NCBI GenBank assembly: GCA_944385705.1
Contig: CALWYF010000015.1
Location: 1 to 47,558, forward strand
Length of the DNA: 47,558 nucleotides
Direction of reading: 5' to 3'
Source of the DNA: an uncultured Oscillospiraceae bacterium
GTDB lineage: Bacteria > Bacillota > Clostridia > Oscillospirales > Oscillospiraceae
The notes beneath the pieces are model-generated. The model did no database searches and was not told where the DNA came from. It worked only from the letters and a program-made list of their open reading frames with translations. Shown here in pieces: positions 1-47,558 of the stretch. Position numbers and translations under genes: made by a program. The number at the start of each line of letters is the position of its first letter. The first letter of the stretch is position 1.

Positions 1-77
1 TGGTGGGAACAACTGGACTCGAACCAGTGACCCCCTGCTTGTAAGGCAGGTGCTCTAACCAGCTGAGCTATGCTCCC
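1..77 (-). tRNA. tRNA-Val (anticodon TAC)
   Basis: Read on the minus strand this folds as a full cloverleaf. The acceptor GGGAGCA pairs with TGTTCCC, the anticodon stem CCTGC/GCAGG encloses loop CTTACAA with anticodon TAC, and the T arm carries GGTTCGAGTCC. The CCA end is encoded in the DNA at positions 1-3. TAC reads GUA and wobble valine codons. Confidence 0.95.
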
Positions 78-93
78 GCGTGACAGCTAGGTA

Positions 94-122
94 ATAATAC
101 TAAATATTTCCCGATTTGTCAA
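94..122 (-). promoter_or_regulatory. Sigma-A promoter of tRNA-Val
   Basis: On the minus strand a perfect -35 TTGACA (117-122) is followed after 17 bp by TATTAT (94-99), about 17 nt upstream of the first tRNA base. The match and spacing are those of a strong housekeeping promoter. It lies between the end of hslO and the tRNA, so the tRNA does not depend on the upstream operon. Confidence 0.8.
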
Positions 123-182
123 CACCTATTTCAAATTTTCACAAATTTTATTTTAAACCTTTAAAACCCGGGAAAATCGGAC

Positions 183-1088
183 TCAATTCTCTTCGGGAAC
201 GTTACCGGCCTCGCTGCTTTTTTCCTCAGCTATTCTGTGAAGCTCATCCACACTGAAGCTGTAAACCTTATCGCAGAACTGGCAGCTTACTGATATATCC
301 TGTCCCTGAGCTATCATGTCCTCCAGCTCTGAAAGATCTATGCAGCTCAGCGCCTCTTCCACCCGTTCCCGGCTGCAATAACAGCGGTACTCCACCGGTA
401 CTTCCCCCACCACGTGATACTCAAAGCCTCTGAGCACCTGGCGGAAGAGCTCCTCCTCACCGTCCTCACTGAGGACGGTGGTGAGCTGGTCCATGGTGAA
501 GATGTTATCCTCCAGTTTATCTATAATGCTGTCATCCGCTCCGGGCATCAGCTGTACTATAAAGCCGCCGGCAGCCTTAATGCTCAGGTCCTTGTCCACC
601 AGAACGCCCAGAGCGCAGGCGGAGGGCACCTGTTCGCTCTCCAGCAGGTAGGCGGTTATATCCTCGGCTATCTCGCCGCTGACAAGCTCTGTGGAGCCTA
701 TATATGGCTCCTTCAGACCTATATCCCGACTGACGGTGAGCAGGCCGTCCCGGCCCACGGCGCCGCCCACATCCAGCTTTCCGTCAGAGCGCAGAGGGAG
801 ATCTGCTTTGGGATTTCCCACGTATCCCCGGACATTTCCGCCGGAGTCGGACACAGCCACGATGCTGCCTATTGGCCCTCCGCCGTTTATGCGCAGGGTC
901 AGAGTGGCATCGTCTTCCTTCATCATATCCCCCATGAGAGAGGCTGCGCAGAGGCTGCGCCCCAAGGCAGCAGAAGCGGTGGGAGATGTGCCGTGTATCT
1001 CCCTGGCCCGCTGCACCAAGTCTTTTGCGGTAATGACCGCCATCTTTATACTGCCGTCACCGGCGGTTGCTCTTATTATCTTATCCAT
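183..1088 (-). CDS. hslO: Hsp33 redox-regulated chaperone
   Basis: The 301-residue protein matches the full Hsp33 family length. The N-terminal core starts MDKIIRATAGDGSIK and holds the family stretch around RINGGGPIGSI. The C-terminal zinc switch is complete: CYC (family CxC) near residue 237 and CQFC (CxxC) near residue 271. In the family, oxidation of these cysteines releases zinc and unfolds a linker, turning the protein into an ATP-independent cytoplasmic holdase. It is the last gene of a minus-strand run with a methyltransferase 9 bp upstream and yerC before that. An oxidative-stress chaperone fits an anaerobe exposed to transient oxygen. No strong terminator is visible in the AT-rich gap before the tRNA-Val promoter. 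Confidence 0.95.
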   Translation of the reverse strand: MDKIIRATAGDGSIKMAVITAKDLVQRAREIHGTSPTASAALGRSLCAASLMGDMMKEDDATLTLRINGGGPIGSIVAVSDSGGNVRGYVGNPKADLPLRSDGKLDVGGAVGRDGLLTVSRDIGLKEPYIGSTELVSGEIAEDITAYLLESEQVPSACALGVLVDKDLSIKAAGGFIVQLMPGADDSIIDKLEDNIFTMDQLTTVLSEDGEEELFRQVLRGFEYHVVGEVPVEYRCYCSRERVEEALSCIDLSELEDMIAQGQDISVSCQFCDKVYSFSVDELHRIAEEKSSEAGNVPEEN

Positions 1089-1097
1089 AAAAAGCTC

Positions 1098-1826
1098 CTA
1101 TTGCTGTCTTACAGCTGTAATGAAAAGTCTGCCCTGAGTCCCCTGGGGACAGTCGGAACGCAGGGACACATTGCAAAAGCCCGCCTGCTCCAGCAGCTCT
1201 TTCAGCTTCAAAGGCTCGTGGGCATATTCCACATGCTCCTCGCTCTCCCGTTCCCAGAGCCGGCCATGCCGGGAGAAGATATCCATCCCGTAGATTATGG
1301 CCGGCAGCTCCTCATCAAAATCCGCCCGCCACAGGCAGAGCAGATCCTCCTTCTCATCTACAAATATTTTTCCGTCCAGGCTCCTCAGGAAGTCCGGAGT
1401 ACGGATATCGAAGATAAGCAGGCCTTCCGGCCGCACGAAAAGGTGCAGACGGTGAAAGACCTCCGGCAGCTGCTCCGGAGGTATATAGTTCATTCCGTCC
1501 AGAGAGCAGACTGCTGCATCCACCGTGCCGTAGAGGTCCAGCTCTGCGGCCTCCTGGCAGAGGAACAGCGGAGGCGGCTCCAGCCCGGCGGCTTTGGCCT
1601 GGGCCTCCATGAGCATCTCGGTGGAGGCATCCACGGCTATCATGTCATAGCCCCGGCGGGCAAGCTCGCAGCTGAGGGTGCCGGTGCCGCAGCACAGATC
1701 CAGCAGCAGGCGGAATTCTCCGCCCTGCCGCCGAAATTCTTCTTCATAAAAATCCGCAAATTCGCCGTAGGGCACGTCTCCGGTGAGGCTGTCATACCAA
1801 GGGGCCAGAAAGCTGTAGCAGCTCAC
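1098..1826 (-). CDS. Class I SAM-dependent methyltransferase
   Basis: This 242-residue protein has a Rossmann methyltransferase core. Motif I reads LLLDLCCGTGTLS near residue 45, an acidic residue follows in DMIAVDAS, and VDAAVCSLDGMNYI corresponds to motif IV. The general family acts on small molecules, RNA or protein, and the sequence does not show which. It begins with MSCYSFLAPWYDSL, a form common in the YodH/UbiE-like branch of Firmicutes. Its start overlaps the stop of yerC by about 4 bp, implying translational coupling, and it precedes hslO by 9 bp. The neighbours do not identify the substrate. Confidence 0.85.
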   Translation of the reverse strand: MSCYSFLAPWYDSLTGDVPYGEFADFYEEEFRRQGGEFRLLLDLCCGTGTLSCELARRGYDMIAVDASTEMLMEAQAKAAGLEPPPLFLCQEAAELDLYGTVDAAVCSLDGMNYIPPEQLPEVFHRLHLFVRPEGLLIFDIRTPDFLRSLDGKIFVDEKEDLLCLWRADFDEELPAIIYGMDIFSRHGRLWERESEEHVEYAHEPLKLKELLEQAGFCNVSLRSDCPQGTQGRLFITAVRQQ

Positions 1827-2119
1827 TTCTCCTGCTCCTTCATGCGGTCAAAAACTATGGAATAGCCGCCGCTGCCGTACTGCAGGGAGCGGTTGACCCG
1901 GCTGATGGTGGCGCTGGAGGCGCCGGTCTCCGCCAGAATATCATTGTATATCATGCCCTCGTTGAGGCAGCTGGCCACCTGGTAGCGCTGCTCCATGGCC
2001 ATGAGCTCGGACACGGTGCATAAATCGTCAAAAAAGCGCATGCACTCATCCACATCCCGCAGGGACAGAATAGCCTTGTACATATTCTCGTTGCGGGGCT
2101 TCTTGGGAAGCTTGTTCAT
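1823..2119 (-). CDS. yerC: YerC/YecD family TrpR-like regulator
   Basis: A 98-residue protein of the YerC/TrpR-like superfamily. The core EQRYQVASCLNEGMIYNDIL followed by TGASSATISRVNRSL is the helix-turn-helix that resembles the Trp repressor DNA-binding unit. I place the start at the ATG at 2119 because GGAGG lies 5 nt upstream of it; the in-frame ATG four codons earlier overlaps that Shine-Dalgarno sequence. Homologues are small cytoplasmic DNA-binding proteins of poorly known function in Firmicutes. It leads a three-gene minus-strand run with the methyltransferase and hslO. Its ligand, if any, is not evident. Confidence 0.88.
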   Translation of the reverse strand: MNKLPKKPRNENMYKAILSLRDVDECMRFFDDLCTVSELMAMEQRYQVASCLNEGMIYNDILAETGASSATISRVNRSLQYGSGGYSIVFDRMKEQEK

Positions 2120-2263
2120 AGTTACCTCCATATGTGTTTTTCATTCACCATTTAATATGTTACATCAATAAATCCGAAAAGTAAAGAAACTTTTTTACAT
2201 TGCAGACAGGCAAGGGGCATATGTAAAGTTTACTTAAATTTTGATTTATAGAGGTAAAAGCTC

Positions 2264-2292
2264 TTGCGTAAAATTGACTGACAAGATATAAT
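2264..2292 (+). promoter_or_regulatory. Sigma-A promoter of nfeD-SPFH
   Basis: TTGCGT (2264-2269), a 17-bp spacer and a perfect TATAAT (2287-2292) lie about 60 bp before the nfeD start. The surrounding gap between divergent yerC and nfeD (2120-2353) is AT-rich and otherwise shows no structure I can name. Confidence 0.6.
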
Positions 2293-2353
2293 CGGATGCA
2301 TAGAAATACGTTTTCCATTTCCTGATATGACGGGAATGGGGAAAGGAGACACA

Positions 2354-2806
2354 ATGCCTTTAATATACGAGCCCGTAAGCGTGAACATGCCGGCAGTTTG
2401 GCTGGTGCTGATGATCATTTTGCTGGTGATAGAAGGCGTGGTGCCGGGGCTGGTGTCCATCTGGTTTGCTCTGGGAGCCCTGGCCGCTCTGCTCTCCGCC
2501 ATCGTTGGGGCACCCCTCTGGCTCCAGATAGTCTGGTTTTTGCTGATCTCCGTGGTCAGCCTTATCCTCACCCGGCCTCTGGCTAAAAAGTATGTCAACT
2601 CCAAGACCACTCCCACCAATGCCGATATGCTTATAGGGCAGGAATGCGTCGTTACGGAAGCGATAGACAATGTGCTGGGCCTGGGGGCCGTCACCGTGGG
2701 AGGCAAGGTATGGACGGCAAGAACGGAAAATCCGGATATCAAGGCTGCCATAGGGCAGACTATGACCGTTGTCCGTATCGAGGGCGTCAAGCTCATCGTT
2801 AGGTAA
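2354..2806 (+). CDS. NfeD-like membrane protein
   Basis: About 150 residues. Two or three hydrophobic segments (roughly residues 10-35 and 38-65, including PAVWLVLMIILLVIEGVVPG) are followed by a soluble C-terminal OB-fold domain with IGQECVVTEAIDNVLGLGAVTVGG. This is the short NfeD type without the N-terminal protease. The ATG at 2354 is chosen because AAAGGAG sits just upstream; the in-frame ATG at 2327 lacks one. NfeD proteins are typically encoded next to an SPFH/flotillin partner, and the next gene is exactly that, 35 bp downstream. Together such pairs organise membrane microdomains or help membrane protein quality control; that role is inferred from family knowledge. Confidence 0.88.
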   Translation: MPLIYEPVSVNMPAVWLVLMIILLVIEGVVPGLVSIWFALGALAALLSAIVGAPLWLQIVWFLLISVVSLILTRPLAKKYVNSKTTPTNADMLIGQECVVTEAIDNVLGLGAVTVGGKVWTARTENPDIKAAIGQTMTVVRIEGVKLIVR

Positions 2807-2841
2807 AAAAATTTTTTATAGGGATATTAGGAGGATTGAAC

Positions 2842-3741
2842 ATGCAATACGTTCTCATCGCGCTGATCCTGGTCATCGTTATCATTCTCATCCGCTGCAT
2901 ACGCATTGTCCAGCAGGCAAAAGCCTATGTCATCGAGTTCCTTGGGGCCTATAAGACCACCTGGACCGTGGGCATCCACTTCAAGCTCCCCTTTGTGGAG
3001 CGGGTGGCCAAGATAGTCTCCCTGAAAGAGCAGGTTGCGGACTTCCCCCCTCAGCCCGTTATCACCAAGGATAACGTCACCATGCAGATCGACACCGTGG
3101 TCTACTTCCAGATCACCGACCCCAAGCTCTACACCTACGGCATTGAGCAGCCCCTGGTGGCCATCGAGAATCTCTCCGCCACTACTCTGCGTAACATCAT
3201 AGGCGACCTGGAGCTGGACCAGTGCCTTACCAGCCGTGACATTATAAATTCCAAGATGCGCACCATTCTGGACGAGGCCACCGACCCCTGGGGCATCAAG
3301 GTCAACCGCGTTGAGCTGAAGAACATTCTGCCTCCCAAGGAGATTCAGAACGCCATGGAGAAGCAGATGAAGGCCGAGCGTGAGCGCCGTGAAGCCATCC
3401 TCAGAGCTGAGGGTGAGAAGCGGGCCGCCATTCTGGAGGCCGAAGGCGAGAAGGAATCCGCCATACTCCGGGCCGACGCCAAGAAGCAGCAGCAGATACT
3501 GGAGGCCGAAGGTAAGGCCGAAGCCATTTTGAAGGTCCAGACCGCCACCGCCGAGAGTATACGCCTGATAAACGAGGCTGCCCCCTCCGAGGCCGTGGTG
3601 AAGCTGAAGGCCCTGGAAGCCTTCTCCGCCGCCGCCGACGGCAAGGCCACAAAGATAATCATTCCCAGTGAGATTCAGGGTCTGGCAGGCCTGGCCAGCG
3701 GAGTTCTGGAGAGCGTAAAGTCCGACAAGGCCGCCCAATAA
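2842..3741 (+). CDS. SPFH/Band 7 (stomatin-like) membrane protein
   Basis: 299 residues. A single N-terminal membrane anchor (YVLIALILVIVIILI) is followed by the band-7 domain (FLGAYKTTWTVGIHFKLPFVERV and IDTVVYFQITDPKLYTYGIEQP in adjacent blocks). A long charged coiled coil (about 170-235, repeated LRAEGEK/LEAEGEK) leads to a C-terminal segment rich in small residues. This is QmcA/slipin organisation. The ATG at 2842 has AGGAGG 7 nt upstream; an in-frame TTG two codons earlier is less likely. It follows nfeD and a terminator follows it, so the two form a bicistron. SPFH proteins oligomerise in membrane rafts and modulate proteases or fluidity. Confidence 0.92.
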   Translation: MQYVLIALILVIVIILIRCIRIVQQAKAYVIEFLGAYKTTWTVGIHFKLPFVERVAKIVSLKEQVADFPPQPVITKDNVTMQIDTVVYFQITDPKLYTYGIEQPLVAIENLSATTLRNIIGDLELDQCLTSRDIINSKMRTILDEATDPWGIKVNRVELKNILPPKEIQNAMEKQMKAERERREAILRAEGEKRAAILEAEGEKESAILRADAKKQQQILEAEGKAEAILKVQTATAESIRLINEAAPSEAVVKLKALEAFSAAADGKATKIIIPSEIQGLAGLASGVLESVKSDKAAQ

Positions 3742-3765
3742 ACAGATATAAAACAAAAGCGGTTT

Positions 3766-3796
3766 AAGACCGGCGGCAATTTCCCGCCGGTCTTTT
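3766..3796 (+). terminator. Rho-independent terminator after the SPFH gene
   Basis: An 11-bp GC-rich stem (AAGACCGGCGG paired with CCGCCGGTCTT) with loop CAATTTC is followed by TTTTG. It closes the nfeD-SPFH unit before the hexokinase gene. Confidence 0.85.
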
Positions 3797-3824
3797 GATG
3801 ATGTAAAAAGAGAGGAGAATATAT

Positions 3825-5099
3825 ATGAGCCTTGCTCATGATTTTCTGGTAAAACATCACATGGAGCCGGAGCGAATAGTTCCGGCAGAGCTGGCCGGAG
3901 CCATGGCGGAGGACATGCGCCGGGGCCTCAAGGGTGAAAAAAGCTCCCTGCCCATGATAGCTACATACCTGAGCAATGACGGCACCGTACCTGAAGGCGC
4001 CTGTGCCGCCGTTATAGATGCCGGGGGCACAAATTTCCGCAGCGCCCTGGTGCGCTTTACCCCGGGCGGCTATCAGGTGGAGGATCTGGGCCGCTGGAAA
4101 ATGCCCGGCATTGACAAGCCCTGTACCTGGAACGAATTCATTGCCTTTACCGCAGACCACATTCAGCACCTTATGGACAGGACGGATGTGATAGGCTTCT
4201 GCTTTTCCTATAATGCGGAGATCACCCCGGATATGGACGGCAAGGTGAAGCGCATAGACAAGGAAGTGGTCATCAGCGGCTGTGAGAATCAGCTGGTAGC
4301 GGCCTCCCTGAAGGAAGAGCTTAGCCGCCGGGGCATAGAGGGCAAGAAGATTGTCATACTAAACGACACGGCGGCGGCGCTGCTCGGCGGTACCGTAACT
4401 CTGGATAAGAGCGCCTACAGCGGCTTTATCGGCCAGATAAGCGGCACCGGTACCAACACCTGCACCTCAGTGCCCAGAGAGATGATTGAGAAGCTTGGGC
4501 TGAAAGGAAGCCGGGGCATGCTGGTCAACCTGGAGTCTGGCATGTATAACGGCATTGAAAGCGGAGACTTTGACCTGCTGCTGGACCGGGAGAGCAACAA
4601 TCCCGGGGATAAGGATTTTGAGAAAAAAACGGCTGGGGTCTACCTTGGGGAGCTTTGCCGCCTGATGCTTCTGGCTGCCGGTGAGGAAGGCTTTATAAGT
4701 GCCGACAGTCTGGAAAAGGCCCGGGCTCTGGGCCATATAGATTCCGCTGTGATCGACGCCTGGTCAGCCGGAGACAGACTGGATGAGATAGCTGCAAACC
4801 CGGCCGACGGAGACTTTGCGCAGGAGCTTAGCCTCTCCCTCTTCCAGCGCTCCGCCCGCTGCATGTGCGTGAACCTCCTGGCAATAGCCCTGCTGATCAG
4901 TGCAGGCAAAGAGGCCGACAAGCCTGTCTGTGTCTGTGCCGAGGGCTCTCTGATCCAGCGCAGTCACTATTACCGCCCCACACTGGAGAAGCTGCTGGAC
5001 ACCGAGGGGCGGGAAAAGCTGGGGCTCCATTTCAGGCTTTTTGTTGGCAGCGAGACTACTTTGCCCGGTTCCGCCGCCGCCGCTTTATTGAACTGCTGA
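3825..5099 (+). CDS. Eukaryotic-type hexokinase family sugar kinase
   Basis: 424 residues resembling the classical hexokinase/glucokinase fold rather than the bacterial ROK or Glk type. Recognisable in order: phosphate-1 motif VIDAGGTNFRSALV (about residue 65); sugar-binding stretch GFCFSYNAEIT; LNDTAAALLGG (phosphate-2 region with catalytic Asp); GQISGTGTNTC; and LVNLESGMYNG, matching the eukaryotic VNTEWGAF block. Adenosine-motif glycines occur near EGSLIQRSHYY at the C-terminus. The family phosphorylates hexoses at C6 with ATP, feeding glycolysis; sugar preference cannot be read here. The start has AGAGGAG upstream. A hydroxyacid dehydrogenase follows 30 bp downstream and may be cotranscribed. 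Confidence 0.85.
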   Translation: MSLAHDFLVKHHMEPERIVPAELAGAMAEDMRRGLKGEKSSLPMIATYLSNDGTVPEGACAAVIDAGGTNFRSALVRFTPGGYQVEDLGRWKMPGIDKPCTWNEFIAFTADHIQHLMDRTDVIGFCFSYNAEITPDMDGKVKRIDKEVVISGCENQLVAASLKEELSRRGIEGKKIVILNDTAAALLGGTVTLDKSAYSGFIGQISGTGTNTCTSVPREMIEKLGLKGSRGMLVNLESGMYNGIESGDFDLLLDRESNNPGDKDFEKKTAGVYLGELCRLMLLAAGEEGFISADSLEKARALGHIDSAVIDAWSAGDRLDEIAANPADGDFAQELSLSLFQRSARCMCVNLLAIALLISAGKEADKPVCVCAEGSLIQRSHYYRPTLEKLLDTEGREKLGLHFRLFVGSETTLPGSAAAALLNC

Positions 5100-5129
5100 A
5101 AACGAAAACAATATAACGAGGTATATAAA

Positions 5130-6089
5130 ATGAAACTTACAGTCATCGACGGATACACCATGAACCCCGGAGACCTGAGCTGGGAACAGTATGAAAAGTT
5201 TGGTGAGCTTCGGGTCTTCGACCACTCCACCAGCGATGAGGACGAGGTCATCAGACGGATAGGAGATTCGGATATAGTAATTGCAAACAAGTCCAGGGTC
5301 ACCCGGCGGGTCATTGACGCCTGTCCCAACATCCGGTTCATTGCAGTCCAGGCCACAGGCTACGATCCCATAGACTACGTATACGCCCGGGAGAAGGGCA
5401 TTCCCGTGTCCAATGTTCCCGCCTACGGCACCGACTCCGTTGCCCAGTTTGCCATCGCTCTGCTGCTGGAGATATGCGGCCACGCCGGACATCATGATCA
5501 GGCAGTGCATCAGGGGAAATGGGCCCAGTGCGGCGACTGGTGCTTCTGGGACTACCCCATGATAGAGCTCTCCGGCAAGACCATGGGCATCATAGGCTTT
5601 GGACGTATAGGCCAGGCAGTTGGACGCATTGCCTCCGCCCTTGGCATGAAGGTTCTGGCCTACAACCGCAGCCGCAGCGAAAGCGGGGCAAAGATAGCCG
5701 AATATGTGGGACTGGACGAACTTTTGGCCAGAGCAGACGTTATCTCCCTGCACTGTCCGGCTTTCCCGGAAACCGTCGGCATGATCAACAAGGAAACCAT
5801 CGCTAAGATGAAAGACGGGGTCATCCTCATAAATAACAGCCGGGGGGCACTGGTGGTGGAGCAGGATCTGGCCGAGGCTCTCAACTCCGGCAAGATTGCC
5901 GCAGCAGCATTGGACGTGGTCAGCAGCGAGCCCATCAACGATGACAATCCCCTGCTCAGCGCCAAGAACTGTCTTATAACTCCCCACATAAGCTGGGCTC
6001 CCAAAGAGAGCCGCCAGCGCATCATGGATTGCACCGAGGAGAATATCCGCTGCTTCCTGGCCGGAAAGCCCCAAAATGTGGTGAATTAA
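5130..6089 (+). CDS. D-2-hydroxyacid dehydrogenase (glycerate dehydrogenase-like)
   Basis: 319 residues, full length for the family. The N-terminal substrate half includes ANKSRVTRRVIDACPNIRFI. The Rossmann NAD-binding core has GIIGFGRIGQAVG near residue 155. The catalytic triad appears as Arg in INNSRGALV, Glu in VSSEPIND and His in TPHISWAPKE. The whole resembles HprA/hydroxypyruvate reductase enzymes, which interconvert 2-oxoacids and D-2-hydroxyacids in the cytoplasm. Family members differ in substrate, so glycerate, lactate or a branched hydroxyacid are all possible. It sits behind the hexokinase gene, which does not settle the substrate. Confidence 0.88.
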   Translation: MKLTVIDGYTMNPGDLSWEQYEKFGELRVFDHSTSDEDEVIRRIGDSDIVIANKSRVTRRVIDACPNIRFIAVQATGYDPIDYVYAREKGIPVSNVPAYGTDSVAQFAIALLLEICGHAGHHDQAVHQGKWAQCGDWCFWDYPMIELSGKTMGIIGFGRIGQAVGRIASALGMKVLAYNRSRSESGAKIAEYVGLDELLARADVISLHCPAFPETVGMINKETIAKMKDGVILINNSRGALVVEQDLAEALNSGKIAAAALDVVSSEPINDDNPLLSAKNCLITPHISWAPKESRQRIMDCTEENIRCFLAGKPQNVVN

Positions 6090-6101
6090 GAACTTTATGA
6101 C

Positions 6102-6130
6102 TTGCGCCGCTGCGGCTCATATGGTATAAT
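6102..6130 (+). promoter_or_regulatory. Sigma-A promoter of the small export protein gene
   Basis: TTGCGC (6102-6107), exactly 17 bp, then a perfect TATAAT (6125-6130), 66 bp before the start of the next gene. GCCGCTGCGGC in the spacer is a small inverted repeat that could be an operator, but this is weak. Confidence 0.6.
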
Positions 6131-6195
6131 CAGCGGCGTTGCCGGGGATTGTGCGGCGACGTAACACAAGAAAAAAATGAATTTGGAGAAAATAC

Positions 6196-6675
6196 ATGTT
6201 TGAATGGTTGACGGCCACCGATGCCGGCAGATTCCTTACCACCTTCTTTATATCCATGCTCCCTATAGTTGAACTGAGAGCCGGACTGCCTTACGGCATA
6301 GCTCTTGGTCTGGACTATCCCCTGGCCCTTACTGCCGCACTGGTGGGCAATATGATTCCCGTTCCCTTTATCGTGGTGTACATCCGGCGTGTCTTTGTCT
6401 GGCTCAGAGCTCACTTTAAAAAGATGGACAGCTTCATTACCAAGCTGGAGAAAAAGGCCCACCTGAAGGGAGAAACGGTAAGGAAGTATGGCCCCTTGGG
6501 TCTGCTGATTTTCGTGGCCATCCCCCTTCCGGGCACAGGAGCCTGGACCGGTGCTCTCATTGCCGCATTACTGGATATGCGTCTGAAAAGCGCAGTGCCC
6601 AGCATCTTTCTGGGTGTATGTATTGCAGCAACTATAATGACCCTCCTCACCTTCGGCGTCATCCACATAGTCTGA
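6196..6675 (+). CDS. Small multidrug export family membrane protein (COG2426)
   Basis: 159 residues. The conserved FISMLPIVELRAGLPYGIALGLD block and AIPLPGTGAWTGALIAALLDM block are the signature of the Sm_multidrug_ex family (PF06695). Hydrophobic segments occur at roughly 10-30, 40-65, 95-120 and 130-155, so it is an integral membrane protein. Despite the family name, drug export is poorly supported and the physiological substrate is unknown. It has its own promoter and a strong terminator, so it is monocistronic. TTGGAGA precedes the ATG. Confidence 0.85.
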   Translation: MFEWLTATDAGRFLTTFFISMLPIVELRAGLPYGIALGLDYPLALTAALVGNMIPVPFIVVYIRRVFVWLRAHFKKMDSFITKLEKKAHLKGETVRKYGPLGLLIFVAIPLPGTGAWTGALIAALLDMRLKSAVPSIFLGVCIAATIMTLLTFGVIHIV

Positions 6676-6708
6676 GACAGTATACGGCGGCTATAAAGCC
6701 ATCTGAAC

Positions 6709-6752
6709 CACGGCCCGGAAAGCAAAAGAGCTTTCCGGGCCGTGTATTTTTT
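6709..6752 (+). terminator. Strong rho-independent terminator
   Basis: A perfect 14-bp stem (CACGGCCCGGAAAG paired with CTTTCCGGGCCGTG) with loop CAAAAGAG is followed by TATTTTTTC. It insulates the upstream export gene from the bil operon promoter. Confidence 0.93.
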
Positions 6753-6803
6753 CAGCTCTCTGACTCAATATTTAAATTCAGTTCACAATTTTTTTGCGTA
6801 TTT

Positions 6804-6820
6804 ACTTGACTTAGTCAAGT
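6804..6820 (+). promoter_or_regulatory. Palindromic operator 1 of bilQRS
   Basis: ACTTGACTTAGTCAAGT is a 7-3-7 perfect inverted repeat. It covers the -35 hexamer TTGACT. A near-identical copy lies 27 bp downstream centre to centre, which is between two and three helical turns. A dimeric MarR protein would be expected to bind each palindrome. Confidence 0.85.
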
Positions 6821-6833
6821 AAAAGAGTATACT
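6806..6833 (+). promoter_or_regulatory. Promoter of bilQRS embedded in operators
   Basis: TTGACT (6806-6811), a 16-bp spacer and TATACT (6828-6833). The -35 element lies inside operator 1 and the -10 element overlaps the left edge of operator 2, so occupancy of either palindrome would block RNA polymerase. This arrangement predicts autorepression by the MarR protein encoded immediately downstream. Confidence 0.75.
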
Positions 6834-6847
6834 TGACATAGTCAAGT
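6831..6847 (+). promoter_or_regulatory. Palindromic operator 2 of bilQRS
   Basis: ACTTGACATAGTCAAGT is identical to operator 1 except at one central base. It overlaps the end of the -10 element and the expected transcription start, and lies just upstream of the bilQ Shine-Dalgarno AAAGGAG. Confidence 0.85.
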
Positions 6848-6863
6848 TAAAGGAGCTGAGGAT

Positions 6864-7274
6864 ATGTTTCAAACCCTTGCCTATTTTGCAACGGTTTTTT
6901 ATCGGGATTTTACGGCCTATACCACGGGCCGGCTGCACAAGCTGGGGCTGAGCTTTGGCCTGCTTTTTCCCCTGATATATGTGGGCAAACATCCGGGCTG
7001 TACCCAGGGGGAGCTTACGTCGGCCCTGGGGCTGGACTGGGGATATTCCCAGCGCAGTATTGCCAGGCTTGTGGAGGATGGATTCCTGACGCGGGAGAAG
7101 TCCGGCCGGGCCTATCGCCTGAACCTAAGTGAAAAGGGGCAGGAAGCGTTTAGCCTGAGCCATCAGGTATTTTATGACTGGGATCAGGAGCGCTTGTCAG
7201 CCCTGGAACCGGAGGAGAGAGAGCGGCTGATTGCCCTGCTTGCAAAAGTCAAGAGGAAAGATAAGGAACGGTAA
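6864..7274 (+). CDS. bilQ: MarR-family regulator (BilQ-like)
   Basis: 136 residues with a MarR winged helix. KHPGCTQGELTSALGLDWGYSQRSIARLVEDGFLTREKSGRAYRLNLSEKGQEAF contains the recognition helix, wing and the typical T-x-x-G-x-x-x-F end in adjacent blocks. It heads a three-gene operon; its TAA stop overlaps the ATG of the next gene in TAATG, so the two are translationally coupled. Two 17-bp palindromes overlapping the promoter are its probable targets. In the described bilirubin-reduction locus the MarR gene preceding bilR is called bilQ; the assignment rests mainly on bilR next door. Whether bilirubin or another ligand relieves repression is an inference. Confidence 0.85.
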   Translation: MFQTLAYFATVFYRDFTAYTTGRLHKLGLSFGLLFPLIYVGKHPGCTQGELTSALGLDWGYSQRSIARLVEDGFLTREKSGRAYRLNLSEKGQEAFSLSHQVFYDWDQERLSALEPEERERLIALLAKVKRKDKER

Positions 7275-8386
7275 TGTATAAAGTTCTTGAAAGCCCGTTG
7301 AATTACGGGGGCATCACCCTGAAAAACAGAATTATTTTTGCACCCACGACCTTAGGATTGCCCAGAGAAGAGCAGCTGCAGCGGCTGAGAGAAATTGCTG
7401 CCGGTGGCTGCGCAATGATAATTATAGGTGACGTGCCGGTACTGCCTCATGGCTTTGGCCCATCCCTGTACAATAAGAGAGGCTTTGCCTGGTACAGAGA
7501 TCTGGCTGATACCGCACACCGGGAGGGCTGCCTGATATGCGCCCAGCTCCACCAGTCCGATTCAAACTTCAAAGGGATGATGAAGTATATTCCAGGAGTA
7601 CTGGCCGGGCAAATTTCCCAGGATGAGCTGAGAGAGATTTTAAACCGGAATGTGGGGCCATATATAAGCGGCCTGCCGGAGAAGAAGGTGAATGAAATTA
7701 CTTCTGCTTTTGGCACTGCTGCCGAGCTGGCTGTGCAAGCCGGCTTCGACATGGTGCAGGTCCATGGGGACCGGATGTGCGGCAGCTTTAGCTCATCCGT
7801 ATTTAACAGCCGCAGTGACCGCTATGGTGGGAGCACGGAGAAGCGGGCCCGTTTTGCAGTGGAAGCTGTGTCATCAATCAGAAGCAAGCTGCCAGGTCTG
7901 CCCATAGATTATAAGCTGGCAGTGCGATTAGAACATCCACACTACGGAAATGCCGGGGTATTGGAAGAAGAACTGGGCGTGTTTTTGCCATTGCTGGAGC
8001 AGGCAGGAGTGACCAGCTTCCACGTGACTCTGGCCGATCATGGAAAGCTCAGCGACACAATACCGCCCCGAAACCATCCATACTTTGGGGAGGAAGGTTG
8101 TTTTTTGAGGTTCTGCGACACTGTGCGTGGCCTCACGAAGCTGCCGGTATGCGCTGTAGGCGGGCTGACGGACCCGGCCTTCGTTGAAGAACAGCTGGAA
8201 GCGGGGCGCATGGACTGCATCGCCATGAGCCGCCAGCTCATAGCCGATGCTGACTGGCCCAGAAAAGTGATGGAAGGACGGGAGCGGGAGATAAATCGCT
8301 GCATTCGCTGCAATAAAGAATGCCTTGGGGGCATGATGTCTCACCGGGGTGTTCATTGTATTTATGAAAGGAAAGATAAAAAATGA
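7274..8386 (+). CDS. bilR: Bilirubin reductase (Old Yellow Enzyme family)
   Basis: 370 residues with an FMN-binding TIM barrel of the OYE/2-enoate reductase type: start LESPLNYGGITLKNRIIFAPT, then FNSRSDRYGGSTEKR and VGGLTDPAFVEEQL. The diagnostic feature is the motif HGDR at residues 164-167, with Asp166 and Arg167 at the positions I recall as defining BilR; ordinary OYE proteins usually differ here. A four-cysteine cluster C343-x2-C346-x3-C350-x11-C362 fits a 4Fe-4S centre. The C-terminal FAD/NAD half of dienoyl-CoA reductases is absent, so this is the short form, which probably takes electrons from a partner such as the flavodoxin gene it overlaps. The family reduces bilirubin to urobilinogen in the anaerobic gut. 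Confidence 0.87.
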   Translation: MYKVLESPLNYGGITLKNRIIFAPTTLGLPREEQLQRLREIAAGGCAMIIIGDVPVLPHGFGPSLYNKRGFAWYRDLADTAHREGCLICAQLHQSDSNFKGMMKYIPGVLAGQISQDELREILNRNVGPYISGLPEKKVNEITSAFGTAAELAVQAGFDMVQVHGDRMCGSFSSSVFNSRSDRYGGSTEKRARFAVEAVSSIRSKLPGLPIDYKLAVRLEHPHYGNAGVLEEELGVFLPLLEQAGVTSFHVTLADHGKLSDTIPPRNHPYFGEEGCFLRFCDTVRGLTKLPVCAVGGLTDPAFVEEQLEAGRMDCIAMSRQLIADADWPRKVMEGREREINRCIRCNKECLGGMMSHRGVHCIYERKDKK

Positions 8387-8871
8387 GTTATTCAATCGTT
8401 TACAGCAGCCGTACAGGCAATACTGCCAATCTGGCCCAGACCATCAGGGAAGCGCTTCCGGCGGAGGACTGTATCTATTTCGGCGAGCCGGACCCAAAGG
8501 CTCTGGAGGCTGAGACAATATACCTGGGCTTTTGGACCGACAAAGGCAGCTGCGACGAGGCAAGCGCCGAGTTCTTGAAGAGCCTGACCGGACAGAGGCT
8601 GTTCCTCTTCGGCACTGCCGGTTTTGGCGGCGCTCCGGCCTATTTCGAACAGATACTGGACAGGGTTAAATCCAAGATGGGAAGCGGCGTAACTGTCGTC
8701 GGCAGCTACATGTGCCAGGGGAGAATGCCTATGAGTGTGAGAGAGCGGTACATGCAGATGGAGGAGAGTCCCCGGCGTACTGCCATGTTGAAAAACTTTG
8801 ACGCTGCCCTGAATCATCCTGACGCAGAGGATCTTACGAGATTGAAAGCGGCTTTGCTGCCCAATGGATAA
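8383..8871 (+). CDS. bilS: Flavodoxin-like protein (BilS)
   Basis: 162 residues with a flavodoxin fold. The FMN phosphate loop is SSRTGNTANLAQ at residues 8-19; isoalloxazine-contact loops are GFWTDKGSCDE (about 50) and GTAGFGGAPAYFEQ (about 76). The ATG overlaps the bilR stop in ATGA, indicating coupled translation and a fixed stoichiometry. In known bil loci a flavodoxin-like gene, bilS, accompanies bilR. The likely role is electron delivery to BilR, which lacks its own NAD(P)H-oxidising domain; that role is inferred from architecture. It is followed by a terminator shared with the convergent operon. Confidence 0.85.
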   Translation: MSYSIVYSSRTGNTANLAQTIREALPAEDCIYFGEPDPKALEAETIYLGFWTDKGSCDEASAEFLKSLTGQRLFLFGTAGFGGAPAYFEQILDRVKSKMGSGVTVVGSYMCQGRMPMSVRERYMQMEESPRRTAMLKNFDAALNHPDAEDLTRLKAALLPNG

Positions 8872-8908
8872 AGCCGGCAGCAAATCCCTTTTATACTTTT
8901 AAGAAAAA

Positions 8909-8947
8909 ATCCCGCAGACGGAAAGTTACGTCTGCGGGATAGATTTT
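8909..8947. terminator. Bidirectional terminator between bilS and the GGGtGRT gene
   Basis: A perfect 12-bp stem (ATCCCGCAGACG paired with CGTCTGCGGGAT) with loop GAAAGTTA. On the plus strand it is followed by AGATTTT; on the minus strand the same hairpin is followed by a T-rich run, so it serves the two convergent operons and works better for the minus strand. Confidence 0.88.
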
Positions 8948-8979
8948 ATGTAGCGACTTTTTGACTAAGCTCAGCAGGC

Positions 8980-9978
8980 TTACTTCATGGACTCGGCAGT
9001 AGCCACGGCCACGGCCACGGTAGCGCCAACCATGGGGTTGTTGCCCATGCCCAGGAAGCCCATCATCTCCACGTGAGCGGGGACGGAGGAGGAACCTGCA
9101 AACTGAGCGTCGGAGTGCATACGGCCCATGGTATCGGTCATGCCGTAGGAGGCAGGGCCGGCAGCCATGTTGTCGGGGTGGAGGGTACGGCCGGTGCCGC
9201 CGCCGGAAGCCACGGAGAAGTACTTCTTACCCTGCTCGATGCACTCTTTCTTGTAGGTGCCTGCAACGGGGTGCTGGAAGCGGGTGGGGTTGGTGGAGTT
9301 GCCGGTGATGGAGACATCCACGCCCTCAAAGTGCATGATAGCCACGCCCTCACGGACATCGTCGGCGCCGTAGCAGCGGACATCGGCACGCTCAGTCTCG
9401 GAGTAGCGGATCTCACGGACGATCTTCAGCTCGCTGGTGTAGTAATCAAACTGGGTCTGGACATAGGTAAAGCCGTTGATACGGGAGATGATCTGAGCGG
9501 CGTCCTTGCCAAGGCCGTTGAGGATGACGCGCAGGGGCTCCTTGCGGGCCTTGTTTGCGTTCTTCACGATGCCGATAGCGCCCTCGGCGGCGGCGAAGGA
9601 CTCGTGGCCGGCCAGGAAGGCAAAGCACTTGGTATCGTCGCTGAGGAGCATTGCGCCCAGGTTGCCGTGACCCAGACCGACCTTGCGGTCCTCAGCCACG
9701 GAGCCGTCCAGGCAGAAGCTCTGGAGGCCCACACCGATGAGCTTGGCAGCCTCGGCAGCAGTCTTCACGCCGGACTTGATGGCGATGGCAGCGCCCACGC
9801 AGTAGGCCCAGCAGGCATTTTCAAAGCAGATGGGCTGAATGCTCTTAACTATTTCATAGGGGTCAAAGCCCTTGGCCTTGCAGATCTCTCTGCACTCTTC
9901 CACAGAACCGATGCCGTACTGGGAGAGGACGCCGTTGATCTTGTTTATTCTTCTGTCGTAGTTCTCAAACAGAGCCAT
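8980..9978 (-). CDS. GGGtGRT protein (function unknown)
   Basis: 332 residues from the ATG at 9978, which has AGGAGG upstream; the longer reading frame to 10038 overlaps the previous gene and is unlikely. The namesake motif appears as SVASGGGTGRTLHPDN near residue 250. Other conserved-looking blocks are LGHGNLGAMLLSDDTKCFAFLAGHESF and GNSTNPTRFQHPVAGTYKK, in adjacent stretches. Glycine-rich loops suggest nucleotide or cofactor binding, but no known enzyme fold is recognised. The family is found in anaerobes, almost always beside a NifU-like gene as here. No signal peptide or membrane segment is seen. Biochemical role is not known. Confidence 0.9.
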   Translation of the reverse strand: MALFENYDRRINKINGVLSQYGIGSVEECREICKAKGFDPYEIVKSIQPICFENACWAYCVGAAIAIKSGVKTAAEAAKLIGVGLQSFCLDGSVAEDRKVGLGHGNLGAMLLSDDTKCFAFLAGHESFAAAEGAIGIVKNANKARKEPLRVILNGLGKDAAQIISRINGFTYVQTQFDYYTSELKIVREIRYSETERADVRCYGADDVREGVAIMHFEGVDVSITGNSTNPTRFQHPVAGTYKKECIEQGKKYFSVASGGGTGRTLHPDNMAAGPASYGMTDTMGRMHSDAQFAGSSSVPAHVEMMGFLGMGNNPMVGATVAVAVATAESMK

Positions 9979-9995
9979 TATCTTGTCCTCCTTTA

Positions 9996-10688
9996 TTATT
10001 CCTGACGGGGGTCTATGTACTTGACAGCGGCATCCCACTGACCGTAGTGACCGGTAGCCTTCTTCATGGCCTCGTTAGCGTCTTCGCCCTTCTTGATGAA
10101 GTCCATCATCTTGCCCAGGCTTACGAACTCATAGCCGATGATCTCGTCGTCCTTGTTAAGGGCGATCTTGGTGACATAGCCCTCGGTGAGCTCCAGGTAA
10201 CGGGGGCCCTTCTCCTTGGTGGCAAACATGGTGCCAACCTGAGAGCGCAGGCCCTTGCCCAGGTCTTCCAGGGAAGCGCCTATGGCCAGACCGTCTTCGG
10301 AGAAAGCGGACTGGGAGCGGCCGTAAACAATCTGCAGGAACAGCTCACGCATTGCGGTGTTGATGGCGTCGCACACCAGGTCGGTGTTGAGAGCCTCAAG
10401 GATAGTCTTGCCGATGAGGATCTCGGAGGCCATAGCTGCGGAGTGGGTCATGCCGGAGCAGCCCAGAGTCTCCACCAGAGCCTCTTCAATGATGCCGTTT
10501 TTGATGTTCAGGGTCAGCTTGCAGGCGCCCTGCTGGGGAGCGCACCAGCCCACGCCGTGGGTGAAGCCGGAGATATCGGAGATTTCCTTGGCCTGGACCC
10601 ACTTGCCCTCTTCGGGGATGGGGGCGGGGCCATGGTATGCGCCCTTAGCTACAGGGCACATATGCTTTACTTCGGTAGTGTAGATCAT
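9996..10688 (-). CDS. NifU-like Fe-S scaffold family protein
   Basis: 230 residues. The N-terminal half resembles the IscU/NifU scaffold: GWCAPQQGACKLTLNI, VETLGCSGMTHSAAMA and TDLVCDAINTAM supply three cysteines spaced like cluster ligands. The C-terminal extension (about 140-230) is not part of classical NifU. The family is annotated as an Fe-S cluster assembly scaffold and is tied to the GGGtGRT gene, which starts 17 bp downstream. General Isc/Suf partners are not in the window, so general cluster assembly is doubtful; a dedicated partnership with the GGGtGRT protein is more likely. It starts 52 bp after gpmI with no terminator between, so it may be read from the glycolysis operon. Confidence 0.85.
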   Translation of the reverse strand: MIYTTEVKHMCPVAKGAYHGPAPIPEEGKWVQAKEISDISGFTHGVGWCAPQQGACKLTLNIKNGIIEEALVETLGCSGMTHSAAMASEILIGKTILEALNTDLVCDAINTAMRELFLQIVYGRSQSAFSEDGLAIGASLEDLGKGLRSQVGTMFATKEKGPRYLELTEGYVTKIALNKDDEIIGYEFVSLGKMMDFIKKGEDANEAMKKATGHYGQWDAAVKYIDPRQE

Positions 10689-10740
10689 AGCAATTTCCCT
10701 TCTATATAAAATATGATAAACAGATTAAGGCGCCGGGTTC

Positions 10741-12258
10741 TCACTTTACGATAAGGGACTCGCCGGTCATTTCCTTGGGTTGCTCCAGGCCCATGACTTC
10801 CAGGATGGTGGGAGCAATGTCTGCCAGTTTGCCGTCCTTCAGGCTCACGCCCGCCTTGCACAGAGCAAAGGGAACAGGATTGGTGGTGTGGGCAGTGTTC
10901 ACCTTGCCGTTTTCGTCGAACATGCAGTCGGCGTTGCCGTGGTCGGCAGTGACAACCAGCACTGTATCGGGATGCTTTGCGACCTCATCCATAATAAGGC
11001 CCATGCAGCTGTCCACAGTCTCAACGGCTTTTACGGCAGCTTCCATAACACCGGTGTGGCCCACCATGTCGCAGTTGGCAAAGTTGCAGACAATCAGGTC
11101 ATACTTGTCGGAGGCTATAGCTTCCACGCATTTGTCCGCCACTTTCCTTGCGCTCATCTCCGGAACCAGGTCGTAAGTGGCATACTCCTTGGGAGAAGGC
11201 ACCAGGCAGCGCTCCTCACCCTCGGTCTGCTTCTCCACGCCGCCGTTAAAGAAGAAGGTCACGTGGGCATACTTCTCGGTCTCGGCAACACGAAACTGCT
11301 TGAGGCCGTGGGCGCTGATATAGTCTCCCAAGGTGTTCTCTATAACCTCGGGGGGATAGGCTATGGGCAGAGGCAGGCTCTCGTCGTACTGAGCGGTGCA
11401 GACATAGCTGAGAGGATACACGGTCTTCTTGCGCTTGAAGCCGTCGAAGTCAGCCAGATTCAGCGCCCAGGTCATCTCTCTGGCCCTGTCGGGACGGAAG
11501 TTCATAAAGATGACGCTGTCGCCCTGGTTGATAACGCCCTCCGGGCAGCAGACAACGGGTTTTACAAACTCGTCGGTGACGTCCTGGGCATAGCTTTCCT
11601 CGATAGCGTGGACGGGATCGGGATCGGAGACTCCTTCGCCGCAGACGATGGCGTTGTAGCCCTGCTCCACACGGTCCCAGCGCTTGTCGCGGTCCATACC
11701 GTAGAAGCGGCCCTGGACAGTGGCAATGCGGGCGTTGCCCAGCTCTTCGCACTTTTCCTCCAGCTGCTTTATAAAGCCGGCACCGCTCTTGGGGGCCACG
11801 TCACGGCCGTCCAGGAAGCAGTGGACATAAACCTTTTCCACGCCCCGCTGCTTGGCCATATCCAGTATACCGAAGACATGGGTCAGGTGGCTGTGGACGC
11901 CGCCGGTGGACATGAGGCCCAGGATGTGCAGAGCCTTGTGGTTTGCCTTGGCATCCTCCATGGCCTTGATATAGACAGGGTTCTGGAAGAACTTGCCGTT
12001 TTCTATCTCCTGGCTCATCTTGGGCAGGATCTGGAAAACCACACGGCCTGCGCCGATGTTGGTGTGTCCCACCTCGGAGTTGCCCATCTGGCCCTGGGGC
12101 AGACCTACATCCAGCCCGGAGGCAGAGAGTTTGCAGGTGGGGTTCTGGGAAAACAGCCTGTCCAAATTGGGTTTCTTGGCCTGAGCTATGGCGTTGCCCG
12201 CAGTGGGGGCCGCCAGGCCGTAGCCGTCGAGAATGATAAGAACTGCTTTTTTAGTCAT
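10741..12258 (-). CDS. gpmI: 2,3-bisphosphoglycerate-independent phosphoglycerate mutase
   Basis: 505 residues, normal length. It belongs to the alkaline-phosphatase superfamily with two manganese ions: LIILDGYGLA (metal Asp), GQMGNSEVGHTNIGAG (catalytic Ser in NSEVGH), and the C-terminal CNFANCDMVGHTG and VVTADHGNADCM with the remaining ligands. It interconverts 3- and 2-phosphoglycerate. It is the fourth gene of trmL-pgk-tpiA-gpmI, 46 bp behind tpiA, so lower glycolysis is clustered. Glyceraldehyde-3-phosphate dehydrogenase and enolase are not in this stretch. Confidence 0.97.
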   Translation of the reverse strand: MTKKAVLIILDGYGLAAPTAGNAIAQAKKPNLDRLFSQNPTCKLSASGLDVGLPQGQMGNSEVGHTNIGAGRVVFQILPKMSQEIENGKFFQNPVYIKAMEDAKANHKALHILGLMSTGGVHSHLTHVFGILDMAKQRGVEKVYVHCFLDGRDVAPKSGAGFIKQLEEKCEELGNARIATVQGRFYGMDRDKRWDRVEQGYNAIVCGEGVSDPDPVHAIEESYAQDVTDEFVKPVVCCPEGVINQGDSVIFMNFRPDRAREMTWALNLADFDGFKRKKTVYPLSYVCTAQYDESLPLPIAYPPEVIENTLGDYISAHGLKQFRVAETEKYAHVTFFFNGGVEKQTEGEERCLVPSPKEYATYDLVPEMSARKVADKCVEAIASDKYDLIVCNFANCDMVGHTGVMEAAVKAVETVDSCMGLIMDEVAKHPDTVLVVTADHGNADCMFDENGKVNTAHTTNPVPFALCKAGVSLKDGKLADIAPTILEVMGLEQPKEMTGESLIVK

Positions 12259-12304
12259 TAAAGTTCCTTCTTATAAATAAGTTAAATGAGTTTGTGGCTT
12301 TGAC

Positions 12305-13078
12305 TCAGCCCTGATCGGTAGCCTTGATAATGGTGGCAAAGTCCACAGGCTTAAGGGAAGCGCCGCCGATGAGGCCGCCGTCAATGTCAGGCTGGGCCAG
12401 GAGCTCGTAGGCGTTCTTGGCGTTCATGCTGCCGCCGTAAAGGATGCTGACGGCACGGGCGGGACGGGCGCCATAAATGCCCCTGATGACGGCACGGATG
12501 CCTTCGCAGACTTCCTGGGCCTGCTCTGCGGTAGCGGTCTTGCCGGTGCCGATGGCCCAGATAGGCTCATAGGCAATTACGCAGCGGCGCAGCTGGCTGG
12601 CGTCAATGCCGCTGAGAGCGGCCTTGACCTGGTATGCAACATACTCCATGGTCAGGTCGTTTTCCCTCTGCTCCAGGCTCTCTCCCACGCAGATGATGGG
12701 CATGATGCCGTTGGCCAGCAGAGCCTTGGCCTTGGCGTTTACAAGCATGTCGTCCTCGCCGTGATACTGACGGCGCTCGGAGTGGCCCACTATGCAGTAC
12801 TTGGCTCCCACATCGGAGAGCTGACTTGCGGAGACTTCGCCGGTGTAAGCACCCTTTTCAAAGCGGCTTACATCCTGGCCGCCGGCGGCCACCTTGCAGT
12901 CCTTACCGGCCTTGACCATGGCAGGCACCATGACGCCGGGGACACAGAGCACCATCTCGCAGGTGCGGGCCTTGGGCAGATTAGCCTTCAGTTCTTCCAT
13001 GAAGGGCTTGATCTCGGATGCCAGCATATTCATTTTCCAGTTGCCGGCAATAACGGTCTTACGGTACTTTCTGTTCAT
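12305..13078 (-). CDS. tpiA: Triosephosphate isomerase
   Basis: 257 residues, complete TIM barrel. It starts KTVIAGNWKMNM (active-site Asn and Lys), has GHSERRQYHGE (electrophilic His), and AYEPIWAIGTGKTATAEQAQ with the catalytic Glu and flexible loop. ILYGGSMNAKNAYELL is the phosphate-binding end. It interconverts dihydroxyacetone phosphate and glyceraldehyde 3-phosphate. It lies between pgk and gpmI on the same strand. Confidence 0.97.
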   Translation of the reverse strand: MNRKYRKTVIAGNWKMNMLASEIKPFMEELKANLPKARTCEMVLCVPGVMVPAMVKAGKDCKVAAGGQDVSRFEKGAYTGEVSASQLSDVGAKYCIVGHSERRQYHGEDDMLVNAKAKALLANGIMPIICVGESLEQRENDLTMEYVAYQVKAALSGIDASQLRRCVIAYEPIWAIGTGKTATAEQAQEVCEGIRAVIRGIYGARPARAVSILYGGSMNAKNAYELLAQPDIDGGLIGGASLKPVDFATIIKATDQG

Positions 13079-13120
13079 TGCTCTTTCTCCATAAAATGTA
13101 TAAGCTGAATAATATTGCTG

Positions 13121-13145
13121 CCCCGCCGCCGGTGAGACGGCGGGG
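13121..13145 (-). other. Intercistronic hairpin between pgk and tpiA
   Basis: CCCCGCCG and CGGCGGGG form an 8-bp stem with a 9-nt loop in the pgk-tpiA gap. On the minus strand no T-run follows, so it is more likely an mRNA-stabilising or processing element than a full terminator. Confidence 0.45.
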
Positions 13146-13155
13146 AAACTTTTAC

Positions 13156-14346
<1,191 letters not shown>

Positions 14347-14364
14347 GATATTTCCTCCTAAAAA

Positions 14365-14862
14365 TTAATTATTAGCATTTTTCTCTGCCATAGAACCGCA
14401 GCGCAGCAATCCCGGGAAATTCTGCTGTCTCAGCGCCTCATATGCCAGTATAGCAACGGAGTTTGAAAGATTCAAGCTCCGGGCCTCACTTATCATGGGG
14501 ATGCGGATGCATCGGTCAAAATACTTTTCTCTCAGCCACTGGGGCAGCCCGGCGGTCTCCTTGCCGAAGAGCAGGGCAACATCGCCGCTCATATCGGCCT
14601 GGTGGTAGGAGCGGGGAGCTTTGGTAGTGGCCAGATATATGTTATTATCACCGTTTTTTGAAAAGTACTCGTCAATATTCTGATATTCGGAAATACTCAC
14701 CAGGTGCCAGTAATCCAGGCCGCAGCGTTTTACCATTTTATCGGAAATGTCAAAGCCCAGAGGATGGATAAGATGAAGCCTTGCGCCGGTGGCGGCGCAG
14801 GTCCTGGCAATGGCTCCTGTGTTGTGGGGGATTTCAGGCTCCACAAGGACTATATCGACCAT
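14365..14862 (-). CDS. trmL: tRNA (cytidine/uridine-34-2'-O)-methyltransferase
   Basis: 165 residues, SPOUT fold. The N-terminus VDIVLVEPEIPHNTGAIARTC carries the family Asn-Thr-Gly. The C-terminal knot segments LLFGKETAGLP and RIPMISEARSLNLSNSVAILAYEALRQ (in adjacent blocks) bind S-adenosylmethionine. TrmL methylates the wobble ribose of certain leucine tRNAs. It is the first gene of the minus-strand run leading into pgk. A PflX-like gene starts divergently after a 219-bp AT-rich gap in which I cannot identify a convincing promoter. Confidence 0.93.
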   Translation of the reverse strand: MVDIVLVEPEIPHNTGAIARTCAATGARLHLIHPLGFDISDKMVKRCGLDYWHLVSISEYQNIDEYFSKNGDNNIYLATTKAPRSYHQADMSGDVALLFGKETAGLPQWLREKYFDRCIRIPMISEARSLNLSNSVAILAYEALRQQNFPGLLRCGSMAEKNANN

Positions 14863-15081
14863 GGCGGTTCATCCTTTGCTGCAATGAAAAAGTAATCTCT
14901 GTATCTTTTTCAACTACATATTAGCACAAAAATCAGAAAAATCATGTACTTTTTTTCGTTTTTTTGCGATTCTTGCATATTAGACAAATAGGAGCTATAA
15001 TCAGGAGTGCCAAATGGGCATTTATTGTCAATTTGCATATGTTATTAAATTATCAAATATTATTTTCAGGGGAACCAGGTC

Positions 15082-15963
15082 ATGGAAAATACATGCAGTA
15101 TATGTCCCAGAAATTGCGGCGCCGTACGTGGGGAAAAAGGCGGAGGTTTTTGTCTCAGTCCTGCCCTGCCAAAAGTGGCCAGAGCCGCTCCGCACTACGG
15201 AGAGGAGCCATGCATCGGCGGCAGCAGAGGCACCGGAGCGGTGTTTTTTACCGGCTGCAATCTCCGCTGTGTGTTCTGCCAGAACCGGGAAATCAGCCGT
15301 GGTCAGGGCGGTATGGTACTTACGGTGCCAGAGCTGAGGGACCTGTTCCTGAAACTGAGGGACACTGGAGTATCCTCCCTGGACTTGGTCACCGGAGCCC
15401 ACTACACTCCATGGATATCCGAAGCCCTCAGCGGCCTGGACCTGGGTATTCCGGTTGTATGGAACAGCTCCGGCTATGAGAGCGTGGAGAGCCTGAAGTT
15501 GCTGGATGGCCTTGTGCAAGTGTACATGCCGGACTTTAAATACTGGAAGGGGGATTTGGCTTTGCGCTACTCAGCAGCTCAGAACTATCCTTCCGTAGCC
15601 AAAGCCGCCATAAAGGAGATGTACCGTCAGGTGGGCCCCTATGAACTGGACGATGAGGGGCTTATGACAAAGGGTGTGCTAATCCGTCATTTGATATTGC
15701 CGGGCCAGGACCTGAACGCCATGGATGTGATGGACTTTGCCGCCGAGGAATTTCCTCCTGACAGCGTGCTCTTTTCTCTGATGAGCCAATATACCCCCAT
15801 GCCTGGGCTGGAGAAATTCCCGGAGCTGCAAAGTACCATTGACAATGAGCTCAACGACCGGCTCATAAGCTATATGCAGCGCCGCGGACTGTCCGGTTAC
15901 TGGCAGGAAACCGGCTCCGCCACGGCGGAAATGATACCGGATTTTGACCTGACCGGGCTTTGA
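15082..15963 (+). CDS. PflX-like radical SAM protein (COG1313)
   Basis: 293 residues. The radical SAM triad is FFTGCNLRCVFCQNREIS near residue 57-68 (CxxxCxxC). Upstream CSICPRNCGAVRG adds further cysteines near the N-terminus. DLVTGAHYTPWISEAL, VYMPDFKYWKGDLALRY and IRHLILPGQ are typical for the PflX/COG1313 group. The group resembles glycyl-radical activating enzymes, but its substrate is not established. No glycyl-radical enzyme gene is adjacent, so a partner cannot be named. It appears to stand alone, with a 138-bp gap to the next gene. Confidence 0.87.
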   Translation: MENTCSICPRNCGAVRGEKGGGFCLSPALPKVARAAPHYGEEPCIGGSRGTGAVFFTGCNLRCVFCQNREISRGQGGMVLTVPELRDLFLKLRDTGVSSLDLVTGAHYTPWISEALSGLDLGIPVVWNSSGYESVESLKLLDGLVQVYMPDFKYWKGDLALRYSAAQNYPSVAKAAIKEMYRQVGPYELDDEGLMTKGVLIRHLILPGQDLNAMDVMDFAAEEFPPDSVLFSLMSQYTPMPGLEKFPELQSTIDNELNDRLISYMQRRGLSGYWQETGSATAEMIPDFDLTGL

Positions 15964-16029
15964 TGCGTCGAGTTTTCAAAACAGCCTAGCCCCGGACGAC
16001 TGCTTTTCCCCCGCTCTTCTTCTAAATTC

Positions 16030-16058
16030 TTGACAAGCCGCCCGCTTTGGCGGATAAT
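16030..16058 (+). promoter_or_regulatory. Sigma-A promoter of the FMN-dependent enzyme gene
   Basis: Perfect TTGACA (16030-16035), 17 bp, then GATAAT (16053-16058), 44 bp before the coding start. A small inverted repeat (CCGCCCGCTTTGGCGG) fills the spacer and could take a regulator. Confidence 0.75.
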
Positions 16059-16101
16059 GGTAAAAGTGTAAAGCAAATAATTATTCTAAGGAGAGATAAT
16101 T

Positions 16102-17124
16102 ATGAACTATAACGAGATAATGGCCGCCGCCAAAGACTGCGTCGGCCCCTACTGCAAAGCCTGTCCCGTATGCAACGGCAAGGCCTGCGGCAACTCCATG
16201 CCCGGCCCCGGCTGCAAGTACCCCGGCAACGTGGCCGCCCGTAACTTCGACAAGTGGCAGGAGATCTGCGTGAATATGGACACGCTCTGCCCCAATGCCG
16301 AGCCGGATGTCTCCTTTGAGCTTTTCGGTCACAAGTTCGTGGCTCCCATCTTTGCCGCTCCTCTGGGCTCCATTGACCTGCACTACGGCCCCAAGTACAA
16401 GGACCAGCAGTATAACTCCATCCTGGTGAAAGCTGCCGCCGAGTATGGCCTCATGGCCTTCACCGGAGACGGAGTCGATCCGGACATCATGCTCTCCGCT
16501 GTGGAGGATATGAAGAAGGCCGGCGGCATAGGCTGCCCCACAACCAAGCCCTGGAATAAGGAGGCTGTATTTGCCAAGCTGGATGTGCTCAATGAAGCGG
16601 GCATCTTTGCCGCAGCCATGGACGTGGACGGTGCGGGCCTGCCCTTCCTGAAGGCCATGAACCCCAATGCCGGCAGCAAGTCCGTGGATGAGATGAATGA
16701 GATTGTCTCCTATGCCAAGATGCCTTTCATCATAAAAGGTATAATGACCGTTGCCGGGGCAAAGAAGGCCGTGGAGTCCGGAGCTGCTGCCATAGTGGTC
16801 TCCAATCACGGCGGTCGCGTTCAGGGCGGCGTGCCCTCCACCGCCGAGGTGCTGCCCGCCATAGCCGAGGCCGTTAAGGGCAAGATCACCATTCTGGTAG
16901 ACGGCGGCATCCGCTCCGGCGTGGATGTGTTCCGCGCTCTGGCTCTGGGCGCCGACGGCGTGCTCATCGGCCGTCCCCTGCTGCCCATGATCTATGCCGC
17001 TGGCGAGGAGGGCTTCAAGGTCTACATGGACAAGATAATCGGCGAGCTGAAGTCCACCATGACCATGTGCGGCGCCGCCTCTCTTAAGGACATCACCAGG
17101 GACAAGGTCTGGTTGGAGAAATAA
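16102..17124 (+). CDS. FMN-dependent alpha-hydroxyacid oxidase-like protein with Cys-rich N-terminus
   Basis: 340 residues. The C-terminal two thirds are an FMN_dh barrel: IVVSNHGGRVQGGVPSTAEV contains the catalytic His and Arg, and ILVDGGIRSGVDVFRALALG is the phosphate-binding region. The N-terminus is unusual: cysteines at 13, 18, 21, 24, 29 and 38 (C-x4-C-x2-C-x2-C-x4-C-x8-C) resemble an Fe-S or zinc site absent from ordinary lactate or glycolate oxidases. In an anaerobe the acceptor is unlikely to be oxygen. The substrate is unknown. It has its own promoter, the Shine-Dalgarno AAGGAGAG, and a hairpin behind it. Confidence 0.85.
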   Translation: MNYNEIMAAAKDCVGPYCKACPVCNGKACGNSMPGPGCKYPGNVAARNFDKWQEICVNMDTLCPNAEPDVSFELFGHKFVAPIFAAPLGSIDLHYGPKYKDQQYNSILVKAAAEYGLMAFTGDGVDPDIMLSAVEDMKKAGGIGCPTTKPWNKEAVFAKLDVLNEAGIFAAAMDVDGAGLPFLKAMNPNAGSKSVDEMNEIVSYAKMPFIIKGIMTVAGAKKAVESGAAAIVVSNHGGRVQGGVPSTAEVLPAIAEAVKGKITILVDGGIRSGVDVFRALALGADGVLIGRPLLPMIYAAGEEGFKVYMDKIIGELKSTMTMCGAASLKDITRDKVWLEK

Positions 17125-17150
17125 AAAACTCATATCAATGCCTGGATGCA

Positions 17151-17172
17151 GTGGCGGAAGATCTTCCGCCAC
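17151..17172 (+). terminator. Perfect palindrome, probable terminator
   Basis: A 22-bp perfect palindrome (9-bp arms GTGGCGGAA and TTCCGCCAC around GATC) sits 27 bp after the FMN gene and is followed by a weakly T-rich CGTATAATTTTG. It probably ends the FMN transcript. Confidence 0.6.
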
Positions 17173-17429
17173 CGTATAATTTTGTATGTTTCCCCAGGTT
17201 TATGCCATAAAATGCAGGTTTTTTTGCTTAATTCGTCATTGCGTACTCTTGAAAACGCCTATTGTCTGGTATATACTTATTTTGTCGGTTTCCCTGAAAA
17301 TGTAATGAAAATTTAAGGGGAGATTTCCCCCTTGCTTTTTGCTTTTCCCGGCATGGACGGCCGGTCTGAACTTGTTATCTTCTCCCGGAGACGGGTCAAA
17401 GATAAAATTTTAGAAGAAAGGAGAAAGCT
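17173..17429 (+). other. 257-bp leader region of the surface protein
   Basis: The stretch is AT-rich for its first 150 bases. It contains a short inverted repeat GGGGAGATTTCCCC (17318-17331) and a GC-rich part near 17350-17395 with possible small hairpins such as CCCGGAGACGGG. No riboswitch consensus is recognised. The gene's Shine-Dalgarno AAAGGAG is at the end. I cannot assign a promoter with confidence. Confidence 0.5.
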
Positions 17430-19436
17430 ATGAAAGGAAACAAACTGGTAATTACCTTCATACTGGCATTGATAGTATGTTTGGTACTTATCCCCACCTG
17501 TGCCTTTGCCGAAGGCGCAGACCCCCTTGGCAACGAAGCGTCCGTTGCGGATGCCGGCAATCCCCCCGCACAGCCCCCTGTAGAGACTCTTGCCGAGACT
17601 CCCGCTGAGACTCCCGCTGAGACTCCTGCCGAGACTCCCGCTGAGACTCCTGCCGAGACTCCCGCTGAGACTCCTGCCGAGACTCCCGCTGAGACTCCCG
17701 CTGAGACTCCCGCCGAGACTCCCGCTGAGCCCCCTGTAGAGACTCCTGACGAGACTCCCGCTGAGCCCCCTGTAGAGACTCCTGACGAGACTCCCGCTGA
17801 GCCTGACGCCGGTTACACTGTTGAGTTCACCGTTGGTGACAAGCAGTATGTTCTGGCCGGAGATACCAGCGTAGACCTCTCTGAGATCCTTGGTTCTCTG
17901 GGCATCAGCGGAGAGATAAGCGGAGCCAGCAGCAGCGCCGACTCTCTCTTCTCCGTGGCTCAGGATGAAAACGGGAAGTGGACCGTCTCCGCCAACGAGT
18001 GCTTCAGCAGCACCCAGAGCATGACCGTCGTTGTGGACGGCCAGGAGTACCAGATTGTTGTCACCGACGACGGCGTGGTGGCCAGCTGGGTGGATGCAAA
18101 TGGTGTGACTCATGATTCTACCAGCTTGAAGGACGCCATAGATAACGCCGCAGACGGAACCACAGTCGTGCTGAAGGACAACTACACCGGCAGCATTACC
18201 GTTGATAACGGCAAGACCGTCACCATTGACCTGGGTGGAAAGACCTTAAATGCAGGCAGCAGCAGCGCTTCTGTGTTCTCTGCTTATAGCGGAAACATAA
18301 TGATAACAAACGGTACAATTAATGGACGCCTTAATGCCTATAACTCTTCTACGGTAACCCTGGCTTCCGATGTAACCCTTAATGGTATGCTTGTCGTCTG
18401 GGGCGAAGGTAGTGGAGATACTGCAAAGACTCCTGTTGCAAATGTTTATGGTACTATAAACAATACAGGTGCTCAGGCGATTTCCACAAATGGTACAGAC
18501 CGTTCCGGCGCAGTCATAAATATTTATGACGGTGCAAAAGTCACTTCTGATGAAATTACCATCTATCTTCCCAGCGGCAACCTCAATGTGTATGGCGGCA
18601 CCATCAAGGGCGATACCGGCATCTACGTAAAGGGCGGCTCTCTCAACATCACCGGCGGTGAGATAATAGCCAACGGCGAGCAGGCCAATCCCGACACCAG
18701 TTTCAACAATGGTGCATACACCACCGGCACTGCCATTACAATAGAAAATGCGTACAATGGCACCTCCAGTGGTTACCCTCAAATTACCGGCATTAACATC
18801 AGCGGCGGCACCATGACCAGTGAAAATGCTGATTCCATCCTGTACCTGGACCGTGATACCGCTCAGGGCTCTCACAACAGCTTCGTCAGCGGCGGTATCT
18901 TCAGCAGCGTTCCCGAAGAGGAACTGCTCTCCGGCGGCAACACCGTCATCAGCGCAGGTGGCGCCTATGCCGTAGGCTCTGAGGGCAACATGGCCTCCGT
19001 CAATGGCCTTATGGCCAACGCCGGAGATAATGTCATCACCGTCTACAGCGCACCCAACGGCATCACCGCTCCCGAGGGCAGCACTGTTGTCAACAAGACC
19101 GGCAGCGCCATCACTGTCAACGGTGTCGTTCTCCAGCCCGACCAGTCCATTACCATCCCTGTAAGCCCCGTAGCAGTTCGTGGTGACTACTACATCATAG
19201 AGGGTAAAGACCAGACCTGGACCAAGGGCTCCAATGAAGAACTGAGCTTCAAGCTCAATTCCGGCAAACTTATTAAAGTCCTTATTGACGGTGAGGAAGT
19301 GGAGTTTGAAATTACCGAAGACGGCGTTGTAACCATCGCCCCCGAGGTTCTGGAAGCTCTTGAGCCCGGCGTTCACACCATCACCTTCGTGTACGTGGAC
19401 GGCGGCATTTCCACCAACATCGTCATAGAGGCCTGA
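17430..19436 (+). CDS. Secreted repeat-containing beta-helix surface protein
   Basis: 668 residues. A Sec signal peptide spans residues 1-27 (hydrophobic LVITFILALIVCLVLIP, cleavage after AFA). Residues about 52-128 are a low-complexity ETPA repeat, probably an extended stalk. A domain of about 100 residues follows. From about 230 comes a parallel beta-helix-like part rich in VTLASDV, GTINGRL, NVYGGTIKGD and ISGGTM units. The C-terminus (about 585-668, IEGKDQTWTKGSNEELSF and GVHTITFVYVDGG) is an Ig-like domain common in clostridial surface proteins. No LPxTG motif, SLH domain or membrane anchor is visible, so attachment to the wall is unclear. Adhesion or glycan binding is plausible but unproven. 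Confidence 0.85.
   Translation: MKGNKLVITFILALIVCLVLIPTCAFAEGADPLGNEASVADAGNPPAQPPVETLAETPAETPAETPAETPAETPAETPAETPAETPAETPAETPAETPAEPPVETPDETPAEPPVETPDETPAEPDAGYTVEFTVGDKQYVLAGDTSVDLSEILGSLGISGEISGASSSADSLFSVAQDENGKWTVSANECFSSTQSMTVVVDGQEYQIVVTDDGVVASWVDANGVTHDSTSLKDAIDNAADGTTVVLKDNYTGSITVDNGKTVTIDLGGKTLNAGSSSASVFSAYSGNIMITNGTINGRLNAYNSSTVTLASDVTLNGMLVVWGEGSGDTAKTPVANVYGTINNTGAQAISTNGTDRSGAVINIYDGAKVTSDEITIYLPSGNLNVYGGTIKGDTGIYVKGGSLNITGGEIIANGEQANPDTSFNNGAYTTGTAITIENAYNGTSSGYPQITGINISGGTMTSENADSILYLDRDTAQGSHNSFVSGGIFSSVPEEELLSGGNTVISAGGAYAVGSEGNMASVNGLMANAGDNVITVYSAPNGITAPEGSTVVNKTGSAITVNGVVLQPDQSITIPVSPVAVRGDYYIIEGKDQTWTKGSNEELSFKLNSGKLIKVLIDGEEVEFEITEDGVVTIAPEVLEALEPGVHTITFVYVDGGISTNIVIEA
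17583..17808 (+). repeat. 12-bp tandem repeat encoding ETPA units
   Basis: Around a dozen copies of GAGACTCC(C/T)GC(T/C), encoding Glu-Thr-Pro-Ala, followed by a higher-order unit with GAGCCCCCTGTAGAGACTCC repeated twice. The unit is a multiple of three, so copy number can change by slippage without breaking the frame and would alter stalk length. Confidence 0.92.
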
Positions 19437-19453
19437 TTACCTTTTACTTAGCC

Positions 19454-19537
19454 CTGCGTCCTTTGGCGCAGTCACGATCGGAGCCTTTCGGCTCCGTGGC
19501 ATACAGGGCCGCCCCGCTTTCCTGGGGCGGCCTTTTT
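19454..19537 (+). terminator. Three consecutive hairpins ending in a terminator
   Basis: Two small hairpins, CTGCG/CGCAG (19454-19471) and CGGAGCC/GGCTCCG (19479-19496), precede a strong terminator: GGCCGCCCC (19507-19515) paired with GGGGCGGCC (19524-19532), then TTTTT. They fill the gap between the surface protein and the lipoprotein gene. The stacked hairpins before the terminator may protect the 3' end of the long upstream mRNA. Confidence 0.85.
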
Positions 19538-19551
19538 GGAGAGTGATTTAT

Positions 19552-20607
19552 TTGAGAAAAACTGTTTTGCTTATTCTCCTTGCGGCGCTCCTGCTTGGCG
19601 GCTGCGCCGGGGAGGCTCAGCCTGTGGAAAGCTCCCAGCCTGATATATTTTATTCCGACCAGACCGCCATAGCCTTTCTTGATGGCTACTGGACCAACGG
19701 TCTGGGCGAGTATCTTGCCGCCGCCCCCGGCGACGGCGGGCTCATCCGTTGGGAGACCAACATTCCTCTCCCATCCTGTGAGCTCTACGTTTTGAAGGAG
19801 GGCGTGCTCACCGGCGGCAGCACCGGGTCCGACGGCAGCGTGGAACAGCTGCAGCTGCTCCGCTTTAAAAAGCTGGACGAGGACAGCATCAGTGTGGAAA
19901 ACCTCAGCAGCGGTGAAAAATCCACCTTTATCCGGGACAGTCTGGAGCCTGACCCGAAGCGGCTGGACAACGACTATGTCTTCTGGACCATGAACCGGGC
20001 AGCGGCCTATCTCCAGGGCATGTGGATGGACGAAAACGGCAGCTACTTTGTCCTGTCCGTAGACGAAAACGGAGCCGTCTCCTGGAACTCCGACCTGTCC
20101 GTCCCCGACTGCGACTACATAGATTTTTATGACGGCCAGCTCTGCGCCGTCACCTTGGATGACCAGGGCGGCAGGACCTTCGTTCCTGCCCTCACCTTTG
20201 ACATTCAGGATAAAAACAGCGTCCGTGTACTCTGTCACAGCACAGGCCTGAGCAGCACCTTCCAGCGCCTCAGCCGCGAGCTGGACTCCCAGCTGCTGGA
20301 CAGCCGCTATATCTTTGCAAATCCCCAGCGGGCCTTTGTTTTTCTGGAGGGACTTTGGCTGGACGGCAAAGGAAACTATTTCTCCGTGGAGAACAAGGGC
20401 GGGAATGTGCGCTGGAATACCAACCTCTCTCTCCCCAACTATCAGTCTTATACCTTTGCCCAAGGCTCAATGGTAGGCGTGAACCTCGGTGAAGACGGGC
20501 AGGAGGAGACCCAGCCAATATATAACTTTAAAGTCATATCCCAGGATGAGCTGGAGATAAGCATATCCGGCACCGAAAACGTATACCTGATGCAGCGTCA
20601 GGGATAA
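19552..20607 (+). CDS. Lipoprotein with three tandem repeats of an unknown domain
   Basis: 351 residues from the TTG at 19552, chosen because GGAGAG lies 8 nt upstream and it gives the compact signal MRKTVLLILLAALLLGGC; the GTG at 19543 overlaps that site. The lipobox LGGC places the lipidated Cys at residue 18. The mature part is three copies of a ~100-residue unit at about 33-129, 142-240 and 253-349. Each has A-x-x-FL-x-G-x-W, then GxY, then W-N/E-T/S-N/D-L-x-x-P (FLDGYWTNGLGEY, YLQGMWMDENGSY, FLEGLWLDGKGNY). I recognise no named domain. It is followed 13 bp later by a gene with a cold-shock-like domain. Confidence 0.8.
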   Translation: MRKTVLLILLAALLLGGCAGEAQPVESSQPDIFYSDQTAIAFLDGYWTNGLGEYLAAAPGDGGLIRWETNIPLPSCELYVLKEGVLTGGSTGSDGSVEQLQLLRFKKLDEDSISVENLSSGEKSTFIRDSLEPDPKRLDNDYVFWTMNRAAAYLQGMWMDENGSYFVLSVDENGAVSWNSDLSVPDCDYIDFYDGQLCAVTLDDQGGRTFVPALTFDIQDKNSVRVLCHSTGLSSTFQRLSRELDSQLLDSRYIFANPQRAFVFLEGLWLDGKGNYFSVENKGGNVRWNTNLSLPNYQSYTFAQGSMVGVNLGEDGQEETQPIYNFKVISQDELEISISGTENVYLMQRQG

Positions 20608-20620
20608 GGAGGTTCACTCT

Positions 20621-21331
20621 ATGTATATTTTTGAAAATGAATCTCCCAACTGGCTGCCCGGCCGGGAGCCGGAGGCTCTGCGCCGGCGTCTTGCAGATTT
20701 TTTCAAATTACTGGAAAACAGCTACGGCGGCAAGCAAATAATATGGGAGCAGTGGGATCACGGGGCCTGGGACTCTGCTGCCGTCTCCCTCTGCCGGGAG
20801 CTGGGCTATTCCCGGGGCGCCGCCTTTCTCACCGCCTACGGTTACGGCGTCAGTGTGGGCGGCAGTCTCATCTCCGCCCCTCCGGCCCCTCCCGTGGAGA
20901 ACACCGCCTCTCCGACCCCTCCCGTGGAAACTACCCGGGTCTCCGCATCTTCCAAGGAAAAGTTCCAGGTTCCACCGGCTTCTGCGGAGAAGTCCCCGGC
21001 CTCCGGCCTCCGGGAAAATGCCGGCGAAGACCCCGGTCTTTTTCACACCGGTTCCGTCACCCTCATTCTCCCCTATAATAACAGCGGCTTTATCCGCCGG
21101 GACGATGGCGGCGACTATTACTTCAATGTCAGGGATTTTACCCACCATGTGGAGCTCCGGCCCGGCTTGAAGGTTCGCTTCCGTCTGGAGCGGCGCATGG
21201 ACTACAAGCACCATCGGATGCGCCTCAATGCCGTGGAACTGTCCGTCATCGCCTTGGACCCCCAGCAGCAGGATGCGGACGGCCGGCAGATACATCACGG
21301 ACCGCAAACAATAAAAACCCCGGAAGACTGA
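20621..21331 (+). CDS. Unknown N-domain fused to a cold-shock-like OB domain
   Basis: 236 residues, not a recognised family overall. Residues 1-85 form a putative globular domain (NWLPGREPEALRRRLADFF, WDSAAVSLCRELGYSRG). Residues 86-140 are a Pro/Ser-rich linker with PPVENTASPTPPVETT. Residues about 143-207 resemble a degenerate cold-shock domain: GSVTLILPYNNSGFIRRDDG, DYYFNVRDF and LRPGLKVRFRLERR follow the order GxV..GFI..DDG..dvFvh....L..G..V.F. The aromatic RNA-binding residues are only partly kept. AGGAGG precedes the ATG. It has no signal peptide, although the gene before it encodes a lipoprotein. Nucleic-acid binding is inferred. Confidence 0.7.
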   Translation: MYIFENESPNWLPGREPEALRRRLADFFKLLENSYGGKQIIWEQWDHGAWDSAAVSLCRELGYSRGAAFLTAYGYGVSVGGSLISAPPAPPVENTASPTPPVETTRVSASSKEKFQVPPASAEKSPASGLRENAGEDPGLFHTGSVTLILPYNNSGFIRRDDGGDYYFNVRDFTHHVELRPGLKVRFRLERRMDYKHHRMRLNAVELSVIALDPQQQDADGRQIHHGPQTIKTPED

Positions 21332-21353
21332 TGAGAGTCTTCCGGGGCTTTTT
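21318..21353. terminator. Bidirectional terminator between convergent genes
   Basis: A perfect 12-bp stem (CCCCGGAAGACT with AGTCTTCCGGGG), loop GATGAG, followed by CTTTTT on the plus strand and preceded by AAAAA, which becomes the T-run on the minus strand. It overlaps the end of the cold-shock-like gene and ends the minus-strand sugar-kinase operon. Confidence 0.92.
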
Positions 21354-21367
21354 CTCTTCCGTTTTTC

Positions 21368-22498
21368 TCAGCTGCTCAGGCCCTCCCTGGCGGCAGCCTT
21401 TATCTTGCCGTATTCCTCTTCCACTATATTTTCCATTTCCTCCCATCTGCTCTCCATGTCCTCCGCCAGGGTGAACTGGGTGCGGCAGCGGTCCAGATTA
21501 TGCTTTTCCCTGTCGATGGCAAAATACTTGTCCCCCATGAGATAGTCGGTGAGAAAACGGATGCCGCATTCCATGGTCATGGCATAGGCTCCCTGAGCCA
21601 GAGCCTTCACTTCCATATTGGTGAGGCTGGGGCAGCTCTCCAGAAAGCCTCTGGTAAAGGCCCGGAAGTAATCCAGATTCAGTCTCACCTTGCTCAGCTC
21701 CACCTCGTCCTCGGCGGCGGTGGAGGCTCCGAAGCGTATAGCGTCCCCGAAGTCGTGGGCGGAGATGCCGGGCATGACCGTGTCAAGGTCTATTACGCAA
21801 AGGGCTTGGCGGGTGTCTTTATTCAAAAGGACATTGTTAATCTTGGTGTCGTTGTGGGTGGCCCGCACCGGCAGCTCCCCCTCCCGCCTCAGCTTCTGAA
21901 GGCGGCAGGCACGCTCCTCCCTCTTCAGGGCAAAGTCCACCTCTCTCTCCACTTCCTGGAGTCTTCCGCGTTCGTCGGCCTCTATGGCCTCCCTGAATTT
22001 TTTGTAGCGGTCCTCCGTGTCGTGGAAGTTTTCTATGGTCTCCACCAGCTGCTCCGCCGGGAAATCCCTCAGGGCATACTGGAAGCCTCCGAAGCCTCTG
22101 GCGCTCTGGTAGAAGTCCTCCGCCGTCTCCGCCCGCTGAAGGCAGATGCTGTCCGGTACGAAGCGGTAGAGCCGCCAGGCTCCGCCCTGGCCGTCGTCAT
22201 AGTAATTGTGTCCGTCCAAGGTGTCTATATAGCTTATCATGGCCATTTTTCCCTTATGGTGTTCCCGGAGGAAAGCGCTGATGGCGCTCATGTTCTGCAT
22301 TATAGCCTCCACATTGGGAAAAACATAGCGGTTTATCCACTGGAGTATGTAGCGGCTGTCCTCGTCGGTGGTGACCAGATAGGTCTCGTTTATGTGTCCG
22401 CTCTTGATCTGGCTGACGGAGGCCACATCCCCGTCTATGGGGAACTTGCAGGCTATATCTCCCTGAGCGGCAAAGCTGCCGCAGCTATCAGTGTGCAT
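21368..22498 (-). CDS. NahK-like N-acetylhexosamine 1-kinase (APH family)
   Basis: 376 residues of the aminoglycoside-phosphotransferase-like kinase fold. N-terminal IKSGHINETYLVTT is the ATP loop. The catalytic loop is ATHNDTKINNVLLN (HxDxxxxN) near residue 225 and the metal-binding block is CVIDLDTVMPGISAHDFGD. This pattern strongly resembles N-acetylhexosamine 1-kinase from bifidobacterial host-glycan pathways, although related homoserine and choline kinases share parts of it. It would phosphorylate a free amino sugar at C1. The gene lies 15 bp behind an MFS carrier, suggesting uptake and phosphorylation of the same sugar. nagB occurs elsewhere in the window. Confidence 0.75.
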   Translation of the reverse strand: MHTDSCGSFAAQGDIACKFPIDGDVASVSQIKSGHINETYLVTTDEDSRYILQWINRYVFPNVEAIMQNMSAISAFLREHHKGKMAMISYIDTLDGHNYYDDGQGGAWRLYRFVPDSICLQRAETAEDFYQSARGFGGFQYALRDFPAEQLVETIENFHDTEDRYKKFREAIEADERGRLQEVEREVDFALKREERACRLQKLRREGELPVRATHNDTKINNVLLNKDTRQALCVIDLDTVMPGISAHDFGDAIRFGASTAAEDEVELSKVRLNLDYFRAFTRGFLESCPSLTNMEVKALAQGAYAMTMECGIRFLTDYLMGDKYFAIDREKHNLDRCRTQFTLAEDMESRWEEMENIVEEEYGKIKAAAREGLSS

Positions 22499-22513
22499 TT
22501 CTGTCTCTCCTTT

Positions 22514-23812
22514 TTACTCTGTCTGGGCCGGTGCTTTTTTCTCCTCCCGCCTGCGCAGCAGGATAACGGGTATCACGGTGAGGATAAGCACGGCTGCCGC
22601 CGCCAGATAAATCTCCGGGGTGGGCACGGTCTTCACCTGGCCCAGTTCCACATAGGTGCTGTCGCTGCCTTTGATGACGGCCGCCCCGATAGCGGGTCCT
22701 ATGACCATGGGCAGCAGCACCGCAAAAATCATGCGGATGCCCTGGAAGTGTCCCACCTTATCTCTGGGAGTCCAGTCTCTGATATTTGCGCTGAGGGCGG
22801 CGGAGACCATCATGTAGCCTCCCATCATTACCGTCCCGGCTATCATCACGCCCAGAGACTCCCGGACAAAGTACATTCCGCCAAGGCCCAAAAGCATGAC
22901 GAGGGCCGCCGGGAAAGCAAAGGCCAGCTTGCCCATCTTGTCGATGAATCGGCCGGAGATAAGGCTCACCAGGGAGGCCAGGATCAGCACGACCCCCAGG
23001 ATGAGGGCATAGTCGGTAATACCCAGAAAGTTCTGAATATAGATTATAAGGTAAGGGAAAAACACCTGTACCGCCACGGAAAATACACAAAAGGCGGCAA
23101 AGGACAGATACAGCTCAGGGTTTTCTCTAAGTACCGAAGGCCTAAGGCCGTAGAGGAGATTTCTTATATATCCGTCCCGCCGAGGTCTCAGCTCCGGGTC
23201 GTCCTTTATAAGGAAGAGAGCCGCCAGTCCAACCAGACTCACGGCAATGCCGAATATGCCGAAGAACTCCTTCCATCTCCCCTGTTGGGTAAGGGGGTCG
23301 AAGGCTCCGAAGATGACCAGCATGGAGATAAGGGGCAGTATGGCCAGCACGCTCTCCACCCGGCCACGGTTCTCATTTGTGGTAATGTCGGTGATGTAGG
23401 CGTTGAAGGCGGCGTCGTTGGCGGTGCTGCCGAAGAAGGTCATGACGCAGTCCATAACCACTACAGTGACGGCAGCGGCGGAGACAGCATTGAGAGCCGG
23501 GAAAAGGGCGTGGAGGTTATCCACGCTTATAAAACCGAAGATGCCGGTACTCAGGCCCCAGAGCACATAGCCCAGAACTATAAATATCTTTCGCCTGCCC
23601 ACTCTGTCGGAGAGGGCGCCCATAAGCAGGGTGGTGAGGGTGGCTGCCGCCGCCGACCAGCCCACCATGGCGGCAATATAGTTTGGGTCGGTGGAGATGG
23701 TGTTGTACAAAAACACGTTGAAATACATGTTCTCTATGGTCCAGGCAAACTGGCCGAAGAGTCCGATGAGCACAAGGCCCAGCCATTTCAGGCCGCCGAT
23801 TTTTTTAGTCAT
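22514..23812 (-). CDS. MFS sugar transporter (SLC45/GPH-like)
   Basis: 432 residues with about 12 predicted transmembrane segments. MGALSDRVGRRKIFIVLGYV is the MFS A-motif in the loop between helices 2 and 3, and ISGRFIDKMGKLAFAFP is the matching motif after helix 8. A charged loop AYITDITTNENRGRVESVL resembles sugar-family carriers. It is probably a cation-coupled or facilitated sugar carrier. It is coupled with the downstream NahK-like kinase (15 bp gap) and follows pepT by 50 bp. Its Shine-Dalgarno is GGAG. Substrate unknown; amino sugar or a disaccharide is inferred from the kinase. Confidence 0.82.
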   Translation of the reverse strand: MTKKIGGLKWLGLVLIGLFGQFAWTIENMYFNVFLYNTISTDPNYIAAMVGWSAAAATLTTLLMGALSDRVGRRKIFIVLGYVLWGLSTGIFGFISVDNLHALFPALNAVSAAAVTVVVMDCVMTFFGSTANDAAFNAYITDITTNENRGRVESVLAILPLISMLVIFGAFDPLTQQGRWKEFFGIFGIAVSLVGLAALFLIKDDPELRPRRDGYIRNLLYGLRPSVLRENPELYLSFAAFCVFSVAVQVFFPYLIIYIQNFLGITDYALILGVVLILASLVSLISGRFIDKMGKLAFAFPAALVMLLGLGGMYFVRESLGVMIAGTVMMGGYMMVSAALSANIRDWTPRDKVGHFQGIRMIFAVLLPMVIGPAIGAAVIKGSDSTYVELGQVKTVPTPEIYLAAAAVLILTVIPVILLRRREEKKAPAQTE

Positions 23813-23862
23813 GCTCCTGTCCCCCTGTAGAAAATTCTTTCTCTTTTTTCTCTCTGTATATT

Positions 23863-25074
23863 TTATTTCTCGCCCAGCAGATTCAGCACCACGTTCACCA
23901 TGGCGTCCATGTCGGCGGTGCTGATATGCTCATAGGGGCCGTGGAAGCCGTAGCCTCCGGTGCCCAGGTTAGGGCAGGGCAATCCCCGGAAGGAGAGCTG
24001 GGAGCCGTCGGTACCGCCCCGAATGGGCCGGATATCCGGCATGAGCCCCTGTTTTTTCAGGGCCCGCTCCGCCCGGAGGACGATGTCTTGCTTGTCCCTC
24101 AGCACCTCCGCCATGTTCCGGTACTGCTGGGTGATGCTCAGCTTCACGCTGCCTTCACCGTACTTCTCCTTCATCTGCTTTTCTATCCGCTCCATAAGCT
24201 CCTGCCTGGCCTGGAATTTTCCGGCATCATGGTCCCGGATGATATATTTAAGCTCCGCCTTTTCGCAGTTTCCCTTCATATCCGTCAGGTGGAAAAAGCC
24301 CTGGTATCCCCCAGTCTTTCCCGGTATCTCGTCGGGAGGGAGCAGAGAATTTATCTCCATAGCCACCAGGCAGGCGTTGACCATGATGTCCTTTGCGCTG
24401 CCCGGGTGGACGTTCACCCCCTGTATCTCCCACACTGCGGAGCAGGCATTGAAGGTTTCGTAACTCAGCTCCTCCACGGCGTCCCCGTCCAGAGTGTAGG
24501 CAAAGTCCGCCCCCAGGCGCTGGAGATCCAAAAGCTCCGCCCCGTGGCCTATCTCCTCGTCGGGGCAGAAGCAGACGGAGACGGCGCAGTGGGGGATGTT
24601 CTCCCTGATGAGCCTTTCGCAGGCGGTGAGTATCTCGGCGATACCCGCCTTGTCGTCGGCCCCCAGGAGGGTGCTGCCGTCGGTGACGATGATGTTCTGG
24701 CCGATGTGCTCCCGCAGGTCCGGGAATTTTTCCACGGTAATCTTCCGGCCATGGCCCAGCTCTATATCCCCGCCCTTATAGTTCTCCACTATCCGGGGCT
24801 TCACGTTCTTCCCGGAGAAGTCCGGAGCCGTGTCTATATGGGCGATGAGCCCTATTGTGGGGCTTGCCTCATAGCCGTGGCTGGCGGGAAGCTTTCCGTA
24901 AACATAGCAGTGTTCATCCCGATAAACGTCCTCCAGGCCCAGTGCCCTCATCTCCTTTTCCAGCAGCTTTGCCAGTTCATACTGGCAGTCGGTGCTGGGG
25001 GTGGAGGCGGAATTGTCCTCGTCGCTGGTGGTGTCTATCCTTACATAGTTTAAAAGTCTCTCGTATGCCTTCAT
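23863..25074 (-). CDS. pepT: Peptidase T (tripeptide aminopeptidase)
   Basis: 403 residues, full length for the M20B family. Zinc ligands and active-site acid occur in the expected order: LIAHIDTAPD (about 80), LLGADDKAGIAEIL, CFCPDEEIGHGAELL and LDGDAVEELSYETF. GTDGSQLSFRGLPCPNLGTGG near the C-terminus supplies the last His/Arg block. It removes N-terminal residues from tripeptides in the cytoplasm. It starts 12 bp after ylmH ends, so it belongs to the run that begins with the ribosome GTPase-nuclease fusion. Confidence 0.96.
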   Translation of the reverse strand: MKAYERLLNYVRIDTTSDEDNSASTPSTDCQYELAKLLEKEMRALGLEDVYRDEHCYVYGKLPASHGYEASPTIGLIAHIDTAPDFSGKNVKPRIVENYKGGDIELGHGRKITVEKFPDLREHIGQNIIVTDGSTLLGADDKAGIAEILTACERLIRENIPHCAVSVCFCPDEEIGHGAELLDLQRLGADFAYTLDGDAVEELSYETFNACSAVWEIQGVNVHPGSAKDIMVNACLVAMEINSLLPPDEIPGKTGGYQGFFHLTDMKGNCEKAELKYIIRDHDAGKFQARQELMERIEKQMKEKYGEGSVKLSITQQYRNMAEVLRDKQDIVLRAERALKKQGLMPDIRPIRGGTDGSQLSFRGLPCPNLGTGGYGFHGPYEHISTADMDAMVNVVLNLLGEK

Positions 25075-25086
25075 CCGTGTATTACC

Positions 25087-25830
25087 TCACTTGTAGATTT
25101 CCCCGTAGACGAAGAGCCGCCCTTTCCGGGAAGTGCCGCCGGTGCCGTTTATTTTTCCCTTGCCCCGGCCTTTCAGGGATATTATATCCCCTTCTTTCAC
25201 CATGCAGTCGGCTTTAAGGCACGGGCTGTAATTCAGGCTCAGGTTCCCGGCGGCAATCTGCTTTGCCGCCTCGGTGCGGGAGAGGCGAAAAAGCCCCGCC
25301 GCCACGGCGTCCAGCCGAAGGCTCATCACCGTAAAGTTCACATCCTCCGTCTCCACATGGCGCTGAGGTACCTCCCGGAGCTCTATCTGCCGGGCCTTCA
25401 CTGTGTAGCGCCCTGCCTTCTCTATGGACAATAGGTGACTAAGCACACTTTGCATGCAGAACACGTAGGCCCGGTCCTCCTCCACCTGGATGTCTCCCAG
25501 CCACTCCCGGCCTATGCCCATGCCCAGCAGGGCGCCCATATAGTCCCGGTGGCCGGGGCTGCCGAAATAAGCTCTCAGCTCCATGGCGCAGATATAGTCG
25601 GACAGCTCCAGCTCATCCTCCTCCATGTACTCCGGCAGGAAGAAGGCAGCCCGGCGCTCCCGGCCCTCCGTGCCGCCGCTGAAGACCAGCTTGCAGTCGG
25701 TGTATCCCAGGTGAGTCTGTATCTCGTACTGCTCCGCCGGGCTGAGAAAGCCGGTGGCGCAGACCTTTCCGCTGCGCTGGCAGCGCCGGGCCAGGTCTTC
25801 GGCCCGCTTTATAAGTTCACTGTTTTCCAT
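25087..25830 (-). CDS. ylmH: YlmH-family S4-domain RNA-binding protein
   Basis: 247 residues. The central block GHRDYMGALLGMGIGREWLGDI is diagnostic for YlmH. The C-terminal S4 domain (about 175-240) includes RLDAVAAGLFRLSRTEAAKQI and GDIISLKGRGKGKI. YlmH binds 50S subunits obstructed by peptidyl-tRNA and, from recent work in Bacillus, can act in ribosome-associated quality control in place of RqcP. In many Firmicutes it sits in the division (ylm) cluster; here it instead overlaps by 14 bp the end of a ribosomal GTPase-nuclease fusion gene. This linkage supports a rescue role. Confidence 0.93.
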   Translation of the reverse strand: MENSELIKRAEDLARRCQRSGKVCATGFLSPAEQYEIQTHLGYTDCKLVFSGGTEGRERRAAFFLPEYMEEDELELSDYICAMELRAYFGSPGHRDYMGALLGMGIGREWLGDIQVEEDRAYVFCMQSVLSHLLSIEKAGRYTVKARQIELREVPQRHVETEDVNFTVMSLRLDAVAAGLFRLSRTEAAKQIAAGNLSLNYSPCLKADCMVKEGDIISLKGRGKGKINGTGGTSRKGRLFVYGEIYK

Positions 25831-28420
25831 CTTTCAATCTCGTCTTGTGGGCGTCCTCGTTGGTTTTCTTCAGCACCTGCTCCATCTGGCCCAGCACCCA
25901 GTCCAGTTCGTTAATGAATTCCCCGGCGGAGCAGCGCAGCACCCCGGAACGCAGGGCCGACAGGCGTATAAGGTTGTCGCTGGTGACCACCCGCACGGAG
26001 TAGTTCTTCCCTATCTGGTCGGCTATCTTCTCGATGTAGGCGTCCCCCGTCTCCCCGTCTTTGGTGAAGGCCACATGGATATTGTGGTAATCACTGCGGG
26101 AGCCGGGATTTCCCGGAGTCCGAAAACCGTCGAACACCAGCACCAACTCTGATTTTGTAAAGCCTGCGTAGTTGGACAGCATGTCCATGAGCCGGGAGCG
26201 GGCCAGGTCCAGCCTGTCTTTGGCCAGGGCCTTCAGCTCCGCCGAGGCAAAAATCAGATTGTAGCCGTCAACTATCAGGTATTCCTTTTTATTGAGAGGG
26301 GCAGTGGATTGAGCCGGGGCCTCGTTGCGCTGGGCCGCCCTGTACTCTTTACGGCGTATGGGGCCGAACTCCCGCTCCATTATTGCCTCCAGCTCCCGCT
26401 CGTCTATACTGAGGCTCCTGTACCTGGGGGCGGGCAAAGGCTCCTCCCCTTTTTCCTTCTCCAGGCAGGAAGGCAGGTGCATGTAGTCCTTCACCTTGTC
26501 CCAGGGTATGTTCACCCCGGCCCCGTGGGAGCAAAACACCGAGTCGGCGGTATTGTCCAGGTCTCTCTCCGGCTCGTAGCCTATCTCATCTATCACCGGC
26601 TGGGGGTTCGGACAGGGCCGATAGCCGGCACTGCGCAGGCTCAGCCTGCCTCTCCCTCTGGTGTAGGCCGCCAGCTCTTCCGTATATCCGTTCATGGCCG
26701 ATACCGGAGCCATGCCCCGGAGCCGTGTCAGTTCTCCCGCCTCCTCCGGGGATTCAAATTCCCCGTTCATGGTGCGCAGGTCGCTGATGGCCCGGCCTAT
26801 CTGCTCCGGCGGGACCTCCAGTTCGAAGCTGTACCAGGGCTCCAGCAGCCGGCTCTCCGCCTGCATCAGGCCCTGGCGCACCGCCCGGTAAGTGGCCTGG
26901 CGGAAGTCCCCGCCCTCGGTGTGCTTGTCGTGGGCCTTACCGGCAGCAAGGCTTATTTTTATATCCGTTATGGGAGAGCCGGTGAGCACTCCCAGGTGCT
27001 GCTTTTCCAGCAGGTGGCTGAGGATTAGCCTCTGCCAGTTCCTGTCCAGCTGGTCCTCGCTGCATATGCTCTCCACCTGGATGCCGCTGCCAAGAGGCAA
27101 AGGCTCCATTATCAGGTGTACCTCCGCATAATGGCGCAGAGGCTCAAAGTGCCCCACGCCTTCCACGGTGTCGGCTATCGTCTCCTTGTACATTATCCTG
27201 CCCGTGTCCAGGGTAATGTCAATGTCAAAACGCTCCTTCACCAGGCTTTTCAGGACTTCCGTCTGTACCTTGCCCATGAGCTGAAGACTTATCTCACTCA
27301 GGCCCTGGTTCCAGGCTATGTGGAGCTGGGGGTCTTCCTGGCCCAGCTGCCGGAGCTTGGGCAGCAGCAGGGCGGGGTCCATGCCCTTGGGCGGTATGAC
27401 ACGGTAGCTCAGTACCGGCTCCAGCAGCGCCGGGGCAGCGTCCTCCTCCGCCCCCAGGCCCTGGCCGCTGCGGCAGGCGCTGAGGCCCAGAACGGCGCAG
27501 ACCTGCCCGGCGGAGACCTCTTCCGCCGCCTCGTATTTTATGCCGGAGTAAAGGCGTATCTGGCTCACCTTTTCCTCCAGCTCATTGCCTTTTTCATCCT
27601 TGTATTTTATGGGGCTGCGCACTTTAAGGCTGCCCCCGGTTATCTTCATGTAAGTCAGACGCTTTCCCTGAGAGTCGCTGCCTATTTTGTAGACTCTGGC
27701 GGCAAAGTCCTCCCCGTATTCTCTTTCCGGAGCATAGCTGTCCAGAGCCTTCAGCAGCTCCTCCACTCCCTGGGTCTTCAGGCCGGAGCCGAAAAGCACG
27801 GGGAAAAGCTGCCTGCATCGGATGAGCTCTCTTACAGTCTCATCTCTCACTGAGCCGGTCTCCAGGTACTCCTCCATGGCGCCCTCACCGCAGAGGGCAA
27901 TGTGCTCCATGAGCTGCTCCCGCTCCTGGCCGAAGTCCACGCAGTTTCCCGACAGGCGGTTCTGAAGCAGTTTCATTATCTCCTCCCGCCCCGTGTTGGG
28001 CAGGTCCATCTTTGTCACAAATATAAAGCAGGGCAGCCTGTAGTTCTCCCCCAGGCGCCACAAAGTCTCTGTGTGGCTCTGCACCGGCTCAGAGGCGCTG
28101 AGCACCATCAGCCCAAGGTCCAGCACCTGCATGCTCCGCTCCGCCTCGGCGGCAAAATCCGCATGGCCCGGCGTGTCCATCAGGGTCACCATGCTGTGCT
28201 CCAGCTCCATCCGGGCCTGCTTTGAAAAAATGGTTATGCCCCGCTCCCGCTCCAGACTGTGAGTGTCCAGAAAACAGTCCCGGTGATCCACCCGGCCCAG
28301 TTTCTTTATCTCCCCCGAGAGGTAGAGCATGGCCTCGCTGAGTGTGGTCTTCCCTGCGTCCACGTGGGCAAGCAGACCGGCACATATGTTTTTCTTCTCA
28401 GCTCTCAAGCCCTCCGCCAT
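25817..28420 (-). CDS. Tet-type ribosomal GTPase fused to a Rae1/YacP NYN nuclease domain
   Basis: 867 residues, about 220 longer than TetM. Residues 1-650 are a ribosomal-protection/EF-G-like GTPase: AHVDAGKT (18-25), RGITIF (G2), DTPGH (82-86), TKMD (136-139), then EF-G domains II-V including GRIMYKETIADTVEGVGHFE. Residues about 709-867 are an NYN/PIN nuclease domain of the Rae1 (YacP) type with the acidic residues Asp718 in LIVDGYN, Asp764 in VFDG, Asp793 and Asp815 in TSDN. Rae1 cuts mRNA in the ribosomal A site, where Tet-type GTPases also bind. It heads a five-gene minus-strand run and overlaps ylmH. Tetracycline resistance cannot be concluded. The Shine-Dalgarno AGGGGAGG is strong. Confidence 0.88.
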   Translation of the reverse strand: MAEGLRAEKKNICAGLLAHVDAGKTTLSEAMLYLSGEIKKLGRVDHRDCFLDTHSLERERGITIFSKQARMELEHSMVTLMDTPGHADFAAEAERSMQVLDLGLMVLSASEPVQSHTETLWRLGENYRLPCFIFVTKMDLPNTGREEIMKLLQNRLSGNCVDFGQEREQLMEHIALCGEGAMEEYLETGSVRDETVRELIRCRQLFPVLFGSGLKTQGVEELLKALDSYAPEREYGEDFAARVYKIGSDSQGKRLTYMKITGGSLKVRSPIKYKDEKGNELEEKVSQIRLYSGIKYEAAEEVSAGQVCAVLGLSACRSGQGLGAEEDAAPALLEPVLSYRVIPPKGMDPALLLPKLRQLGQEDPQLHIAWNQGLSEISLQLMGKVQTEVLKSLVKERFDIDITLDTGRIMYKETIADTVEGVGHFEPLRHYAEVHLIMEPLPLGSGIQVESICSEDQLDRNWQRLILSHLLEKQHLGVLTGSPITDIKISLAAGKAHDKHTEGGDFRQATYRAVRQGLMQAESRLLEPWYSFELEVPPEQIGRAISDLRTMNGEFESPEEAGELTRLRGMAPVSAMNGYTEELAAYTRGRGRLSLRSAGYRPCPNPQPVIDEIGYEPERDLDNTADSVFCSHGAGVNIPWDKVKDYMHLPSCLEKEKGEEPLPAPRYRSLSIDERELEAIMEREFGPIRRKEYRAAQRNEAPAQSTAPLNKKEYLIVDGYNLIFASAELKALAKDRLDLARSRLMDMLSNYAGFTKSELVLVFDGFRTPGNPGSRSDYHNIHVAFTKDGETGDAYIEKIADQIGKNYSVRVVTSDNLIRLSALRSGVLRCSAGEFINELDWVLGQMEQVLKKTNEDAHKTRLKDGKQ

Positions 28421-28458
28421 GTTTTTCCATACCTCCCCTGGAAAGCCTTAACTTTGTT

Positions 28459-28487
28459 ATTATATCACAGGCTTTGCCATTAGTCGA
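28459..28487 (-). promoter_or_regulatory. Promoter of the GTPase-nuclease operon
   Basis: On the minus strand TCGACT (28482-28487), 17 bp, and a perfect TATAAT (28459-28464) lie about 40 bp before the start of the fusion gene. Confidence 0.6.
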
Positions 28488-28595
28488 TATGAGATTTCCC
28501 TGTTCCCCAGGGCTTCCGTTTTTACCTGCTCCGCCTCTGCCTCTTTCTCCTCCAGGTACCCGGCAGAATGTTGAATTGTAAATTTTTGCCATTTA

Positions 28596-28632
28596 TTACA
28601 TATATTGTTATATTGATTTACATAACATGTAA
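28596..28632 (+). promoter_or_regulatory. TTACAT direct and inverted repeats, possible regulator site
   Basis: TTACAT occurs at 28596 and 28618, 22 bp apart (about two helical turns), and the second forms a perfect 6-3-6 inverted repeat TTACATAACATGTAA (28618-28632). It lies about 65 bp upstream of the response-regulator -10 element, a position suited to autoregulation by an OmpR-type protein. Confidence 0.4.
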
Positions 28633-28691
28633 TCTTTGTGCAAAAAGTTTTGAATTTTTTGAAACTTTGACTACCATAATTGTAAAAGGCA

Positions 28692-28700
28692 TGTTATAAT
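28692..28700 (+). promoter_or_regulatory. Extended -10 promoter of the two-component genes
   Basis: TGT followed by a perfect TATAAT (28695-28700) is an extended -10 element. The TTGACT upstream (28667-28672) is 22 bp away, too far for a standard -35, so activation by a bound regulator is plausible. Confidence 0.5.
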
Positions 28701-28757
28701 TACTTGTCATATTGCAACCTTTATAAATGCACTTCTCAGAAAGGGAGTTTTACAGAT

Positions 28758-29447
28758 ATGAAGAAGATACTGGTTCTGGAAGACGAGGCCAATATCCGCA
28801 GTTTCGTTGTTATAAATTTGCGCCGCAGCGGCTTTGAGCCCATTGAGGCGGAGACCGGGGAGATGGCTCTGGAAAAGCTCCGGGTCAATCCCGACATCTG
28901 CCTTGCCCTGCTGGACGTTATGCTTCCCGATATAGACGGCTTTGAGGTCTGCCGCCGCATCAGGGCCACCGGCTCTAAAATGGGCATCATCATGCTCACC
29001 GCCAAAAGCCAGGAGATAGACAAGGTCACCGGCCTTATGACCGGGGCGGACGACTATGTTACCAAGCCCTTCTCTCCCGCCGAGCTCACCGCCCGGGTGG
29101 ACGCTCTCATCCGCCGTCTGGGCATAGACGAGGACGAGCGCTCCTCCACGGAGCTTGTCAGCGGTCCGTTTGTACTCAACACAAGAAACCGTACTCTGGA
29201 AAAAGACGGCCAGCGGCTGAAGCTGACTCAGATAGAATATCTTCTGATGAAGCTCTTCATGGAAAACCCCGGCAAGGCAATGAGCCGGGAGGATATACTC
29301 ACCGCCGTGTGGGGCAACGACTTCAAGGGCGAGCTGAAGACAGTGGACGTGAATATCCGCCGTCTGCGCATAAAGATAGAGTCAGACCCCACGGAGCCGG
29401 AATATCTCACCACCGTATGGGGCTATGGCTACAAATGGGGTTACTGA
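28758..29447 (+). CDS. OmpR-family response regulator
   Basis: 229 residues from the ATG at 28758, which has AAAGGGAG upstream. Receiver domain: acidic pair LEDEAN, phospho-acceptor Asp in LALLDVMLPDIDGFE (about residue 54), Thr in MLTAKSQ and Lys in DYVTKPFSP. The C-terminal winged helix spans about 130-229 (RLKLTQIEYLLMKLFMENPG, VDVNIRRLRIKIE, TVWGYGYKW). It is paired with a histidine kinase starting 21 bp downstream. Target genes are unknown; the repeats in its own upstream region are candidates. Confidence 0.93.
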   Translation: MKKILVLEDEANIRSFVVINLRRSGFEPIEAETGEMALEKLRVNPDICLALLDVMLPDIDGFEVCRRIRATGSKMGIIMLTAKSQEIDKVTGLMTGADDYVTKPFSPAELTARVDALIRRLGIDEDERSSTELVSGPFVLNTRNRTLEKDGQRLKLTQIEYLLMKLFMENPGKAMSREDILTAVWGNDFKGELKTVDVNIRRLRIKIESDPTEPEYLTTVWGYGYKWGY

Positions 29448-29468
29448 TAGAATAGGAAGTAGAAGTTA

Positions 29469-30461
29469 ATGTGGAGCAGTCTTAAAAACCAGCTCTTGCT
29501 CTCCAGCATTGCCGTGCTGGCCCTGCTGCTTTTGAGCATATGGTGCGTCACCCGCAGTTTTATGAATCTGTCGGTAACGCTGCTGGTGCTGATTTGTATA
29601 TATATCGTTGGGCTGAACCTGTGGTTCTGGCGCTACGTCACCGGCCCCATAGGGGAGCTCACCAGATTTTCAAAGCACATAGCCGAAGGCAGCTACGGAG
29701 TGAAGCTGGATGTATACAGTGATGATGAGATAGGCCAGCTGACCCAGGAGATAAACAACATGTCGGAAAAGGTGGCCATTGCGGAGAAGTCCCGCACCGA
29801 CTTCATTTCCCAGGTCTCCCACGAGCTGCGCACTCCCCTTACCGCAATTATGGGCTGGAGCGAGACCATAGCCTTTGACCCGGCGGTCCAGGGAGATTCT
29901 CTCCGGGGCATCAACATCATATCCAAGGAGGCCGAGCGCCTCACCGGCATGGTGACGGAGCTGCTGGAGTTCACCCGGATACAGGACGGGCGCTTCAATC
30001 TGCGCATAGAGCTTATAGACATTGCCGCCGAGCTGGAGGATGCCCTCTTCACCTACGGCGAGCTTATGAAGCAGGCGGGCATGGAGGTCAATTACTCCGG
30101 CCCCCCCTCGGAGATCCCCCTCATCCCGGGAGACCCGGAGCGCCTCAAGCAGGTCTTCTGCAACCTGCTGGATAACGCCGCCAAGCACGGCGGCGACGGG
30201 GGGCGCATCGATGTGCGCCTTCGGGAAGAAGGCGACCACGTGCGCATCAGCTTCAGGGATTACGGTCACGGCATCCCTGAGGCGGAGCTGCCCCATGTGA
30301 AGGAGAAATTCTACAAGGGCAGTTCCAAGAATCGGGGCACCGGCATCGGGCTTTCCGTGTGCGACGAGATTGTCAGCCGCCACGGCGGCGAGCTCACCGT
30401 GGCCAATGCCGTGGACGGCGGCTGCGTTGTCACCGTCACTCTGCCTCTCACCTCTAACTAA
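29469..30461 (+). CDS. Sensor histidine kinase with minimal extracellular loop
   Basis: 330 residues. Two membrane segments (about 9-27 and 33-54) are separated by only a handful of residues, so there is no extracellular sensor domain; the arrangement is that of an intramembrane-sensing kinase. A HAMP domain follows (GPIGELTRFSKHIAEG), then the dimerisation domain with the phospho-His in VSHELRTPLTAIMGW (about 117) and the ATPase with CNLLDNAAKHG (N box), FRDYGHGIPE (G1) and GTGIGLSVCDEIV (G2). It partners the upstream response regulator. The signal may be membrane stress or a partner membrane protein, by analogy. Confidence 0.92.
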   Translation: MWSSLKNQLLLSSIAVLALLLLSIWCVTRSFMNLSVTLLVLICIYIVGLNLWFWRYVTGPIGELTRFSKHIAEGSYGVKLDVYSDDEIGQLTQEINNMSEKVAIAEKSRTDFISQVSHELRTPLTAIMGWSETIAFDPAVQGDSLRGINIISKEAERLTGMVTELLEFTRIQDGRFNLRIELIDIAAELEDALFTYGELMKQAGMEVNYSGPPSEIPLIPGDPERLKQVFCNLLDNAAKHGGDGGRIDVRLREEGDHVRISFRDYGHGIPEAELPHVKEKFYKGSSKNRGTGIGLSVCDEIVSRHGGELTVANAVDGGCVVTVTLPLTSN

Positions 30462-30470
30462 GGAGAAACT

Positions 30471-31424
30471 ATGACAAAGAAAAATCAAAGCTGCGGCTTT
30501 CGCACCTCTATCGGCGGCCAGGCCCTGATAGAGGGCATTCTGATGCGGGGGCCCAAGAAGCAGGCCATCGTCTGCCGCACTAAGGACGGGCTTGTGGAAA
30601 AAGTCGAAGATATAAAGCTGGACAAGGAAAAGCATCCTATACTGGGCTGGCCCTTTGTGCGGGGCTGTGCCATTTTCCTGGACTCCATGTATAAAGGCAT
30701 GCAGGCCCTCACCTATTCAGCCAGCCTCATCCCCGAGGATGAGCAGGAAGAGCCGGATAAATTGGACAAGTGGATAAGCGACCACTTCCCCGCCGAGAAG
30801 GCCCAGAAACTGATAATCGGCGTGGCCGTGGTTCTGGGCATAGCCCTTTCCCTGCTGCTGTTCATTTTCCTGCCCACCCTTATCGTGGGCTTCATCAAGC
30901 CTTTGACCTCAAGCTATGTGATACGCAACCTCTCCGAGGGCGTGCTGAAAGTGGTCATCCTTCTTATATATATGAAACTCTGTACCCGGGTCAGCGATGT
31001 TCAGCGTCTGTTCTCCTACCACGGTGCCGAGCACAAGACCATCTTCTGCTACGAGCACGGCCGGGAGCTGACGGTGGAAAACGTGCGCACCGAGAGCCGC
31101 TTCCACCCCCGCTGCGGCACCAGCTTTCTGCTGGTGGTCATCGTGGTGAGCATCCTGGTAAACTCCGTTGTCCTTCTGGACAACAGCTTTGCCCGCATGG
31201 GCTGCCACCTGCTTTTGCTGCCGGTGGTGGTGGGCATCAGCTATGAGATAAACCGCTGGTGCGGCCGCCACGACAATATACTCTCCGCCGCATTGTCTGC
31301 GCCGGGGAAATGGCTCCAGCGTATTACTACCAACGAGCCGGACGACGGTATGATAGAATGTGCCATAAGGTCTCTGGAACTTGTCATCCCGGAGGAAAAA
31401 GGTCTGGACGAATGGGGAAAATGA
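30471..31424 (+). CDS. DUF1385 membrane protein
   Basis: 317 residues. The N-terminal block SIGGQALIEGILMRGPKK and the central FSYHGAEHKTIFCYEHG are signatures of DUF1385 (PF07136). Hydrophobic helices occur around 120-155, 160-185 and 220-260. Its function is unknown. In Firmicutes it is classically found with rpmE, prmC and prfA; here prmC follows immediately (11 bp) but rpmE and prfA are not in this part, so the ancestral cluster is only partly kept. It follows the histidine kinase by 9 bp and is probably cotranscribed with it. Confidence 0.92.
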   Translation: MTKKNQSCGFRTSIGGQALIEGILMRGPKKQAIVCRTKDGLVEKVEDIKLDKEKHPILGWPFVRGCAIFLDSMYKGMQALTYSASLIPEDEQEEPDKLDKWISDHFPAEKAQKLIIGVAVVLGIALSLLLFIFLPTLIVGFIKPLTSSYVIRNLSEGVLKVVILLIYMKLCTRVSDVQRLFSYHGAEHKTIFCYEHGRELTVENVRTESRFHPRCGTSFLLVVIVVSILVNSVVLLDNSFARMGCHLLLLPVVVGISYEINRWCGRHDNILSAALSAPGKWLQRITTNEPDDGMIECAIRSLELVIPEEKGLDEWGK

Positions 31425-31435
31425 GGTAGAGAATA

Positions 31436-32290
31436 TTGAAGACATACAACGACATCTATCTGTCCACCAGAAATCTGCTGCGGCAAAGCGGCATTGAGGC
31501 CTGCGACCTGGAGGCCAGGATACTGGTGGCCGGGGCTGCGGGGAAAAGTGTGGAGCATCTGCTGCGGGACCTGAAGCTCTATACCACCAGCGAGGTGGAA
31601 AACCGGGCCCTGGACTATACCGCCCGGCGGCTGAAAGGTGAGCCCGTGGCCTACATAACCGGCTCCTGGCAGTTTTACGGTGTGGACCTGGTTGTCACTC
31701 CCGACGTGCTCATCCCCCGGATGGACACGGAGGTGCTCATCGATGCCGCAAAGGAGATACTTACCGGCAACAAAATGGATGCAAGGGTGCTGGACCTGTG
31801 CTGCGGAAGCGGCTGCATCACCTGCGCCATTGCCCATGAGCTGCCCGCCACCCGGCTGGTAGCCGTGGACCTCAGCGCCAGCGCTCTGGAGGTCTGCCGC
31901 CGAAACGTCACCGACCACAAGCTGAACTCCCGGGTGCTGTGCATCCAGGCCGACGCCACTTCCTCCCCCCCTCTGGGCATAGGCAGTTTCGACCTGATAG
32001 TATCCAATCCCCCCTACATAGCCAGCGGCGAGATACAGAGTCTGGACCGCTCCGTTCGGGACTATGAGCCCATCTGGGCCCTGGACGGCGGGGAGGACGG
32101 CCTGCGCTTTTACAAGGCCATTATAAAATACTGGAAGTCCATCCTCCGTCCCGGCGGATATCTGGTCTTTGAAGTTGGCGAAGGTCAGGCAAAAGATGTC
32201 TGCGACATGCTCATGGCCGCAGGCTTCAGCCGCACCGCCACCAAGAAGGACACCCAGGGCATACAGAGGGCAGTCATCGGCAAGATGTGA
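31436..32290 (+). CDS. prmC: Release factor glutamine N5-methyltransferase
   Basis: 284 residues starting at a TTG with GAGG upstream. The SAM motif is VLDLCCGSGCITCAIAHE (about 120) and the catalytic NPPY motif appears as DLIVSNPPYIAS. The N-terminal helical domain precedes VAYITGSWQFYG and IPRMDTEVLID. PrmC methylates the GGQ glutamine of RF1 and RF2 and so improves peptide release. The substrate gene prfA, usually next to it, is not adjacent. recA follows after a 90-bp gap. Confidence 0.95.
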   Translation: MKTYNDIYLSTRNLLRQSGIEACDLEARILVAGAAGKSVEHLLRDLKLYTTSEVENRALDYTARRLKGEPVAYITGSWQFYGVDLVVTPDVLIPRMDTEVLIDAAKEILTGNKMDARVLDLCCGSGCITCAIAHELPATRLVAVDLSASALEVCRRNVTDHKLNSRVLCIQADATSSPPLGIGSFDLIVSNPPYIASGEIQSLDRSVRDYEPIWALDGGEDGLRFYKAIIKYWKSILRPGGYLVFEVGEGQAKDVCDMLMAAGFSRTATKKDTQGIQRAVIGKM

Positions 32291-32379
32291 GGCCCGCCGA
32301 TACCTAGTCATAAAATCATTTTAAGCACACAGATTTTTGTAATCTTCCACAATCCAATTAAAATAGTGAGGGAAAGCAT

Positions 32380-33495
32380 ATGGCTGAAAAGAAGAAAGTT
32401 CCCGCAATAGTGGCCCCCGCCGCCGGAGACAAGAAAAAGGCTCTGGAGACCGCTATTGCCAAAATAGAAAAGGACTACGGCAAGGGCACCATCATGCGCC
32501 TGGGGGACGATATCTCCGTGAATGTAGAGGCCCTGTCCACCGGCTCTCTGTCTTTGGACCTGGCTCTGGGCATAGGCGGCGTCCCCCGGGGACGCATAGT
32601 GGAGATATACGGCCCTGAGGCCTCAGGTAAAACCACCCTGGCCCTCCACGTGGTGGCCTCCGCCCAGAAAAACGGCGGCGACGCCGCCTACATCGACGTG
32701 GAGCACGCCTTGGAACCGGCCTACGCCAGAGCCCTGGGCGTGGACATTGACTCCCTGCTCATCTCCCAGCCGGACACCGGCGAGCAGGCCCTGGACATTG
32801 CCGAGTCCCTGGTGCGCTCCGGCGCCATAGACGTGCTGGTGGTGGACTCCGTGGCCGCCCTTATCCCCAGGGTTGAGCTGGAGGGCGAAGTGGGCGACAC
32901 CGTTGTGGGCGCCCTGGCCCGGCTCATGTCCCAGGCCATGCGCCGCCTGGCGGGGGCCATCTCCAAAAATAACTGCACCGTCATCTTCATAAACCAGCTG
33001 CGTCAGAAGATAGGCGTCATGTACGGCAACCCTGAGACCACCCCCGGCGGTCTGGCTCTGAAATACTATGCCTCCGTTCGCATCGACGTGCGCCGGGTGG
33101 AAACTCTGAAAAGCGGCGGCGAGATGATAGGCAACCGCACCCGGGCCAAGGTGGTCAAAAACAAGGTGGCTCCCCCTTTCCGGGAAGCGGAGTTCGACAT
33201 CTTGTACGGCGAGGGCATATCCAAGGTGGGCGAGATAATCGACCTGGGCGTGAAGCTGGAGCTCATCGACAAGGCCGGCGCCTGGTACACCTGCAACGGC
33301 CAGCGCATCCAGGGCAAGGACGGCGTTCGTGAATATCTGCTCTCCAACCCCGATGTCTGCGACTCCATCGAAAAGGAGATAAGGGAGAACGCCTATAAGC
33401 TTCTGACTCCCCAGGCCAGGAAGGCCGCTCAGGTCTCCGGCCGCGGCACGGTGCCTGCCGTTGACGTGAGCGCCGCCGACTTCGACGAAGAATAA
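32380..33495 (+). CDS. recA: RecA recombinase
   Basis: 371 residues. [15 protein letters not shown] opens the core, Walker A is GPEASGKTT (about 79), [17 protein letters not shown] holds Walker B and loop L1, and [20 protein letters not shown] covers the sensor and loop L2. It forms the ATP-dependent strand-exchange filament and activates LexA cleavage. The 89-bp upstream gap shows no recognisable Gram-positive LexA box (GAAC-N4-GTTC), so SOS control cannot be demonstrated here. recX follows after 18 bp. Confidence 0.98.
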
Positions 33496-33513
33496 GGTGC
33501 TGCCCTTCTCTAT

Positions 33514-34125
33514 ATGAGGATAAGCGCTATAAGACAGACCGCCCCGGACAGGCTGAAAGTCTGTTTCGAGGACGGCACGGAGATAAAGACCACCCTGGCG
33601 GCAGTGACGGACCTGCGGCTCTGCTCAGGCCGGGAGCTCAGCGAGGAGGAGCTGGAGGAGCTGAGGCTTTGTTCCCTGCGCTCCCTGGCCAGGGAAAAGG
33701 CTTTGGAATACCTGTCCCAGCGGCAGATGTCCCGGCGGGAGCTGAAGACCAAGCTTCTGCAGAAGGGTATGGACGAGGACACGGCGGAATACTGCATACA
33801 CTGGCTCTCGGACAGGCAGCTCATTGACGAGGAGAGCTATGCCGCCGCCGTAGTGCGCCACTACTCTGCCAAAGGCTATGGGGCTGGCCGGGTACGCCGG
33901 GAGCTCCAACGCCGGGGCATAGACCGGGAGCTTCTGGACGAGGCAATGGAGCAGATGCCGGAGGATACCGGCAAGCTGGACAGCTTTATCGCCGCCCGGC
34001 TCACGGACCCGGAAGACCGGGACCAGGTGCGAAAAATCAGCGCCGCCCTCTTTCGCCGGGGCTACTCCTGGGAGGAGATACGCTCCGCCCTGAGGCGCTT
34101 TCAGGCAGAGGACGGAGACTGGTAA
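33514..34125 (+). CDS. recX: RecX, regulator of RecA
   Basis: 203 residues. Three-helix RecX repeats are visible: ALEYLSQRQMSRRELKTKLL, then WLSDRQLIDEESYAAAVVRH with GAGRVRRELQRRGIDRELLDEA, and RKISAALFRRGYSWEEIRSAL. RecX binds the RecA filament groove and limits its activity. It is directly behind recA, the usual place. The start lacks a strong Shine-Dalgarno sequence, so lower or coupled translation relative to RecA is likely. Confidence 0.93.
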   Translation: MRISAIRQTAPDRLKVCFEDGTEIKTTLAAVTDLRLCSGRELSEEELEELRLCSLRSLAREKALEYLSQRQMSRRELKTKLLQKGMDEDTAEYCIHWLSDRQLIDEESYAAAVVRHYSAKGYGAGRVRRELQRRGIDRELLDEAMEQMPEDTGKLDSFIAARLTDPEDRDQVRKISAALFRRGYSWEEIRSALRRFQAEDGDW

Positions 34126-34174
34126 CACAGGACTGCTATGAACCTGCGACAGAACGGAGATAATAATAAATAAA

Positions 34175-35491
34175 ATGGAAAGAACTTTTGCAATGATATC
34201 TCTTGGCTGCGCCAAGAATCTTGTAAACAGCGAGCAGATGCTCTACCTCATGAGCGAGGCGGGCTTCACCCTCATGCCGGAGCCGGAGGGCGCCGACCTG
34301 GTGATAGTCAACACCTGCGGCTTTATAGAATCTGCCAAGAGCGAGGCCATTGACAATATTTTGCAGATGGCGGAGCTGAAGAAAGCCGGGAAGCTGGGGG
34401 GCATTATCGTCACTGGCTGTCTCAGCGAGAGATATAAAGACAGCATACTTCAGGAGCTGCCGGAGATAGACGCCGTGCTGGGCGTGGGCAGCTTCGGGGA
34501 CATTGTGGAGGCCGCCAAGTCGGTCATGGCAAAGAAAGCCTTCAGCCGCTTTGCCGACAACAGCGCCCCCATCGACGAGATACCCAGAGTGGTATCCACC
34601 GGCCCGGGCTGGGCCTACCTGCGTATAGCCGAGGGCTGCAACAACTTCTGCGCCTTCTGCGCCATCCCCTACATCCGGGGCCGCTACCGCTCCCGCTCCA
34701 TGGAGAACATTCTGGAGGAGGCCAGGGACCTGGCGGAGCACGGGGTGAAGGAGCTTATTGTCATCGCCCAGGACATCACCCGCTACGGCACCGACCTTTA
34801 CGGCAGACGATGTCTGGCCCGGCTATGCAGGGAACTTTCCAAGATAGAGGGCATAGAGTGGATAAGGCTCCACTACCTCTACGTAGACCAGTTCGACGAC
34901 GAACTCATAGACGAGATCGCCAGCAACGATAAGATAGTAAAATATCTGGATATACCCATCCAGCATATAAATGACCGCATTCTGAAAACCATGAACCGCC
35001 GGGGCACCGGGGAGGATATACGTGTCCTCTTCAAAAAGCTCCGGGCAGCCATCCCCGGTCTGGTGCTGCGCACCAGCCTCATTGCCGGACTCCCCGGAGA
35101 GGGTGAGGCAGAGTTTGAGGAGCTGTGCGGCTTTCTCCGGGAATACCGGATAGAGAGGGTGGGCGTCTTCCCCTTCTCCCCGGAGGAGGGTACTCCCGCC
35201 GCTGCCATGGAACGGCCGGACAGCGAGACCGCCCAGCGCCGGGCGGACCTGATAATGGAGCTTCAGGCTCCCATTATGGAGGACTTCTGCCAGAGCTTCT
35301 GCGGCAAGACTCTCCGGGTACTCTACGAATACTATGACGAGGAGAGCGGCTACCATGTGGGCCGCAGCTATGCCGACTCCCCGGATATAGACGGCCTGGT
35401 CCTTTTCTCCGGCGACTGCCGGGAGGGGGATATGGTGGACGTGCTTATCAAATACAGTGAGGACGGCCTGCTCTACGGCGAGCAGCTTTGA
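34175..35491 (+). CDS. rimO: Ribosomal protein S12 methylthiotransferase
   Basis: 438 residues. The UPF0004 domain starts FAMISLGCAKNLVNSE and has VNTCGFIESAKSE and VTGCLSERY, giving the auxiliary Fe-S cysteines. The radical SAM motif is AEGCNNFCAFCAIPYIRGRY (CxxxCxxC), and the TRAM domain is at the C-terminus (LRVLYEYYDEESGYHVGRSY). It adds a methylthio group to Asp88 of ribosomal protein S12. It lies in recA-recX-rimO-pgsA, a Firmicute arrangement in which cinA often stands before recA; cinA is absent. Confidence 0.96.
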   Translation: MERTFAMISLGCAKNLVNSEQMLYLMSEAGFTLMPEPEGADLVIVNTCGFIESAKSEAIDNILQMAELKKAGKLGGIIVTGCLSERYKDSILQELPEIDAVLGVGSFGDIVEAAKSVMAKKAFSRFADNSAPIDEIPRVVSTGPGWAYLRIAEGCNNFCAFCAIPYIRGRYRSRSMENILEEARDLAEHGVKELIVIAQDITRYGTDLYGRRCLARLCRELSKIEGIEWIRLHYLYVDQFDDELIDEIASNDKIVKYLDIPIQHINDRILKTMNRRGTGEDIRVLFKKLRAAIPGLVLRTSLIAGLPGEGEAEFEELCGFLREYRIERVGVFPFSPEEGTPAAAMERPDSETAQRRADLIMELQAPIMEDFCQSFCGKTLRVLYEYYDEESGYHVGRSYADSPDIDGLVLFSGDCREGDMVDVLIKYSEDGLLYGEQL

Positions 35492-35516
35492 GAACAGAGA
35501 CAGAGGAGACAGAGAA

Positions 35517-36038
35517 ATGAACACAACAGCCAACAAGATAACCATATTCCGCATTATTCTTATACCCGTGTTTCTGGTACTGGCCTACATGGGCCAGAGT
35601 CTGGCCGCCCTTTTGGTTTACATAATTGCATGTCTCTCAGACATGGCCGACGGCTACATAGCCCGGCACTACAACCAGATTACCAACTTCGGCAAGTTCA
35701 TGGACCCACTGGCCGACAAGGTGCTGGTCCTGGCGGCAATGTGCTTTTTCGTGGAAAACGGCCAGATGCCCGGCTGGGCGGTGGTTATAGTGCTGTTCAG
35801 AGAGTTTGCCGTGTCGGGCCTGAGGCTCATTGCCGTTGAGCAGCAGCGGGTCATTGCCGCCGGCTGGTCCGGCAAGATAAAGACCGCCTGCACCATGGTT
35901 GGCCTTTGCGCCATGCTGGCCATACCCGCCAGCACCATTGTCAGCTTTATCACCACCTGGGTAATCGTACTTACCACTGTCTATTCCGGAATAGAATACT
36001 TTTACGTCAACAGAGACGTATTTAAAAATGCCGACTGA
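35517..36038 (+). CDS. pgsA: CDP-diacylglycerol-glycerol-3-phosphate 3-phosphatidyltransferase
   Basis: 173 residues from the ATG at 35517, which has GAGGAG upstream and follows the rimO stop by 25 bp; the longer frame overlaps rimO. The CDP-alcohol phosphatidyltransferase motif is complete: DMADGYIARHYNQITNFGKF followed by MDPLADKV (family DGxxAR...GxxxDxxxD). Four to six hydrophobic helices embed it in the membrane. It makes phosphatidylglycerol phosphate. cysS starts 11 bp downstream. Confidence 0.95.
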   Translation: MNTTANKITIFRIILIPVFLVLAYMGQSLAALLVYIIACLSDMADGYIARHYNQITNFGKFMDPLADKVLVLAAMCFFVENGQMPGWAVVIVLFREFAVSGLRLIAVEQQRVIAAGWSGKIKTACTMVGLCAMLAIPASTIVSFITTWVIVLTTVYSGIEYFYVNRDVFKNAD

Positions 36039-36049
36039 GGAGAATTATT

Positions 36050-37501
36050 ATGAAACTCTATAATTCCGCCACCCGTACCCGTGAGGAATTTGTACCCAAC
36101 CATCCCGACATCGTAAAGATGTACACCTGCGGACCTACCGTGTATCACTACGCCCATATAGGAAATCTCCGCTCTTACATCATGGAGGACGTGCTGGAGA
36201 AGTACCTGCGCTATCTGGGCTATAATGTTAAGCGTGTCATGAACATCACCGATGTGGGCCATCTCACCTCCGATGCCGACGAGGGTGAGGACAAGATGCT
36301 CAAGGGCGCAAAGCGGGAGCACAAGAGCGTCATGGAGATAGCAAAGTTCTACACCGACGCTTTCTTCGCCGACTGCGCCAAGCTGAACATCAAGACTCCT
36401 GACGTTGTGGAGCCCGCCACCAACTGCATCGATGAATATATCCGCATAATCTCCAAGCTCATGGACACCGGCTATGCCTACTTTGCCGGCGGCAACGTAT
36501 ACTTCGACACCTCCAAGCTGGAGAAGTACTACGTCTTCAACGACTTCAACGAGGATGATTTGGCCGTTGGCGTCCGTGAGGGCGTGGAGGAGGACAGCAA
36601 CAAGCGCAACAAGAACGACTTCGTGCTGTGGTTCACCAAGTCCAAGTTCGAGGACCAGGCCCTGAAATGGGATTCCCCCTGGGGCGTGGGCTACCCCGGC
36701 TGGCACATCGAGTGCTCCGGCATCTCCATGAAGCACCTGGGCGAGGACCTGGACATCCACTGCGGCGGCATAGACAATGCCTTCCCCCACCACACCAATG
36801 AAATTGCCCAGTCCGAGTCCTATCTGGGTCACAAATGGTGCAACTTCTGGATGCATGTTTACCACCTGAACACCAATTCCGGCAAGATGAGCAAGTCCAG
36901 CGGGGAGTTCCTTACTGTGTCCTTGCTTGAGGAGAAAGGCTATGACCCCCTGGCCTACCGCCTCTTCTGCCTCCAGAGCCACTACCGCAAGAGCCTGGTA
37001 TTCAGCTGGGAGAACCTGGACAACGCCCAGACCGCCTACAACAAGCTGATAGCCAAGGTGGCCGCCCTGAAGCCCGGCGACGGAGAGGTGGACGCCCAGG
37101 TCATGGTTGCCCTGAAGGAGAAGTTCACCGCCGCTCTGGACAACGACCTGAACAGCTCCTTGGCAGTTACCGCCCTCTACGATGTGCTGAAGGCCAAGAC
37201 CAACGACGAGACAAAGCTGGCCGTCATTGCCGACTTCGACCGGGTGCTGAGCCTGGATCTCATCGCCAAGGGTGAGAAGAAACGGGAGGAGCTGAAGAAG
37301 CAGGCCGTGGCCGCCGGTCAGTTTACCATCGTCTCCGAGAGCGGAGAGTCTGACCCCGATGTGGAGGCCAAAATCCAGGCCCGTCAGGATGCCAAGAAGG
37401 CCAAGGACTTTGCCAAGGCCGATGCCATAAGGGACGAACTGAAAGCCGCCGGCATTGAGCTCACCGATATCCCCCACGGCGTTAAGTGGAAAAGAATATA
37501 A
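36050..37501 (+). CDS. cysS: Cysteinyl-tRNA synthetase
   Basis: 483 residues, class I synthetase. The HIGH-type motif is YHYAHIGNLRS near residue 31, zinc ligands include Cys in MYTCGPTVY, GWHIECSG and HHTNE, and the KMSKS loop is GKMSKSSGEFL. The C-terminal anticodon domain includes KAKDFAKADAIRDELKAAGI. It charges tRNA-Cys. GAGGAG precedes the start. No T-box leader is possible in the 11-bp gap after pgsA, so it is expressed with the recA-rimO run. It ends at a terminator hairpin split by the repeat element described next. Confidence 0.97.
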   Translation: MKLYNSATRTREEFVPNHPDIVKMYTCGPTVYHYAHIGNLRSYIMEDVLEKYLRYLGYNVKRVMNITDVGHLTSDADEGEDKMLKGAKREHKSVMEIAKFYTDAFFADCAKLNIKTPDVVEPATNCIDEYIRIISKLMDTGYAYFAGGNVYFDTSKLEKYYVFNDFNEDDLAVGVREGVEEDSNKRNKNDFVLWFTKSKFEDQALKWDSPWGVGYPGWHIECSGISMKHLGEDLDIHCGGIDNAFPHHTNEIAQSESYLGHKWCNFWMHVYHLNTNSGKMSKSSGEFLTVSLLEEKGYDPLAYRLFCLQSHYRKSLVFSWENLDNAQTAYNKLIAKVAALKPGDGEVDAQVMVALKEKFTAALDNDLNSSLAVTALYDVLKAKTNDETKLAVIADFDRVLSLDLIAKGEKKREELKKQAVAAGQFTIVSESGESDPDVEAKIQARQDAKKAKDFAKADAIRDELKAAGIELTDIPHGVKWKRI

Positions 37502-37512
37502 AATATAAACAA

Positions 37513-37538
37513 AAGCCCCGGCCTGACGGTCGGGGCTT
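37513..37538 (+). terminator. cysS terminator hairpin, left copy
   Basis: An 11-bp stem with loop TGAC: AAGCCCCG pairs with CGGGGCTT and continues inward. It is not followed by a proper T-run but by TCTGCTTGTC of the repeat. A near-identical hairpin stands on the other side of the repeat. Confidence 0.8.
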
Positions 37539-37740
37539 CTGCTTGTCTAAGAAGGCATAGCCTTCTTAGACAAAAGAGCTTGCACTTCGTTTCATGCCTC
37601 AGTTGTACGCCGAAGGCGTACAATTCGACACTTCGCTCCATGAGAAGTGTTTTCCGCGATGTACACGCCGCCGCGGAAAACAATTGAATTAATTTTTTCA
37701 CTGCGGTGAAAAAACGCTGCGAGGCTTTTTTGACAGTTTC
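37539..37740 (+). repeat. Structured dispersed repeat, copy 1
   Basis: About 200 bp, same orientation as copy 2 at 41880. It contains a chain of hairpins: TTGTCTAAGAAGG/CCTTCTTAGACAA (37543-37573, 13 bp), TTGTACGCC/GGCGTACAA (37603-37623), ACACTTC/GAAGTGT (37628-37650), TTTTCCGCG/CGCGGAAAA (about 37650-37680) and TTTTTTCAC/GTGAAAAAA (37693-37714). No convincing gene is encoded. Relative to copy 2 two stems differ by compensatory changes, arguing for selection on RNA or DNA structure. It occupies the convergent gap between cysS and the DUF6320 gene. Confidence 0.9.
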
Positions 37741-37775
37741 AAGCCCCGGCCTTACGGCCGGGGCTTGATTATATT
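37741..37775 (+). terminator. cysS terminator hairpin, right copy
   Basis: An 11-bp stem with loop TTAC followed by GATTATATTTC. It matches the left hairpin at 24 of 26 positions, so the repeat lies between two copies of one terminator. It also faces the convergent DUF6320 gene. Confidence 0.75.
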
Positions 37776-37790
37776 TCGTATATCTATTAT

Positions 37791-38366
37791 CTATTTTGTA
37801 TGGAAGCGCTTGTGCAGCTCCCGGAGAAAGCCCCGGCCCAGAGCGATTATGCAGGATATCAGCAGGGCCAGGGACAGGGCGCCCATAACTTCCAGGGGCC
37901 AGACTACCTCCGGTCTGAGCCACAGCAGTCCGGCGGCGGAGCCAAGGGCGGAGAGGAAAATAAGTGTCAGCATAGGCAGCATGTTCTGCCGCTGCCGCTC
38001 CATGTCGGAGAAAAACAGGGCAGCGCAGATTATAAGTCCGCCAAAGCCCACAATGGGCACCACAAACTCGGCCCAGCCCGGCGCAAGGAACAGCTCTATA
38101 AGTATGAGCATAAGGCAGGAGCAGAGCAGCAGCTTTATAAACTGGCTTATCCGATTATACTCCACCAGATCCGGGGACAGCACCAGGGTCCAGACCATGT
38201 ACAGGCCCAACAGCACAATCAGGCTCCAGGCCTTTCCCCCCACTGCAATGTTTACAATGGGGCAGATCACCGCCGCAGACAGCAGCACCAGGCCCGCCGC
38301 CTTTATGAGCTTGCGCTTCACTTGCTTTCGGTTTCCAAGCGCTGGATATGTTATGTCAACTTTCAT
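37791..38366 (-). CDS. DUF6320 multi-spanning membrane protein
   Basis: 191 residues with five or six hydrophobic segments (for example LVLLSAAVICPIVNIAVGG, LIVLLGLYMVWTLVLSP, LLLCSCLMLILIELFL, FVVPIVGFGGLIICAALFF, MLTLIFLSALGSAAGLLWL). I recognise it as the DUF6320 type, which accompanies alcohol-acetyltransferase-like genes. Its start overlaps the end of that gene by 11 bp here, so the two are coupled. A function in transfer of an acylated product across the membrane is possible but only inferred. Confidence 0.75.
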   Translation of the reverse strand: MKVDITYPALGNRKQVKRKLIKAAGLVLLSAAVICPIVNIAVGGKAWSLIVLLGLYMVWTLVLSPDLVEYNRISQFIKLLLCSCLMLILIELFLAPGWAEFVVPIVGFGGLIICAALFFSDMERQRQNMLPMLTLIFLSALGSAAGLLWLRPEVVWPLEVMGALSLALLISCIIALGRGFLRELHKRFHTK

Positions 38367-39852
38367 ACAGCTCGCTGCCCTCCACTTTAACTTCTACGCC
38401 GTCCCGGGTCAGCAGCTCATACAGCTTTTCCTCAAAGCTGGGGTCGGCGGTGAGCTTTGCGATGGAGAACATGGCCGTGTTATTTACCGTTACCAGGGAA
38501 CAGCTCGCCCTGTTGCTTATGGCGGTGCCCAGCACGAAGTCCATGGCCTCTATCTCCTTTGCCATCCTATCCGGCAGCTGCACCACTCCCATATTTGAGA
38601 GGGTATTTGTAAATATCTTGTCTCCCAGAAATCCGTAGATGAGCCTGGCCGCAGGCTGCTTTACCGCCAGCGGCACAAACCTCAGACTGTTCACCAGGCG
38701 CTCTGTGCCGGTGAGCATACGGTTCATGGCCTCCTTGGAGCCCTTGCTCTCCAGCTGCCGGCTTATCTCCCCTGTCATAGCCTCAATATCCCCGATCTTC
38801 TCTATGGGCAGGCGGATGCCGCAGTACAAAGAGAAATTCCGCACCGTCTTTGAGGGGTAGAACTTGCGCATATTCACAGGAACCTGGATGCTCTGCTCAC
38901 CTTTCATCTGGTCGGTGGCCGCCTTTCCAGCCATAAACATCAGGGCCAGTAGATAAACCGTCACCGTGGCCCGGTATTTCTTTGCCGCTTCATGGAGCCC
39001 GGCTGCGTCCATCCTGAAATGGAGCAACCGGCAGGGTCTGTTCTCACTGAGTCTGCCGCTCATCTGCAAAGCCGCCCTCTCCACAAAACCGGAGGAGCTG
39101 CTGCTTTGCTCTATCCTTGCAAAGGCGTTTTCAAATTCCTCCGGGGAGGGCGTCTCTCCCAGGGCCCACGGGCCCTTGTCAACACAAGCGTCAATGCCCT
39201 TCAGCCTCAGGTATTCTCCGGTAAGGGCCTTCAGAAATGCCATGCCCCCGGTGCCGTCTGTAAGGACGTGGAAAAATTCCACACTTATGCGCCGGTCCCA
39301 ATACAATACCCGGAAGGCCGGCGAACCGCTCTGAGACACCTTTAAGGGGCGGCAGGGAATGTCACTCTCCCGGGACACTGTAAAGCGGCGCTTTGCGGTG
39401 TCCAGGTAATGCCAGAAAAAGCCCTTCTTCAGAGTCGTGGCAAAGCTGGGAAAGCGCCTGATGGTAAAATCCAGGGCCATCTGCAAAAGCTCCGGGACCA
39501 CCGGCTCCTTTAAATATACAGACAGCCTGAACACCGACATGCTCCCCGGCTTCATTGACAGAGGGTATATCTTCGCCGCATCGTCCAGAGGAAACCACAG
39601 CACTGCCGGTCTGGCATAAAAGCCCCCCAAATTTGCCGGGTCCAACAGTTCCAAGGCCCGGCTCAGGCTGAGATTCGAGTTTACATAATACAATATTGCC
39701 TTTTCAAAATCTTCCCGCAGCTTCCGTTTCTCGGCCTTTGCCAGAATACAGTGGCTGTCAAAGCCGGAAAAAAATTCCGCCAAAGCTGCTCTGTCCCCGG
39801 CGGGCAGGGTCTTTATATAATCCTCAAAGGGGCTGCTGACAGGTAGTTTCAT
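38356..39852 (-). CDS. Alcohol acetyltransferase/condensation-domain-like acyltransferase
   Basis: 498 residues of the CoA-dependent acyltransferase superfamily (chloramphenicol acetyltransferase-like/condensation fold). The catalytic HxxxDG motif is HVLTDG at residues 195-200, and the preceding RRFPSFATTLKKGFFWHYL matches the superfamily's first strand region. MRKFYPSKTVRNFSLYCG resembles the second structural motif. Such proteins may esterify alcohols or lipids; no peptide-synthetase modules are present. No signal peptide is seen. It forms a two-gene unit with the DUF6320 membrane protein. Substrates are unknown. Confidence 0.75.
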   Translation of the reverse strand: MKLPVSSPFEDYIKTLPAGDRAALAEFFSGFDSHCILAKAEKRKLREDFEKAILYYVNSNLSLSRALELLDPANLGGFYARPAVLWFPLDDAAKIYPLSMKPGSMSVFRLSVYLKEPVVPELLQMALDFTIRRFPSFATTLKKGFFWHYLDTAKRRFTVSRESDIPCRPLKVSQSGSPAFRVLYWDRRISVEFFHVLTDGTGGMAFLKALTGEYLRLKGIDACVDKGPWALGETPSPEEFENAFARIEQSSSSSGFVERAALQMSGRLSENRPCRLLHFRMDAAGLHEAAKKYRATVTVYLLALMFMAGKAATDQMKGEQSIQVPVNMRKFYPSKTVRNFSLYCGIRLPIEKIGDIEAMTGEISRQLESKGSKEAMNRMLTGTERLVNSLRFVPLAVKQPAARLIYGFLGDKIFTNTLSNMGVVQLPDRMAKEIEAMDFVLGTAISNRASCSLVTVNNTAMFSIAKLTADPSFEEKLYELLTRDGVEVKVEGSELYES

Positions 39853-39925
39853 CCGCTCACTTCCGCTGTTTTGATCTTTTCCATTTTACCACGGCGGCCG
39901 GTTTTTTGGAAGCACAAAAGAGTTA

Positions 39926-39968
39926 AACGCCGCCCCTCCCGGCTTGGGGAGAGGCGGCGTTCGTTTTT
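39926..39968 (-). terminator. GC-rich hairpin terminator after the DUF1002 gene
   Basis: AACGCCGCC pairs with GGCGGCGTT and CCTCCC with the inner GGGGAG, giving a long stem. On the minus strand it is followed by TTAACTCTTTTG, ending the DUF1002 transcript; on the plus strand CGTTTTT follows, so it may act both ways. Confidence 0.7.
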
Positions 39969-39991
39969 ATTCGGATAGGCTTGCGTCCTTA

Positions 39992-40867
39992 TCAGAAGCG
40001 GGCAATGATGTCCTTTATCTTATCGAAGAAGCCGGAGACGGAGTCCACAACTTTCTTCACACCCTGCACGAAGCCCACAACCTTGTTCTTGGCGTCGGAG
40101 ACCTTCTGCAAAGTGTTCTGCACATCCTCCACCCGGGCTTTCAGGGCCTCTCCGTCCAGTCCCTCCAGAGAGCGGCACAGACTCAGCAGCTGGTTCACCT
40201 GGGTGTCGGTGAGGCGCACGTTATAGCGTCCTGCAATTTCGTTTATCTCCGCCCTGATTTCATCGTCGGTCATGGTCTTGGTGACGTCCAGCATCATCTT
40301 CAGCTCGTTGACGATGGAGGTGGAGTCCATGGAGCCTATCTCAGCGGCCAGCTCGCCGGTGATGGTCAGCTCCTGGGTGCTGACAAGTTTTGCCAGATCA
40401 TCCAGCTTCTTTCCCGTCATGTCCTCGTAGGCCTTATATATACCGCTGAGGGCCGCAGTGCCGCTGACTTCAAAGGGGGCGGCAACGATTATATTGGCGT
40501 CGGTGATGCCCGCCGTTGCCAGGGCGCTGACATACATCTCACCCGTGCACCAGTTTATGTTGCTGGTAGTCACAGCCATGCCGCTGCCTGCCGGCAGCAG
40601 CTCCACATACACGCAGGATATGGACCGGGTGCCGATAAGGCTCTCATCCACATAGCCCTCCAGATAGGCCCGCTCCTCGGCGTTGGTCATCTTAAGCTCG
40701 ATGACGTCTCCCCGCTTTAGGCCGAAGGCATTGTACACCGAATCTATCTGCTCATCGGTGAGGTCGGCCCCGATAACTGCCCGGCTCTGGTTGATATCTG
40801 CATATGCAGGCACTGCCATGGAGCACACCAGCAGCACCATAAGTATTATTGAAATCATCTTTTTCAT
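39992..40867 (-). CDS. Secreted DUF1002 protein
   Basis: 291 residues. The signal peptide is KKMISIILMVLLVCSMAVPAYA with cleavage after AYA. The mature part starts SRAVIGADLTDEQIDSVYNA and continues KMTNAEERAYLEGYV and GTRSISCVYVELLPAGSGM, which are hallmarks of DUF1002 (PF06207), an exported family of unknown role found in spore-forming and other Firmicutes. The C-terminal third is helical (VQNTLQKVSDAKNKVVGFVQ). It is monocistronic, with a hairpin terminator behind it and divergent to nagB. Confidence 0.87.
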   Translation of the reverse strand: MKKMISIILMVLLVCSMAVPAYADINQSRAVIGADLTDEQIDSVYNAFGLKRGDVIELKMTNAEERAYLEGYVDESLIGTRSISCVYVELLPAGSGMAVTTSNINWCTGEMYVSALATAGITDANIIVAAPFEVSGTAALSGIYKAYEDMTGKKLDDLAKLVSTQELTITGELAAEIGSMDSTSIVNELKMMLDVTKTMTDDEIRAEINEIAGRYNVRLTDTQVNQLLSLCRSLEGLDGEALKARVEDVQNTLQKVSDAKNKVVGFVQGVKKVVDSVSGFFDKIKDIIARF

Positions 40868-40906
40868 TGGTCTCTTCTCCTTTCAGAGTACATATATAAG
40901 ACGAGG

Positions 40907-40920
40907 CAAAAGCCCTTTTG
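40907..40920. promoter_or_regulatory. Small palindrome upstream of the DUF1002 gene
   Basis: CAAAAGCCCTTTTG has perfect 6-bp arms around CC and lies about 40 bp before the DUF1002 start, near where a -35 region would be expected. It could be an operator. No independent support is visible. Confidence 0.3.
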
Positions 40921-41038
40921 TTCCCCGGGCATGTTACCACTTTCTTTTTAAAAAATAAAGCTTTTTTCAGAATTCTTAATAATCTTTCCCTTTTCTCGTC
41001 TTTTATTTCAATCTTTCTTCAAAAGCTTTCAGGCCCAC

Positions 41039-41067
41039 TTGACGAAAAATTAATGGCATTATATACT
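41039..41067 (+). promoter_or_regulatory. Sigma-A promoter of nagB
   Basis: TTGACG (41039-41044), 17 bp, TATACT (41062-41067), 43 bp before the nagB start. The position and spacing are ideal. Confidence 0.75.
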
Positions 41068-41109
41068 TGTAACAGCGCTTAACTAAAACAATATTTTGGA
41101 GGATATGCT

Positions 41110-41844
41110 ATGAAAGTCATCGTCTGCGACAGCTACGAGACGCAGTGCGCCGCCGGCGCAGATATCATCGACAAGATCGTCCGGGAAAAGCCGGACTGCT
41201 GCCTGGGTCTTGCCACCGGCTCCAGCCCCGTCGGTATGTATAAGGAACTGGCCCGCCGCTGCCGGGAAGAGGGTCTGGACTTCAGCAGGGTCAGCACCGT
41301 GAACCTTGACGAGTATATCGGTCTGGAGCCCACTCATGAGCAGAGCTACCGCTACTTCATGGACAGCAACCTCTTCGACCATATAAACATAGACAAGGCC
41401 AACACCTATGTGGCCAAGGGCACCGGCGACATCGATGCCAACATCGCCGAGTTCCGCTCTGTCATCGCCAACAGCCAGGTGGACATCCAGGTCCTGGGTG
41501 TGGGAGCCGACGGCCACCTGGCCTTCAATGAGCCGGGCACCAGCCTCTACTGGAGCGCCCACAAAGAGACTCTGGACGAGAGCACTATCAGCGCCAACGC
41601 CCGCTTCTTCGCCAACCGGGATGAAGTTCCCCGTTATGCCATAACCATGGGCATAGGCGAGATTATGATGGCCAAGCGCCTGCTGATGATCCTCTCCGGC
41701 GCCAACAAGGAGGAGGCCGCCCGTCTGCTGCTCATGAGCGACGATGTGACCTGCGCCTGCCCCGCCACACTTATGAAGCTCCACCATGATGCCACCGTCA
41801 TCCTTACCAGGGAACTGGCCGACAAGATAGGCTACAAGTGCTGA
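41110..41844 (+). CDS. nagB: Glucosamine-6-phosphate deaminase
   Basis: 244 residues, the usual length of the Firmicute short form. LGLATGSSPVGMYKEL is the phosphate-binding loop, NLDEYIGLEPTHEQSYRYFM carries the catalytic Asp and the following lid, and VLGVGADGHLAFNEPGT holds the active-site His and second Asp. TMGIGEIMMAKRLLMI is the late core. It converts glucosamine 6-phosphate to fructose 6-phosphate and ammonia, sending amino sugars into glycolysis. nagA is not adjacent. A TTGGAGG Shine-Dalgarno precedes the start. It ends in a hairpin next to repeat copy 2. Confidence 0.97.
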   Translation: MKVIVCDSYETQCAAGADIIDKIVREKPDCCLGLATGSSPVGMYKELARRCREEGLDFSRVSTVNLDEYIGLEPTHEQSYRYFMDSNLFDHINIDKANTYVAKGTGDIDANIAEFRSVIANSQVDIQVLGVGADGHLAFNEPGTSLYWSAHKETLDESTISANARFFANRDEVPRYAITMGIGEIMMAKRLLMILSGANKEEAARLLLMSDDVTCACPATLMKLHHDATVILTRELADKIGYKC

Positions 41845-41850
41845 AAATAT

Positions 41851-41879
41851 ACGGCCCCGGGCTTTCAGTCCGGGGCCGT
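41851..41879 (+). terminator. nagB terminator hairpin, left copy
   Basis: ACGGCCCCGG pairs with CCGGGGCCGT around loop GCTTTCAGT. It lacks a T-run and leads into repeat copy 2. The central 25 bases recur exactly at 42086-42110. Confidence 0.8.
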
Positions 41880-42083
41880 CAGCTTGTCAAAGAAGGCTAT
41901 GCCCTCTTTGACAAACGAGCTTACACTTCGCTTCATGCCTCGGTTGTACGCCGAAGGCGTACAATTCGACACTTCGCTCCGTGAGAAGTGTTTTCCGCGA
42001 CGTACACGCCGCCGCGGAAAACTATTTAAATTATTTTTTCGCTGTGGCGAAAAAACTCTGCGAGGCTTTTTTGACAGTCTCAT
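41880..42083 (+). repeat. Structured dispersed repeat, copy 2
   Basis: About 204 bp, close to 88-90% identical by eye to copy 1 and in the same orientation. Stems: TTGTCAAAGA/TCTTTGACAA (41884-41914), TTGTACGCC/GGCGTACAA (41944-41964), ACACTTC/GAAGTGT (41969-41991), TTTTCCGCG/CGCGGAAAA and TTTTTTCGC/GCGAAAAAA (42034-42055). Versus copy 1, stem 1 swaps a T-A pair for A-T and stem 5 an A-T pair for G-C, both keeping the pairing. Short arginine-rich reading frames across it are probably not genes. It lies in the convergent gap between nagB and a radical SAM gene. Confidence 0.9.
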
Positions 42084-42085
42084 GT

Positions 42086-42129
42086 GGCCCCGGGCTTTCA
42101 GTCCGGGGCCGTATATTACACCTTTTTAG
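42086..42129 (+). terminator. nagB terminator hairpin, right copy
   Basis: GGCCCCGG and CCGGGGCC around GCTTTCAGT, followed by GTATATTACACCTTTTTAG. It is an exact 25-base duplicate of the left hairpin, so repeat copy 2 is bracketed by the local terminator. Confidence 0.75.
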
Positions 42130-42174
42130 TCGTTATGTCAATCGTATTATGTATGCAAAGTTATTTAAACTAAA

Positions 42175-43008
42175 TTATGTAAATTTTCTCGCATAGCCGC
42201 AGCGGCGGCAAAGAGGCTCTGTCGCCCGGCGCTGGGAGAAGCCTGTATATATATTTCGGGCTCTTTCAGTTGACATAATCTCAGGCAATTTCTGATGGAA
42301 AAGGTTTCCCAGAGGGATATCCCCCTCATGATCCAGGCAGCAGGGCACCACCGTCCCGTCACAGAGGACGCCCACCTGGTCCCTTAGCCCGTAGCAGAAG
42401 CAGTCTGCTCCCCGGTCCTGCGCCTCCAGGTCCGGCCAGTCAAAGCGTTCCCCCGGCTCCAGGTATACCCGGTCCGCCAGACGGAGACTACCCCGACTAT
42501 CTGCCCAGGGCTTGGGAAAGTATGGGAGCAGCAGTTCTTCTATTTTGGGGTTCAGGCTGTCCAGACCCTTCCGATTCCACAGCCGCAGAACGCAGAGCTT
42601 TCCCGCCTCCCCTGCCGCCTTTGCAAAGGCGGCACAGGCGGAGACATATTCCTCCAGTTCTCCGTTGGGATTTGCCTCAAAGGACTGGAGGGAGATGTTC
42701 ACCTTGTGCACTGCAGGGTTAGCCAGCAGCAGCTCTCCCCGCTTGGGCAGCAGGGTGCCGTTAGTGGTGATTATCAGCCTGAAGCCCAGCTCGCAGGCCC
42801 GGCTCAGTATCTCCCCCAGCTCCGGGTGAAGCAGTGGCTCACCCATCAGATGGAGGTAGAGATAGTCAGTATAGGGCCGCAGGCGCCCCGCCAGAAAGCC
42901 GAAGTCCTCCGGGCTCATGAAACGTCTCTCCCTTTTCGTGCCGGGGCAAAAGGAGCAGGCCAGATTACAGACGTTGGTTATCTCCAGGTAGGCTTTCTTA
43001 AACTTCAT
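42175..43008 (-). CDS. Radical SAM/SPASM-domain protein
   Basis: 277 residues from the ATG at 43008, which has GGAGAGG upstream; the longer frame overlaps the GH2 gene end. The radical SAM motif is EITNVCNLACSFCPGTKRE near residues 11-18 (CxxxCxxC). The C-terminal SPASM-like region has CFCYGLRDQVGVLCDGTVVP with CCLDHEGDIPLGNLF and a final CRRCGY, enough cysteines for one auxiliary cluster. Such proteins modify peptides or activate enzymes; the short C-terminal part is like the anaerobic-sulfatase-maturase-related group. No candidate peptide substrate is seen nearby. It follows the GH2 gene by 50 bp. Confidence 0.85.
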   Translation of the reverse strand: MKFKKAYLEITNVCNLACSFCPGTKRERRFMSPEDFGFLAGRLRPYTDYLYLHLMGEPLLHPELGEILSRACELGFRLIITTNGTLLPKRGELLLANPAVHKVNISLQSFEANPNGELEEYVSACAAFAKAAGEAGKLCVLRLWNRKGLDSLNPKIEELLLPYFPKPWADSRGSLRLADRVYLEPGERFDWPDLEAQDRGADCFCYGLRDQVGVLCDGTVVPCCLDHEGDIPLGNLFHQKLPEIMSTERARNIYTGFSQRRATEPLCRRCGYARKFT

Positions 43009-43025
43009 ATCCTCTCCAAAATTTT

Positions 43026-43048
43026 CGGCGGGACTTTTGGTCCCGCCG
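43026..43048 (-). other. Hairpin between the GH2 and radical SAM genes
   Basis: CGGCGGGAC pairs with GTCCCGCCG around a 5-nt loop. On the minus strand it is followed by GAAAATTTTGG, a weak T-run leading straight into the radical SAM Shine-Dalgarno. It may be a leaky terminator that lowers expression of the downstream gene. Confidence 0.55.
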
Positions 43049-43057
43049 ATATTTTTA

Positions 43058-44752
43058 TCAGTTTCCCACATATATGGCTTTACGCATGATTTCGGGAGAA
43101 ATTTTCTCCACCTTGCGGTCATAAGTCAGAACTCCGTTGAGCTCATCCTCCACGTCGCTGAGTTGGGTGTACACGGCGGCAGCCAGTCCCTCCATTTTGG
43201 CGGGGCCTATCTGCTTCTGGTACAGTTCCTCAACGGCTATCTCCAGCTGGGCCGGAGTCTCAAAGCTCTTATAGCCGAAGTTCTTGTTATTGAAGCAGTG
43301 GCCGGAGACATGGTGGTTATAGCCTCCAAACTCGCTGAGGAGCACGGCCCGGCCCTTCTTGTCCGCCTTGAAGTAGTAGGGACGGAAGTAGACATGGCGG
43401 CTCACCACCTTGCCCACCCCCTGGTCATGCCAGCCGGAGGCATGGTCAATAGTACGGCTGGGGTCGATGGAATGGACAAAATCATACATCTTGGCAGCGT
43501 CAAACTGGCCCCAGCCCTCATTGAACACCACCCACATGGCTATGCAGGGGCAGTTTATCAAATGGTTCACCATCGCCCCAAGTTCTGATTTGAACTGGGC
43601 CCGGCCCTTACTGTCTCCCCGGCCAAAAAGGACGTGGAGAGAATCGGGCAGGTGGATGTTGGTGATAAGGGGCAGCGTGACGATAAGGGGGTTATACTTC
43701 CCGCCGCCGCAGGGCATGTCCTGCCACACCAGCATACCGTAGCGGTCACAGTGGTAATACCAGCGCAGAGGCTCCACCTTGATATGCTTTCTCAGCATAT
43801 TGAAGCCCATGGCCTTGGCGGTGCTGATGTCATATATCATGGCCTCGTCGGTGGGGGCGGTGTACAATCCGTCGGGCCAGTATCCCTGGTCCAGCACCCC
43901 GTTATGGAAGTAGGGCTTATTGTTGAGAAATAGCCGGGGCACACCCTTTTCGTCCTTCTCCACGGAAAACTTGCGCATGGCAAAATAGCTCTGCACCAGG
44001 TCTTCCCCGCAGCTGACTGTAAAGCCGTAGAGCTTTGGATTTTCCGGGCACCAGGCCTCAAAGCCCGGCACCGGTATCACCGCCGGGAGCAGATAGCTCT
44101 CTCCGTTAAAATGGGCATAGGCCAGCTCCTCGCCCACAATTTCCGCAGAAATCTCCACACAGGCCCCGTCGAAATCCGGGATAATCAGCAGATCCTTGAC
44201 GTAGGACTCCGGCACGGCCTCCAGCCACACACTCTGCCATATGCCGCTCTGTGGGGTGTACCAGATGCCGCCCCGGCGGCTGCGCTGTTTGCCCCGGGTC
44301 ATGCCGCTCTTCTCCGTGTCGTCGGTGACCCGCACCACGATATCTGCCATGCCGTTCTCTATATAATCCGTTATATCCAGCTCGAAGGGCAGATAGCCCC
44401 CCTGGTGGCTGCCGGCCTGCCGGTCGTTCACCCACACAGTGGCGCACTGGTCCACCGCTCCGAAATGGAGCAGCAGATTCATGCCGCTGAACTGGCCTGG
44501 GATAACGAACTGCCGGTGATACCACAGGTATTGCCCACTCTTCAGGCTCCGCCCCACACCGGAGAGCTCCGCCTCCGGGGAGAATGGCACGATTATCGTC
44601 CCCTCGTAGCTTGCAGGCTGGCGGGAGCTCTCCGTTATGGCATAGTCCCAGGGGCCGTTCATGCTCATCCAGTTGGCTCGGGCCATCTGGGGCCGGGGAT
44701 ATTCCGGCAGAGGATTATTGATATCTACCTTATCGGTCCAGGGTGTCTTCAT
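43058..44752 (-). CDS. Glycoside hydrolase family 2 protein (beta-galactosidase-like)
   Basis: 564 residues. The N-terminal sugar-binding jelly roll (about 20-185) contains LLLHFGAVDQCATVWVNDRQ and GGYLPFELDITDYI. A shortened Ig-like middle domain covers about 186-265. The catalytic barrel has IRK-like MLRKHIKVEPLRWYYHCDR, acid/base Glu412 in VVFNEGWGQFD and nucleophile Glu474 in LLSEFGGYNHH. No signal peptide, so cytoplasmic. It is short for the family; LacZ is almost twice as long. Substrate could be a beta-galactoside, glucuronide or mannoside. Its position behind ybaB, where recR usually stands, is unusual. Confidence 0.88.
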   Translation of the reverse strand: MKTPWTDKVDINNPLPEYPRPQMARANWMSMNGPWDYAITESSRQPASYEGTIIVPFSPEAELSGVGRSLKSGQYLWYHRQFVIPGQFSGMNLLLHFGAVDQCATVWVNDRQAGSHQGGYLPFELDITDYIENGMADIVVRVTDDTEKSGMTRGKQRSRRGGIWYTPQSGIWQSVWLEAVPESYVKDLLIIPDFDGACVEISAEIVGEELAYAHFNGESYLLPAVIPVPGFEAWCPENPKLYGFTVSCGEDLVQSYFAMRKFSVEKDEKGVPRLFLNNKPYFHNGVLDQGYWPDGLYTAPTDEAMIYDISTAKAMGFNMLRKHIKVEPLRWYYHCDRYGMLVWQDMPCGGGKYNPLIVTLPLITNIHLPDSLHVLFGRGDSKGRAQFKSELGAMVNHLINCPCIAMWVVFNEGWGQFDAAKMYDFVHSIDPSRTIDHASGWHDQGVGKVVSRHVYFRPYYFKADKKGRAVLLSEFGGYNHHVSGHCFNNKNFGYKSFETPAQLEIAVEELYQKQIGPAKMEGLAAAVYTQLSDVEDELNGVLTYDRKVEKISPEIMRKAIYVGN

Positions 44753-44759
44753 AGGCCTA

Positions 44760-45110
44760 TCAGAACAGTCCGCCCAAGCCGCCCAGGCCGCCCTGGAGCT
44801 TGCTCATGGCTTTGCTGGTCTCCTCATCGGCCACCTTCAGTGCCCCGTTCACTGCGGCCAGCACCAGATCCTGGAGCATTTCCACGTCCTCAGGGTCCAC
44901 AACCTCCGGGTCGATGGTGATGCTCTCCAGCTGGTGGGTACCCACGATGGTGGCCTTTACCGCACCGCCGCCGGAACTGAACTCAAAACGGGTGCTCTCC
45001 AGCTCCTGCTGCATTTTCATAAAGTCCTGCTGCATCTTCTGAGCCTGTCTCATCATCTGCATCTGGTTGCCTCCCCCGGGGAAGCCGCCTCTAAATCCGC
45101 CTTTTGCCAT
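44760..45110 (-). CDS. ybaB: YbaB/EbfC nucleoid-associated protein
   Basis: 116 residues from the ATG at 45110, which has GGAGG 8 nt upstream; a TTG five codons earlier overlaps that site. The N-terminus is Gly/Arg-rich (KGGFRGGFPGGGNQMQMMRQ). The core MQQDFMKMQQELESTRFEFS and VDPEDVEMLQDLVLAAVNGA is typical of the dimeric DNA-binding family. It lies directly behind dnaX as in most bacteria. The usual next gene recR is missing; a GH2 glycosidase follows instead. Confidence 0.94.
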   Translation of the reverse strand: MAKGGFRGGFPGGGNQMQMMRQAQKMQQDFMKMQQELESTRFEFSSGGGAVKATIVGTHQLESITIDPEVVDPEDVEMLQDLVLAAVNGALKVADEETSKAMSKLQGGLGGLGGLF

Positions 45111-45147
45111 TTTATATTCCTCCAAATCACAAGTATAGTTTTTATTT

Positions 45148-46860
45148 TTATATGAACCTGACCTCTTTAAAGGCCTTCAGTTCCTCCAGTTCCCGCTTCC
45201 GCCGGGGCTGCTGCTCCTGCTTTTCCCCCAGGAGCACCCGCATCTCCCTGCCGCTTACGGCGCTGGCCGCAGCGGAGAGCTTTGCTATCACCTCGGGTTT
45301 ATTGAAGCGACCATATATGAAGCCCGCTTTTACCAGCAGCTTCAGCACATTTCCCTCCTGCACCGCCTCCACCGAGGCGCTGTCCTTCAGGTGCATGCGC
45401 ACATCCATGGGCAGCTCCGGCGCAGCCTTCTCACAAACAGCGGCCCAGAGCTCCCGTCCGCTGAGAGTGGTGCCCGGTTGGTTCTCTACCGGCGGCGCTG
45501 CAGGCGCCTTGTCACTGCGTTGGAGGAAGCTGTCCTCCGGCTGCTCCTCCTGGAAGGCCAAGGGGTCCAGCTCGTCCTCCGGTTCATCCTCTGCATCTCG
45601 CCGGGGCGGAGGCTCCATGTCCTCGTAATATTCCTCCGGAATCTGAGACTCCGGCGCTACCCTGTCCTCTTCCTCCGGCTCCGGGGTCTCTCTGACCGGT
45701 GCAGGGGCCGGTATCATGCCCCGGCTTAGCTGCTCCTCCAGCCGGGATATCCTGGCTCTCAATTCTCCAAGGCTTTCCCCCGCCGGACTTTCACACAGGG
45801 ATACTATGGTAAGCTCCGCAGTGAGCCGCGGGTTCTTCACATCCTTCATAGAAGCTTGGGCCCTTTGCAGGGTGTCCAGGGCGGACAGCAGCTCCTCCGT
45901 GGTGAGCCGCTTTGCAAAGTCCCTCAGTGTCTCCACATCGAAGCTGCCGGAAACCAGTTCCAGGGCTCCCTTGGGGGCCACCCGAAACATCAGTGAATCC
46001 CGCAGCAGCCCGGAGAGCTCCCCCAGCAGAGTCACCGGGTCCTTTCCGTCCATCCACAGAGAACTGAAGCTCTTCAGGGCTCCCTGGCTGTCGTGGTCCA
46101 GTATCAGGCCCAGCAGCTGGGCAATACGCCGGTTTCCCGCCAGGCCCATGGCGGAATACACCGCATCCACATCTATCTGGTCTCTGGCAGAACACTGGTC
46201 CAGGAGACTGAGGGCATCCCGAATGCCTCCCTCGGCCAGACGTGCTATCAGCTCCGCCGCCTCATGGCTCAGCTTGAACTGCTCCTGCTTTGCTATATAC
46301 TCCAGATACTCCGCAATTTCCGTGGTGTCTATCCGCCGGAAGCTGTGGCGCTGGCAGCGGGACAGAATGGTAGCCGGTACCTTCTGCAGTTCCGTAGTGG
46401 CCAGGATGAACATGAGATGCTCCGGCGGCTCCTCCAGTATCTTCAGCAGGGCGTTGAAGGCGGAGGTGGACAGCATGTGTACCTCGTCCACAATATACAC
46501 CCGCTTCTTCACCGTCGTAGGTGAAAACACAGCCTCCTCCCGGAGAGCACGGACGTTCTCCACGCCGTTGTTGGAGGCGGCGTCCAGTTCCACCACGTCC
46601 ATCACCGAACCCTCGGCTATGCCCCGGCAGGCTGCGCATTTGCCGCAGGGGTTGCCGTCCACCGGGTGCTCGCAGTTCACGGCCTTGGCCAGGATGCGGG
46701 CGCAGGTAGTCTTGCCTGTACCCCGGGTGCCTATGAATATATAGGCATGGGACAGCCGCCCGGTCTTCACCTGGTTTTTAAGCGTCTCTGTTATATGTTT
46801 TTGCCCCACCACCTCATCAAAGGTCTGGGGCCTCCATTTGCGGTACAATGCCTGATACAC
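45148..46860 (-). CDS. dnaX: DNA polymerase III subunits gamma/tau
   Basis: 570 residues from a GTG at 46860 preceded by GGAGG; the mature N-terminus MYQALYRKWRPQTFDEVVGQ is characteristic. Walker A is GTRGTGKTTCARIL, the zinc site is CEHPVDGNPCGKCAAC, Walker B is YIVDEVHMLS and the arginine-finger region is ATTELQKVPATILSRC. The middle is an acidic, proline-rich linker (about 395-455), then a tau-like C-terminal domain. It is the clamp-loader ATPase of the replisome. The large SRP RNA lies directly upstream on the same strand, the classical Bacillus order. Confidence 0.96.
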   Translation of the reverse strand: MYQALYRKWRPQTFDEVVGQKHITETLKNQVKTGRLSHAYIFIGTRGTGKTTCARILAKAVNCEHPVDGNPCGKCAACRGIAEGSVMDVVELDAASNNGVENVRALREEAVFSPTTVKKRVYIVDEVHMLSTSAFNALLKILEEPPEHLMFILATTELQKVPATILSRCQRHSFRRIDTTEIAEYLEYIAKQEQFKLSHEAAELIARLAEGGIRDALSLLDQCSARDQIDVDAVYSAMGLAGNRRIAQLLGLILDHDSQGALKSFSSLWMDGKDPVTLLGELSGLLRDSLMFRVAPKGALELVSGSFDVETLRDFAKRLTTEELLSALDTLQRAQASMKDVKNPRLTAELTIVSLCESPAGESLGELRARISRLEEQLSRGMIPAPAPVRETPEPEEEDRVAPESQIPEEYYEDMEPPPRRDAEDEPEDELDPLAFQEEQPEDSFLQRSDKAPAAPPVENQPGTTLSGRELWAAVCEKAAPELPMDVRMHLKDSASVEAVQEGNVLKLLVKAGFIYGRFNKPEVIAKLSAAASAVSGREMRVLLGEKQEQQPRRKRELEELKAFKEVRFI

Positions 46861-46895
46861 GGCGCACCTCCGTTCTGGCCGGCTTATAAAAAGAT

Positions 46896-47193
46896 GTGAC
46901 TCTTGACAAGACTGCACACCCTAAATCGAACAATCCTCTCTACCCGTTACGCCGGCAGCCGGCTCGGATCCGGTATCCTTGCGGCACACGGAAAGCACCG
47001 CTTAATGCTGCTCGGTTCCCCGCCTGACATGGTTCACGGGTTTCCGTTGCGCAAGACCGGATCGTCATTACTGCTTACCGGGGTCAGACGGTACAGAGCA
47101 CGTCCTCTCAAGGGAATTCATCCCTGCTATAGCGGATTGCAGGTTACAGGGCACCGCTGGCTCCCCAACTAGTGCAGCCTTGTCAAAAGTCAC
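46896..47193 (-). ncRNA. ffs: Large bacterial SRP RNA (4.5S/scRNA type)
   Basis: Read on the minus strand, the RNA begins GTGACTTTTGACAAGGCTGC and ends GTGCAGTCTTGTCAAGAGTC, the two ends forming a long closing stem. The helix 8 signature that Ffh binds is present as CATGTCAGGCGGGGAACC followed by GAGCAGCATTAAG, which matches the Firmicute consensus CAGG...GGAA...AGCAG. The length of about 298 nt and the Alu part fit the long Gram-positive form. It is followed by TTTTT (46888-46892) as its terminator. The RNA is the scaffold of the signal recognition particle that targets membrane proteins. Confidence 0.93.
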
Positions 47194-47199
47194 GATGTT

Positions 47200-47228
47200 A
47201 TTCTACTACAAGTTTTTGATTTAATCAA
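47200..47228 (-). promoter_or_regulatory. Promoter of the SRP RNA
   Basis: On the minus strand TTGATT (47223-47228), 17 bp, TAGAAT (47200-47205). The predicted start near 47193 coincides with the first base of the closing stem of the RNA. Confidence 0.75.
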
Positions 47229-47242
47229 TCCCATTTTTTCTC

Positions 47243-47270
47243 TTTACAAAAAAGCAAACTGTGATATAAT
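47243..47270 (+). promoter_or_regulatory. Promoter of tRNA-Ala, divergent from the SRP RNA promoter
   Basis: TTTACA (47243-47248), 16 bp, perfect TATAAT (47265-47270). The transcript would carry a leader of about 67 nt with a stem GCGAACC/GGTTCGC before the mature tRNA, removed by RNase P. Confidence 0.75.
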
Positions 47271-47343
47271 AAACAGGTCACGGGGATGCGAACCTTTTGC
47301 CAGAGCAAGCGGTTCGCTTATATGCCCCTTTAATTCAATATTT

Positions 47344-47419
47344 GGGCTCGTAGCGCAGTTGGGAGCGCACCACATTCGCATTGTGGGGGTCGAGGGTTCG
47401 AATCCCTTCGAGTCCACCA
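47344..47419 (+). tRNA. tRNA-Ala (anticodon CGC)
   Basis: The acceptor GGGCTCG pairs with CGAGTCC and includes the G3-U70 wobble pair that identifies alanine tRNA. The anticodon stem CCACA/TGTGG encloses TTCGCAT with anticodon CGC, reading GCG. The T arm is GGTTCGAATCC. CCA is encoded. Confidence 0.95.
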
Positions 47420-47421
47420 AA

Positions 47422-47475
47422 AAAGCACCTCAATTTTGATACAATGGGTATCAAGATTGCGGTGCTTTCTTTTTG
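47422..47475 (+). terminator. Terminator of tRNA-Ala
   Basis: AAAGCACC (47422-47429) pairs with GGTGCTTT (47461-47468), with a further inner stem TTGATAC/GGTATCAA, followed by CTTTTTG. It immediately follows the tRNA. Confidence 0.85.
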
Positions 47476-47486
47476 CCTGAATGGGC

Positions 47487-47558
47487 TTATTTCAAGGGCT
47501 TTCCGACTTTTGAGATGTCTGCTGCTCCCCGGTAGAACGATAGCCCGCCGCCAATCCA
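47487..47558 (-). CDS. Possible 3' end of a gene cut by the window edge
   Basis: On the minus strand the last 72 bases read without stop as WIGGGLSFYRGAADISKVGK PLK (split here) and end in TAA. The end lies directly against the tRNA-Ala terminator. The piece is too short for any family call and an open frame of this length occurs by chance. If real, it would be a gene running toward the tRNA, as integrases at tRNA sites often do, but nothing else supports that. Confidence 0.25.
   Translation of the reverse strand, partial: WIGGGLSFYRGAADISKVGKPLK

Follow-up and report, generated by a model that had tools for sequence, protein, structure and literature searches.

A short-type bilQRS operon with conserved twin operators and an FldH-like BilS in an uncultured Oscillospiraceae bacterium

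The share of bile pigment that is excreted, as opposed to being taken back into the blood, is set by microbial reduction. Two types of locus have been described. The bilQRS system of Clostridioides difficile and Clostridium symbiosum encodes a MarR-family regulator (BilQ), a short OYE-family reductase with an HGDR motif (BilR), and a flavodoxin-like protein (BilS) that probably functions in electron transfer; the bilRS genes of two species were reported to be active (PMC10769871). The second type, described in Ruminococcus gnavus and Faecalibacillus intestinalis (PMC13252198), pairs BilV with a long BilR into which flavodoxin-like and NADP(H) domains are built; bilV often adjoined its gene at the loci opened here.

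We identified a bilQRS operon in a 47,558-nucleotide stretch of DNA (hereafter, the window) that lies in contig 15 of the 2.26-Mb, 96.4% complete genome of an uncultured Oscillospiraceae bacterium (Table 1). A sequence-only reading of this DNA had taken three overlapping genes at 6804-8871 for bilQRS. The gene coordinates, the overlaps (bilQ/bilR as TAATG, bilR/bilS as ATGA), and the cut-offs of the curated NCBIfam models for BilQ (NF045593), BilR (NF045592), and BilS (NF045594) all agree with that assignment. BilQ is assigned by passing the NF045593 cut-off and by its position upstream of bilR.

The bilQRS system is already published, and the present operon is a further example, in a little-studied bacterium. 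Compared by description, the locus has the same gene content as the published bilQRS systems (PMC10769871). It has an HGDR BilR domain and a predicted methine reduction in common with the long-BilR systems (PMC13252198), whereas it has neither the additional BilR domains nor an adjacent bilV. We show here, at the level of sequence, that it possesses the gene content, reductase clade, active-site and Fe-S residues, and twin operators of bilQRS. The reading that we favor, with a probability of roughly 0.75, is of a self-regulated short-type bilQRS operon in which BilQ acts on the operators O1 and O2, the product is mainly divinyl-urobilinogen, and BilS serves as both electron carrier and pigment holder.

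Table 1. Features of the bilQRS locus (positions in the window).
Feature	Positions	Strand	Basis
Intrinsic terminator 5' of the operon	6709-6744	+	15-pair stem, then TATTTTTT
Operator O1, ACTTGACTTAGTCAAGT, proposed BilQ site	6804-6820	.	Conserved operator pair
-35 box TTGACT, within O1	6806-6811	+	
-10 box TATACT, running into O2	6828-6833	+	Spacer 16 bp
Operator O2, ACTTGACATAGTCAAGT	6831-6847	.	Conserved operator pair
bilQ, MarR-family regulator, 136 aa	6864-7274	+	NF045593, 158 bits (cut-off 125)
bilR, short-form bilirubin reductase, 370 aa	7274-8386	+	NF045592, 539 bits (cut-off 425)
HGDR codons, H164-R167	7763-7774	+	
C343-x2-C-x3-C-x11-C362, likely [4Fe-4S] ligands	8300-8359	+	Aligned with 1PS9 cysteines
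bilS, flavodoxin superfamily, Flavodoxin_3 (FldH/HmuF) type, 162 aa	8383-8871	+	NF045594, 219 bits (cut-off 155)
BilS helical cap, residues 114-145, with A142/H145	8722-8817	+	Model helices 117-124 and 130-142; FldH alignment
Terminator hairpin between convergent bilS and GGGtGRT gene	8909-8940	.	12-bp stem

The 5' terminator, a strong one, insulates bilQRS from a small multidrug-export gene (6196-6675). The operon had also been said to end at a terminator, and a hairpin (-24.6 kcal/mol, z -6.5) does follow bilS. The T run of this hairpin is better on the opposite strand; the terminator is thus probably common to the convergent gene (8980-9978), serving both it and bilS. The GC content of bilQRS (53-55%) differs too little from that of the window (56%) to say anything on transfer.

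A genome rated as belonging to the same genus as the source (G293) holds a contig of Candidatus Limivicinus faecipullorum, its locus L079 lying inside L006, and the source genome therefore belongs in the genus of that species. The distribution of bilR in the genus looks patchy by model search: of 61 genomes, many of them incomplete, 2 have a gene above the cut-off, one of these being the source. The GGGtGRT gene is found in 20 of these genomes, and a bil gene adjoins it (flanks up to 1.5 kb) only at the window locus and at one other, L165; no clean empty site was identified among the 20 loci. One genome of the genus (G306, 85% complete) has bilS flanked by the same two genes as in the window but is missing bilQ and bilR there, and no bilR was detected elsewhere in it. 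Conversely, six loci encode an HGDR BilR and BilQ without an adjacent bilS, implying that bilS is not always needed in cis. A single plasmid match (33% identity) and three matches in phage-labelled records (60-62%) were found. A phage-borne origin was considered and set aside, as the one such record opened (MT835802.1) has chromosomal-looking genes.

Several observations identify the window BilR, as judged from its sequence, as a short-form bilirubin reductase. First, HGDR occupies residues 164-167, placing Asp166 and Arg167 where the sequence-only reading had claimed that BilR needs them. This numbering is that of the tested enzyme, and changing the two residues in long BilR is reported to lower activity significantly (PMC10769871). 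Second, the C-x2-C-x3-C-x11-C cluster noted earlier begins at residue 343 and is spaced as in 1PS9, the best PDB match by sequence and by fold (AF2 model, pLDDT 92). BilR differs from 1PS9 in having HGDR in the active-site loop and in its length of 370 residues, compared with 671; the FAD/NADH half is thus missing, as had been proposed, and PF00724 is the only domain present, without flavodoxin or NADP(H) domains. Finally, in a tree of 57 rows, with support values taken after rooting on BilV, the window BilR falls in a short-BilR clade of 28 rows (100/100), a placement that the sequence-only reading had named as its own test. A clade of all BilR proteins (36 rows, 100/99) is separate from 7 BilV proteins and from 14 other OYEs; the latter sit on long branches, and no single branch divides them from the rest. 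The rows exclude biochemically tested BilR, and clade identity comes from the NCBIfam models and HGDR.

HGDR is present at 43 of 49 fetched loci; the remaining six comprise three LGDR proteins, one broken frame, and two unrelated OYEs. Exact cysteine spacing is found in 39 of the 43 HGDR BilR proteins, and in two of the four exceptions (L020 and L045) the frame that was read stops early. The three LGDR proteins nest inside short BilR, and this branch seems to have moved to another substrate. One of them (L043) passes the NF045592 cut-off with 487 bits and adjoins an MFS transporter, an isochorismatase-fold hydrolase, and a BFD [2Fe-2S] protein. That the window BilR has drifted in the same way is very improbable, as HGDR, bilQ, bilS, and the twin operators are all retained in the window and all missing from the LGDR loci. 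The NF045592 cut-off is also passed by an HGDH protein (L080) and is not diagnostic of BilR by itself. Because the model accepts proteins with altered motifs and other contexts, such as L043 in its different operon, surveys that use it alone may over-count BilR. Initial class- and phylum-level searches for BilR and long BilR returned ordinary OYEs, one HGDH protein, the window itself, and nothing else.

Biliverdin, rather than bilirubin, may be the natural substrate, which we regard as rather unlikely given that bilirubin is also reduced by the same type of enzyme. Short BilR is dominant in birds, which excrete biliverdin: bilR-short was reported to account for 71-89% of the bilR found in avian guts, and C. 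difficile bilRS to turn biliverdin into divinyl-urobilinogen (PMC13252198). The closest relative of the window BilR (81%, L006) also comes from a record named faecipullorum.

Published accounts of the product are in conflict. A 2024 study reported that bilRS alone gives urobilin, m/z 591 (PMC10769871). According to a 2026 preprint, BilR reduces methine bridges only and by itself yields divinyl-urobilinogen, while reduction of the vinyl groups needs BilV, which carries an AHAH motif (PMC13252198). We looked for BilV with a profile (A1) drawn from the order of a Solobacterium genome, in which long BilR is over the cut-off in 29 of 148 genomes. An adjacent AHAH protein (bilV) was present at 11 of the 14 long-BilR loci opened, among 30 listed, and 10 of these 11 proteins were used to build the profile. 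It gives 1220 bits for an AHAH protein outside the profile and 1276 for one inside. The best score in the source genome is 361 bits, compared with 390-406 for long BilR proteins themselves. The source genome has four further OYE genes, with the loops HAAH, HGGH, and HAVH, one of the four being a fragment. Neither the profile search nor the OYE loop motifs thus revealed a BilV in this 96.4% complete genome, in which one could be missed.

The main product would accordingly be predicted to be divinyl-urobilinogen, unless gut partners supply mesobilirubin or vinyl reduction. Of the earlier claim that the organism turns bilirubin into urobilinogen, the identity of BilR stands; full urobilinogen calls for revision, given the lack of a detected BilV and the roles assigned in PMC13252198, a point on which PMC10769871 disagrees. 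With this locus it can be tested whether, in the absence of bilV, bilRS goes no further than divinyl-urobilinogen. As judged by profile score, near relatives of BilV exist in some short-BilR genomes: among 17 such genomes (16 HGDR, 1 LGDR), the best scores are 489 and 469 bits, from OYEs that read AHAY.

The third gene had been read as a flavodoxin that donates electrons to BilR. Its place in the flavodoxin superfamily holds and a donor role is possible, but BilS departs from typical flavodoxins: among solved structures, FldH of Fusobacterium nucleatum (8G64) is the nearest to it in both sequence and fold. A profile of 20 BilS proteins matches 8G64 with an E value of 6.7e-16 (next PDB chain, 6.9e-6), and the window BilS alone matches it with 4.4e-7 (next, 0.32). 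A model of BilS (pLDDT 93) matches 8G64 in Foldseek with an E value of 3.6e-9 and TM scores of 0.80 and 0.77 (query and target length), while the other 49 of the best 50 of 1251 matches reach at most 0.56/0.62. PF12641 covers nearly the full length of both proteins (BilS, 169.5 bits; FldH residues 1-159, 186.3 bits).

According to PMC10404700, FldH and HmuF are flavoproteins with a cap; they bind heme above the FMN, leave the semiquinone unstabilized, and use hydride transfer to reduce anaerobilin, a linear tetrapyrrole. Ala147, His150, Pro151, and Asp155 are conserved among them (PMC10404700). BilS has in common with them the FMN phosphate loop (S9-T14), a Gly-Lys/Arg hinge (G113, then K or R at 114), a helical cap between strand 5 and the last helix, and the A-x2-HP-x3-D signature, with A142, H145, P146, and D150 invariant in 20 of 20 BilS proteins. 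They differ in their partners, an OYE for BilS and a radical-SAM enzyme for HmuF, and in several residues. The heme ligand His134 of FldH aligns with R132 of BilS, in a column where the 20 BilS proteins have R in 15, K in 1, and the ligating His in only 1; some HmuF proteins are also without His134 (PMC10404700). Conversely, C57 and C111 are invariant in BilS and, from the alignment, missing in FldH. The His-Pro pair recurs in L184, which is more distantly related; this signature therefore marks the family and not bilin use as such.

These features suggest that the BilS cap would fit an iron-free bilin and that BilS may bind and reduce bilins itself. We tentatively propose, at somewhat less than even odds, that BilS is a second pigment-handling enzyme whose cap would bind bilirubin or biliverdin over FMN, and which would either reduce a bridge by hydride transfer or hand the pigment to BilR. 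If true, short bilRS would combine two reductases and have a common origin with anaerobic heme breakdown, and the shift from heme to iron-free bilins would have come through loss of the iron-ligating His. The alternative, that BilS is an ordinary one-electron flavodoxin with no role beyond feeding the [4Fe-4S] cluster of BilR, as PMC10769871 suggests in general terms, has a slightly better chance, close to even. The conserved FMN phosphate loop, the lack of an FAD/NADH part in BilR, and the report that FMN of the FldH type can be reduced in two single-electron steps (PMC10404700) all fit such a protein, whereas the unstabilized semiquinone and hydride transfer of its nearest relative, and a cap signature invariant in every BilS compared, do not. 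Within our favored reading, BilS would take the place of the flavodoxin-like and NADP(H) domains that long BilR carries, and probably both carries reducing power and holds pigment. We found no paper linking FldH and BilS; the text at hand of a review covering BilR, anaerobilin, and flavodoxin (PMC12670364) does not make such a link. The kinship with FldH makes the role of BilS testable at this locus.

The resemblance of BilS to FldH and HmuF, which are reported to reduce anaerobilin, could also mean that the operon acts on this heme-derived cellular tetrapyrrole instead of a host bile pigment. We disfavor this strongly. No radical-SAM anaerobilin synthase is over the cut-off in the source genome: the best TIGR04107 match scores 198 bits against 400 and is, by eye, a HemW-like gene beside an htpG-like gene. 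There is also no heme-uptake gene among the four neighbors scanned (5130-6675 and 8983-10688).

The bilQRS operon appears to be under the control of its own regulator. Two copies of ACTTGACnnnGTCAAGT, each operator a 17-bp palindrome, start at 6804 and 6831 upstream of bilQ and straddle the -35 and -10 boxes, which bears out the earlier proposal of a dedicated operator-promoter. As a bare consensus match, the bilQ promoter is weak evidence (4 matches observed in 6650-9000, 1.7 expected), and its strength comes from conservation: TATACT or TAAACT follows a TTGAC box at 40 of 43 bilQ loci. These 43 are the window plus 42 of the 49 loci taken from named genomes, and represent related species rather than independent samples. 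Counting sites that match at least 11 of 14 positions within 200 bp upstream of bilQ, we identified two operators at 33 loci, one at 8, and none at 2; the remaining 539,384 positions of these loci contain 8 such sites. The paired sites lie 28 bp apart in 29 of the 33 cases, 27 bp apart in 3 (including the window), and 29 bp apart in 1. The window also has a promoter spacer of 16 bp where most other loci have 17.

The simplest reading of the twin operators, based on where they lie, is autorepression by BilQ over both promoter boxes. BilQ dimers would sit on O1 and O2, covering -35 and -10, and would repress bilQRS until released by a bile pigment, either bilirubin or biliverdin, or by a product. 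Ten of the 43 bilQ loci are without the operator pair, an observation that runs against autorepression. The exact operator core CTTGACnnnGTCAAG occurs twice in the 2.26-Mb genome, both times at bilQRS. A wider BilQ regulon was considered and rejected: allowing one mismatch adds 7 matches, for a total of 9, which equals the 9 obtained with a backwards control pattern. Six of these seven sites were opened and all lie inside ORFs; the seventh is at window position 21773.

Twin bilQ operators are not described in the available text of PMC10769871, which uses the word 'operator' once, for lac, or of PMC13252198, whose main text never mentions bilS, bilQ, flavodoxin, MarR, operators, or regulation. 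Among the papers returned by full-text searches, one of them limited to the years since 2023, no title or abstract opening pointed to another account of bilQ control. The conserved twin operator makes BilQ a candidate bile-pigment sensor, and the locus makes testable how bil genes are switched.

No operator sites were found at the three LGDR loci, and the 14 long-BilR loci (171,514 bases) contain 6 sites, which are weak and scattered. The twin arrangement is kept down to 38% BilQ identity, at a locus (L032) that is one of those without an adjacent bilS. Two further loci, from Faecalibacterium genomes (L008 and L050), encode an HGDR BilR and no detectable bilQ, yet carry an operator pair in front of bilR.

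BilS, the flavodoxin-like protein of the bilQRS operon, has two cysteines, C57 and C111, that are invariant in all 20 BilS proteins. Neither has a counterpart in FldH (PDB 8G64), the closest solved relative, and both are close to positions that contact FMN in FldH.

Some BilR-like proteins have an altered HGDR active-site motif. We identified a bilR-like gene encoding LGDR in place of HGDR at loci L040, L043 and L047, where no bilQ, bilS or operators are present. In the tree, the LGDR proteins form a branch inside short BilR, and the L043 protein exceeds the NCBIfam BilR cut-off. The L043 gene is adjoined by genes for an MFS transporter, an isochorismatase-fold hydrolase and a BFD [2Fe-2S] protein, and a similar hydrolase is encoded at L047. 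The LGDR branch possibly acts on a new substrate. A separate 370-aa BilR-like protein (locus L080, G576:C119) has HGDH at the motif position, scores 478 bits (above the BilR cut-off) and is placed at the base of the short BilR clade.

We also identified OYEs related to the vinyl-group reductase BilV that contain AHAY where BilV has AHAH. These proteins score 489 bits (L160, genome G741) and 469 bits (L161, genome G740) against the BilV profile. Both genomes also encode a short BilR, and the AHAY proteins may be stand-ins for BilV. Elsewhere in the window's own genome, an OYE fragment (L005), with a PF00724 match limited to the first third, represents either a decayed gene or an assembly break.

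Partial operons were also detected. Two Faecalibacterium-labelled loci (L008 and L050) carry the twin operators, the palindromes proposed to bind BilQ, with 28 bp spacing immediately 5' of bilR, and no bilQ was detectable at either locus. A bilQ acting from elsewhere or a recent loss of the gene could account for this arrangement. In another genome of the window's genus (L165, G306:C12), an intact bilS stands alone, with bilQ and bilR absent, flanked by the same neighbour genes as in the window.

The record MT835802.1 (L113), labelled Bacteriophage sp., contains bilQRS and the twin operators. By eye, its surrounding genes appear chromosomal (modABC-, rplI- and dnaB-like), and the record is probably bacterial DNA within a phage collection.

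Coordinates of the features discussed
Feature	Sequence	Position
bilS	window	8383-8871
GGGtGRT gene and partner	window	8980-10688
Gene for 668-aa protein	window	17430-19436
Family-2 glycosidase and radical-SAM/SPASM genes	window	42175-44752
OYE fragment	G000:C41	11422-11769
Twin operators	L008	5915-5959
Twin operators	L050	5915-5959
LGDR bilR-like gene	L040, L043, L047	at 6001

Another window gene encodes a protein of 668 aa. Its start looks signal-like by eye, and searches of Pfam and NCBIfam at the thresholds applied gave no hit. The family-2 glycosidase, adjacent to a radical-SAM/SPASM protein, falls under all listed NCBIfam cut-offs; its best hint is beta-glucuronidase (92 of 544 bits), an activity that, if present, would be relevant to freeing bilirubin. 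A GGGtGRT protein (PF14057) is paired with a 230-aa protein, which matched nothing in Pfam or NCBIfam at these thresholds; the two genes are adjacent in 18 of 20 genus loci.
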